This document shows positions 1 to 64,000 of a stretch of DNA of 64,000 bases, piece by piece. Every line of letters starts with the position of its first letter. The stretch's first letter is position 1. Position numbers and translations under genes: made by a program. The notes beneath the pieces were generated by a model. The model had not been told where the DNA came from. It searched no databases and was given only the letters and a program-made list of their open reading frames with translations. Source of the stretch: Siphonodentalium dalli (Eukaryota; Mollusca; Scaphopoda; Gadilida; Siphonodentaliidae); NCBI GenBank assembly GCA_032622095.1, contig CP136066.1:54154609-54218608 (forward strand), read 5' to 3'.

Positions 1-3000
1 GAGTCAAAAGTTGATGTATATATTGGTTTATCTATTTTCAAGATCTTTTGACAGAGAAAAGCTTCCTAGTCAGTCCCACTATTTGGTCAGTTCTAGTGTG
101 ACATGAAAACTAGCACTAGTCAGTAGTGGTACTGGACTGGGAACCAGTCATCTTATGGTTGAGTTAAAAGTTGATGTATACATTGGTTTATCGATTTTCA
201 AGATCTTTTGACATAGAAAAGCTTCCTAGTCAGTTCCACTATTTGGTCAGTTCTGGTGTGATATGAAAACTAGCACTAGCCAGTAGTGGTGTTGGACTGG
301 GAACCAGTCATCTTATGGTTGAGTTAAAAGTTGATGCATACATTGGTTTATCGATTTTCAAGATCTTTTGACATAGAAAAGCTTCCAAGTCAGTTCCACT
401 ATTTGGTCAGTTCTGGTGTGAAATGAAAACTAGCACTAGTCAGTAGTGGTGTTGGACTGGGAACCAGTCATCATATGGTAGAGTCAAAAGTTGATGTTAA
501 TCGATTTTCAAGTTATTTTGACAGAGAAAAGCTTCCTAGTCAGTCCCACTATTTGGTCAGTTCTAGTGTGATATGAAAACTAGCACTAGTCAGTAGTGGT
601 ACTGGACTGGGAACCAGTCATCTTATGGTTGAGTCAAAAGTTGATGTATATATTGGTTTATCTATTTTCAAGATCTTTTGACATAGAAAAGCTTCCTAGT
701 CAGTCCCACTATTTGGTCAATTCTGGTGTGATATGAAAACTAGCACTAGCCAGTAGTGGTGTTGGACTGGAAACCAGTCATCTTATGGTTGAGTCAAAAG
801 TGTTATTTATCTATTTTCAAGATCTTTTGACAGAGAAAAGCTTCCTAGTCAGTCCCACTATTTGGTCAGTTCTGGTGTGACATGAAAACTAGCACTAGGA
901 ACTGGGAACCAGTCATCTTATGGTTGAGTCAAAAGTTGATGTATATATTGGTTTATCTATTTTCAAGATCTTTTGAAAGAGAAAAGCTTCCTAGTCAGTC
1001 CCACTATTTGGTCAGTTCTAGTGTGATATGAAAACTAGCACTAGTCAGTAGTGGCACTGGACTGGGAACCAGTCATCCTATGGTTGAGTCAAAAGTTGAT
1101 GTATACATTGGTTTATCGATTTTCAAGATCTTTTGACATAGAAAAGCTTCCTAGACAGTTACACTATTTGGTCGGTTCTGGTGTGATATGAAAACTAGCA
1201 CTAGCCAGTAGTGGTGTTGGACTGGGAACCAGTCATCTTATGGTTGAGTCAAAAGTTTATGTATCTATTTTCAAGATCTTTTGACAGAGAAAAGCTTCCT
1301 AGTCAGTCCCACTATTTAGTCAGTTCTGGTGTGACATGACAACTAGCACTAGTCAGTAGTGGTGTTGGACTGGGAACCAGTCATCTTATGGTTGAGTTAA
1401 AAGTTGATGTATACATTGGTTTATCGATTTTCAAGATCTTTTGACAAAGAAAAGCTTCCAAGTCAGTTCCACTATTTGGTCAGTTCTGGTGTGATATGAA
1501 AACTAGCACTAGCCAGTAGTGGTGTTGGACTGGGAACCAGTCATCTTATGGTTGAGTCAAAAGTTGATGTATATATTGGTTTATCAATGTTCAAGTTATT
1601 TTGACAGAGAAAAGCTTCCTAGTCAGTCCCACTAATTGGTCAGTTCTAGTGTGACATGAAAACTAGCACTAGCCAGTAGTGGTACTGGACTGGGAACCAG
1701 TCATCTTATGGTTGAGTTAAAAGTATGTCGTATATATTGGTTTATCAATTTTCAAGTTCTTTTGACAGAAAAGCTTCCCAGTCAGTTCCACTATTCGGTC
1801 AGTTCTGGTGACATAAAAACTAGCACTAGTCAGTAGTGGTACTGGACTGGGAACCAGTCATCCTATGGTTGAGTCAAAAGTTGATGTATACATTGGTTTA
1901 TCGATTTTCAAGATATTTTGACAGAGAAAAGCTTCCTAGTCAGTCCCACTATTTGGTCAGTTCTAGTGTGATATGAAAACTAGCACTAGTCAGTAGTGGT
2001 ACTGGACTGGGAACCAGTCATCTTATGGTTGAGTCAAAAGTTTATGTATATAATGGTTTATCAATTTTCAAGATCTTTTGACAGAGAAAAGCTTCCTAGT
2101 CAGTCCCACTATTTGGTCAGTTCTAGTGTGACATGAAAACTAGCACTAGCCAGTAGTGGCACTGGACTGGGAACCAGTCATCCTATGGTTGAATCAAAAG
2201 TTGATGTATATAATGGTTTATCTATTTTCAAGATCTTTTGACAGAGAAAAGCTTCCTAGTCAGTCCCACTATTTGGTCAGGTCTAGTGTGACATGAAAAC
2301 TAGCACTAGTCAGTAGTGGTACAGGACTGGGAACCAGTCATCCTACAGTTGAGTTAAAAGTTGATGTATACATTGGTTTATCGATTTTCAAGATCTTTTG
2401 ACAAAGAAAAGCTTCCAAGTCAGTTCCACTATTTGGTCAGTTCTGGTGTGATATGAAAACTAGCACTAGCCAGTAGTGGTGTTGGACTGGGAACCAGTCA
2501 TCTTATGGTTGAGTCAAAAGTTGATGTATATATTGGTTTATCTATTTTCAAGATCTTTTGACAGAGAAAAGCTTCCTAGTCAGTCCCACTATTTGGTCAG
2601 TTCTAGTGTGACATGAAAACTAGCACTAGTCAGTAGTGGTACTGGACTGGGAACCAGTCATCTTATGGTTGAGTTAAAAGTTGATGTATACATTGGTTTA
2701 TCGATTTTCAAGATCTTTTGACATAGAAAAGCTTCCTAGTCAGTTCCACTATTTGGTCAGTTCTGGTGTGATATGAAAACTAGCACTAGCCAGTAGTGGT
2801 GTTGGACTGGGAACCAGTCATCTTATGGTTGAGTCAAAAGTTTATGTATCTATTTTCAAGATCTTTTGACAAAGAAAAGCTTCCAAGTCAGTTCCACTAT
2901 TTGGTCAATTCTGGTGTGAAATGAAAACTAGCACTAGCCAGTAGTGGTGTTGGACTGGAAACAGTCATCTTATGGTTGAGTCAAAAGTTGATGTATATTT

Positions 3001-4860
3001 GGTTTATCAATGTTCAAGTTATTTTGACAGAGAAAAGCTTCCTAGTCAGTCCCACTAATTGGTCAGTTCTAGTGTGACATGAAAACTAGCACTAGTCAGT
3101 AGTGGTACTGGACTGGGAACCAGTCATCTTATGGTTGAGTTAAAAGTATGTCGTATATATTGGTTTATCTATTTTCAAGTTCTTTTGACAGAAAAGCTTC
3201 CCAGTCAGTCCCACTATTCGGTCAGTTCTGGTGACATAAAAACTAGCACTAATCAGTAGTGGTACTGGACTTGGAACCAGTCATCCTATGGTTGAGTCAA
3301 AAGTTGATGTATACATTGGTTTATCGATTTTCAAGATCTTTTGACAGAGAAAAGCTTCCTAGTCAGTTCCACTATTTGGTCAGTTCTGGTGTGATATGAA
3401 AACAAGCACTAGCCAGTAGTGGTGTTGGACTGGGAACCAGTCATCTTATGGTTCAGTCAAAAGTTGATGTATATATTGGTTTATCAATTTTCAAGATCTT
3501 TTGAAACAGAAAAGCTTCCTAGTCAGTCCCACTATTTGGTCAGTTCTAGTGTGACATGAAAACTAGCACTAGTCAGTAGTGGTACTGGACTGGGAACCAG
3601 TCATCTTATGGTTGAGTCAAAAGTTGATGTATACATTGGTTTATCGATTTTCAAGATCTTTTGACATAGAAAAGCTTCCTAGTCAGTTCCACTATTTGGT
3701 CAGTTCTGGTGTGATATGAAAACTAGCACTAGCCAGTAGTGGTGTTGGACTGGGAACCAGTCATCTTATGGTTGAGTCAAAAGTTTATGTATCTATTTTC
3801 AAGATCTTTTGACAAAGAAAAGCTTCCAAGTCAGTTCCACTATTTGGTCAATTCTGGTGTGATATGAAAACTAGCACTAGCCAGTAGTGGTGTTGGACTG
3901 GGAACCAGTCATCTTATGGTTGAGTCAAAAGTTGATGTATATATTGGTTTATCTATTTTCAAGATCTTTTGACAGAGAAAAGCTTCCTAGTCAGTCCCAC
4001 TATTTGGTCAGTTCTAGTGTGACATGAAAACTAGCACTAGTCAGTAGTGGTACTGGACTGGGAACCAGTCATCTTATGGTTGAGTTAAAAGTTGATGTAT
4101 ACATTGGTTTATCGATTTTCAAGATCTTTTGACATAGAAAAGCTTCCTAGTCAGTTCCACTATTTGGTCAGTTCTGGTGTGATATGAAAACTAGCACTAG
4201 CCAGTAGTGGTGTTGGACTGGGAACCAGTCATCTTATGGTTGAGTCAAAAGTTTATGTATCTATTTTCAAGATCTTTTGACAAAGAAAAGCTTCCAAGTC
4301 AGTTCCACTATTTGGTCAATTCTGGTGTGATATGAAAACTAGCACTAGCCAGTAGTGGTGTTGGACTGGGAACCAGTCATCTTATGGTTGAGTCAAAAGT
4401 TGATGTATATATTGGTTTATCTACTTTCAAGATCTTTGACAAAGAAAAGCTTCCAAGTCAGTTCCACTATTTGGTCAGTTCTAGTGTGACATGAAAACTA
4501 GCACTAGCCAGTAGTGGTACTGGACTGGGAACCAGTCATCTTATGGTTGAGTTAAAAGTATGTCGTATATATTGGTTTATCAATTTTCAAGTTCTTTTGA
4601 CAGAAAAGCTTCCCAGTCAGTCCCACTATTCGGTCAGTTCTGGTGACATAAAAACTAGCACTAGTCAGTAGTGGTACTGGACTGGGAACCAGTCATCCTA
4701 TGGTTGAGTCAAAAGTTGATGTATACATTGGTTTATCGATTATCAAGATCTTTTGACAGAGAAAAGCTTCCTAGTCAGTCCCACTATTTGGTCAGTTCTA
4801 GTGTGATATGAAAACTAGCACTAGTCAGTAGTGGTACTGGACTGGGAACCAGTCATCTTA
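1..4860. repeat. Satellite array 1 (160-bp monomers, left domain)
   Basis: Head-to-tail tandem repeat; successive units begin with GAGT(C/T)AAAAG at 1, 161, 321 and 481, giving a 160-bp monomer. Each unit has a HindIII site (59-64 in the first), a dyad GACTGG-GAA-CCAGTC (135-149) and the repeated word GTCAGT. Three monomer classes mix. Class I reads CAGTCCC, TCTAGTGTGACATG and TAGTGGTACTGG. Class II reads CAGTTCC, TCTGGTGTGATATG and TAGTGGTGTTGG, usually with ATCGAT. Class III (157 bp, e.g. 1714-1870) reads AAAGTATGTCGTATA, TTCGGTCAG and GGTGACATAAAAAC. Deleted units occur: 481-630 is 150 bp and 791-925 is 135 bp. The array matches array 3 at offset 12,234 up to about 3.45 kb and at 12,086 near its end, so one roughly 148-bp unit was gained or lost between about 3.6 and 4.4 kb. 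The array continues beyond the left edge. Confidence 0.97.
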
Positions 4861-4920
4861 TAGTTTAGTTATCAGTCGACGTTTATATGTTTGCCATTTT
4901 TTAAAGTTCTTTCAATAGAA
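4861..4920 (+). repeat. Decayed satellite half-monomer at spacer start
   Basis: The first 60 bases of the spacer align with the first part of the 160-bp monomer in the same orientation: AGTTA..AGT.GA.GT.TATA, then ATTTT..AAAGTT.TTT, then a trailing AGAAAA. Mismatches are scattered, unlike the near-identical units upstream. The spacer therefore begins inside a monomer that has diverged freely, and the true break lies after this point. The same block heads every spacer in the window. Confidence 0.7.
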
Positions 4921-4928
4921 AATATTAT

Positions 4929-4950
4929 AACACCACTGGCTAGTGCTAGT
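4929..4950 (-). repeat. Inverted satellite fragment at spacer start
   Basis: AACACCACT followed by GGCTAGTGCTAGT is the exact reverse complement of the class II monomer stretch ACTAGCACTAGCCAGTAGTGGTGTT with three bases (ACT) missing. It lies about 95 bases after the same sequence in forward orientation in the last monomer of array 1, so a hairpin could form across the junction. It is present in every spacer copy examined. Confidence 0.75.
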
Positions 4951-5027
4951 CAAAACATTCTAATTTCTGGGATGCCTCAAAGAAAATAACACCTTTGTTC
5001 TTATTAACAACAACAGTATTAAAAATA

Positions 5028-5067
5028 TATATAAAAGTCAGGAATGGACAAGATAAACTGTCAAATC
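5028..5067 (+). promoter_or_regulatory. Candidate RNA polymerase II core promoter in spacer
   Basis: TATATAAAAG (5028-5037) is followed by TCAAATC (5061-5067), which fits the metazoan initiator pattern YYANWYY with its A at 5063, 33 bases after the T of TATAAAAG. The pair recurs at the same spacing in other spacers (10677, 17114, 22763, 25720). In several right-domain spacers the upstream bases change to TACATATAAAAG but the TATAAAAG core stays (41425-41432). In an AT-rich spacer this can occur by chance; no transcript evidence is available here. Confidence 0.3.
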
Positions 5068-5373
5068 TACATGATGAGCTGATACATGGCATTAACAGCT
5101 TAAGATGCTAATGTGTTTTGTCACATTGATTAGGTATTGTTTTGACAAGTCAACAACCACTGACATCAAAGCTGGAGCATTATGTGTCATTAGATAGTCT
5201 ATTGTTTGTCACAAAGTGAGAACTTTTCACATCATTAGCAAGTTTGAAGTGAGGGTTTAAATATTCTGCAGAAACTAAATTTTCAGCATAACATCAACTG
5301 TAGTGGGCAGGAAAGCAGCTAGGATTTAATATTATAACAACTTGGGTTTTTTTTCAACATTGGATTATTTTAG

Positions 5374-5388
5374 GCATCCAAGCTTAAG
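5374..5388 (+). other. 15-nt segment bracketed by splice-site-like sequences
   Basis: A T-run with C (from about 5347) and TTATTTTAG (ending 5373) form a good 3' splice site. The 15 bases GCATCCAAGCTTAAG follow, and GTAAGG directly after them is a strong 5' splice site. The segment is a multiple of three with no stop in frame 1. It is preserved in all spacers, including the LINE-split one at 34260-34274. It could be a relic micro-exon or coincidence. Confidence 0.25.
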
Positions 5389-5426
5389 GTAAGGTATATT
5401 AATTTTTTTATAATCTTAGATTTGTG

Positions 5427-5930
5427 TTTAAAGTCACGTGTGGCCTTAATTGTCGAAAATATTCATATTTGTTCCAAACACCGTAAACAGAAAAACAGTA
5501 AAACGCACACAGTTCCGTTCATATATACCATGACCATCGCGTAAACAGCATGTTATCATAAAGACCTACTACATTTTACCTAATCAAGAGCCTGAATGTG
5601 TTACAGAAGACAGCACAATGCTACTGGCTAATCACACACAAATGGCATAAACGCTCTTTATTAGTTCCATATCAGGTATTCACCAACAAAGAACGCTCTT
5701 TATGTTTACCATCATAATATAAACAAACACCAGAAAAGTAACTTTTTACGCTTTTGTTTACATAACAATGGTCAAGCATATGACCATAACATACTGTTTA
5801 TGCGATATTTCTTATTTGTATACGGACAAAGTCTATCTACATTTTGATGTTCTTTCTGTTTGTGGCGGTTTTTGACGGGTGGAGATATTTTCACAGGATA
5901 CCCACCGCCAAGGCCAACAGTACCTTTAAA
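5427..5930. mobile_element. MITE-like insertion in long spacer 1 (492 bp plus TTTAAA duplications)
   Basis: Relative to the short spacers, 498 bp are extra here. The block 5433-5924 is bounded by TTTAAA at 5427-5432 and 5925-5930; the short spacers have a single TTTAAA. Nine bases in from each end are GGCCTT (5442-5447) and its complement AAGGCC (5910-5915), so the ends form a symmetric imperfect terminal inverted repeat (10 of 15 positions). A hairpin lies just inside the right end: TGGCGGT at about 5860 pairs with ACCGCCA near 5904-5910. No open frame of note. If the duplicated site is the inner TTAA, a piggyBac- or Kolobok-type non-autonomous element is possible. A deletion between TTTAAA repeats in the short spacers is the alternative. 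Confidence 0.55.
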
Positions 5931-6149
5931 ATCAATCACAACACATTTTTTTTTTCGATTGTAAAATTTATGGATTTACATTTAATATCATTCATCCAAA
6001 AGTAACTTTTAAAATTAAACAAATGTCCTAAAAAAAAGTAAAATTTTAGAAAATATTTAAGAAAAATATTAAATTGAAATGTTTTGACATTCAAATTTGA
6101 GTTTAAATAGAAACATTCAGTTGAAATTGTTCTGACATTCAAATTGGTT

Positions 6150-9100
6150 GAGTTAAAAGTTGATATATATATATTGGTTAATCGATTTTAAAGTTATTTT
6201 GACAGAAAAGCTTCCTAGTCAGTCCCACTATTTGGTCAGTTCGGGTGTGAAATGAAAAATAGCACTGAGTTAAAAGTTGATGTATATATTGGTTAATCGA
6301 TTTTGAAGTTATTTTGACCGAGAAAAGCTTCCTAGTCAGTTCCACTATTTGGTCAGTTCTGGTGCAACATGAAACTAGCACTAGTCAGTAGTGGTACTGG
6401 ACTGGGAACCAGTCATCTTATGGTTGAGTTAAAAGTTGATGCATACATTGGTTTATCGATTTTCAAGATCTTTTGACATAGAAAAGCTTCCAAGTCAGTT
6501 CCACTATTTGGTCAGTTCTGGTGTGAAATGAAAACTAGCACTAGTCAGTAGTGGTGTTGGACTGGGAACCAGTCATCATATGGTAGAGTCAAAAGTTGAT
6601 GTTAATCGATTTTCAAGTTATTTTGACAGAGAAAAGCTTCCTAGTCAGTCCCACTATTTGGTCAGTTCTAGTGTGATATGAAAACTAGCACTAGTCAGTA
6701 GTGGTACTGGACTGGGAACCAGTCATCTTATGGTTGAGTCAAAAGTTGATGTATATATTGGTTTATCTATTTTCAAGATCTTTTGACATAGAAAAGCTTC
6801 CTAGTCAGTCCCACTATTTGGTCAATTCTGGTGTGATATGAAAACTAGCACTAGCCAGTAGTGGTGTTGGACTGGAAACCAGTCATCTTATGGTTGAGTC
6901 AAAAGTGTTATTTATCTATTTTCAAGATCTTTTGACAGAGAAAAGCTTCCTAGTCAGTCCCACTATTTGGTCAGTTCTGGTGTGACATGAAAACTAGCAC
7001 TAGGAACTGGGAACCAGTCATCTTATGGTTGAGTCAAAAGTTGATGTATATATTGGTTTATCTATTTTCAAGATCTTTTGAAAGAGAAAAGCTTCCTAGT
7101 CAGTCCCACTATTTGGTCAGTTCTAGTGTGATATGAAAACTAGCACTAGTCAGTAGTGGCACTGGACTGGGAACCAGTCATCCTATGGTTGAGTCAAAAG
7201 TTGATGTATACATTGGTTTATCGATTTTCAAGATCTTTTGACATAGAAAAGCTTCCTAGACAGTTACACTATTTGGTCGGTTCTGGTGTGATATGAAAAC
7301 TAGCACTAGCCAGTAGTGGTGTTGGACTGGGAACCAGTCATCTTATGGTTGAGTCAAAAGTTTATGTATCTATTTTCAAGATCTTTTGACAGAGAAAAGC
7401 TTCCTAGTCAGTCCCACTATTTAGTCAGTTCTGGTGTGACATGACAACTAGCACTAGTCAGTAGTGGTGTTGGACTGGGAACCAGTCATCTTATGGTTGA
7501 GTTAAAAGTTGATGTATACATTGGTTTATCGATTTTCAAGATCTTTTGACAAAGAAAAGCTTCCAAGTCAGTTCCACTATTTGGTCAGTTCTGGTGTGAT
7601 ATGAAAACTAGCACTAGCCAGTAGTGGTGTTGGACTGGGAACCAGTCATCTTATGGTTGAGTCAAAAGTTGATGTATATATTGGTTTATCAATGTTCAAG
7701 TTATTTTGACAGAGAAAAGCTTCCTAGTCAGTCCCACTAATTGGTCAGTTCTAGTGTGACATGAAAACTAGCACTAGCCAGTAGTGGTACTGGACTGGGA
7801 ACCAGTCATCTTATGGTTGAGTTAAAAGTATGTCGTATATATTGGTTTATCAATTTTCAAGTTCTTTTGACAGAAAAGCTTCCCAGTCAGTTCCACTATT
7901 CGGTCAGTTCTGGTGACATAAAAACTAGCACTAGTCAGTAGTGGTACTGGACTGGGAACCAGTCATCCTATGGTTGAGTCAAAAGTTGATGTATACATTG
8001 GTTTATCGATTTTCAAGATATTTTGACAGAGAAAAGCTTCCTAGTCAGTCCCACTATTTGGTCAGTTCTAGTGTGATATGAAAACTAGCACTAGTCAGTA
8101 GTGGTACTGGACTGGGAACCAGTCATCTTATGGTTGAGTCAAAAGTTTATGTATATAATGGTTTATCAATTTTCAAGATCTTTTGACAGAGAAAAGCTTC
8201 CTAGTCAGTCCCACTATTTGGTCAGTTCTAGTGTGACATGAAAACTAGCACTAGTCAGTAGTGGCACTGGACTGGGAACCAGTCATCCTATGGTTGAATC
8301 AAAAGTTGATGTATATAATGGTTTATCTATTTTCAAGATCTTTTGACAGAGAAAAGCTTCCTAGTCAGTCCCACTATTTGGTCAGGTCTAGTGTGACATG
8401 AAAACTAGCACTAGTCAGTAGTGGTACAGGACTGGGAACCAGTCATCCTACAGTTGAGTTAAAAGTTGATGTATACATTGGTTTATCGATTTTCAAGATC
8501 TTTTGACAAAGAAAAGCTTCCAAGTCAGTTCCACTATTTGGTCAGTTCTGGTGTGATATGAAAACTAGCACTAGCCAGTAGTGGTGTTGGACTGGGAACC
8601 AGTCATCTTATGGTTGAGTCAAAAGTTGAAGTATATATTGGTTTATCTACTTTCAAGATCTTTTGACAGAGAAAAACTTCCTAGTCAGTCCCACTATTTG
8701 GTCAGTTCTGGTGTGAAATGAAAACTAGCACTAGCCAGTAGTGGTGTTGGACTGGAAACAGTCATCTTATGGTTGAGTCAAAAGTTGATGTATATTTGGT
8801 TTATCAATGTTCAAGTTATTTTGACAGAGAAAAGCTTCCTAGTCAGTCCCACTAATTGGTCAGTTCTAGTGTGACATGAAAACTAGCACTAGTCAGTAGT
8901 GGTACTGGACTGGGAACCAGTCATCTTATGGTTGAGTTAAAAGTATGTCGTATATATTGGTTTATCTATTTTCAAGTTCTTTTGACAGAAAAGCTTCCCA
9001 GTCAGTCCCACTATTCGGTCAGTTCTGGTGACATAAAAACTAGCACTAATCAGTAGTGGTACTGGACTTGGAACCAGTCATCCTATGGTTGAGTCAAAAG

Positions 9101-10509
9101 TTGATGTATACATTGGTTTATCGATTTTCAAGATCTTTTGACAGAGAAAAGCTTCCTAGTCAGTTCCACTATTTGGTCAGTTCTGGTGTGATATGAAAAC
9201 AAGCACTAGCCAGTAGTGGTGTTGGACTGGGAACCAGTCATCTTATGGTTCAGTCAAAAGTTGATGTATATATTGGTTTATCAATTTTCAAGATCTTTTG
9301 AAACAGAAAAGCTTCCTAGTCAGTCCCACTATTTGGTCAGTTCTAGTGTGACATGAAAACTAGCACTAGTCAGTAGTGGTACTGGACTGGGAACCAGTCA
9401 TCTTATGGTTGAGTTAAAAGTTGATGTATACATTGGTTTATCGATTTTCAAGATCTTTTGACATAGAAAAGCTTCCTAGTCAGATCCACTATTCGGTCAG
9501 TTCTGGTGTGATATAAAAACTAGCACTAGCCAGTAGTGGTGTTGGACTGGGAACCAGTCATCTTATGGTTGAGTCAAAAGTTGATGTATATATTGGTTTA
9601 TCTATTTTCAAGATCTTTTGACAGAGAAAAGCTTCCTAGTCAGTCCCACTATTTGGTCAGTTCTAGTGTGACATGAAAACTAGCACTAGTCAGTAGTGGT
9701 ACTGGACTGGGAACCAGTCATCTTATGGTTGAGTTAAAAGTTGATGTATACATTGGTTTATCGATTTTCAAGATCTTTTGACATAGAAAAGCTTCCTAGT
9801 CAGTTCCACTATTTGGTCAGTTCTGGTGTGATATGAAAACTAGCACTAGCCAGTAGTGGTGTTGGACTGGGAACCAGTCATCTTATGGTTGAGTCAAAAG
9901 TTTATGTATCTATTTTCAAGATCTTTTGACAAAGAAAAGCTTCCAAGTCAGTTCCACTATTTGGTCAATTCTGGTGTGATATGAAAACTAGCACTAGCCA
10001 GTAGTGGTGTTGGACTGGGAACCAGTCATCTTATGGTTGAGTCAAAAGTTGATGTATATATTGGTTTATCTACTTTCAAGATCTTTGACAAAGAAAAGCT
10101 TCCAAGTCAGTTCCACTATTTGGTCAGTTCTAGTGTGACATGAAAACTAGCACTAGCCAGTAGTGGTACTGGACTGGGAACCAGTCATCTTATGGTTGAG
10201 TTAAAAGTATGTCGTATATATTGGTTTATCAATTTTCAAGTTCTTTTGACAGAAAAGCTTCCCAGTCAGTCCCACTATTCGGTCAGTTCTGGTGACATAA
10301 AAACTAGCACTAGTCAGTAGTGGTACTGGACTGGGAACCAGTCATCCTATGGTTGAGTCAAAAGTTGATGTATACATTGGTTTATCGATTATCAAGATCT
10401 TTTGACAGAGAAAAGCTTCCTAGTCAGTCCCACTATTTGGTCAGTTCTAGTGTGATATGAAAACTAGCACTAGTCAGTAGTGGTACTGGACTGGGAACCA
10501 GTCATCTTA
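6150..10509. repeat. Satellite array 2 (left domain, B-type unit)
   Basis: About 27-28 monomers. The first unit after the spacer is a truncated monomer of about 117 bp that breaks off at AGCACT and runs straight into the next GAGTT; this junction is shared by arrays 3, 4 and 5 but absent from the right domain. A private variant near 8625 (TTGAAG for TTGATG, with AAAAACTTCC destroying the HindIII site) recurs exactly 12,086 bp downstream in array 4 and not in arrays 1 or 3, which marks this unit as type B. Confidence 0.95.
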
Positions 10510-11798
10510 TAGTTTAGTTATCAGTCGACGTTTATATGTTTGCCATTTTTTAAAGTTCTTTCAATAGAAAATATTATAACACCACTGGCTAGTGCTAGTC
10601 AAAACATTCTAATTTCTGGGATGCCTCAAAGAAAATAACACCTTTGTTCTTATTAACAACAACAGTATTAAAAATATATATAAAAGTCAGGAATGGACAA
10701 GATAAACTGTCAAATCTACATGATGAGCTGATACATGGCATTAACAGCTTAAGATGCTAATGTGTTTTGTCACATTGATTAGGTATTGTTTTGACAAGTC
10801 AACAACCACTGACATCAAAGCTGGAGCATTATGTGTCATTAGATAGTCTATTGTTTGTCACAAAGTGAGAACTTTTCACATCATTAGCAAGTTTGAAGTG
10901 AGGGTTTAAATATTCTGCAGAAACTAAATTTTCAGCATAACATCAACTGTAGTGGGCAGGAAAGCAGCTAGGATTTAATATTATAACAACTTGGGTTTTT
11001 TTTCAACATTGGATTATTTTAGGCATCCAAGCTTAAGGTAAGGTATATTAATTTTTTTATAATCTTAGATTTGTGTTTAAAGTCACGTGTGGCCTTAATT
11101 GTCGAAAATATTCATATTTGTTCCAAACACCGTAAACAGAAAAACAGTAAAACGCACACAGTTCCGTTCATATATACCATGACCATCGCGTAAACAGCAT
11201 GTTATCATAAAGACCTACTACATTTTACCTAATCAAGAGCCTGAATGTGTTACAGAAGACAGCACAATGCTACTGGCTAATCACACACAAATGGCATAAA
11301 CGCTCTTTATTAGTTCCATATCAGGTATTCACCAACAAAGAACGCTCTTTATGTTTACCATCATAATATAAACAAACACCAGAAAAGTAACTTTTTACGC
11401 TTTTGTTTACATAACAATGGTCAAGCATATGACCATAACATACTGTTTATGCGATATTTCTTATTTGTATACGGACAAAGTCTATCTACATTTTGATGTT
11501 CTTTCTGTTTGTGGCGGTTTTTGACGGGTGGAGATATTTTCACAGGATACCCACCGCCAAGGCCAACAGTACCTTTAAAATCAATCACAACACATTTTTT
11601 TTTTCGATTGTAAAATTTATGGATTTACATTTAATATCATTCATCCAAAAGTAACTTTTAAAATTAAACAAATGTCCTAAAAAAAAGTTAAATTTTAGAA
11701 AATATTTAAGAAAAATATTAAATTGAAATGTTTTGACATTCAAATTTGAGTTTAAATAGAAACATTCAGTTGAAATTGTTCTGACATTCAAATTGGTT
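10510..11798. repeat. Long inter-array spacer, copy 2
   Basis: Same 1,289-bp length and order of parts as copy 1, offset exactly 5,649 bp. A single visible change (GTTAAATTTTAG instead of GTAAAATTTTAG near 11687) distinguishes it from the other three long copies. Confidence 0.93.
11076..11579. mobile_element. MITE-like insertion, copy in long spacer 2
   Basis: The TTTAAA-flanked 492-bp block (11082-11573) at the same place in the spacer as copy 1. It was amplified with the higher-order unit rather than inserted independently. Confidence 0.5.
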
Positions 11799-14700
11799 GA
11801 GTTAAAAGTTGATATATATATATTGGTTAATCGATTTTAAAGTTATTTTGACAGAAAAGCTTCCTAGTCAGTCCCACTATTTGGTCAGTTCGGGTGTGAA
11901 ATGAAAAATAGCACTGAGTTAAAAGTTGATGTATATATTGGTTAATCGATTTTGAAGTTATTTTGACCGAGAAAAGCTTCCTAGTCAGTTCCACTATTTG
12001 GTCAGTTCTGGTGCAACATGAAACTAGCACTAGTCAGTAGTGGTACTGGACTGGGAACCAGTCATCTTATGGTTGAGTTAAAAGTTGATGCATACATTGG
12101 TTTATCGATTTTCAAGATCTTTTGACATAGAAAAGCTTCCTAGTCAGATCCACTATTCGGTCAGTTCTGGTGTGATATAAAAACTAGCACTAGCCAGTAG
12201 TGGTGTTGGACTGGGAACCAGTCATCTTATGGTTGAGTCAAAAGTTGATGTATATATTGGTTTATCTATTTTCAAGATCTTTTGACAGAGAAAAGCTTCC
12301 TAGTCAGTCCCACTATTTGGTCAGTTCTAGTGTGACATGAAAACTAGCACTAGTCAGTAGTGGTACTGGACTGGGAACCAGTCATCTTATGGTTGAGTTA
12401 AAAGTTGATGTATACATTGGTTTATCGATTTTCAAGATCTTTTGACATAGAAAAGCTTCCTAGTCAGTTCCACTATTTGGTCAGTTCTGGTGTGATATGA
12501 AAACTAGCACTAGCCAGTAGTGGTGTTGGACTGGGAACCAGTCATCTTATGGTTGAGTTAAAAGTTGATGCATACATTGGTTTATCGATTTTCAAGATCT
12601 TTTGACATAGAAAAGCTTCCAAGTCAGTTCCACTATTTGGTCAGTTCTGGTGTGAAATGAAAACTAGCACTAGTCAGTAGTGGTGTTGGACTGGGAACCA
12701 GTCATCATATGGTAGAGTCAAAAGTTGATGTTAATCGATTTTCAAGTTATTTTGACAGAGAAAAGCTTCCTAGTCAGTCCCACTATTTGGTCAGTTCTAG
12801 TGTGATATGAAAACTAGCACTAGTCAGTAGTGGTACTGGACTGGGAACCAGTCATCTTATGGTTGAGTCAAAAGTTGATGTATATATTGGTTTATCTATT
12901 TTCAAGATCTTTTGACATAGAAAAGCTTCCTAGTCAGTCCCACTATTTGGTCAATTCTGGTGTGATATGAAAACTAGCACTAGCCAGTAGTGGTGTTGGA
13001 CTGGAAACCAGTCATCTTATGGTTGAGTCAAAAGTGTTATTTATCTATTTTCAAGATCTTTTGACAGAGAAAAGCTTCCTAGTCAGTCCCACTATTTGGT
13101 CAGTTCTGGTGTGACATGAAAACTAGCACTAGGAACTGGGAACCAGTCATCTTATGGTTGAGTCAAAAGTTGATGTATATATTGGTTTATCTATTTTCAA
13201 GATCTTTTGAAAGAGAAAAGCTTCCTAGTCAGTCCCACTATTTGGTCAGTTCTAGTGTGATATGAAAACTAGCACTAGTCAGTAGTGGCACTGGACTGGG
13301 AACCAGTCATCCTATGGTTGAGTCAAAAGTTGATGTATACATTGGTTTATCGATTTTCAAGATCTTTTGACATAGAAAAGCTTCCTAGACAGTTACACTA
13401 TTTGGTCGGTTCTGGTGTGATATGAAAACTAGCACTAGCCAGTAGTGGTGTTGGACTGGGAACCAGTCATCTTATGGTTGAGTCAAAAGTTTATGTATCT
13501 ATTTTCAAGATCTTTTGACAGAGAAAAGCTTCCTAGTCAGTCCCACTATTTAGTCAGTTCTGGTGTGACATGACAACTAGCACTAGTCAGTAGTGGTGTT
13601 GGACTGGGAACCAGTCATCTTATGGTTGAGTTAAAAGTTGATGTATACATTGGTTTATCGATTTTCAAGATCTTTTGACAAAGAAAAGCTTCCAAGTCAG
13701 TTCCACTATTTGGTCAGTTCTGGTGTGATATGAAAACTAGCACTAGCCAGTAGTGGTGTTGGACTGGGAACCAGTCATCTTATGGTTGAGTCAAAAGTTG
13801 ATGTATATATTGGTTTATCAATGTTCAAGTTATTTTGACAGAGAAAAGCTTCCTAGTCAGTCCCACTAATTGGTCAGTTCTAGTGTGACATGAAAACTAG
13901 CACTAGCCAGTAGTGGTACTGGACTGGGAACCAGTCATCTTATGGTTGAGTTAAAAGTATGTCGTATATATTGGTTTATCAATTTTCAAGTTCTTTTGAC
14001 AGAAAAGCTTCCCAGTCAGTTCCACTATTCGGTCAGTTCTGGTGACATAAAAACTAGCACTAGTCAGTAGTGGTACTGGACTGGGAACCAGTCATCCTAT
14101 GGTTGAGTCAAAAGTTGATGTATACATTGGTTTATCGATTTTCAAGATATTTTGACAGAGAAAAGCTTCCTAGTCAGTCCCACTATTTGGTCAGTTCTAG
14201 TGTGATATGAAAACTAGCACTAGTCAGTAGTGGTACTGGACTGGGAACCAGTCATCTTATGGTTGAGTCAAAAGTTTATGTATATAATGGTTTATCAATT
14301 TTCAAGATCTTTTGACAGAGAAAAGCTTCCTAGTCAGTCCCACTATTTGGTCAGTTCTAGTGTGACATGAAAACTAGCACTAGCCAGTAGTGGCACTGGA
14401 CTGGGAACCAGTCATCCTATGGTTGAATCAAAAGTTGATGTATATAATGGTTTATCTATTTTCAAGATCTTTTGACAGAGAAAAGCTTCCTAGTCAGTCC
14501 CACTATTTGGTCAGGTCTAGTGTGACATGAAAACTAGCACTAGTCAGTAGTGGTACAGGACTGGGAACCAGTCATCCTACAGTTGAGTTAAAAGTTGATG
14601 TATACATTGGTTTATCGATTTTCAAGATCTTTTGACAAAGAAAAGCTTCCAAGTCAGTTCCACTATTTGGTCAGTTCTGGTGTGATATGAAAACTAGCAC

Positions 14701-16946
14701 TAGCCAGTAGTGGTGTTGGACTGGGAACCAGTCATCTTATGGTTGAGTCAAAAGTTGATGTATATATTGGTTTATCTATTTTCAAGATCTTTTGACAGAG
14801 AAAAGCTTCCTAGTCAGTCCCACTATTTGGTCAGTTCTAGTGTGACATGAAAACTAGCACTAGTCAGTAGTGGTACTGGACTGGGAACCAGTCATCTTAT
14901 GGTTGAGTTAAAAGTTGATGTATACATTGGTTTATCGATTTTCAAGATCTTTTGACATAGAAAAGCTTCCTAGTCAGTTCCACTATTTGGTCAGTTCTGG
15001 TGTGATATGAAAACTAGCACTAGCCAGTAGTGGTGTTGGACTGGGAACCAGTCATCTTATGGTTGAGTCAAAAGTTTATGTATCTATTTTCAAGATCTTT
15101 TGACAAAGAAAAGCTTCCAAGTCAGTTCCACTATTTGGTCAATTCTGGTGTGAAATGAAAACTAGCACTAGCCAGTAGTGGTGTTGGACTGGAAACAGTC
15201 ATCTTATGGTTGAGTCAAAAGTTGATGTATATTTGGTTTATCAATGTTCAAGTTATTTTGACAGAGAAAAGCTTCCTAGTCAGTCCCACTAATTGGTCAG
15301 TTCTAGTGTGACATGAAAACTAGCACTAGTCAGTAGTGGTACTGGACTGGGAACCAGTCATCTTATGGTTGAGTTAAAAGTATGTCGTATATATTGGTTT
15401 ATCTATTTTCAAGTTCTTTTGACAGAAAAGCTTCCCAGTCAGTCCCACTATTCGGTCAGTTCTGGTGACATAAAAACTAGCACTAATCAGTAGTGGTACT
15501 GGACTTGGAACCAGTCATCCTATGGTTGAGTCAAAAGTTGATGTATACATTGGTTTATCGATTTTCAAGATCTTTTGACAGAGAAAAGCTTCCTAGTCAG
15601 TTCCACTATTTGGTCAGTTCTGGTGTGATATGAAAACAAGCACTAGCCAGTAGTGGTGTTGGACTGGGAACCAGTCATCTTATGGTTCAGTCAAAAGTTG
15701 ATGTATATATTGGTTTATCAATTTTCAAGATCTTTTGAAACAGAAAAGCTTCCTAGTCAGTCCCACTATTTGGTCAGTTCTAGTGTGACATGAAAACTAG
15801 CACTAGTCAGTAGTGGTACTGGACTGGGAACCAGTCATCTTATGGTTGAGTTAAAAGTTGATGTATACATTGGTTTATCGATTTTCAAGATCTTTTGACA
15901 TAGAAAAGCTTCCTAGTCAGATCCACTATTCGGTCAGTTCTGGTGTGATATAAAAACTAGCACTAGCCAGTAGTGGTGTTGGACTGGGAACCAGTCATCT
16001 TATGGTTGAGTCAAAAGTTGATGTATATATTGGTTTATCTATTTTCAAGATCTTTTGACAGAGAAAAGCTTCCTAGTCAGTCCCACTATTTGGTCAGTTC
16101 TAGTGTGACATGAAAACTAGCACTAGTCAGTAGTGGTACTGGACTGGGAACCAGTCATCTTATGGTTGAGTTAAAAGTTGATGTATACATTGGTTTATCG
16201 ATTTTCAAGATCTTTTGACATAGAAAAGCTTCCTAGTCAGTTCCACTATTTGGTCAGTTCTGGTGTGATATGAAAACTAGCACTAGCCAGTAGTGGTGTT
16301 GGACTGGGAACCAGTCATCTTATGGTTGAGTCAAAAGTTTATGTATCTATTTTCAAGATCTTTTGACAAAGAAAAGCTTCCAAGTCAGTTCCACTATTTG
16401 GTCAATTCTGGTGTGATATGAAAACTAGCACTAGCCAGTAGTGGTGTTGGACTGGGAACCAGTCATCTTATGGTTGAGTCAAAAGTTGATGTATATATTG
16501 GTTTATCTACTTTCAAGATCTTTGACAAAGAAAAGCTTCCAAGTCAGTTCCACTATTTGGTCAGTTCTAGTGTGACATGAAAACTAGCACTAGCCAGTAG
16601 TGGTACTGGACTGGGAACCAGTCATCTTATGGTTGAGTTAAAAGTATGTCGTATATATTGGTTTATCAATTTTCAAGTTCTTTTGACAGAAAAGCTTCCC
16701 AGTCAGTCCCACTATTCGGTCAGTTCTGGTGACATAAAAACTAGCACTAGTCAGTAGTGGTACTGGACTGGGAACCAGTCATCCTATGGTTGAGTCAAAA
16801 GTTGATGTATACATTGGTTTATCGATTATCAAGATCTTTTGACAGAGAAAAGCTTCCTAGTCAGTCCCACTATTTGGTCAGTTCTAGTGTGATATGAAAA
16901 CTAGCACTAGTCAGTAGTGGTACTGGACTGGGAACCAGTCATCTTA
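11799..16946. repeat. Satellite array 3 (left domain, A-type unit, extended)
   Basis: Copy of array 1, but 788 bp longer than array 2 between flanking spacers. About five additional monomers sit near its start (roughly 12.08-12.6 kb), where ATCCACTATTCGG and ATATAAAAACTAG variants appear that also occur near 9.48 kb, 15.92 kb and 21.57 kb. This points to an unequal exchange between units at that position. Confidence 0.95.
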
Positions 16947-18235
16947 TAGTTTAGTTATCAGTCGACGTTTATATGTTTGCCATTTTTTAAAGTTCTTTCA
17001 ATAGAAAATATTATAACACCACTGGCTAGTGCTAGTCAAAACATTCTAATTTCTGGGATGCCTCAAAGAAAATAACACCTTTGTTCTTATTAACAACAAC
17101 AGTATTAAAAATATATATAAAAGTCAGGAATGGACAAGATAAACTGTCAAATCTACATGATGAGCTGATACATGGCATTAACAGCTTAAGATGCTAATGT
17201 GTTTTGTCACATTGATTAGGTATTGTTTTGACAAGTCAACAACCACTGACATCAAAGCTGGAGCATTATGTGTCATTAGATAGTCTATTGTTTGTCACAA
17301 AGTGAGAACTTTTCACATCATTAGCAAGTTTGAAGTGAGGGTTTAAATATTCTGCAGAAACTAAATTTTCAGCATAACATCAACTGTAGTGGGCAGGAAA
17401 GCAGCTAGGATTTAATATTATAACAACTTGGGTTTTTTTTCAACATTGGATTATTTTAGGCATCCAAGCTTAAGGTAAGGTATATTAATTTTTTTATAAT
17501 CTTAGATTTGTGTTTAAAGTCACGTGTGGCCTTAATTGTCGAAAATATTCATATTTGTTCCAAACACCGTAAACAGAAAAACAGTAAAACGCACACAGTT
17601 CCGTTCATATATACCATGACCATCGCGTAAACAGCATGTTATCATAAAGACCTACTACATTTTACCTAATCAAGAGCCTGAATGTGTTACAGAAGACAGC
17701 ACAATGCTACTGGCTAATCACACACAAATGGCATAAACGCTCTTTATTAGTTCCATATCAGGTATTCACCAACAAAGAACGCTCTTTATGTTTACCATCA
17801 TAATATAAACAAACACCAGAAAAGTAACTTTTTACGCTTTTGTTTACATAACAATGGTCAAGCATATGACCATAACATACTGTTTATGCGATATTTCTTA
17901 TTTGTATACGGACAAAGTCTATCTACATTTTGATGTTCTTTCTGTTTGTGGCGGTTTTTGACGGGTGGAGATATTTTCACAGGATACCCACCGCCAAGGC
18001 CAACAGTACCTTTAAAATCAATCACAACACATTTTTTTTTTCGATTGTAAAATTTATGGATTTACATTTAATATCATTCATCCAAAAGTAACTTTTAAAA
18101 TTAAACAAATGTCCTAAAAAAAAGTAAAATTTTAGAAAATATTTAAGAAAAATATTAAATTGAAATGTTTTGACATTCAAATTTGAGTTTAAATAGAAAC
18201 ATTCAGTTGAAATTGTTCTGACATTCAAATTGGTT
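16947..18235. repeat. Long inter-array spacer, copy 3
   Basis: Colinear with copy 1 at offset 12,086 with no length change. It carries the decayed half-monomer, the inverted fragment, the TATA-like site (17114), the splice-site-bracketed 15-mer and the MITE-like block. Confidence 0.93.
17513..18016. mobile_element. MITE-like insertion, copy in long spacer 3
   Basis: TTTAAA-bounded 492-bp block (17519-18010), an exact positional copy of the one in spacer 1. Confidence 0.5.
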
Positions 18236-21200
18236 GAGTTAAAAGTTGATATATATATATTGGTTAATCGATTTTAAAGTTATTTTGACAGAAAAGCTTC
18301 CTAGTCAGTCCCACTATTTGGTCAGTTCGGGTGTGAAATGAAAAATAGCACTGAGTTAAAAGTTGATGTATATATTGGTTAATCGATTTTGAAGTTATTT
18401 TGACCGAGAAAAGCTTCCTAGTCAGTTCCACTATTTGGTCAGTTCTGGTGCAACATGAAACTAGCACTAGTCAGTAGTGGTACTGGACTGGGAACCAGTC
18501 ATCTTATGGTTGAGTTAAAAGTTGATGCATACATTGGTTTATCGATTTTCAAGATCTTTTGACATAGAAAAGCTTCCAAGTCAGTTCCACTATTTGGTCA
18601 GTTCTGGTGTGAAATGAAAACTAGCACTAGTCAGTAGTGGTGTTGGACTGGGAACCAGTCATCATATGGTAGAGTCAAAAGTTGATGTTAATCGATTTTC
18701 AAGTTATTTTGACAGAGAAAAGCTTCCTAGTCAGTCCCACTATTTGGTCAGTTCTAGTGTGATATGAAAACTAGCACTAGTCAGTAGTGGTACTGGACTG
18801 GGAACCAGTCATCTTATGGTTGAGTCAAAAGTTGATGTATATATTGGTTTATCTATTTTCAAGATCTTTTGACATAGAAAAGCTTCCTAGTCAGTCCCAC
18901 TATTTGGTCAATTCTGGTGTGATATGAAAACTAGCACTAGCCAGTAGTGGTGTTGGACTGGAAACCAGTCATCTTATGGTTGAGTCAAAAGTGTTATTTA
19001 TCTATTTTCAAGATCTTTTGACAGAGAAAAGCTTCCTAGTCAGTCCCACTATTTGGTCAGTTCTGGTGTGACATGAAAACTAGCACTAGGAACTGGGAAC
19101 CAGTCATCTTATGGTTGAGTCAAAAGTTGATGTATATATTGGTTTATCTATTTTCAAGATCTTTTGAAAGAGAAAAGCTTCCTAGTCAGTCCCACTATTT
19201 GGTCAGTTCTAGTGTGATATGAAAACTAGCACTAGTCAGTAGTGGCACTGGACTGGGAACCAGTCATCCTATGGTTGAGTCAAAAGTTGATGTATACATT
19301 GGTTTATCGATTTTCAAGATCTTTTGACATAGAAAAGCTTCCTAGACAGTTACACTATTTGGTCGGTTCTGGTGTGATATGAAAACTAGCACTAGCCAGT
19401 AGTGGTGTTGGACTGGGAACCAGTCATCTTATGGTTGAGTCAAAAGTTTATGTATCTATTTTCAAGATCTTTTGACAGAGAAAAGCTTCCTAGTCAGTCC
19501 CACTATTTAGTCAGTTCTGGTGTGACATGACAACTAGCACTAGTCAGTAGTGGTGTTGGACTGGGAACCAGTCATCTTATGGTTGAGTTAAAAGTTGATG
19601 TATACATTGGTTTATCGATTTTCAAGATCTTTTGACAAAGAAAAGCTTCCAAGTCAGTTCCACTATTTGGTCAGTTCTGGTGTGATATGAAAACTAGCAC
19701 TAGCCAGTAGTGGTGTTGGACTGGGAACCAGTCATCTTATGGTTGAGTCAAAAGTTGATGTATATATTGGTTTATCAATGTTCAAGTTATTTTGACAGAG
19801 AAAAGCTTCCTAGTCAGTCCCACTAATTGGTCAGTTCTAGTGTGACATGAAAACTAGCACTAGCCAGTAGTGGTACTGGACTGGGAACCAGTCATCTTAT
19901 GGTTGAGTTAAAAGTATGTCGTATATATTGGTTTATCAATTTTCAAGTTCTTTTGACAGAAAAGCTTCCCAGTCAGTTCCACTATTCGGTCAGTTCTGGT
20001 GACATAAAAACTAGCACTAGTCAGTAGTGGTACTGGACTGGGAACCAGTCATCCTATGGTTGAGTCAAAAGTTGATGTATACATTGGTTTATCGATTTTC
20101 AAGATATTTTGACAGAGAAAAGCTTCCTAGTCAGTCCCACTATTTGGTCAGTTCTAGTGTGATATGAAAACTAGCACTAGTCAGTAGTGGTACTGGACTG
20201 GGAACCAGTCATCTTATGGTTGAGTCAAAAGTTTATGTATATAATGGTTTATCAATTTTCAAGATCTTTTGACAGAGAAAAGCTTCCTAGTCAGTCCCAC
20301 TATTTGGTCAGTTCTAGTGTGACATGAAAACTAGCACTAGTCAGTAGTGGCACTGGACTGGGAACCAGTCATCCTATGGTTGAATCAAAAGTTGATGTAT
20401 ATAATGGTTTATCTATTTTCAAGATCTTTTGACAGAGAAAAGCTTCCTAGTCAGTCCCACTATTTGGTCAGGTCTAGTGTGACATGAAAACTAGCACTAG
20501 TCAGTAGTGGTACAGGACTGGGAACCAGTCATCCTACAGTTGAGTTAAAAGTTGATGTATACATTGGTTTATCGATTTTCAAGATCTTTTGACAAAGAAA
20601 AGCTTCCAAGTCAGTTCCACTATTTGGTCAGTTCTGGTGTGATATGAAAACTAGCACTAGCCAGTAGTGGTGTTGGACTGGGAACCAGTCATCTTATGGT
20701 TGAGTCAAAAGTTGAAGTATATATTGGTTTATCTACTTTCAAGATCTTTTGACAGAGAAAAACTTCCTAGTCAGTCCCACTATTTGGTCAGTTCTGGTGT
20801 GAAATGAAAACTAGCACTAGCCAGTAGTGGTGTTGGACTGGAAACAGTCATCTTATGGTTGAGTCAAAAGTTGATGTATATTTGGTTTATCAATGTTCAA
20901 GTTATTTTGACAGAGAAAAGCTTCCTAGTCAGTCCCACTAATTGGTCAGTTCTAGTGTGACATGAAAACTAGCACTAGTCAGTAGTGGTACTGGACTGGG
21001 AACCAGTCATCTTATGGTTGAGTTAAAAGTATGTCGTATATATTGGTTTATCTATTTTCAAGTTCTTTTGACAGAAAAGCTTCCCAGTCAGTCCCACTAT
21101 TCGGTCAGTTCTGGTGACATAAAAACTAGCACTAATCAGTAGTGGTACTGGACTTGGAACCAGTCATCCTATGGTTGAGTCAAAAGTTGATGTATACATT

Positions 21201-22595
21201 GGTTTATCGATTTTCAAGATCTTTTGACAGAGAAAAGCTTCCTAGTCAGTTCCACTATTTGGTCAGTTCTGGTGTGATATGAAAACAAGCACTAGCCAGT
21301 AGTGGTGTTGGACTGGGAACCAGTCATCTTATGGTTCAGTCAAAAGTTGATGTATATATTGGTTTATCAATTTTCAAGATCTTTTGAAACAGAAAAGCTT
21401 CCTAGTCAGTCCCACTATTTGGTCAGTTCTAGTGTGACATGAAAACTAGCACTAGTCAGTAGTGGTACTGGACTGGGAACCAGTCATCTTATGGTTGAGT
21501 TAAAAGTTGATGTATACATTGGTTTATCGATTTTCAAGATCTTTTGACATAGAAAAGCTTCCTAGTCAGATCCACTATTCGGTCAGTTCTGGTGTGATAT
21601 AAAAACTAGCACTAGCCAGTAGTGGTGTTGGACTGGGAACCAGTCATCTTATGGTTGAGTCAAAAGTTGATGTATATATTGGTTTATCTATTTTCAAGAT
21701 CTTTTGACAGAGAAAAGCTTCCTAGTCAGTCCCACTATTTGGTCAGTTCTAGTGTGACATGAAAACTAGCACTAGTCAGTAGTGGTACTGGACTGGGAAC
21801 CAGTCATCTTATGGTTGAGTTAAAAGTTGATGTATACATTGGTTTATCGATTTTCAAGATCTTTTGACATAGAAAAGCTTCCTAGTCAGTTCCACTATTT
21901 GGTCAGTTCTGGTGTGATATGAAAACTAGCACTAGCCAGTAGTGGTGTTGGACTGGGAACCAGTCATCTTATGGTTGAGTCAAAAGTTTATGTATCTATT
22001 TTCAAGATCTTTTGACAAAGAAAAGCTTCCAAGTCAGTTCCACTATTTGGTCAATTCTGGTGTGATATGAAAACTAGCACTAGCCAGTAGTGGTGTTGGA
22101 CTGGGAACCAGTCATCTTATGGTTGAGTCAAAAGTTGATGTATATATTGGTTTATCTACTTTCAAGATCTTTGACAAAGAAAAGCTTCCAAGTCAGTTCC
22201 ACTATTTGGTCAGTTCTAGTGTGACATGAAAACTAGCACTAGCCAGTAGTGGTACTGGACTGGGAACCAGTCATCTTATGGTTGAGTTAAAAGTATGTCG
22301 TATATATTGGTTTATCAATTTTCAAGTTCTTTTGACAGAAAAGCTTCCCAGTCAGTCCCACTATTCGGTCAGTTCTGGTGACATAAAAACTAGCACTAGT
22401 CAGTAGTGGTACTGGACTGGGAACCAGTCATCCTATGGTTGAGTCAAAAGTTGATGTATACATTGGTTTATCGATTATCAAGATCTTTTGACAGAGAAAA
22501 GCTTCCTAGTCAGTCCCACTATTTGGTCAGTTCTAGTGTGATATGAAAACTAGCACTAGTCAGTAGTGGTACTGGACTGGGAACCAGTCATCTTA
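18236..22595. repeat. Satellite array 4 (left domain, B-type unit)
   Basis: Exactly the same length as array 2 (4,360 bp) and offset from it by 12,086 bp, including the private TTGAAG/AAAAACTTCC variant at 20711. No net insertion or deletion between the two copies means very recent duplication or active homogenisation. Confidence 0.95.
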
Positions 22596-23884
22596 TAGTT
22601 TAGTTATCAGTCGACGTTTATATGTTTGCCATTTTTTAAAGTTCTTTCAATAGAAAATATTATAACACCACTGGCTAGTGCTAGTCAAAACATTCTAATT
22701 TCTGGGATGCCTCAAAGAAAATAACACCTTTGTTCTTATTAACAACAACAGTATTAAAAATATATATAAAAGTCAGGAATGGACAAGATAAACTGTCAAA
22801 TCTACATGATGAGCTGATACATGGCATTAACAGCTTAAGATGCTAATGTGTTTTGTCACATTGATTAGGTATTGTTTTGACAAGTCAACAACCACTGACA
22901 TCAAAGCTGGAGCATTATGTGTCATTAGATAGTCTATTGTTTGTCACAAAGTGAGAACTTTTCACATCATTAGCAAGTTTGAAGTGAGGGTTTAAATATT
23001 CTGCAGAAACTAAATTTTCAGCATAACATCAACTGTAGTGGGCAGGAAAGCAGCTAGGATTTAATATTATAACAACTTGGGTTTTTTTTCAACATTGGAT
23101 TATTTTAGGCATCCAAGCTTAAGGTAAGGTATATTAATTTTTTTATAATCTTAGATTTGTGTTTAAAGTCACGTGTGGCCTTAATTGTCGAAAATATTCA
23201 TATTTGTTCCAAACACCGTAAACAGAAAAACAGTAAAACGCACACAGTTCCGTTCATATATACCATGACCATCGCGTAAACAGCATGTTATCATAAAGAC
23301 CTACTACATTTTACCTAATCAAGAGCCTGAATGTGTTACAGAAGACAGCACAATGCTACTGGCTAATCACACACAAATGGCATAAACGCTCTTTATTAGT
23401 TCCATATCAGGTATTCACCAACAAAGAACGCTCTTTATGTTTACCATCATAATATAAACAAACACCAGAAAAGTAACTTTTTACGCTTTTGTTTACATAA
23501 CAATGGTCAAGCATATGACCATAACATACTGTTTATGCGATATTTCTTATTTGTATACGGACAAAGTCTATCTACATTTTGATGTTCTTTCTGTTTGTGG
23601 CGGTTTTTGACGGGTGGAGATATTTTCACAGGATACCCACCGCCAAGGCCAACAGTACCTTTAAAATCAATCACAACACATTTTTTTTTTCGATTGTAAA
23701 ATTTATGGATTTACATTTAATATCATTCATCCAAAAGTAACTTTTAAAATTAAACAAATGTCCTAAAAAAAAGTAAAATTTTAGAAAATATTTAAGAAAA
23801 ATATTAAATTGAAATGTTTTGACATTCAAATTTGAGTTTAAATAGAAACATTCAGTTGAAATTGTTCTGACATTCAAATTGGTT
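22596..23884. repeat. Long inter-array spacer, copy 4
   Basis: Last long-type spacer in the window, same length as the other three. Long-type markers are GACGTTTATATG (short type has GACGTTTATATATG) and ACAGTATTAAAA (short type has ACAGTACTAAAA). Confidence 0.93.
23162..23665. mobile_element. MITE-like insertion, copy in long spacer 4
   Basis: TTTAAA-bounded 492-bp block (23168-23659), the rightmost copy. The next spacer lacks it. Confidence 0.5.
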
Positions 23885-25550
23885 GAGTTAAAAGTTGATA
23901 TATATATATTGGTTAATCGATTTTAAAGTTATTTTGACAGAAAAGCTTCCTAGTCAGTCCCACTATTTGGTCAGTTCGGGTGTGAAATGAAAAATAGCAC
24001 TGAGTTAAAAGTTGATGTATATATTGGTTAATCGATTTTGAAGTTATTTTGACCGAGAAAAGCTTCCTAGTCAGTTCCACTATTTGGTCAGTTCTGGTGC
24101 AACACGAAACTAGCACTAGTCAGTAGTGGTACTGGACTGGGAACCAGTCATCTTATGGTTGAGTTAAAAGTTGATGCATACATTGGTTTATCGATTTTCA
24201 AGATCTTTTGACAAAGAAAAGCTTCCAAGTCAGTTCCACTATTTGGTCAGTTCTGGTGTGAAATGAAAACTAGCACTAGTCAGTAGTGGTGTTGGACTGG
24301 GAACCAGTCATCATATGGTAGAGTCAAAAGTTGATGTTAATCGATTTTCAAGTTATTTTGACAGAGAAAAGCTTCCTAGTCAGTCCCACTATTTGGTCAG
24401 TTCTAGTGTGATATGAAAACTAGCACTAGTCAGTAGTGGTACTGGACTGGGAACCAGTCATCTTATGGTTGAGTCAAAAGTTGATGTATATATTGGTTTA
24501 TCTATTTTCAAGATCTTTTGACATAGAAAAGCTTCCTAGTCAGTCCCACTATTTGGTCAATTCTGGTGTGATATGAAAACTAGCACTAGCCAGTAGTGGT
24601 GTTGGACTGGAAACCAGTCATCTTATGGTTGAGTCAAAAGTGTTATTTATCTATTTTCAAGATCTTTTGACAGAGAAAAGCTTCCTAGTCAGTCCCACTA
24701 TTTGGTCAGTTCTGGTGTGACATGAAAACTAGCACTAGGAACTGGGAACCAGTCATCTTATGGTTGAGTCAAAAGTTGATGTATATATTGGTTTATCTAT
24801 TTTCAAGATCTTTTGAAAGAGAAAAGCTTCCTAGTCAGTCCCACTATTTGGTCAGTTCTAGTGTGACATGAAAACTAGCACTAGTCAGTAGTGGTACTGG
24901 ACTGGGAACCAGTCATCTTATGGTTGAGTTAAAAGTTGATGTATACATTGGTTTATCGATTTTCAAGATCTTTTGACATAGAAAAGCTTCCTAGTCAGTT
25001 CCACTATTTGGTCAGTTCTGGTGTGATATGAAAACTAGCACTAGCCAGTAGTGGTGTTGGACTGGGAACCAGTCATCTTATGGTTGAGTCAAAAGTTTAT
25101 GTATCTATTTTCAAGATCTTTTGACAAAGAAAAGCTTCCAAGTCAGTTCCACTATTTGGTCAGTTCTGGTGTGATATGAAAACTAGCACTAGCCAGTAGT
25201 GGTGTTGGACTGGGAACCAGTCATCTTATGGTTGAGTCAAAAGTTGATGTATATATATTGGTTTATCTACTTTCAAGATCTTTTGACAGAGAAAAGCTTC
25301 CTAGTCAGTCCCACTATTTGGTCAGTTCTGGTGTGAAATGAAAACTAGCACTAGTCAGTAGTGGTACTGGACTGGGAACCAGTCATCCTATGGTTGAGTC
25401 AAAAGTTGATGTATATATTGGTTTAACAATTTTCAAGTTCTTTTGACAGAGAAACTCTTCCTAGTCAGTCCCACTATTTGGTCAGATCTGGTGTGAAATG
25501 AAAACTAGCATTAGTCAGTATTGGTACTGGACTGGGAACCAGTCATCTTA
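23885..25550. repeat. Satellite array 5 (short, domain boundary)
   Basis: Only 1,666 bp, about ten monomers. Its start copies array 4 (same truncated first monomer; one change, AACACGAAAC for AACATGAAAC), but it ends in a short-type spacer, so the change from left to right domain falls inside it. The last monomer (25396-25550) is clearly more diverged: TTTAACAATTT, GAAACTCTTCC (HindIII site lost), CAGATCTGG, AGCATTAG and CAGTATTGG. Confidence 0.93.
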
Positions 25551-25799
25551 TAGTTTAGTTATCAGTCGACGTTTATATATGTTTGCCATTTTTTAAAGTT
25601 CTTTCAATAGAAAATATTATAACACCACTGGCTAGTGCTAGTCAAAACATTCTAATTTCTGGGATGCCTCAAAGAAAATAACACCTTTGTTCTTATTAAC
25701 AACAACAGTACTAAAAATATATATAAAAGTCAGGAATGGACAAGATAAACTGTCAAATCTACATGATGAGCTGATACATGGCATTAACAGCTTAAGATG
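25551..25799. repeat. Short-type spacer 5, left part, interrupted by LINE
   Basis: First 249 bases of a short-type spacer (GTTTATATATG and ACAGTACTAAAA markers) with the half-monomer remnant, inverted fragment and TATATAAAAG (25720-25729). It stops at AAGATG (25794-25799) and resumes at 33988. Without the LINE and one AAGATG copy the spacer would be 728 bp, equal to spacer 7. Confidence 0.93.
25794..25799. repeat. Target-site duplication, 5' copy (AAGATG)
   Basis: AAGATG precedes the LINE here and follows it at 33988-33993. Uninterrupted spacers read CTTAAGATGCTAATG, so the empty site is restored by removing the element and one copy. Confidence 0.85.
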
Positions 25800-26300
25800 T
25801 TATCCTTCGTGATGGCGGGAAGCTAGATTTTTTCACTGCGAGGACTGATGGGGAAAATCGTTAATAAAACCTGATATCTACTTTCTTGAGGATATTTTGT
25901 ATGTGCAAATGAACAATAGCATGTCCAACTCAACGGTCATCGAAAATGTTTTCGTCTACGATGTTCTCAATCGACGTAATTATCATCTGAAGTTGAATCT
26001 CAGTACAATTCTTTGTTTGGAGTGGAGCGGCCATATTGAACTACAGTAAACAAGACTGCCGTAGCCACACACTAAGAGAACTTGGGTGAGAGAATTCCTA
26101 TTTGATTATATATATTATATATAATATTGTGAAACTATTCCGTTTAATGAGAGTCGCCATGCATTCATTGTCAAGCTGAAATAACTCTTTACAATAACTC
26201 GTGTGTGTGATTACTGTAATCCGTCATATTATCGCAAGTGCGCTAGATCGTGAACAATACTCATAAGTTTATCGATCGATCAAACTGTCTCAGTGTAAAC
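25800..26300 (+). promoter_or_regulatory. LINE 5' UTR
   Basis: About 500 bases from the insertion junction to the first well-placed ATG. A YY1-like core ATGGCGG lies at 25812-25818, about 12 bases from the element's first base, and a second related word (GCGGCCATATTG) lies near 26028. In mammalian L1 a YY1 site at a similar place directs the transcription start; the parallel is inference only. No long open frame. Confidence 0.5.
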
Positions 26301-26645
26301 ATGGATCCAAATATCGAATTCAACCCCCAGAATAGTTCTACTCCAATCGAGGGGCAGCCCGGTCCAATAAACACTACCCACCATGGGCATGACACGTCTG
26401 TGCCAATAATCCTTGAACCTGGTGCTCAACAAAAGTCTGATCTTAAAAGAGATAGATCGTCACCATTTTCGCCTTCGGATTACATAGACCCTAAAAAACA
26501 AAAGCCAGTCTATCAGGATTCTCTCATTGATGAACATTTGTCTTCGAGCGATTCATCTTCCGAAAACCATGATACCGAAGCATACTTCGAATGTAGCCTG
26601 ATAAAGGCGCTTGGTAGTGAAAGGGTGCAAATTTTTTCAGCATGA
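26301..26645 (+). CDS. LINE ORF1, N-terminal part (frame-broken)
   Basis: 114 residues. The start is set at ATG 26301, which has A at -3 and G at +4; the frame stays open upstream to 26250 but with no ATG there. The product is hydrophilic and probably disordered: Asn/Pro-rich start, a basic stretch around residues 49-68 (KRDRSSP, then KKQKP, possibly a nuclear localisation signal) and a Ser/Asp/Glu run at 81-93. This matches the low-complexity N-terminus common to LINE ORF1 proteins. It ends at TGA 26643-26645, immediately after a T6 run (26632-26637), and the stop overlaps the ATG of the next frame (ATGA). One base lost from the T run would explain the break, since the other frame then continues as typical ORF1. 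Programmed -1 slippage or stop-restart translation are alternatives; no canonical X XXY YYZ heptamer is present. Confidence 0.7.
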   Translation: MDPNIEFNPQNSSTPIEGQPGPINTTHHGHDTSVPIILEPGAQQKSDLKRDRSSPFSPSDYIDPKKQKPVYQDSLIDEHLSSSDSSSENHDTEAYFECSLIKALGSERVQIFSA

Positions 26646-27397
26646 TGATGGAAGGAATGCTTGAAAGAGTAATTACCAAAATGGCTAAGTGCGAGATCGC
26701 CAAAGTTTCTAAAGATGCGTTCGTGTCCAAAGACAAATACGACCAAGACATTGCTGAGCTCAAACATGAAATGTCTGATATGAAACGAGAACTGTCGGCC
26801 GAACGGGAGGCGCGACGGGTTGACATCCGAGACATAAAAGTCGAACTAGACGACCTGCAACAATACGGTCGCCGTACAAACCTGCGTATTTCGGGTGTTC
26901 CAGAGAGAGATAAAGAGAACACAGACCATATCGTTTTAGATGTTGCTAACCAACTTGGTATCCCTCTTGGCGACTATGATATCTACAGAAGTCATAGATT
27001 GGGCCCTAAACATATAAATCTAAACCAGAACAATAAGAATGCCACTATACCAAAAACTGTAGACGGAGCTACTGGTGCTTCATCTAGACCTAGCCAGCCT
27101 CGCCAGATTATATTCCGGCTACCCTCATACAAAATCAGGAGGGAACTTTACGGGAAGCGCCGAGACACTCCGCAAATAAAGTTGCCATATCTTGATAAAA
27201 AGATATACATTAATGAGGACCTCACCTCCACGAGAGCAACTATCTACAAGAAAGCTCGCCAGTTACGCAAAGACGAACTGATTTACCAAACTTGGACAAT
27301 CGATGGTGCTATTCTAATCAGGATAAGAGAAAGTGACAAGCCTATTAGAATCACCACAATGCAACAAATGGACCAACTAGATGGTCGCCTGCGTTGA
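26642..27397 (+). CDS. LINE ORF1 protein, main part (coiled coil + RRM-like + C-terminal domain)
   Basis: 251 residues, an RNA-binding nucleoprotein of the L1-ORF1-like type that would coat element RNA as a multimer. Residues about 31-75 form a charged heptad-like coiled coil. Residues 74-88 (QYGRRTNLRISGVPE) are the hallmark at the coiled-coil/RRM junction. YRSHRLG (115-121) lies in the RRM-like core. PRQIIFRLPSYKIR (153-166) and IYINEDLTSTRATIYKKAR (188-206) match the conserved C-terminal domain, ending with WTIDGAILIRI (218-228). An insert of low complexity (about 123-152) separates the two halves. The ATG triplet at 26642-26650 is available as a start, but the N-terminal 114-residue segment in the preceding frame probably belongs to the same ancestral protein of roughly 380 residues. 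Confidence 0.85.
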   Translation: MMMEGMLERVITKMAKCEIAKVSKDAFVSKDKYDQDIAELKHEMSDMKRELSAEREARRVDIRDIKVELDDLQQYGRRTNLRISGVPERDKENTDHIVLDVANQLGIPLGDYDIYRSHRLGPKHINLNQNNKNATIPKTVDGATGASSRPSQPRQIIFRLPSYKIRRELYGKRRDTPQIKLPYLDKKIYINEDLTSTRATIYKKARQLRKDELIYQTWTIDGAILIRIRESDKPIRITTMQQMDQLDGRLR

Positions 27398-29860
27398 AAC
27401 TTAATCGCAATGGAAAATAGAGTCAAGATGACAATATCTTGTCTTTAATTTCATATCTAACTTCGACATTTCTGATCCAGCATGGATCTTAGTTGACTGT
27501 TATACATATATTACAAACCAATAGATGTTTGCCCATACAATGTAAATATATACGCACCAATACGTTCGCCGAATTAACTGCCTTGCGATGCTGCCATAGG
27601 CGCATATACCTCCACATGTATGCATATACCAACTTAAATGCTAACCAACCATCATCTGTTCATGGCTATCCGGATTTATATATTCTATATTCAACCCACT
27701 GATCCGCAATACAAACCAAACTACACCGAGAGTTGAATAATTTACAAATAGTTCAAAAACCAGTATCTGATTCGCGATTATTTTCTGTCAAATTAAAACA
27801 CCCGGCCACCCACACCTAGAATCAGTTGCGTTTGCACATGTAACCCAAAGAATCAGTTACATTTGCACACGTAACCCAAAATAACGAATTTAAGCGAACT
27901 TAAATCTGCACGTGTAAATATACGCACCTGTCAGTGACCTCTGTATGGCGAAATCTTATGAAATAATCCAATTTTGCACAGACAAGCTAGAATATCACGG
28001 ATGCTCGCGGACTTGTACATGCATATCAGACGACTATATACAGAATGCTTGATCACATTCATAATTATCCAATCCACTAGTATGTATGCACAAGTCTGCA
28101 CCTGTTTGTTCAGCATAATAACACAACAATTCTTATACCACGGAGCACGATTTGCCATCGCCATTACGAAATGAAACCGGCCAGAACGCCAACAGTTACT
28201 GTAGATTGGGTGTATAATCACGACCTTTCAGGTCAAACTCACACGAGATAATCATTTCTATGTCAAGCGGCCAGTCTGACTGGATAATTAAAATCAAACA
28301 ACGACGTTGGTTGACCAAGGTTATGCGACGCGAATACATGTTGATATGCGCACAGGGACGCTGTGAGTACATTTTGGCATTCACTGTATAGGACGTATGC
28401 GTGCACGTGCAGGTATATATATACTCAACCAGCTTAAAGCATATATTGTCTTATTTGTGTATTTGCATTCGTATTGTTTATCTTGGTCTTATCGTTATGA
28501 TAGACATTGTGTATATATATTATTCATCGACAATATTTATACCCCCCATACCACGATATGTATAATGGCACATACTTATTCCAAACCGCCGTCTGTCCAT
28601 CTGTTCATTCCGTACTGGCTGTGAACTATTTAATTCCATTTGAGATATTTCAACCCTTGCCGTCCGTTCCCATGCAAGCATAATCGAGTGTTGAGTTCAC
28701 ATGGACTCCGATATTTATATATTTATACATGTATGCGCATGCTCCGCTGTTAAACTTTTCTTAAAAGTGCATCTACGTAATTATTATATATGTACCTTGT
28801 GTGCAATGATGTACACACGGAATATACCTTAAATCCGCACTCATTGACACGTGTGTGTACATATACAAATACTACAACACTATTGCAACGTTCTTGCGTA
28901 ACGTACGTGTACATGACAAACTTGTGCCAATCTCGCCGTTCGTTCGTCCATCCATCCATATTCTGTACTATTATATAGCTTCTAATATTACTTTATATTT
29001 TACTATATCTATGATATTTCAAACCATAACGCTGTTCACTTGCGCGTGGTGAATGAATAACTATTAGGACATTCATATGTATGTTATACAATAAGTAGGC
29101 ACTTATAGGCCATTTAAGTATTCCACACTTCCTCCAGTTCATATGCCTACTCTGTTTTTTTTTCTCCTTTCCAAGGGGTTACTGTTACTCCTTGGGGGAG
29201 TTGATCATTTGCTGGTGTTTGATATAGTTTCATATGCCCTATGATCGTGGCCTGTTTTTGGCTATTATAGCTATAGCCATTTCAGCCGCTTTTTACTTAG
29301 TGGGTTTATGGACTGGAGCTAGCGAATACTCAGCATCATTAATGTTAATTATACCAAATTATCCTCCAAATTAAATGCGACACATAAACTATGCCTTTCT
29401 CAACGCTCGGTGCTGTGCTCAAATTAAGTAATGTCGATCGATAGATTCACAGCTCACGGTTGTTGTTATGATACTGAGTGAACTATCCATGTACATCCGT
29501 TCCTTTACAAATTGATAATGCACATTTAATTGGTGAACTATACGTGCAATGCCATAATATTTTAATCCTCTCCCCATCAGTCCCCGCAATCCAATAATAT
29601 GAGTTACACCCAATGTAATGTTCTTTATCTCTTCTTTCTCTGTTATCTTTCTGCTTCTCCTCACCCCTTGTACCAAATTATCAACCATGATGTTCCACTA
29701 GAGCAGCAATTATTCATAGCCATGCACTACCATGCATCTCCATCAATATGCTTTTCTCATTTCTACAAACTTGCTATTTGTCATTGTAAGCCCGCCGCAT
29801 CCGTGACTCGGTGCCGATTAGGTCCATTTCCAGACAAGCATGCACTGTTGACGATACCTT
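27398..29860 (+). other. LINE inter-ORF region, unusually long (2.46 kb)
   Basis: No open frame with recognisable protein similarity; the frames seen are short and lack ORF1 or ORF2 motifs. It is AT-rich and contains a 31-bp tandem duplication (27819-27849 and 27850-27880, three mismatches) and a possible stem CCAAGG...CCTTGG (29171-29176 with 29190-29195). A short frame 29599-29868 overlaps the ORF2 ATG by eight bases in another phase and could be an upstream ORF. Most APE-type LINEs have short or overlapping inter-ORF spacing, so this region may be an internal insertion, a regulatory or IRES-like segment, or a lost third ORF. Confidence 0.6.
27819..27880 (+). repeat. 31-bp tandem duplication in LINE inter-ORF region
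   Basis: Two adjacent 31-base units, both beginning GAATCAGTT and ending GTAACCCAAA; three differences (TTGCGTTT against TTACATTT, CACATG against CACACG). Confidence 0.85.
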
Positions 29861-32800
29861 ATGGATAATATAGACATGTACAGGGCCAGAGTCGGTACGT
29901 TTCATGGACGGGCTGTCAGACTATCTGGGAGGGGACGACTGGACTTGAGACAGTCACAGGCATGTATATTGTATGTTCTCTACAGATTACTTGGGTTAAA
30001 ATTGAGCATGGCTTTTAGAATAGTGACATTGCTTTATGTCTCGTTTCCCATAAAACTATCACGTAGTATTCAGTTAATGAAGGATCACATCATGTTTGTC
30101 TCGCACAGCGATGGCAATGCACAATATTCGAAGACATGTATGCAAACCATATCAAAACTATGTAAGTACGTTCAACCCAAATTTACTATAATATATTGCA
30201 CGACCTTAGCATGTCTCCTGGTATTATATAAACTGCTACTCCTTTCGGGCGATGTAGAATGCAACCCTGGACCTATTCAAACCGCCGGGAATGCGAATAT
30301 TTCCATACTACTTTTAAATACTCAAAGCATGCGTCATAAGATGGATATTTTAGAGGCAGAAACTAGCAATGGTAAATACGATGTATGTTTATTTACTGAA
30401 ACTTGGGTGAATGACTCGATTGCTGATTCAGATATCCACCTTTCTGGGTACCAAACACCAATTCGAAATGATCGAACAGATGGGCGAGTCGGGGGTGGAG
30501 TGTGCATATATATACGGGACATGATTCCGTTTCGAATACGGAATGACCTGCCATCTAAAGGAAAAGAGTCCGTATGGGTGGAAGTTACTATAAATAGGAA
30601 ACATCTTCTAATAGGTTGCTTCTATAGACCCCCAAACGCCCCCACCAAAATATGGACTGATATTAATGAATGTATATCGTTGGCGCGTGATATCGACTTA
30701 GATGTGATAATAGGAGGCGACTTCAACGAAGATTACAAACCCAATGGTAACGGGAAAATTAATGGTATATGTTATGAACGCGGTCTAAAGCAACTAGTTT
30801 CTGAGGCAACACATTTTACTGAGAACTCCACTTCTATACTCGATTTGTTTATGACTAGCAACTCCGAACTAGTAGAGTCTCCATACGTCATTGGTAACAT
30901 TTTTGATAATAATGTACGCTTTCACTGCCCTGTTGTTATGAAACTTAAGCTCAATAAACACCCTATCCCTAATGTGATAACAAGAACGATTTGGAACTAT
31001 AACCTTGCAGATTATGACACCATGAACGAAGATTTTTTACAGTGGAATCACGAAGAAAGTACAATGTTACCACGGGAAAAATGGGTGGACGATATAACAA
31101 ACAAATTCGACGAGGTATGTAATGACAACATCCCACATAAGACAGTGGTAATTAGGAAAGGTATGCCACAATGGCTCACCTCAAACGTCAGGAAACTCAT
31201 GAGACAAAGAAATCGCCTTAATAAAATTGCAAAAAAGAAAGACACACAACAGGCTTGGGCCAACTTCCGGTTAAAACGCAATGAGACCATCGGTGCCATT
31301 AGAAAAAGCAAGCGGGAACTTGATGACAAAAACGAACGTTTACTAAACAATGGAAGTAGTGATCAATCAACGTGGTGGAAAATTCTTCAAAGGGTTCTGT
31401 TCTCCGATAATAAACGCACAATTCCACCTCTGGTATCAGGTGATTGTTTCCTGATTTCACCGACTGAGAAAGCAAATGCATTTAATTCCTTTTTCTGTGA
31501 GATATCCTCAGTCGATGATGTCGGGAGGGTTCTACCTGAAGACAATTTTAAACCAGACCGACCATATATAGACAGTATTTCAATAACGTCTGTTGATGTT
31601 TACAAGGCTCTAAAATCTCTGAAGGTCTCAAAATCATGTGGTCCAGATAAAATAAGTCCTAGAGTACTCAAGCATTGTGCATCTTCTTTATGTGAACCAC
31701 TTGCATCTTATTTCAAATTATTTATTGAAAACAATTATTACCCACACCAATGGAAGATATCTAATGTGACCCCGATTTTTAAGGCAGGAGATCCCGGTAT
31801 TACTTGTAACTATCGTCCAGTCTCCCTTCTTAGCTGTGTATCAAAGGTGTTTGAGAAGTGTATATATAAATATCTCTGGGAATTTCTCGAAGTCAATAAA
31901 CTACTATCAATTTATCAATCTGGATTTGTGAAAGGTGACTCAACTGTTTTTCAACTGACAGAAATATACGACAACATATGCAGGTCCCTAGATGATGGAA
32001 AGGAAATAAGATGTGTTTTCTGTGACGTTAGTAAAGCATTCGACAAGGTATGGCATCGCGGACTACTTTATAAACTAAAGAAGATAGGAATTACGGGGGA
32101 TTTACATAAACTGATTGAATCATATCTTGAACACCGACAACAACGTGTTATTATCGATGGATCAAGTTCTCAGTTGCAGAATGTTTCTGCGGGAGTTCCT
32201 CAAGGATCTATCCTAGGTCCTCTTTTTTTCTTGATATACATAAATGACATAACTGAATTCATAACATGCAACATTCGCCTTTTCGCTGATGACACTTCGA
32301 TTTTCATAACCATTGAAGACCCCAATCTTGCCGCAAAAGTTATCAATGATGACTTAGAAACTTTAATGAAATGGTCGACTAAATGGCTTGTCAAATTTAA
32401 TCCGCTGAAGACAGAATCTCTCCTGGTTTCTCGAAAAGATTCACCCGTATTACACCCACCCTTGGCATTGGGTGATACAATAGTGAACGAAGTTGACACC
32501 CACACACATCTTGGACTCATTTTTGATAACGAAGGCAGCTGGGAGATCCATATTCGCTCATTGCTGGCTAAAGCCTGGAAACGAGTGTATTTGGTACGAA
32601 AACTAAGATATCGAGCAAGCAGATCAACACTGGAAAAAGTATATTTTTCTTTTATACGTCCCTTACTGGAGTATGCCTCACCTGTATGGGACAACATTCC
32701 CGATTTCTTATCATCAGACATAGAGAAAGTTCAATATGAGATGGCTAGAATTGTAACAGGGGCAACAATTAGCGCAAATAAAGACCTCCTCCTACTGGAT

Positions 32801-33436
32801 ACAGGTTGGGAACTACTATCATCGCGACGGAGAAAACACAAACTCTGCCAATTTTTTAAAATGATCAAAGGAACAGCACCATCTATACTGAGAAATCTCG
32901 TACGCCCAGTTGATTCTTACGATACCGGTTATAACTTCCGTTTTGAGCACATAAGGTTGCCACCCGATATCTCGTACAACTATTACATGAATTCATTTTT
33001 GCCATCTGCTATAAGTGAGTGGAACTCTCTGCCTGACACAATACGCAATTGTAATACAATTGATGACTTCAAAAAATCACTAAACGCAAGCACACGGCGC
33101 CCCCCAACCTACTACTACCACAATAAGTGTCGCAGATCACATATACTTCACTCTCGCTTAAGATTAAAATGCAGTAGTTTGAACTCTGACTTATTGAGTA
33201 ATCACATTAAAACGTCCCCTCTCTGTCATTGTGGCAAAATAGAAACAGCACATCACTTCTTATTGGAATGTCCTGAATACAATGGCCAAAGGACTGAACT
33301 TATATGCGCCATACCGAATGTTATTTTATCAGAACAAACTCTTTTGTGCGGATCACAGGAACTCAGCCATCGTGATAATATTAAAATATTTGACGCGGTC
33401 CAAAGATATATTTTGAAAACAAAGCGATTTTCATAA
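29861..33436 (+). CDS. LINE ORF2: 2A peptide, AP endonuclease, reverse transcriptase
   Basis: 1,191 residues, uninterrupted. Residues 1-137 are a leader with two hydrophobic segments (about 34-62 and 108-128), ending in the 2A motif GDVECNPGP (130-138). Ribosome skipping would fall between G137 and P138 and release the enzyme part from P138. The APE-type endonuclease spans about 147-362: N153, FTETW with E180, GGDFNED with D287 and N289, LDLF with D328, and H355 in RFHCPV, where the family usually has SDH. The reverse transcriptase spans about 580-860: CGPDKISP, YRPVSLLS (651-658), the first catalytic Asp D722 in CDVSKAFD, GVPQGSILGP (778-787) and FADD (808-811). Near the C-terminus CHCGKIETAHHFLLEC (1122-1137) is a CCHC-like motif common in invertebrate LINEs. 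The enzyme would nick target DNA and copy the element RNA there. The ATG has a weak context (C at -3, G at +4); M50 and M73 also lie ahead of the 2A. Confidence 0.95.
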   Translation: MDNIDMYRARVGTFHGRAVRLSGRGRLDLRQSQACILYVLYRLLGLKLSMAFRIVTLLYVSFPIKLSRSIQLMKDHIMFVSHSDGNAQYSKTCMQTISKLCKYVQPKFTIIYCTTLACLLVLYKLLLLSGDVECNPGPIQTAGNANISILLLNTQSMRHKMDILEAETSNGKYDVCLFTETWVNDSIADSDIHLSGYQTPIRNDRTDGRVGGGVCIYIRDMIPFRIRNDLPSKGKESVWVEVTINRKHLLIGCFYRPPNAPTKIWTDINECISLARDIDLDVIIGGDFNEDYKPNGNGKINGICYERGLKQLVSEATHFTENSTSILDLFMTSNSELVESPYVIGNIFDNNVRFHCPVVMKLKLNKHPIPNVITRTIWNYNLADYDTMNEDFLQWNHEESTMLPREKWVDDITNKFDEVCNDNIPHKTVVIRKGMPQWLTSNVRKLMRQRNRLNKIAKKKDTQQAWANFRLKRNETIGAIRKSKRELDDKNERLLNNGSSDQSTWWKILQRVLFSDNKRTIPPLVSGDCFLISPTEKANAFNSFFCEISSVDDVGRVLPEDNFKPDRPYIDSISITSVDVYKALKSLKVSKSCGPDKISPRVLKHCASSLCEPLASYFKLFIENNYYPHQWKISNVTPIFKAGDPGITCNYRPVSLLSCVSKVFEKCIYKYLWEFLEVNKLLSIYQSGFVKGDSTVFQLTEIYDNICRSLDDGKEIRCVFCDVSKAFDKVWHRGLLYKLKKIGITGDLHKLIESYLEHRQQRVIIDGSSSQLQNVSAGVPQGSILGPLFFLIYINDITEFITCNIRLFADDTSIFITIEDPNLAAKVINDDLETLMKWSTKWLVKFNPLKTESLLVSRKDSPVLHPPLALGDTIVNEVDTHTHLGLIFDNEGSWEIHIRSLLAKAWKRVYLVRKLRYRASRSTLEKVYFSFIRPLLEYASPVWDNIPDFLSSDIEKVQYEMARIVTGATISANKDLLLLDTGWELLSSRRRKHKLCQFFKMIKGTAPSILRNLVRPVDSYDTGYNFRFEHIRLPPDISYNYYMNSFLPSAISEWNSLPDTIRNCNTIDDFKKSLNASTRRPPTYYYHNKCRRSHILHSRLRLKCSSLNSDLLSNHIKTSPLCHCGKIETAHHFLLECPEYNGQRTELICAIPNVILSEQTLLCGSQELSHRDNIKIFDAVQRYILKTKRFS
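30248..30274 (+). other. 2A translational-recoding site
   Basis: Codons for GDVECNPGP; the full D(V/I)ExNPGP consensus is met. The residues just before it are hydrophobic (LYKLLLLS), as in active 2A sequences. Skipping is expected between the GGA at 30269-30271 and the CCT at 30272-30274. Confidence 0.9.
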
Positions 33437-33622
33437 GGATATGATAGGTACACACACTTCGTGAAAAGCATGGAATATTACCGCTAAGCGCAAAACTTAC
33501 CCGCCCAAGATCGTCTGACATCTCACGGCGACGGGCGTAGCAATGACACAAACAATAGTATATGTACAGCATTGTAACCAATCAGCTGCAACTGAATTAC
33601 ATCCTCACTTTACCCAGACAGT

Positions 33623-33627
<5 letters not shown>

Positions 33628-33657
<30 letters not shown>
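33628..33657. repeat. (CT)n microsatellite
   Basis: Fourteen uninterrupted CT units in the LINE 3' UTR, followed by an imperfect pyrimidine-rich stretch up to 33688. Confidence 0.95.
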
Positions 33658-33660
<3 letters not shown>

Positions 33661-33688
33661 GTCTTCTTTCACCCTTTCTCTCTTTCTC

Positions 33689-33733
<45 letters not shown>
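33689..33733. repeat. (TA)n microsatellite
   Basis: About 22 TA units with one G interruption at 33706, directly after the pyrimidine tract. Confidence 0.95.
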
Positions 33734-33968
33734 CTTCCTGTCTATCATAACATCATCATTACTATTATTATTATTATAATATTTCCATTCCTTCCCGTCT
33801 GACCCCCCTCTACACTTAATGAAGAGTGGGCGCGAAAAAAAAAGGGAGCAAACTTAACAAAAGCCCTTGGGCTTGTTGTTTAATCCCTTTTCCAATCCAA
33901 CAATCATTTATCCTATTCTGTTTTTATTGTCAACACTTTGTCAAATGTATATATGTTATTATGATTGG

Positions 33969-33974
33969 AATAAA
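33969..33974 (+). terminator. Polyadenylation signal AATAAA of the LINE
   Basis: Canonical hexamer just before the element's 3' end; the only one so placed. Confidence 0.6.
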
Positions 33975-33987
33975 ATATGTTTACATC

Positions 33988-34472
33988 AAGATGCTAATGT
34001 GTTTTGTCACATTGATTAGGTATTGTTTTGACAAGTCAACAACCACTGACATCAAAGCTGGAGCATTATGTGTCATTAGATAGTCTATTGTTTGTCACAA
34101 AGTGAGAACTTTTCACATCATTAGCAAGTTTGAAGTGAGGGTTTAAATATTCTGCAGAAACTAAATTTTCAGCATAACATCAACTGTAGTGGGCAGGAAA
34201 GCAGCTAGGATTTAATATTATAACAACTTGTGTTTTTTTTCAATATTGGATTATTTTAGGCATCCAAGCTTAAGGTAAGGTATATTAATTTTTTTATAAT
34301 CTTAGATTTGTGTTTAAAATCAATCACAACACATTTTTTTTTTCGATTGTAAAATTTATGGATTTACATTTAATATCATTCATCCAAAAGTAACTTTTAA
34401 AATTAAACAAATGTCCTAAAAAAAAGTTAATAGAAACATTCAGTTGAAATTGTTCTGACATTCAAATTGGTT
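33988..34472. repeat. Short-type spacer 5, right part, after the LINE
   Basis: Starts with the 3' target-site duplication AAGATG (33988-33993) and continues the spacer exactly where 25799 left off. It lacks the 492-bp block (GTTTAAAATCAATCAC is continuous near 34313) and the 65-bp segment, so it is short type. The splice-site-bracketed 15-mer is at 34260-34274. Confidence 0.93.
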
Positions 34473-35532
34473 GAGTTAAAAGTTGATATATATATATTGG
34501 TTCATCGATTTTAAAGTTATTTTGACAGAGAAAAGCTTCCTAGTCAGTCCCACTATTTGGTCAGTTCTGGTGCAACATGAAACTAGCACTAGTCAGTAGT
34601 GGTACTGGACTGGGAACCAGTCATCTTATGGCTGAGTTAAAAGTTGATGTATACATATGGTTTATCGATTTTCAAGATCTTTTGACATAGAAAAGCTTCC
34701 TAGTCAGTTCCACTATTTGGTCAGTTCTGGTGTGATATGAAAACTAGCACTAGTCAGTAGTGGTGTTGGACTGGGAACCAGTCATCTTATGGTAGAGTCA
34801 AAAGTTGATGTATATATTGGTTAATCGATTTTCAAGTTATTTTGACAGAGAAAAGCTTCCTAGTCAGTCCCACTATTTGGTCAGTTCTAGTGTGACATGA
34901 AAACTAGCACTAGCCAGTAGTGGTACTGGACTGGGAACCAGTCATCTTATGGTTGAGTTAAAAGTATGTCGTATATATATTGGTTTATCAATTTTCAAGT
35001 TCTTTTGACAGAAAAGCTTCCCAGTCAGTCCCACTATTCGGTCAGTTCTGGTGACATAAAAACTAGCACTAGTCAGTAGTGGTACTGGACTAGGAACCAG
35101 TCATCCTATGGTTCAGTCAAAAGTTGATGTATACATTGGTTTATCGATTTTCAAGTGACATAAAAACTAGCACTAGTCAGTAGTGGTACTGGACTGGGAA
35201 CCAGTCATCCTATGGTTGAGTCAAAAGTTGATGTATACATTGGTTTATCGATTTTCAAGATCTTTTGACAGAGAAAAGCTTCCTAGTCAGTTCCACTATT
35301 TGGTCAGTTCTGGTGTGATATGAAAACTAGCACTAGCCAGTAGTGGTGTTGGACTGGGAACCAGTCATCTTATGGTTCAGTCAAAAGTTGATGTATATAT
35401 TGGTTTATCAATTTTCAAGATCTTTTGAAAGAGAAAAGCTTCCTAGTCAGTCCCACTATTTGGTCAGTTCTAGTGTGACATAAAAACTAGCACTAGTCAG
35501 TAGTGGTACTGGACTGGGAACCAGTCATCTTA
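34473..35532. repeat. Satellite array 6 (right domain)
   Basis: About seven monomers. One unit (35114-35217, 104 bp) is internally deleted: TTTTCAAG is joined directly to TGACATAAAAAC. The first unit after the spacer is a single monomer with GTGCAACATGAAACTAGC, where the left domain has a truncated plus a complete unit. Confidence 0.95.
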
Positions 35533-36257
35533 TAGTTTAGTTGTCAGTCGACGTTTATATATGTTTGCCATTTTTTAAAGTTCTTTCAATAGAAAATATT
35601 ATAACACCACTGGCTAGTGCTAGTCAAAACATTCTAATTTCTGGGATGCTTCAAAGAAAATAACACCTTTGTTCTTATTAACAACAGTACTAAAAATATA
35701 TATAAAAGTCAGGAATGGACAAGATAAACTGTCAAATCTACATGATGAGCTGATACATGGCATTAACAGCTTAAGATGCTAATGTGTTTTGTCACATTGA
35801 TTAGGTATTGTTTTGACAAGTCAACAACCACTGACATCAAAGCTGGAGCATTATGTGTCATTAGATAGTCTATTGTTTGTCACAAAGTGAGAACTTTTCA
35901 CATCATTAGCAAGTTTGAAGTGAGGGTTTAAATATTCTGCAGAAACTAAATTTTCAGCATAACATCAACTGTAGTGGGCAGGAAAGCAGCTAGGATTTAA
36001 TATTATAACAACTTGGTTTTTTTTTCAACATTGGATTATTTTAGGCATCCAAGCTTAAGGTAAGGTATATTAATTTTTTTATAATCTTAGATTTGTGTTT
36101 AAAATCAATCACAACACATTTTTTTTTTCGATTGTAAAATTTATGGATTTACATTTAATATCATTCATCCAAAAGTAACTTTTAAAATTAAACAAATGTC
36201 CTAAAAAAAAGTTAATAGAAACATTCAGTTGAAATTGTTCTGACATTCAAATTGGTT
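35533..36257. repeat. Short inter-array spacer 6 (725 bp)
   Basis: Short type with GATGCTTC and TTAACAACAGTAC variants and TTGTCAGTCGACG at its start, where the others have TTATCAG. It keeps TATATATAAAAG. Confidence 0.93.
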
Positions 36258-39099
36258 GAGTTAAAAGTTGATATATATATATTGGTTCATCGATTTTAAA
36301 GTTATTTTGACAGAGAAAAGCTTCCTAGTCAGTCCCACTATTTGGTCAGTTCTGGTGCAACATGAAACTAGCACTAGTCAGTAGTGGTACTGGACTGGGA
36401 ACCAGTCATCTTATGGTTGAGTTAAAAGTTGATGTATACATTGGTTTATCGATTTTCAAGATCTTTTGACATAGAAAAGCTTCCTAGTCAGTTCCACTAT
36501 TTGGTCAGTTCTGGTGTGATATGAAAACTAGCACTAGTCAGTAGTGGTGTTGGACTGGGAACCAGTCATCTTATGGTAGAGTCAAAAGTTGATGTATATA
36601 TTGGTTAATCTATTTTCAAGTTATTTTGACAGAGAAAAGCTTCCTAGTCAGTCCCACTATTTGGTCAGTTCTAGTGTGACATGAAAACTAGCACTAGTCA
36701 GTAGTGGCACTGGACTGGGAACCAGTCATCCTATGGTTGAATCAAAAGTTGATGTAAATAATGGTTTATCTATTTTCAAGATCTTTTGACAGAGCCAAGC
36801 TTCCTAGTCAGTCCCACTATTTGGTCAGTTCTAGTGTGACATGAAAACTAGCACTAGTCAGTAGTGGTACTGGACTGGGAACCAGTCATCCTATGGTTGA
36901 GTTAAAAGTTGATGTATACATTGGTTTATCGATTTTCAAGATCTTTTGACAAAGAAAAGCTTCCAAGTCAGTTCCACTATTTGGTCAGTTCTTGTGTGAT
37001 ATGAAAACTAGCACTAGTCAGTAGTGGTACTGGACTGGGAACCAGTCATCCTACGGTTGAGTTAAAAGTTGATGTATATATTGGTTTATCGATTTTCAAG
37101 TTATTTTGACAGAGAAAAGCTTCCTAGTCAGTCCCACTAATTGGTCAGTTCTAGTGTGACATGAAAACTAGCACTAGTCAGTAGTGGTACTGGACTGGGA
37201 ACCAGTCATCTTATGGTTGAGTTAAAAGTATGTCGTATATATTGGTTTATCAATTTTCAAGTTCTTTTGACAGAAAAGCTTCCCAGTCAGTCCCACTATT
37301 CGGTCAGTTCTGGTGACATAAAAACTAGCACTAGTCAGTAGTGGTACTGGACTGGGAACCAGTCATCCTATGGTTGAGTCAAAAGTTGATGTATACATTG
37401 GTTTATCGATTTTCAAGATCTTTTGACAGAGAAAAGCTTCCTAGTCAGTTCCACTATTTGGTCAGTTCTGGTGTGATATGAAAACTAGCACTAGCCAGTA
37501 GTGGTGTTGGACTGGGAACCAGTCATCTTATGGTTCAGTCAAAAGTTGATGTATATATTGGTTTATCAATTTTCAAGATCTTTTGAAAGAGAAAAGCTTC
37601 CTAGTCAGTCCCACTATTTGGTCAGTTCTAGTGTGACATGAAAACTAGCACTAGTCAGTAGTGGTACGGGACTGGGAACAAGTCATCTTATGGTTGAGTT
37701 AAAAGTTGATGTATACATTGGTTTATCGATTTTCAAGATCTTTTGACAGGGAAAAGCTTCCTAGTCAGTTCCACTATTTGGTCAGTTCTGGTGTGATATG
37801 AAAACTAGCACTAGCCGAACCAGTCATCTTATGGTTCAGTCAAAAGTTGATGTATATAATGGTTTATCTATTTTCAAGATCTTTTGAAAGAGAAAAGCTT
37901 CCTAGTCAGTCCCACTATTTGGTCAGTTCTAGTGTGACATGAAAACTAGCACTAGTCAGTAGTGGTACTGGACTGGGAACCAGTCATCCTACGGTTGAGT
38001 TAAAAGTTGATGTATATATTGGTTTATCGATTTTCAAGTTATTTTGACAGAGAAAAGCTTCCTAGTCAGTCCCACTATTTGGTCAGTTCTGGTGACATAA
38101 AAACTAGCACTAGTCAGTAGTGGTACTGGACTGGGAACCAGTCATCCTATGGTTGAGTCAAACATTGATGTATACATTGGTTTATCGATTTTCAAGATCT
38201 TTTGACAGAGAAAAGCTTCCTAGTCAGTTCCACTATTTGGTCAGTTCTGGTGTGATATGAAAACTAGCACTAGCCAGTAGTGGTATTGGACTGGGAACCA
38301 GTCATCTTATGGTTGAGTCAAAAGTTGATGTATATATTGGTTTATCTATTTTCAAGATCTTTTGACAGAGAAAAGCTTCCTAGTCAGTCCCACTATTTGG
38401 TCAGTTCTAGTGTGACATGAAAACTAGCACTAGTCAGTAGTGGTACTGGACTGGGAACCAGTCATCTTATGGTTGAGTTAAAAGTTGATGTATACATTGG
38501 TTTATCGATTTTCAAGATCTTTTGACATAGAAAAGCTTCCTAGTCAGTTCCACTATTTGGTCAGTTCTGGTGTGATATGAAAACTAGCACTAGCCAGTAG
38601 TGGTGTTGGACTGGGAACCAGTCATCTTATGGTTGAGTCAAAAGTTTATGTATCTATTTTCAAGATCTTTTGACAAAGAAAAGCTTCCTAGTCAGTTCCA
38701 CTATTTGGTCAGTTCTGGTGTGATATGAAAACTAGCACTAGCCAGTAGTGGTGTTGGACTGGGAACCAGTCATCTTATGGTTGAGTCAAAAGTTGATGTA
38801 TATATATTGGTTTATCTACTTTCAAGATCTTTTGACAGAGAAAAGCTTCCTAGTCAGTTCCACTATTTGGTCAGTTCTGGTGTGATATGAAAACTAGCAC
38901 TAGCCAGTAGTGGTGTTGGACTGGGAACCAGTCATCTTATGGTTCAGTCAAAAGTTGATGTATATATTGGTTTATCAATTTTCAAGATCTTTTGAAAGAG
39001 AAAAGCTTCCTAGTCAGTCCCACTATTTGGTCAGTTCTAGTGTGACATGAAAACTAGCACTAGTCAGTAGTGGTACTGGACTGGGAACCAGTCATCTTA
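36258..39099. repeat. Satellite array 7
   Basis: About 18 monomers. Marked variants: GTAAATAATGG (near 36753), GAGCCAAGCTTCC (near 36795) and a deletion joining ACTAGCC to GAACCAGTC near 37816. The unit order resembles array 9. Confidence 0.95.
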
Positions 39100-39827
39100 T
39101 AGTTTAGTTATCAGTCGACGTTTATATATGTTTGCCATTTTTTAAAGTTCTTTCAATAGAAAATATTATAACACCACTGGCTAGTGCTAGTCAAAACATT
39201 CTAATTTCTGGGATGCCTCAAAGAAAATAACACCTTTGTTCTTATTAACAACAACAGTACTAAAAATATATATAAAAGTCAGGAATGGACAAGATAAACT
39301 GTCAAATCTACATGATGAGCTGATACATGGCATTAACAGCTTAAGATGCTAATGTGTTTTGTCACATTGATTAGGTATTGTTTTGACAAGTCAACAACCA
39401 CTGACATCAAAGCTGGAGCATTATGTGTCATTAGATAGTCTATTGTTTGTCACAAAGTGAGAACTTTTCACATCATTAGCAAGTTTGAAGTGAGGGTTTA
39501 AATATTCTGCAGAAACTAAATTTTCAGCATAACATCAACTGTAGTGGGCAGGAAAGCAGCTAGGATTTAATATTATAACAACTTGGGTTTTTTTTCAACA
39601 TTGGATTATTTTAGGCATCCAAGCTTAAGGTAAGGTATATTAATTTTTTTATAATCTTAGATTTGTGTTTAAAATCAATCACAACACATTTTTTTTTTCG
39701 ATTGTAAAATTTATGGATTTACATTTAATATCATTCATCCAAAAGTAACTTTTAAAATTAAACAAATGTCCTAAAAAAAAGTTAATAGAAACATTCAGTT
39801 GAAATTGTTCTGACATTCAAATTGGTT
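39100..39827. repeat. Short inter-array spacer 7 (728 bp)
   Basis: Carries ACAACAACAGTAC, GATGCCTC and ATATATATAAAAG, the same variants and length as the LINE-split spacer 5, so these two are the closest pair among the short spacers. Confidence 0.93.
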
Positions 39828-41256
39828 GAGTTAAAAGTTGATATATATATATTGGTTCATCGATTTTAAAGTTATTTTGACAGAGAAAAGCTTCCTAGTC
39901 AGTCCCACTATTTGGTCAGTTCTGGTGCAACATGAAACTAGCACTAGTCAGTAGTGGTACTGGACTGGGAACCAGTCATCTTATGGTTGAGTTAAAAGTT
40001 GATGTATACATTGGTTTATCGATTTTCAAGATCTTTTGACATAGAAAAGCTTCCAAGTCAGTTCCACTATTTGGTCAGTTCTGGTGTGATATGAAAACTA
40101 GCACTAGCCAGTAGTGGTGTTGGACTGGGAACCAGTCATCTTATGGTTGAGTCAAAAGTTGATGTATATATTGGTTTATCAATTTTCAAGTTATTTTGAC
40201 AGAGAAAAGCTTCCTAGTCAGTCCCACTATTTGGTCAGTTCTAGTGTGACATGGAAACTAGCACTAGCCAGTAGTGGTACTGGACCGGGAACCAGTCATC
40301 TTATGGTTGAGTTAAAAGTATGTCGTATATATTGGTTTATCAATTTTCAAGTTCTTTTGACAGAAAAGCTTCCCAGTCAGTCCCACTATTCGGTCAGTTC
40401 TGGCGACATAAAAACTAGCACTAGTCAGTAGTGGTACTGGACTGGGAACCAGTCATCCTATGGTAGAGTCAAAAGTTGATGTATACATTGGTTTATCGAT
40501 TTTCAAGATCTTTTGACAGAGAAAAGCTTCCTAGTCAGTTCCACTATTTGGTCAGTTCTGGTGTGATATGAAAACTAGCACTAGCCAGTAGTGGTGTTGG
40601 ACTGGGAACCAGTCATCTTATGGTTCAGTCAAAAGTTGATGTATATATTGGTTTATCAATTTTCAAGTTATTTTGACAGAGAAAAGCTTCCTAGTCAGTC
40701 CCACTAATTGGTCAGTTCTAGTGTGACATGGAAACTAGCACTAGCCAGTAGTGGTACTGGACTGGGAACCAGTCATCTTATGGTTGAGTTAAAAGTATGT
40801 CGTATATATTGGTTTATCAATTTTCAAGTTCTTTTGACAGAAAAGCTTCCCAGTCAGTCCCACTATTCGGTCAGTTCTGGCGACATAAAAACTAGCACTA
40901 GTCAGTAGTGGTACTGGACTGGGAACCAGTCATCCTATGGTTGAGTCAAAAGTTGATGTATACATTGGTTTATCGATTTTCAAGATCTTTTGAAAGAGAA
41001 AAGCTTCCTAGTCAGTCCCACTAATTGGTCAGTTCTAGTGTGACATGAAAACTAGCACTAGCCAGTAGTGGTACTGGACTGGGAACCAGTCATCTTATGG
41101 TTGAGTTAAAAGTATGTCGTATATATTGGTTTATCAATTTTCAAGTTCTTTTGACAGAAAAGCTTCCCAGTCAGTCCCACTATTCGGTCAGTTCTAGTGT
41201 GACATGAAAACTAGCACTAGTCAGTAGTGGTACTGGACTGGGAACCAGTCATCTTA
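39828..41256. repeat. Satellite array 8, with 477-bp trimeric unit
   Basis: About nine monomers. Class II, class I and class III units (160 + 160 + 157 bp) repeat as a 477-bp block; the private words ACATGGAAAC (40249 and 40726) and GGCGACATAAAAAC recur at that distance. The open frames here are simply satellite read through and are not genes. Confidence 0.93.
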
Positions 41257-41981
41257 TAGTTTAGTTATCAGTCGACGTTTATATATGTTTGCCATTTTTT
41301 AAAGTTCTTTCAATAGAAAATATTATAACACCACTGGCTAGTGCTAGTCAAAACATTCTAATTTCTGGGATGCTTCAAAGAAAATAACACCTTTGTTCTT
41401 ATTAACAACAGTACTAAAAATACATATAAAAGTCAGGAATGGACAAGATAAACTGTCAAATCTACATGATGAGCTGATACATGGCATTAACAGCTTAAGA
41501 TGCTAATGTGTTTTGTCACATTGATTAGGTATTGTTTTGACAAGTCAACAACCACTGACATCAAAGCTGGAGCATTATGTGTCATTAGATAGTCTATTGT
41601 TTGTCACAAAGTGAGAACTTTTCACATCATTAGCAAGTTTGAAGTGAGGGTTTAAATATTCTGCAGAAACTAAATTTTCAGCATAACATCAACTGTAGTG
41701 GGCAGGAAAGCAGCTAGGATTTAATATTATAACAACTTGGGTTTTTTTTCAACATTGGATTATTTTAGGCATCCAAGCTTAAGGTAAGGTATATTAATTT
41801 TTTTATAATCTTAGATTTGTGTTTAAAATCAATCACAACACATTTTTTTTTTCGATTGTAAAATTTATGGATTTACATTTAATATCATTCATCCAAAAGT
41901 AACTTTTAAAATTAAACAAATGTCCTAAAAAAAAGTTAATAGAAACATTCAGTTGAAATTGTTCTGACATTCAAATTGGTT
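41257..41981. repeat. Short inter-array spacer 8 (725 bp)
   Basis: Has the TACATATAAAAG form of the TATA-like site (core 41425-41432) with TCAAATC at 41456-41462. This form is shared with spacers 9 to 13. Confidence 0.93.
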
Positions 41982-44900
41982 GAGTTAAAAGTTGATATAT
42001 ATATATTGGTTCATCGATTTTAAAGTTATTTTGACAGAGAAAAGCTTCCTAGTCAGTCCCACTATTTGGTCAGTTCTGGTGCAACATGAAACTAGCACTA
42101 GTCAGTAGTGGTACTGGACTGGGAACCAGTCATCTTATGGTTGAGTTAAAAGTTGATGTATACATTGGTTTATCGATTTTCAAGATCTTTTGACATAGAA
42201 AAGCTTCCTAGTCAGTTCCACTATTTGGTCAGTTCTGGAGTGATATGAAAGCTAGCACTAGTCAGTAGTGGTGTTGGACTGGGAACCAGTCATCTTATGG
42301 TAGAGTCAAAAGTTGATGTATATATTGGTTAATCGATTTTCAAGTTATTTTGACAGAGAAAAGCTTCCTAGTCAGTCCCACTATTTGGTCAGTTCTAGTG
42401 TGACATGAAAACTAGCACTAGTCAGTAGTGGCACTGGACTGGGAACCAGTCATCCTATGGTTGAATCAAAAGTTGATGTAAATAATGGTTTATCTATTTT
42501 CAAGATCTTTTGACAGAGAAAAGCTTCCTAGTCAGTCCCACTATTTGGTCAGTTCTAGTGTGACATGAAAACTAGCACTAGTCAGTAGTGGTACTGGACT
42601 GGGAACCAGTCATCCTATGGTTGAGTTAAAAGTTGATGTATACATTGGTTTATCGATTTTCAAGATCTTTTGACAAAGAAAAGCTTCCAAGTCAGTTCCA
42701 CTATTTGGTCAGTTCTGGTGTGATATGAAAACTAGCACTAGCCAGTAGTGGTGTTGGACTGGGAACCAGTCATCTTATGGTTGAGTCAAAAGTTGATGTA
42801 TATATTGGTTTATCAATTTTCAAGTTATTTTGACAGAGAAAAGCTTCCTAGTCAGTCCCACTAATTGGTCAGTTCTAGTGTGACATGAAAACTAGCACTA
42901 GCCAGTAGTGGTACTGGACTGGGAACCAGTCATCATATGGTTGAGTTAAAAGTATGTCGTATATATTGGTTTATCAATTTTCAAGTTCTTTTGACAGAAA
43001 AGCTTCCCAGTCAGTCCCACTATTCGGTCAGTTCTGGTGACATAAAAACTAGCACTAGTCAGTAGTGGTACTGGACTGGGAACCAGTCATCCTATGGTTG
43101 AGTCAAAAGTTGATGTATACATTGGTTTATCGATTTTCAAGATCTTTTGACAGAGAAAAGCTTCCTAGTCAGTTCCACTATTTGGTCAGTTCTGGTGTGA
43201 TATGAAAACTAGCACTAGCCAGTAGTGGTGTTGGACTGGGAACCAGTCATCTTATGGTTCAGTCAAAAGTTGATGTATATATTGGTTTATCAATTTTCAA
43301 GATCTTTTGAAAGAGAAAAGCTTCCTAGTCAGTCCCACTATTTGGTCAGTTCTAGTGTGACATGAAAACTAGCACTAGTCAGTAGTGGTACGGGACTGGG
43401 AACAAGTCATCTTATGGTTGAGTTAAAAGTTGATGTATACATTGGTTTATCGATTTTCAAGATCTTTTGACAGAGAAAAGCTTCCTAGTCAGTTCCACTA
43501 TTTGGTCAGTTCTGGTGTGATATGAAAACTAGCACTAGCCAGTAGTGGTGTTGGACTGGGAACCAGTCATCTTATGGTTCAGTCAAAAGTTGATGTATAT
43601 ATTGGTTTATCAATTTTCAAGATCTTTTGAAAGAGAAAAGCTTCCTAGTCAGTCCCACTATTTGGTCAGTTCTAGTGTGACATGAAAACTAGCACTAGTC
43701 AGTAGTGGTACGGGACTGGGAACAAGTCATCTTATGGTTGAGTTAAAAGTTGATGTATACATTGGTTTATCGATTTTCAAGATCTTTTGACAGGGAAAAG
43801 CTTCCTAGTCAGTTCCACTATTTGGTCAGTTCTGGTGTGATATGAAAACTAGCACTAGCCAGTAGTGGCACTGGACTGGGAACCAGTCATCTTATGGTTC
43901 AGTCAAAAGTTGATGTATATAATGGTTTATCTATTTTCAAGATCTTTTGAAAGAGAAAAGCTTCCTAGTCAGTCCCACTATTTGGTCAGTTCTAGTGTGA
44001 CATGAAAACTAGCACTAGTCAGTAGTGGTACTGGACTGGGAACCAGTCATCCTACGGTTGAGTTAAAAGTTGATGTATATATTGGTTTATCGATTTTCAA
44101 GTTATTTTGACAGAGAAAAGCTTCCTAGTCAGTCCCACTAATTGGTCAGTTCTAGTGAGACATGAAAACTAGCACTAGTCAGTAGTGGCACTGGACTGGG
44201 AACCATCTTATGGTTGAGTTAAAAGTATGTAGTATATATTGGTTTAACAATTTTCAAGTTCTTTTGACAGAAAAGCTTCCCAGTCAGTCCCACTATTCGG
44301 TCAGTTCTGGTGACATAAAACTAGCACTAGTCAGTAGTGGTACTGGACTGGGAACCAGTCATCCTATGGTTGAGTCAAACGTTGATGTATACATTGGTTT
44401 ATCGATTTTCAAGATCTTTTGACAGAGAAAAGCTTCCTAGTCAGTTCCACTATTTGGTCAGTTCTGGTGTGATATGAAAACTAGCACTAGCCAGTAGTGG
44501 TATTGGACTGGGAACCAGTCATCTTATGGTTGAGTCAAAAGTTGATGTATATATTGGTTTATCTATTTTCAAGATCTTTTGACAGAGAAAAGCTTCCTAG
44601 TCAGTCCCACTATTTGGTCAGTTCTAGTGTGACATGAAAACTTGCACTAGTCAGTAGTGGTACTGGACTGGGAACCAGTCATCTTATGGTTGAGTTAAAA
44701 GTTGATGTATACATTGGTTTATCGATTTTCAAGATCTTTTGACATAGAAAAGCTTCCTAGTCAGTTCCACTATTTGGTCAGTTCTGGTGTGATATGAAAA
44801 CTAGCACTAGCCAGTAGTGGTGTTGGACTGGGAACCAGTCATCTTATGGTTGAGTCAAAAGTTTATGTATCTATTTTCAAGATCTTTTGACAAAGAAAAG

Positions 44901-45316
44901 CTTCCTAGTCAGTTCCACTATTTGGTCAGTTCTGGTGTGATATGAAAACTAGCACTAGCCAGTAGTGGTGTTGGACTGGGAACCAGTCATCTTATGGTTG
45001 AGTCAAAAGTTGATGTATATATATTGGTTTATCTACTTTCAAGATCTTTTGACAGAGAAAAGCTTCCTAGTCAGTTCCACTATTTGGTCAGTTCTGGTGT
45101 GATATGAAAACTAGCACTAGCCAGTAGTGGTGTTGGACTGGGAACCAGTCATCTTATGGTTCAGTCAAAAGTTGATGTATATATTGGTTTATCAATTTTC
45201 AAGATCTTTTGAAAGAGAAAAGCTTCCTAGTCAGTCCCACTATTTGGTCAGTTCTAGTGTGACATGAAAACTAGCACTAGTCAGTAGTGGTACTGGACTG
45301 GGAACCAGTCATCTTA
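41982..45316. repeat. Satellite array 9
   Basis: About 21 monomers. A 320-bp dimer is repeated (GGTACGGGACTGGGAACAAG at about 43387 and 43707). GGGAACCATCTTATGG near 44200 lacks four bases of the dyad. From about 43.2 kb onward the array is the first copy of a 15,037-bp repeat. Confidence 0.95.
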
Positions 45317-46038
45317 TAGTTTAGTTATCAGTCGACGTTTATATATGTTTGCCATTTTTTAAAGTTCTTTCAATAGAAAATATTATAACACCACTGGCTA
45401 GTGCTAGTCAAAACATTCTAATTTCTGGGATGCTTCAAAGAAAATAACACCTTTGTTCTTATTAACAACAGTACTAAAAATACATATAAAAGTCAGGAAT
45501 GGACAAGATAAACTGTCAAATCTACATGATGAGCTGATACATGGCATTAACAGCTTAAGATGCTAATGTGTTTTGTCACATTGATTAGGTATTGTTTTGA
45601 CAAGTCAACAACCACTGACATCAAAGCTGGAGCATTATGTGTCATTAGATAGTCTATTGTTTGTCACAAAGTGAGAACTTTTCACATCATTAGCAAGTTT
45701 GAAGTGAGGGTTTAAATATTCTGCAGAAACTAAATTTTCAGCATAACATCAACTGTAGTGGGCAGGAAAGCAGCTAGGATTTAATATTATAACTTGGGTT
45801 TTTTTTCAACATTGGATTATTTTAGGCATCCAAGCTTAAGGTAAGGTATATTAATTTTTTTATAATCTTAGATTTGTGTTTAAAATCAATCACAACACAT
45901 TTTTTTTTTCGATTGTAAAATTTATGGATTTACATTTAATATCATTCATCCAAAAGTAACTTTTAAAATTAAACAAATGTCCTAAAAAAAAGTTAATAGA
46001 AACATTCAGTTGAAATTGTTCTGACATTCAAATTGGTT
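45317..46038. repeat. Short inter-array spacer 9 (722 bp)
   Basis: Three bases shorter than its neighbours (ATTATAACTTGGG, missing AAC). This private deletion recurs 15,037 bp downstream in spacer 12. Confidence 0.93.
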
Positions 46039-47788
46039 GAGTTAAAAGTTGATATATATATATTGGTTCATCGATTTTAAAGTTATTTTGACAGAGAAAA
46101 GCTTCCTAGTCAGTCCCACTATTTGGTCAGTTCTGGTGCAACATGAAACTAGCACTAGTCAGTAGTGGTACTGGACTGGGAACCAGTCATCTTATGGTTG
46201 AGTTAAAAGTTGATGTATACATTGGTTTATCGATTTTCAAGATCTTTTGACATAGAAAAGCTTCCTAGTCAGTTCCACTATTTGGTCAGTTCTGGTGTGA
46301 TATGAAAACTAGCACTAGTCAGTAGTGGTGTTGGACTGGGAACCAGTCATCTTATGGTAGAGTCAAAAGTTGATGTATATATTGGTTAATCGATTTTCAA
46401 GTTATTTTGACAGAGAAAAGCTTCCTAGTCAGTCCCACTATTTGGTCAGTTCTAGTGTGACATGAAAACTAGCACTAGTCAGTAGTGGCACTGGACTGGG
46501 AACCAGTCATCCTACGGTTAAATCAAAAGTTGATGTAAATAATGGTTAATCTATTTTCAAGATCTTTTGACAGAGAAAAGCTTCCTAGTCAGTCCCACTA
46601 TTTGGTCAGTTCTAGTGTGACATGAAAACTAGCACTAGTCAGTAGTGGTACTGGACTGGGAACCAGTCATCCTATGGTTGAGTTAAAAGTTGATGTATAC
46701 ATTGGTTTATCGATTTTCAAGATCTTTTGACATAGAAAAGCTTCCTAGTCAGTTCCACTATTTGGTCAGTTCTGGTGTGATATGAAAACTAGCACTAGCC
46801 AGTAGTGGTGTTGGACTGGGAACCAGTCATCTTATGGTTGAGTCAAAAGTTGATGTATATATTGGTTTATCAATTTTCAAGTTATTTTGACAGAGAAAAG
46901 CTTCCTAGTCAGTCCCACTAATTGGTCAGTTCTAGTGTGACATGGAAACTAGCACTAGCCAGTAGTGGTACTGGACTGGGAACCAGTCATCTTATGGTTG
47001 AGTTAAAAGTATGTCGTATATATTGGTTTATCAATTTTCAAGTTCTTTTGACAGAAAAGCTTCCCAGTCAGTCCCACTATTCGGTCAGTTCTGGCGACAT
47101 AAAAACTAGCACTAGTCAGTAGTGGTACTGGACTGGGAACCAGTCATCCTATGGTTGAGTCAAAAGTTGATGTATACATTGGTTTATCGATTTTCAAGAT
47201 CTTTTGACAGAGAAAAGCTTCCTAGTCAGTTCCACTATTTGGTCAGTTCTGGTGTGATATGAAAACTAGCACTAGCCAGTAGTGGTGTTGGACTGGGAAC
47301 CAGTCATCTTATGGTTCAGTCAAAAGTTGATGTATATATTGGTTTATCAATTTTCAAGTTATTTTGACAGAGAAAAGCTTCCTAGTCAGTCCCACTAATT
47401 GGTCAGTTCTAGTGTGACATGGAAACTAGCACTAGCCAGTAGTGGTACTGAACTGGGAACCAGTCATCTTATGGTTGAGTTAAAAGTATGTCGTATATAT
47501 TGGTTTATCAATTTTCAAGTTCTTTTGACAGAAAAGCTTCCCAGTCAGTCCCACTATTCGGTCAGTTCTGGCGACATAAAAACTAGCACTAGTCAGTAGT
47601 GGTACTGGACTGGGAACCAGTCATCCTATGGTTGAGTCAAAAGTTGATGTATACATTGGTTTATCGATTTTCAAGATCTTTTGAAAGAGAAAAGCTTCCT
47701 AGTCAGTCCCACTATTTGGTCAGTTCTAGTGTGACATGAAAACTAGCACTAGTCAGTAGTGGTACTGGACTGGGAACCAGTCATCTTA
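46039..47788. repeat. Satellite array 10, with 477-bp trimers
   Basis: About eleven monomers. ACATGGAAAC recurs 477 bp apart. The private variants CTACGGTTAAATC (near 46513) and GTACTGAACTGGG (near 47448) are repeated in array 13. Confidence 0.95.
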
Positions 47789-48513
47789 TAGTTTAGTTAT
47801 CAGTCGACGTTTATATATGTTTGCCATTTTTTAAAGTTCTTTCAATAGAAAATATTATAACACCACTGGCTAGTGCTAGTCAAAACATTCTAATTTCTGG
47901 GATGCTTCAAAGAAAATAACACCTTTGTTCTTATTAACAACAGTACTAAAAATACATATAAAAGTCAAGAATGGACAAGATAAACTGTCAAATCTACATG
48001 ATGAGCTGATACATGGCATTAACAGCTTAAGATGCTAATGTGTTTTGTCACATTGATTAGGTATTGTTTTGACAAGTCAACAACCACTGACATCAAAGCT
48101 GGAGCATTATGTGTCATTAGATAGTCTATTGTTTGTCACAAAGTGAGAACTTTTCACATCATTAGCAAGTTTGAAGTGAGGGTTAAAATATTCTGCAGAA
48201 ACTAAATTTTCAGCATAACATCAACTGTAGTGGGCAGGAAAGCAGCTAGGATTTAATATTATAACAACTTGGGGTTTTTTTCAACATTGGATTATTTTAG
48301 GCATCCAAGCTTAAGGTAAGGTATATTAATTTTTTTATAATCTTAGATTTGTGTTTAAAATCAATCACAACACATTTTTTTTTTCGATTGTAAAATTTAT
48401 GGATTTACATTTAATATCATTCATCCAAAAGTAACTTTTAAAATTAAACAAATGTCCTAAAAAAAAGTTAATAGAAACATTCAGTTGAAATTGTTCTGAC
48501 ATTCAAATTGGTT
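47789..48513. repeat. Short inter-array spacer 10 (725 bp)
   Basis: Private variants GTCAAGAATGG, GAGGGTTAAAATATT and CTTGGGGTTTTTTT; all three recur in spacer 13. Confidence 0.93.
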
Positions 48514-50424
48514 GAGTTAAAAGTTGATATATATATATTGGTTCATCGATTTTAAAGTTATTTTGACAGAGAAAAGCTTCCTAGTCAGTCCCACTATTTG
48601 GTCAGTTCTGGTGCAACATGAAACTAGCACTAGTCAGTAGTGGTACTGGACTGGGAACCAGTCATCTTATGGTTGAGTTAAAAGTTGATGTATACATTGG
48701 TTTATCGATTTTCAAGATCTTTTGACATAGAAAAGCTTCCTAGTCAGTTCCACTATTTGGTCAGTTCTGGTGTGATATGAAAGCTAGCACTAGTCAGTAG
48801 TGGTGTTGGACTGGGAACCAGTCATCTTATGGTAGAGTCAAAAGTTGATGTATATATTGGTTAATCGATTTTCAAGTTATTTTGACAGAGAAAAGCTTCC
48901 TAGTCAGTCCCACTATTTGGTCAGTTCTAGTGTGACATGAAAACTAGCACTAGTCAGTAGTGGCACTGGACTGGGAACCAGTCATCCTATGGTTGAATCA
49001 AAAGTTGATGTAAATAATGGTTTATCTATTTTCAAGATCTTTTGACAGAGAAAAGCTTCCTAGTCAGTCCCACTATTTGGTCAGTTCTAGTGTGACATGA
49101 AAACTAGCACTAGTCAGTAGTGGTACTGGACTGGGAACCAGTCATCCTATGGTTGAGTTAAAAGTTGATGTATACATTGGTTTATCGATTTTCAAGATCT
49201 TTTGACAAAGAAAAGCTTCCAAGTCAGTTCCACTATTTGGTCAGTTCTGGTGTGATATGAAAACTAGCACTAGCCAGTAGTGGTGTTGGACTGGGAACCA
49301 GTCATCTTATGGTTGAGTCAAAAGTTGATGTATATATTGGTTTATCAATTTTCAAGTTATTTTGACAGAGAAAAGCTTCCTAGTCAGTCCCACTAATTGG
49401 TCAGTTCTAGTGTGACATGAAAACTAGCACTAGCCAGTAGTGGTACTGGACTGGGAACCAGTCATCTTATGGTTGAGTTAAAAGTATGTCGTATATATTG
49501 GTTTATCAATTTTCAAGTTCTTTTGACAGAAAAGCTTCCCAGTCAGTCCCACTATTCGGTCAGTTCTGGTGACATAAAAACTAGCACTAGTCAGTAGTGG
49601 TACTGGACTGGGAACCAGTCATCCTATGGTTGAGTTAAAAGTATGTCGTATATATTGGTTTATCTATTTTCAAGATCTTTTGACAGAGAAAAGCTTCCTA
49701 GTCAGTCCCACTATTTGGTCAGTTCTAGTGTGACATGAAAACTAGCACTAGTCAGTAGTGGTACTGGACTGGGAACCAGTCATCCTATGGTTGAGTCAAA
49801 AGTTGATGTATACATTGGTTTATCGATTTTCAAGATCTTTTGACAGAGAAAAGCTTCCTAGTCAGTTCCACTATTTGGTCAGTTCTGGTGTGATATGAAA
49901 ACTAGCACTAGCCAGTAGTGGTGTTGGACTGGGAACCAGTCATCTTATGGTTCAGTCAAAAGTTGATGTATATATTGGTTTATCAATTTTCAAGTTATTT
50001 TGACAGAGAAAAGCTTCCTAGTCAGTCCCACTAATTGGTCAGATCTAGTGTGACATGGAAACTAGCACTAGCCAGTAGTGGTACTGGACTGGGAACCAGT
50101 CATCTTATGGTTGAGTTAAAAGTATGTCGTATATATTGGTTTATCAATTTTCAAGTTCTTTTGACAGAAAAGCTTCCCAGTCAGTCCCACTATTCGGTCA
50201 GTTCTGGCGACATAAAAACTAGCACTAGTCAGTAGTGGTACTGGACTGGGAACCAGTCATCCTATGGTTGAGTCAAAAGTTGATGTATACATTGGTTTAT
50301 CGATTTTCAAGATCTTTTGAAAGAGAAAAGCTTCCTAGTCAGTCCCACTATTTGGTCAGTTCTAGTGTGACATGAAAACTAGCACTAGTCAGTAGTGGTA
50401 CTGGACTGGGAACCAGTCATCTTA
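48514..50424. repeat. Satellite array 11
   Basis: About twelve monomers, with GTAAATAATGG near 49011 and one ACATGGAAAC trimer near 50053 carrying CAGATCTAG. Confidence 0.95.
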
Positions 50425-51149
50425 TAGTTTAGTTATCAGTCGACGTTTATATATGTTTGCCATTTTTTAAAGTTCTTTCAATAGAAAATATTATAACACC
50501 ACTGGCTAGTGCTAGTCAAAACATTCTAATTTCTGGGATGCTTCAAAGAAAATAACACCTTTGTTCTTATTAACAACAGTACTAAAAATACATATAAAAG
50601 TCAGGAATGGACAAGATAAACTGTCAAATCTACATGATGAGCTGATACATGGCATTAACAGCTTAAGATGCTAATGTGTTTTGTCACATTGATTAGGTAT
50701 TGTTTTGACAAGTCAACAACCACTGACATCAAAGCTGGAGCATTATGTGTCATTAGATAGTCTATTGTTTGTCACAAAGTGAGAACTTTTCACATCATTA
50801 GCAAGTTTGAAGTGAGGGTTTAAATATTCTGCAGAAACTAAATTTTCAGCATAACATCAACTGTAGTGGGCAGGAAAGCAGCTAGGATTTAATATTATAA
50901 CAACTTGGGTTTTTTTTCAACATTGGATTATTTTAGGCATCCAAGCTTAAGGTAAGGTATATTAATTTTTTTATAATCTTAGATTTGTGTTTAAAATCAA
51001 TCACAACACATTTTTTTTTTCGATTGTAAAATTTATGGATTTACATTTAATATCATTCATCCAAAAGTAACTTTTAAAATTAAACAAATGTCCTAAAAAA
51101 AAGTTAATAGAAACATTCAGTTGAAATTGTTCTGACATTCAAATTGGTT
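50425..51149. repeat. Short inter-array spacer 11 (725 bp)
   Basis: Ordinary short spacer with the TACATATAAAAG form; no private indel seen. Confidence 0.93.
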
Positions 51150-54100
51150 GAGTTAAAAGTTGATATATATATATTGGTTCATCGATTTTAAAGTTATTTT
51201 GACAGAGAAAAGCTTCCTAGTCAGTCCCACTATTTGGTCAGTTCTGGTGCAACATGAAACTAGCACTAGTCAATAGTGGTACTGGACTGGGAACCAGTCA
51301 TCTTATGGTTGAGTTAAAAGTTGATGTATACATTGGTTTATCGATTTTCAAGATCTTTTGACATAGAAAAGCTTCCTAGTCAGTTCCACTATTTGGTCAG
51401 TTCTGGTGTGATATGAAAGCTAGCACTAGTCAGTAGTGGTGTTGGACTGGGAACCAGTCATCTTATGGTAGAGTCAAAAGTTGATGTATATATTGGTTAA
51501 TCGATTTTCAAGTTATTTTGACAGAGAAAAGCTTCCTAGTCAGTCCCACTATTTGGTCAGTTCTAGTGTGACATGAAAACTAGCACTAGTCAGTAGTGGT
51601 ACTGGACTGGGAACCAGTCATCCTATGGTTGAGTTAAAAGTTGATGTATACATTGGTTTATCGATTTTCAAGATCTTTTGACAAAGAAAAGCTTCCAAGT
51701 CAGTTCCACTATTTGGTCAGTTCTGGTGTGATATGAAAACTAGCACTAGCCAGTAGTGGTGTTGGACTGGGAACCAGTCATCTTATGGTTGAGTCAAAAG
51801 TTGATGTATATATTGGTTTATCAATTTTCAAGTTATTTTGACAGAGAAAAGCTTCCTAGTCAGTCCCACTAATTGGTCAGTTCTAGTGTGACATGAAAAC
51901 TAGCACTAGCCAGTAATGGTACTGGACTGGGAACCAGTCATCTTATGGTTGAGTTAAAAGTATGTCGTATATATTGGTTTATCAATTTTCAAGTTCTTTT
52001 GACAGAAAAGCTTCCCAGTCAGTCCCACTATTCGGTCAGTTCTGGTGACATAAAAACTAGCACTAGTCAGTAGTGGTACTGGACTGGGAACCAGTCATCC
52101 TATGGTTGAGTCAAAAGTTGATGTATACATTGGTTTATCGATTTTCAAGATCTTTTGACAGAGAAAAGCTTCCTAGTCAGTTCCACTATTTGGTCAGTTC
52201 TGGTGTGATATGAAAACTAGCACTAGCCAGTAGTGGTGTTGGACTGGGAACCAGTCATCTTATGGTTCAGTCAAAAGTTGATGTATATATTGGTTTATCA
52301 ATTTTCAAGATCTTTTGAAAGAGAAAAGCTTCCTAGTCAGTCCCACTATTTGGTCAGTTCTAGTGTGACATGAAAACTAGCACTAGTCAGTAGTGGTACG
52401 GGACTGGGAACAAGTCATCTTATGGTTGAGTTAAAAGTTGATGTATACATTGGTTTATCGATTTTCAAGATCTTTTGACAGGGAAAAGCTTCCTAGTCAG
52501 TTCCACTATTTGGTCAGTTCTGGTGTGATATGAAAACTAGCACTAGCCAGTAGTGGTGTTGGACTGGGAACCAGTCATCTTATGGTTCAGTCAAAAGTTG
52601 ATGTATATATTGGTTTATCAATTTTCAAGATCTTTTGAAAGAGAAAAGCTTCCTAGTCAGTCCCACTATTTGGTCAGTTCTAGTGTGACATGAAAACTAG
52701 CACTAGTCAGTAGTGGTACTGGACTGGGAACCAGTCATCTCATGGTTGAGTTAAAAGTTGATGTATACATTGGTTTATCGATTTTCAAGATCTTTTGACA
52801 TAGAAAAGCTTCCTAGTCAGTTCCACTATTTGGTCAGTTCTGGTGTGATATGAAAACTAGCACTAGCCAGTAGTGGTGTTGGACTGGGAACCAGTCATCT
52901 TATGGTTGATTCAAAAGTTTATGTATCTATTTTCAAGATCTTTTGACAAAGAAAAGCTTCCAAGTCAGTTCCACTATTTGGTCAGTTCTGGTGTGATATG
53001 AAAACTAGCACTAGCCAGTAGTGGTGTTGGACTGGGAACCAGTCATCCTATGGTTGAGTTAAAAGTTGATGTATACATTGGTTTATCGATTTTCAAGATC
53101 TTTTGACAAAGAAAAGCTTCCAAGTCAGTTCCACTATTTGGTCAGTTCTGGTGTGATATGAAAACTAGCACTAGCCAGTAGTGGTGTTGGACTGGGAACC
53201 AGTCATCTTATGGTTGAGTCAAAAGTTGATGTATATATTGGTTTATCAATGTTCAAGTTATTTTGACAGAGAAAAGCTTCCTAGTCAGTCCCACTAATTG
53301 GTCAGTTCTAGTGTGACATGAAAACTAGCACTAGCCAGTAGTGGTACTGGACTGGGAACCAGTCATCTTATGGTTGAGTTAAAAGTATGTCGTATATATT
53401 GGTTTATCAATTTTCAAGTTCTTTTGACAGAAAAGCTTCCTAGTCAGTCCCACTATTCGGTCAGTTCTGGTGAAATAAAAACTAGCACTAGTCAGTAGTG
53501 GTACTGGACTGGGAACCAGTCATCCTATGGTTGAGTCAAAAGTTGATGTATACATTGGTTTATCGATTTTCAAGATCTTTTGACAGAGAAAAGCTTCCTA
53601 GTCAGTCCCACTATTTGGTCAGTTCTAGTGTGACATGAAAACTAGCACTAGTCAGTAGTGGTACTGGACTGGGAACCAGTCATCCTATGGTTGAGTTAAA
53701 AGTTGATGTATACATTGGTTTATCGATTTTCAAGATCTTTTGACAAAGAAAAGCTTCCAAGTCAGTTCCACTATTTGGTCAGTTCTGGTGTGATATGAAA
53801 ACTAGCACTAGCCAGTAGTGGTGTTGGACTGGGAACCAGTCATCTTATGGTTGAGTGAAAAGTTGATGTATATATTGGTTTATCAATTTTCAAGTTATTT
53901 TGACAGAGAAAAGCTTCCTAGTCAGTCCCACTAATTGGTCAGTTCTAGTGTGACATGAAAACTAGCACTAGCCAGTAGTGGTACTGGACTGGGAACCAGT
54001 CATCTTATGGTTGAGTTAAAAGTATGTCGTATATATTGGTTTATCAATATTCAAGTTCTTTTGACAGAAAAGCTTCCCAGTCAGTCCCACTATTCGGTCA

Positions 54101-57100
54101 GTTCTGGTGACATAAAAACTAGCACTAGTCAGTAGTGGTACTGGACTGGGAACCAGTCATCCTATGGTTGAGTCAAAAGTTGATGTATACATTGGTTTAT
54201 CGATTTTCAAGATCTTTTGACAGAGAAAAGCTTCCTAGTCAGTTCCACTATTTGGTCAGTTCTGGTGTGATATGAAAACTAGCACTAGCCAGTAGTGGTG
54301 TTGGACTGGGAACCAGTCATCTTATGGTTCAGTCAAAAGTTGATGTATATATTGGTTTATCAATTTTCAAGATCTTTTGAAAGAGAAAAGCTTCCTAGTC
54401 AGTCCCACTATTTGGTCAGTTCTAGTGTGACATGAAAACTAGCACTAGTCAGTAGTGGTACGGGACTGGGAACAAGTCATCTTATGGTTGAGTTAAAAGT
54501 TGATGTATACATTGGTTTATCAATTTTCAAGATCTTTTGACAGGGAAAAGCTTCCTAGTCAGTTCCACTATTTGGTCAGTTCTGGTGTGATATGAAAACT
54601 AGCACTAGCCAGTAGTGGTGTTGGACTGGGAACCAGTCATCTTATGGTTCAGTCAAAAGTTGATGTATATATTGGTTTATCAATTTTCAAGATCTTTTGA
54701 AAGAGAAAAGCTTCCTAGTCAGTCCCACTATTTGGTCAGTTCTAGTGTGACATGAAAACTAGCACTAGTCAGTAGTGGTACTGGACTGGGAACCAGTCAT
54801 CTCATGGTTGAGTTAAAAGTTGATGTATACATTGGTTTATCGATTTTCAAGATCTTTTGACATAGAAAAGCTTCCTAGTCAGTTCCACTATTTGGTCAGT
54901 TCTGGTGTGATATGAAAACTAGCACTAGCCAGTAGTGGTGTTGGACTGGGAACCAGTCATCTTATGGTTGATTCAAAAGTTTATGTATCTATTTTCAAGA
55001 TCTTTTGACAAAGAAAAGCTTCCAAGTCAGTTCCACTATTTGGTCAGTTCTGGTGTGATATGAAAACTAGCACTAGCCAGTAGTGGTGTTGGACTGGGAA
55101 CCAGTCATCCTATGGTTGAGTTAAAAGTTGATGTATACATTGGTTTATCGATTTTCAAGATCTTTTGACAAAGAAAAGCTTCCAAGTCAGTTCCACTATT
55201 TGGTCAGTTCTGGTGTGATATGAAAACTAGCACTAGCCAGTAGTGGTGTTGGACTGGGAACCAGTCATCTTATGGTTGAGTCAAAAGTTGATGTATATAT
55301 TGGTTTATCAATGTTCAAGTTATTTTGACAGAGAAAAGCTTCCTAGTCAGTCCCACTAATTGGTCAGTTCTAGTGTGACATGAAAACTAGCACTAGCCAG
55401 TAGTGGTACTGGACTGGGAACCAGTCATCTTATGGTTGAGTTAAAAGTATGTCGTATATATTGGTTTATCAATTTTCAAGTTCTTTTGACAGAAAAGCTT
55501 CCTAGTCAGTCCCACTATTCGGTCAGTTCTGGTGAAATAAAAACTAGCACTAGTCAGTAGTGGTACTGGACTGGGAACCAGTCATCCTATGGTTGAGTCA
55601 AAAGTTGATGTATACATTGGTTTATCGATTTTCAAGATCTTTTGACAGAGAAAAGCTTCCTAGTCAGTCCCACTATTTGGTCAGTTCTAGTGTGACATGA
55701 AAACTAGCACTAGTCAGTAGTGGTACTGGACTGGGAACCAGTCATCCTATGGTTGAGTTAAAAGTTGATGTATACATTGGTTTATCGATTTTCAAGATCT
55801 TTTGACAAAGAAAAGCTTCCAAGTCAGTTCCACTATTTGGTCAGTTCTGGTGTGATATGAAAACTAGCACTAGCCAGTAGTGGTGTTGGACTGGGAACCA
55901 GTCATCTTATGGTTGAGTGAAAAGTTGATGTATATATTGGTTTATCAATTTTCAAGTTATTTTGACAGAGAAAAGCTTCCTAGTCAGTCCCACTAATTGG
56001 TCAGTTCTAGTGTGACATGAAAACTAGCACTAGCCAGTAGTGGTACTGGACTGGGAACCAGTCATCTTATGGTTGAGTTAAAAGTATGTCGTATATATTG
56101 GTTTATCAATATTCAAGTTCTTTTGACAGAAAAGCTTCCCAGTCAGTCCCACTATTCGGTCAGTTCTGGTGACATAAAAACTAGCACTAGTCAGTAGTGG
56201 TACTGGACTGGGAACCAGTCATCCTATGGTTGAGTCAAAAGTTGATGTATACATTGGTTTATCGATTTTCAAGATCTTTTGACAGAGAAAAGCTTCCTAG
56301 TCAGTTCCACTATTTGGTCAGTTCTGGTGTGATATGAAAACTAGCACTAGCCAGTAGTGGTGTTGGACTGGGAACCAGTCATCTTATGGTTCAGTCAAAA
56401 GTTGATGTATATATTGGTTTATCAATTTTCAAGATCTTTTGAAAGAGAAAAGCTTCCTAGTCAGTCCCACTATTTGGTCAGTTCTAGTGTGACATGAAAA
56501 CTAGCACTAGTCAGTAGTGGTACGGGACTGGGAACAAGTCATCTTATGGTTGAGTTAAAAGTTGATGTATACATTGGTTTATCGATTTTCAAGATCTTTT
56601 GACAGGGAAAAGCTTCCTAGTCAGTTCCACTATTTGGTCAGTTCTGGTGTGATATGAAAACTAGCACTAGCCAGTAGTGGTGTTGGACTGGGAACCAGTC
56701 ATCTTATGGTTCAGTCAAAAGTTGATGTATATATTGGTTTATCAATTTTCAAGATCTTTTGAAAGAGAAAAGCTTCCTAGTCAGTCCCACTATTTGGTCA
56801 GTTCTAGTGTGACATGAAAACTAGCACTAGTCAGTAGTGGTACTGGACTGGGAACCAGTCATCTCATGGTTGAGTTAAAAGTTGATGTATACATTGGTTT
56901 ATCGATTTTCAAGATCTTTTGACATAGAAAAGCTTCCTAGTCAGTTCCACTATTTGGTCAGTTCTGGTGTGATATGAAAACTAGCACTAGCCAGTAGTGG
57001 TGTTGGACTGGGAACCAGTCATCTTATGGTTGATTCAAAAGTTTATGTATCTATTTTCAAGATCTTTTGACAAAGAAAAGCTTCCAAGTCAGTTCCACTA

Positions 57101-60100
57101 TTTGGTCAGTTCTGGTGTGATATGAAAACTAGCACTAGCCAGTAGTGGTGTTGGACTGGGAACCAGTCATCCTATGGTTGAGTTAAAAGTTGATGTATAC
57201 ATTGGTTTATCGATTTTCAAGATCTTTTGACAAAGAAAAGCTTCCAAGTCAGTTCCACTATTTGGTCAGTTCTGGTGTGATATGAAAACTAGCACTAGCC
57301 AGTAGTGGTGTTGGACTGGGAACGAGTCATCTTATGGTTGAGTCAAAAGTTGATGTATATATTGGTTTATCAATGTTCAAGTTATTTTGACAGAGAAAAG
57401 CTTCCTAGTCAGTCCCACTAATTGGTCAGTTCTAGTGTGACATGAAAACTAGCACTAGCCAGTAGTGGTACTGGACTGGGAACCAGTCATCTTATGGTTG
57501 AGTTAAAAGTATGTCGTATATATTGGTTTATCAATTTTCAAGTTCTTTTGACAGAAAAGCTTCCTAGTCAGTCCCACTATTCGGTCAGTTCTGGTGACAT
57601 AAACACTAGCACTAGTCAGTAGTGGTACTGGACTGGGAACCAGTCATCCTATGGTTGAGTCAAAAGTTGATGTATACATTGGTTTATCGATTTTCAAGAT
57701 CTTTTGACAGAGAAAAGCTTCCTAGTCAGTTCCACTATTTGGTCAGTTCTGGTGTGATATGAAAACTAGCACTAGCCAGTAGTGGTGTTGGACTGGGAAC
57801 CAGTCATCTTATGGTTCAGTCAAAAGTTGATGTATATATTGGTTTATCAATTTTCAAGATCTTTTGACATAGAAAAGCTTCCTAGTCAGTTCCACTATTT
57901 GGTCAGTTCTGGTGTGATATGAAAACTAGCACTAGCCAGTAGTGGTGTTGGACTGGGAACCAGTCATCTTATGGTTGAGTCAAAAGTTGATGTATATATT
58001 GGTTTATCTATTTTCAAGATCTTTTGACAGAGAAAAGCTTCCTAGTCAGTCCCACTATTTGGTCAGTTCTAGTGTGACATGAAAACTAGCACTAGTCAGT
58101 AGTGGTACTGGACTGGGAACCAGTCATCTTATGGTTGAGTTAAAAGTTGATGTATACATTGGTTTATCGATTTTCAAGATCTTTTGACATAGAAAAGCTT
58201 CCTAGTCAGTTCCACTATTTGGTCAGTTCTGGTGTGATATGAAAACTAGCACTAGCCAGTAGTGGTGTTGGACTGGGAACCAGTCATCTTATGGTTCAGT
58301 CAAAAGTTGATGTATATATTGGTTTATCAATTTTCAAGATCTTTTGAAAGAGAAAAGCTTCCTAGTCAGTCCCACTATTTGGTCAGTTCTAGTGTGACAT
58401 GAAAACTAGCACTAGTCAGTAGTGGTACGGGACTGGGAACAAGTCATCTTATGGTTGAGTTAAAAGTTGATGTATACATTGGTTTATCGATTTTCAAGAT
58501 CTTTTGACAGAGAAAAGCTTCCTAGTCAGTTCCACTATTTGGTCAGTTCTGGTGTGATATGAAAACTAGCACTAGCCAGTAGTGGTGTTGGACTGGGAAC
58601 CAGTCATCTTATGGTTCAGTCAAAAGTTGATGTATATATTGGTTTATCAATTTTCAAGATCTTTTGAAAGAGAAAAGCTTCCTAGTCAGTCCCACTATTT
58701 GGTCAGTTCTAGTGTGACATGAAAACTAGCACTAGTCAGTAGTGGTACGGGACTGGGAACAAGTCATCTTATGGTTGAGTTAAAAGTTGATGTATACATT
58801 GGTTTATCGATTTTCAAGATCTTTTGACAGGGAAAAGCTTCCTAGTCAGTTCCACTATTTGGTCAGTTCTGGTGTGATATGAAAACTAGCACTAGCCAGT
58901 AGTGGCACTGGACTGGGAACCAGTCATCTTATGGTTCAGTCAAAAGTTGATGTATATAATGGTTTATCTATTTTCAAGATCTTTTGAAAGAGAAAAGCTT
59001 CCTAGTCAGTCCCACTATTTGGTCAGTTCTAGTGTGACATGAAAACTAGCACTAGTCAGTAGTGGTACTGGACTGGGAACCAGTCATCCTACGGTTGAGT
59101 TAAAAGTTGATGTATATATTGGTTTATCGATTTTCAAGTTATTTTGACAGAGAAAAGCTTCCTAGTCAGTCCCACTAATTGGTCAGTTCTAGTGAGACAT
59201 GAAAACTAGCACTAGTCAGTAGTGGCACTGGACTGGGAACCATCTTATGGTTGAGTTAAAAGTATGTAGTATATATTGGTTTAACAATTTTCAAGTTCTT
59301 TTGACAGAAAAGCTTCCCAGTCAGTCCCACTATTCGGTCAGTTCTGGTGACATAAAACTAGCACTAGTCAGTAGTGGTACTGGACTGGGAACCAGTCATC
59401 CTATGGTTGAGTCAAACGTTGATGTATACATTGGTTTATCGATTTTCAAGATCTTTTGACAGAGAAAAGCTTCCTAGTCAGTTCCACTATTTGGTCAGTT
59501 CTGGTGTGATATGAAAACTAGCACTAGCCAGTAGTGGTATTGGACTGGGAACCAGTCATCTTATGGTTGAGTCAAAAGTTGATGTATATATTGGTTTATC
59601 TATTTTCAAGATCTTTTGACAGAGAAAAGCTTCCTAGTCAGTCCCACTATTTGGTCAGTTCTAGTGTGACATGAAAACTTGCACTAGTCAGTAGTGGTAC
59701 TGGACTGGGAACCAGTCATCTTATGGTTGAGTTAAAAGTTGATGTATACATTGGTTTATCGATTTTCAAGATCTTTTGACATAGAAAAGCTTCCTAGTCA
59801 GTTCCACTATTTGGTCAGTTCTGGTGTGATATGAAAACTAGCACTAGCCAGTAGTGGTGTTGGACTGGGAACCAGTCATCTTATGGTTGAGTCAAAAGTT
59901 TATGTATCTATTTTCAAGATCTTTTGACAAAGAAAAGCTTCCTAGTCAGTTCCACTATTTGGTCAGTTCTGGTGTGATATGAAAACTAGCACTAGCCAGT
60001 AGTGGTGTTGGACTGGGAACCAGTCATCTTATGGTTGAGTCAAAAGTTGATGTATATATATTGGTTTATCTACTTTCAAGATCTTTTGACAGAGAAAAGC

Positions 60101-60353
60101 TTCCTAGTCAGTTCCACTATTTGGTCAGTTCTGGTGTGATATGAAAACTAGCACTAGCCAGTAGTGGTGTTGGACTGGGAACCAGTCATCTTATGGTTCA
60201 GTCAAAAGTTGATGTATATATTGGTTTATCAATTTTCAAGATCTTTTGAAAGAGAAAAGCTTCCTAGTCAGTCCCACTATTTGGTCAGTTCTAGTGTGAC
60301 ATGAAAACTAGCACTAGTCAGTAGTGGTACTGGACTGGGAACCAGTCATCTTA
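51150..60353. repeat. Satellite array 12, longest uninterrupted array (9.2 kb)
   Basis: About 58 monomers without a spacer. It contains a 2,062-bp block of 13 monomers repeated almost three times and, from about 58.2 kb, the second copy of the 15,037-bp repeat that began in array 9. Confidence 0.95.
51990..57720. repeat. 2,062-bp higher-order repeat, about 2.8 copies
   Basis: Rare variants recur at exactly 2,062 bp: CATCTCATGG (CATGG at 52741, 54803, 56865), TATGGTTGATTC (52901, 54963, 57025) and GGTACGGG with AACAAGTC. TTGAGTGAAAAG (53851, 55913) and TTATCAATATTC (54041, 56103) occur twice only, which puts unit boundaries between about 54.05 and 54.45 kb. Similarity of the third copy fades near 57.7 kb. 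Exact ends are uncertain by a few hundred bases. Confidence 0.85.
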
Positions 60354-61075
60354 TAGTTTAGTTATCAGTCGACGTTTATATATGTTTGCCATTTTTTAAA
60401 GTTCTTTCAATAGAAAATATTATAACACCACTGGCTAGTGCTAGTCAAAACATTCTAATTTCTGGGATGCTTCAAAGAAAATAACACCTTTGTTCTTATT
60501 AACAACAGTACTAAAAATACATATAAAAGTCAGGAATGGACAAGATAAACTGTCAAATCTACATGATGAGCTGATACATGGCATTAACAGCTTAAGATGC
60601 TAATGTGTTTTGTCACATTGATTAGGTATTGTTTTGACAAGTCAACAACCACTGACATCAAAGCTGGAGCATTATGTGTCATTAGATAGTCTATTGTTTG
60701 TCACAAAGTGAGAACTTTTCACATCATTAGCAAGTTTGAAGTGAGGGTTTAAATATTCTGCAGAAACTAAATTTTCAGCATAACATCAACTGTAGTGGGC
60801 AGGAAAGCAGCTAGGATTTAATATTATAACTTGGGTTTTTTTTCAACATTGGATTATTTTAGGCATCCAAGCTTAAGGTAAGGTATATTAATTTTTTTAT
60901 AATCTTAGATTTGTGTTTAAAATCAATCACAACACATTTTTTTTTTCGATTGTAAAATTTATGGATTTACATTTAATATCATTCATCCAAAAGTAACTTT
61001 TAAAATTAAACAAATGTCCTAAAAAAAAGTTAATAGAAACATTCAGTTGAAATTGTTCTGACATTCAAATTGGTT
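60354..61075. repeat. Short inter-array spacer 12 (722 bp)
   Basis: Copy of spacer 9, including the missing AAC. Confidence 0.93.
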
Positions 61076-62825
61076 GAGTTAAAAGTTGATATATATATAT
61101 TGGTTCATCGATTTTAAAGTTATTTTGACAGAGAAAAGCTTCCTAGTCAGTCCCACTATTTGGTCAGTTCTGGTGCAACATGAAACTAGCACTAGTCAGT
61201 AGTGGTACTGGACTGGGAACCAGTCATCTTATGGTTGAGTTAAAAGTTGATGTATACATTGGTTTATCGATTTTCAAGATCTTTTGACATAGAAAAGCTT
61301 CCTAGTCAGTTCCACTATTTGGTCAGTTCTGGTGTGATATGAAAACTAGCACTAGTCAGTAGTGGTGTTGGACTGGGAACCAGTCATCTTATGGTAGAGT
61401 CAAAAGTTGATGTATATATTGGTTAATCGATTTTCAAGTTATTTTGACAGAGAAAAGCTTCCTAGTCAGTCCCACTATTTGGTCAGTTCTAGTGTGACAT
61501 GAAAACTAGCACTAGTCAGTAGTGGCACTGGACTGGGAACCAGTCATCCTACGGTTAAATCAAAAGTTGATGTAAATAATGGTTAATCTATTTTCAAGAT
61601 CTTTTGACAGAGAAAAGCTTCCTAGTCAGTCCCACTATTTGGTCAGTTCTAGTGTGACATGAAAACTAGCACTAGTCAGTAGTGGTACTGGACTGGGAAC
61701 CAGTCATCCTATGGTTGAGTTAAAAGTTGATGTATACATTGGTTTATCGATTTTCAAGATCTTTTGACATAGAAAAGCTTCCTAGTCAGTTCCACTATTT
61801 GGTCAGTTCTGGTGTGATATGAAAACTAGCACTAGCCAGTAGTGGTGTTGGACTGGGAACCAGTCATCTTATGGTTGAGTCAAAAGTTGATGTATATATT
61901 GGTTTATCAATTTTCAAGTTATTTTGACAGAGAAAAGCTTCCTAGTCAGTCCCACTAATTGGTCAGTTCTAGTGTGACATGGAAACTAGCACTAGCCAGT
62001 AGTGGTACTGGACTGGGAACCAGTCATCTTATGGTTGAGTTAAAAGTATGTCGTATATATTGGTTTATCAATTTTCAAGTTCTTTTGACAGAAAAGCTTC
62101 CCAGTCAGTCCCACTATTCGGTCAGTTCTGGCGACATAAAAACTAGCACTAGTCAGTAGTGGTACTGGACTGGGAACCAGTCATCCTATGGTTGAGTCAA
62201 AAGTTGATGTATACATTGGTTTATCGATTTTCAAGATCTTTTGACAGAGAAAAGCTTCCTAGTCAGTTCCACTATTTGGTCAGTTCTGGTGTGATATGAA
62301 AACTAGCACTAGCCAGTAGTGGTGTTGGACTGGGAACCAGTCATCTTATGGTTCAGTCAAAAGTTGATGTATATATTGGTTTATCAATTTTCAAGTTATT
62401 TTGACAGAGAAAAGCTTCCTAGTCAGTCCCACTAATTGGTCAGTTCTAGTGTGACATGGAAACTAGCACTAGCCAGTAGTGGTACTGAACTGGGAACCAG
62501 TCATCTTATGGTTGAGTTAAAAGTATGTCGTATATATTGGTTTATCAATTTTCAAGTTCTTTTGACAGAAAAGCTTCCCAGTCAGTCCCACTATTCGGTC
62601 AGTTCTGGCGACATAAAAACTAGCACTAGTCAGTAGTGGTACTGGACTGGGAACCAGTCATCCTATGGTTGAGTCAAAAGTTGATGTATACATTGGTTTA
62701 TCGATTTTCAAGATCTTTTGAAAGAGAAAAGCTTCCTAGTCAGTCCCACTATTTGGTCAGTTCTAGTGTGACATGAAAACTAGCACTAGTCAGTAGTGGT
62801 ACTGGACTGGGAACCAGTCATCTTA
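61076..62825. repeat. Satellite array 13, with 477-bp trimers
   Basis: Same length as array 10 and carrying its private variants (CTACGGTTAAATC near 61550, GTACTGAACTGGG near 62485). Confidence 0.95.
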
Positions 62826-63550
62826 TAGTTTAGTTATCAGTCGACGTTTATATATGTTTGCCATTTTTTAAAGTTCTTTCAATAGAAAATATTATAACAC
62901 CACTGGCTAGTGCTAGTCAAAACATTCTAATTTCTGGGATGCTTCAAAGAAAATAACACCTTTGTTCTTATTAACAACAGTACTAAAAATACATATAAAA
63001 GTCAAGAATGGACAAGATAAACTGTCAAATCTACATGATGAGCTGATACATGGCATTAACAGCTTAAGATGCTAATGTGTTTTGTCACATTGATTAGGTA
63101 TTGTTTTGACAAGTCAACAACCACTGACATCAAAGCTGGAGCATTATGTGTCATTAGATAGTCTATTGTTTGTCACAAAGTGAGAACTTTTCACATCATT
63201 AGCAAGTTTGAAGTGAGGGTTAAAATATTCTGCAGAAACTAAATTTTCAGCATAACATCAACTGTAGTGGGCAGGAAAGCAGCTAGGATTTAATATTATA
63301 ACAACTTGGGGTTTTTTTCAACATTGGATTATTTTAGGCATCCAAGCTTAAGGTAAGGTATATTAATTTTTTTATAATCTTAGATTTGTGTTTAAAATCA
63401 ATCACAACACATTTTTTTTTTCGATTGTAAAATTTATGGATTTACATTTAATATCATTCATCCAAAAGTAACTTTTAAAATTAAACAAATGTCCTAAAAA
63501 AAAGTTAATAGAAACATTCAGTTGAAATTGTTCTGACATTCAAATTGGTT
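62826..63550. repeat. Short inter-array spacer 13 (725 bp)
   Basis: Copy of spacer 10 with all three of its private variants. Confidence 0.93.
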
Positions 63551-64000
63551 GAGTTAAAAGTTGATATATATATATTGGTTCATCGATTTTAAAGTTATTT
63601 TGACAGAGAAAAGCTTCCTAGTCAGTCCCACTATTTGGTCAGTTCTGGTGCAACATGAAACTAGCACTAGTCAGTAGTGGTACTGGACTGGGAACCAGTC
63701 ATCTTATGGTTGAGTTAAAAGTTGATGTATACATTGGTTTATCGATTTTCAAGATCTTTTGACATAGAAAAGCTTCCTAGTCAGTTCCACTATTTGGTCA
63801 GTTCTGGTGTGATATGAAAGCTAGCACTAGTCAGTAGTGGTGTTGGACTGGGAACCAGTCATCTTATGGTAGAGTCAAAAGTTGATGTATATATTGGTTA
63901 ATCGATTTTCAAGTTATTTTGACAGAGAAAAGCTTCCTAGTCAGTCCCACTATTTGGTCAGTTCTAGTGTGACATGAAAACTAGCACTAGTCAGTAGTGG
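63551..64000. repeat. Satellite array 14 (cut by window edge)
   Basis: Just under three monomers, identical in layout to the start of array 11. It contains GAAAGCTAGC near 63817, as at 48780 in array 11. Confidence 0.95.

Follow-up and report, generated by a model that had tools for sequence, protein, structure and literature searches.

A canonical, probably active 2A (StopGo) element in front of the ORF2 enzyme of an APE-type LINE in Siphonodentalium dalli

2A sequences have reportedly been described in APE-type non-LTR retrotransposons of multicellular organisms by Odon et al. in 2013 (Mol Biol Evol), and L1Tc of Trypanosoma cruzi is said, from the work of Heras et al. in 2006, to have a 2A in frame with its LINE proteins. 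The occurrence of 2A in LINEs is already known, and the element from S. dalli adds another case. Like both of these systems it carries a 2A in frame with LINE proteins, and it shares with the Odon elements the APE type and a multicellular host. Features that may set it apart from the latter are its Cys at p15, a leader somewhere between 44 and 137 aa long and the 2.45 kb of spacer between its ORFs; from L1Tc it reportedly differs in host group and ORF layout.

The 2As of sea-urchin NLR immune proteins offer a further comparison (SpNLR2A; Roulston et al. 2016, PMC4981915). In the parts of that paper drawn on here, sea-urchin 2As are split into a LINE group and an NLR group, the NLR ones being those tested, and virus and LINE 2As are described as internal. 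SpNLR2A is like the S. dalli sequence in its long hydrophobic run into D(V/I)ExNPGP, but it is 26 aa long and stands at the N-terminus of NLR proteins, whereas here the cargo is a retrotransposon enzyme and the start is uncertain. SignalP predicted 12 of 14 NLR 2As to be signal sequences. The natural SpNLR2A6 skips at ~80% and its major products are cytosolic, whereas its recoding-dead mutant P3A sent the reporter mainly to the Golgi (PMC4981915), a pattern that fits exposure of the helix only in unskipped chains. The sequence-only reading of the S. dalli locus had mentioned that some N-terminal 2As of sea urchin double as signal sequences; those tested in PMC4981915 belong to NLR proteins, and the same parts of the paper make no targeting claim for a LINE 2A.

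The window, a stretch of 64,000 nucleotides that was analysed as a whole, is mostly satellite of ~160 bp with larger repeated units, and the element is a single insertion into this array bounded by target-site duplications (Table 1). CAGCTTAAGATG has 13 exact copies in the window, 12 of which continue directly into CTAATGTG. The copy at 25788 is the only split one, its halves being parted by the inserted unit with AAGATG on each side, and this 6-bp duplication is intact on both flanks. The unit is 8188 bp long and apparently full-length, and it encloses an ORF1-like frame, the 2.45-kb spacer and ORF2. An insertion with target-site duplication, and an APE endonuclease followed by a reverse transcriptase (RT) in a single ORF, are as expected of an APE-type LINE. 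The satellite with its larger repeated units extends over 1-25614 and 34468-64000. Four stretches of 1222 bp, starting at 4923, 10572, 17009 and 22658, and eight stretches of 653-659 bp to the right of the LINE are unmatched by the satellite query.

Table 1. Coordinates of the LINE insertion and its features within the window
Feature	Position	Strand	Basis or remark
Whole LINE insertion	25800..33987	+	split target string at 25788
5' target-site duplication AAGATG	25794..25799	.	target-string comparison
3' target-site duplication AAGATG	33988..33993	.	target-string comparison
114-aa frame, TGA overlapping the ORF1-like ATG (ATGA)	26301..26645	+	open frame
ORF1-like frame, 251 aa	26642..27397	+	open frame, sub-threshold Pfam matches
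ORF2: leader, 2A, APE endonuclease, reverse transcriptase; 1191 aa	29861..33436	+	ORF, Pfam and L1 homology
M50; leader would be 88 aa	30008..30010	+	sole one of six ATGs with purine at -3 and G at +4
M94, nearest in-frame ATG upstream of 2A; 44-aa leader if used	30140..30142	+	without purine at -3, without G at +4
Predicted hydrophobic helix, residues 110-128	30188..30244	+	KD 2.24, protein maximum; low-confidence model
StopGo/2A: LLLLSG (125-130), then DVECNPGP (131-138)	30233..30274	+	motif, context class of PMC12846837
Predicted skip site G137/P138	30269..30274	+	motif; PMC12846837

ORF2 has a reading frame open from 29852, and by its homologies it is a LINE ORF2 of the APE type. Pfam gave RVT_1 at 1.3e-29 and Exo_endo_phos at 5.7e-9, with Exo_endo_phos_2 just under the cut-off, and in the PDB it matches human L1 ORF2p best (6.4e-18). 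Residue 2 of human L1 ORF2p aligns with residue 141, which places the skip site immediately in front of the enzyme. After the predicted skip the enzyme would begin three residues ahead of the L1 alignment start, and relative to L1 the leader is extra. The N, E, DxN and later D and H of the endonuclease, which together with the Asp of SDH are presumably its catalytic positions, are kept in the alignment to L1 ORF2p. The SDH position reads RFH (30917-30925), with Phe where L1 has Asp, which could mean an impaired endonuclease in this copy or a difference shared by its family. Single-sequence structure prediction of the endonuclease was poor (pLDDT 33.4).

GDVECNPGP lies in frame at 30248-30274 (ORF2 residues 130-138), with the D(V/I)ExNPGP core at 30251-30274. 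A degenerate DNA pattern encoding G-D-[VIM]-E-x-N-P-G-P has this single match in the window and was found in 0/100 dinucleotide shuffles. With residue frequencies taken from the ORF2 protein itself and residues treated as independent, chance would produce the core octapeptide 2.4e-6 times in a protein of this kind and 2.6e-4 times over the six frames of the window, and a core preceded by LLLL[SAC]G about 2e-10 times. The exact GDVECNPGP DNA pattern had 0 matches in the viral contigs. As a control, a looser DNA pattern matched two stretches there, both lacking an L-rich lead: one is in frame in a 986-aa ORF, and the other is in a frame of 102 aa that lies opposite a collagen-like ORF. The agreement of motif, context class, Pfam matches, L1 ORF2p homology and insertion anatomy supports the sequence-only reading of a full 2A consensus at residues 130-138 of a LINE ORF2, here of the APE type.

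The residues before the core also belong to a known class of upstream context. In the parts of a 2026 survey used here (PMC12846837), LLLLSG-like sequences form one of four major StopGo hexapeptide groups, and the L-rich motifs 2 and 6 associate with D at p12 and end in (A/S/C)G. An example of motif 6 was active in vitro, in reticulocyte lysate (PMC12846837). The S. dalli sequence has LLLLSG, with G at p11 and D at p12. The variable p15 is biased to P, S, T, L, E, K, Q and A, with S for the L-rich motifs (PMC12846837). LLLLSG-DVECNPGP fits the survey context save for its Cys at p15, which is absent from these favoured residues.

Taken together, these features point to a canonical, probably active StopGo (2A) element fronting the LINE ORF2, with a hydrophobic stretch that mainly serves skipping (probability about 0.8). 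During ORF2 synthesis the L-rich helix and DVECNPG would lie in the exit tunnel, the G137-P138 bond would not be formed and the leader would be released. Translation would then resume at P138 and give a free endonuclease-reverse transcriptase with an N-terminus close to that of an ordinary ORF2p. With G137 in the P-site, 9 to 27 residues separate the helix at 110-128 from the transferase centre, a distance that the length of the exit tunnel would hold. Since the helix would still be inside the ribosome at the skip, SRP could not have seen it exposed beforehand, and stalling is probably its main job. According to the part of PMC11512398 cited here, the tunnel can accommodate the 20-30 aa of a 2A tract. 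If skipping is efficient, exposure of the helix during translation would be confined to unskipped chains. Should the released leader, or a minor unskipped fusion, have a role at a membrane, it would be secondary. Active skipping is made less certain by the Cys at p15, the single copy with no relatives in the scans below, the split of ORF1 into two frames and the Phe at the SDH Asp position.

The hydrophobic stretch, which had been placed before the motif at about 108-128, is present: no other 19-residue window of the ORF2 protein is as hydrophobic as residues 110-128 (KD 2.24), which adjoin the 2A core, as in 2A signal sequences of the SpNLR type. The interval from 30173 that had first drawn attention begins at ORF2 residue 105. 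A rough additive insertion energy is negative only at 110-128 among the 12 windows listed, the next lowest value being 0.12. KD 2.24 was reached by 65/5000 random 137-mers of endonuclease-RT (EN-RT) composition, 56/3000 nucleotide shuffles of the leader, 335/5000 shuffles of the leader's own residues and 83/1000 shuffles of the whole 1054-residue EN-RT, so that the segment is unusual, but not extremely. The RT core reaches KD 1.43 at residue 784. Two membrane-like segments had been proposed for the leader; the one at 110-128 is indeed of transmembrane (TM) grade, but the second, at about 34-63, peaks at KD 1.58, the maximum in residues 1-100, and this value was reached by 540/5000 random 100-mers of EN-RT composition. 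A single-sequence structure model of the leader, of low confidence (mean pLDDT 44.3), has helices over a good part of its length, one of them at 109-128.

The sequence-only reading had proposed that the released peptide, or an unskipped fusion, might go to a membrane while the enzyme stays free. After efficient skipping the released leader would end in the helix and nine residues (from 128 to G137), a tail-anchor layout, and it might insert into a membrane after release by this TM helix and its terminal SGDVECNPG. By the tunnel length assumed above and PMC11512398 (in part), the segment must still be in the tunnel when release occurs, as such insertion would have it. The released peptide may, however, simply be degraded, and its hydrophobicity is equalled in 335 leader shuffles and 83 EN-RT shuffles of the sets given above. 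Tail anchoring is judged unlikely. By analogy with SpNLR2A, residues 110-128 could instead be a signal anchor that takes unskipped ORF2p to the ER while the skipped enzyme stays free. The segment is of TM grade, its lead has a net charge of +3 with a start at M94, and the SignalP predictions and the Golgi location of P3A would be precedents. These precedents lie in NLR proteins and not in LINEs, however, and the N-terminal position of the helix depends on which ATG is the start. StopGo already explains the L-rich helix, the same shuffles match its hydrophobicity, and an ER-bound nuclease/RT would be without evident use. This dual function appears quite unlikely. A broader proposal, in which one hydrophobic 2A segment is both skip signal and membrane anchor and skipping efficiency or start choice divides the products between free enzyme and membrane-bound leader or enzyme, is judged very unlikely.

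The length of the leader depends on the start codon. Six in-frame ATGs precede the 2A, at residues 1, 6, 50, 73, 78 and 94, so that the released leader could have 44-137 residues, and the 137-residue peptide proposed earlier presupposes initiation at M1. Should translation begin at M1 or M50, the upstream leader would emerge from the tunnel ahead of the skip, and the ER could then capture it first. According to the part of PMC2978324 cited here, some upstream proteins of artificial polyproteins inhibit 2A through their C-terminal region when they are translocated into the ER.

It is also possible, though doubtful, that the frame upstream of about residue 94 is untranslated and that the leader is a 44-aa peptide from M94. 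The adjacent 2.45-kb spacer has open runs of up to 95 codons (forward) and 98 codons (reverse), so the roughly 100 open codons upstream are not special, and that this frame is open says little in favour of coding. For codons 1-97 the in-frame score does not exceed the out-of-frame scores, and the leader has no Pfam match up to E 1. On the other hand, a 100-codon open run has a probability of 0.0013 under independent bases, and M94 lacks the purine at -3 and the G at +4 that M50 has. Codon statistics cannot tell the coding status upstream: an in-frame advantage is also missing from the last 100 codons of ORF2, which are coding, and scores for synonymous usage are equally low in segments known to be coding. 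The short leader, the tail anchor and the dual function could each coexist with active skipping.

At E values up to 1 the ORF1-like frame matched six Pfam families, none of them reaching its curated cut-off, among them Baculo_FP_2nd (0.0048) and Transposase_22 (0.056), the latter being the L1 ORF1 RBD-like domain. Inspection by eye suggested a coiled coil. The 114-aa frame in front of it has no Pfam match up to E 1, and a run of six T adjoins the ATGA overlap of the two frames. The overlap may reflect stop-start reinitiation as in the silkworm LINE SART1, for which it is reported in the part of PMC5972666 cited here, or a break in the ORF1 frame. It is very improbable that the motif sits in a dead copy and has no present function. 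The division of the ORF1 region between two frames and the Phe in the endonuclease would agree with such decay, but the 1191 codons of ORF2 are open, the 6-bp duplication is intact and the 2A core is fully canonical.

The spacer between the ORF1-like frame and ORF2 (27398-29851) holds 61 ATGs, which would make plain scanning from ORF1 to ORF2 unlikely. It includes a 31-bp tandem duplication at 27818-27879. A 28-nt inverted repeat, 82% complementary, joins the 5' end of the element (25827-25854) to the spacer upstream of ORF2 (29571-29598). No Rfam family matched the 5' end, and its fold z-score of 0.98 indicates a stability no greater than that of shuffles. A nested insertion was considered as the source of the long spacer; among the repeats listed there were no convincing terminal repeats, and the spacer yielded no tRNA and no Rfam family at the gathering score, although a later insertion within it is conceivable. 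The region 27301-30300 has two GTRAGT donor-like sites and a few acceptor-like sites, and splicing out of the spacer can be offered as an idea only. A consensus-like donor GTAAGT lies at 30162, inside ORF2 and a little upstream of the 2A. CTACAG at 29980-29985 resembles an acceptor and ends 22 nt upstream of M50.

Scans of viral contigs and genome contigs with six peptide patterns each, from which distant relatives could escape, gave no relatives of ORF2, nor of an 80-aa stretch of its RT. A tblastn search of plasmids returned one record, from Alicyclobacillus, whose match falls in the RT part, covers 31% of the query and has 25.6% identity. Among the matches listed in open-licence literature, as judged by titles and abstract lines, none described a LINE 2A as a membrane signal. 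Roulston et al. note, in the parts of PMC4981915 drawn on here, that a modest number of point mutations could switch a signal sequence to a recoding sequence or the reverse, and a LINE 2A whose leader is of TM grade lends itself to examining such interconversion. The S. dalli element adds an apparently full-length LINE, bounded by target-site duplications, with a 2A directly before the enzyme, and it lends support to the simple idea that the purpose of 2A in LINEs is to separate ORF2p from an N-terminal extension.
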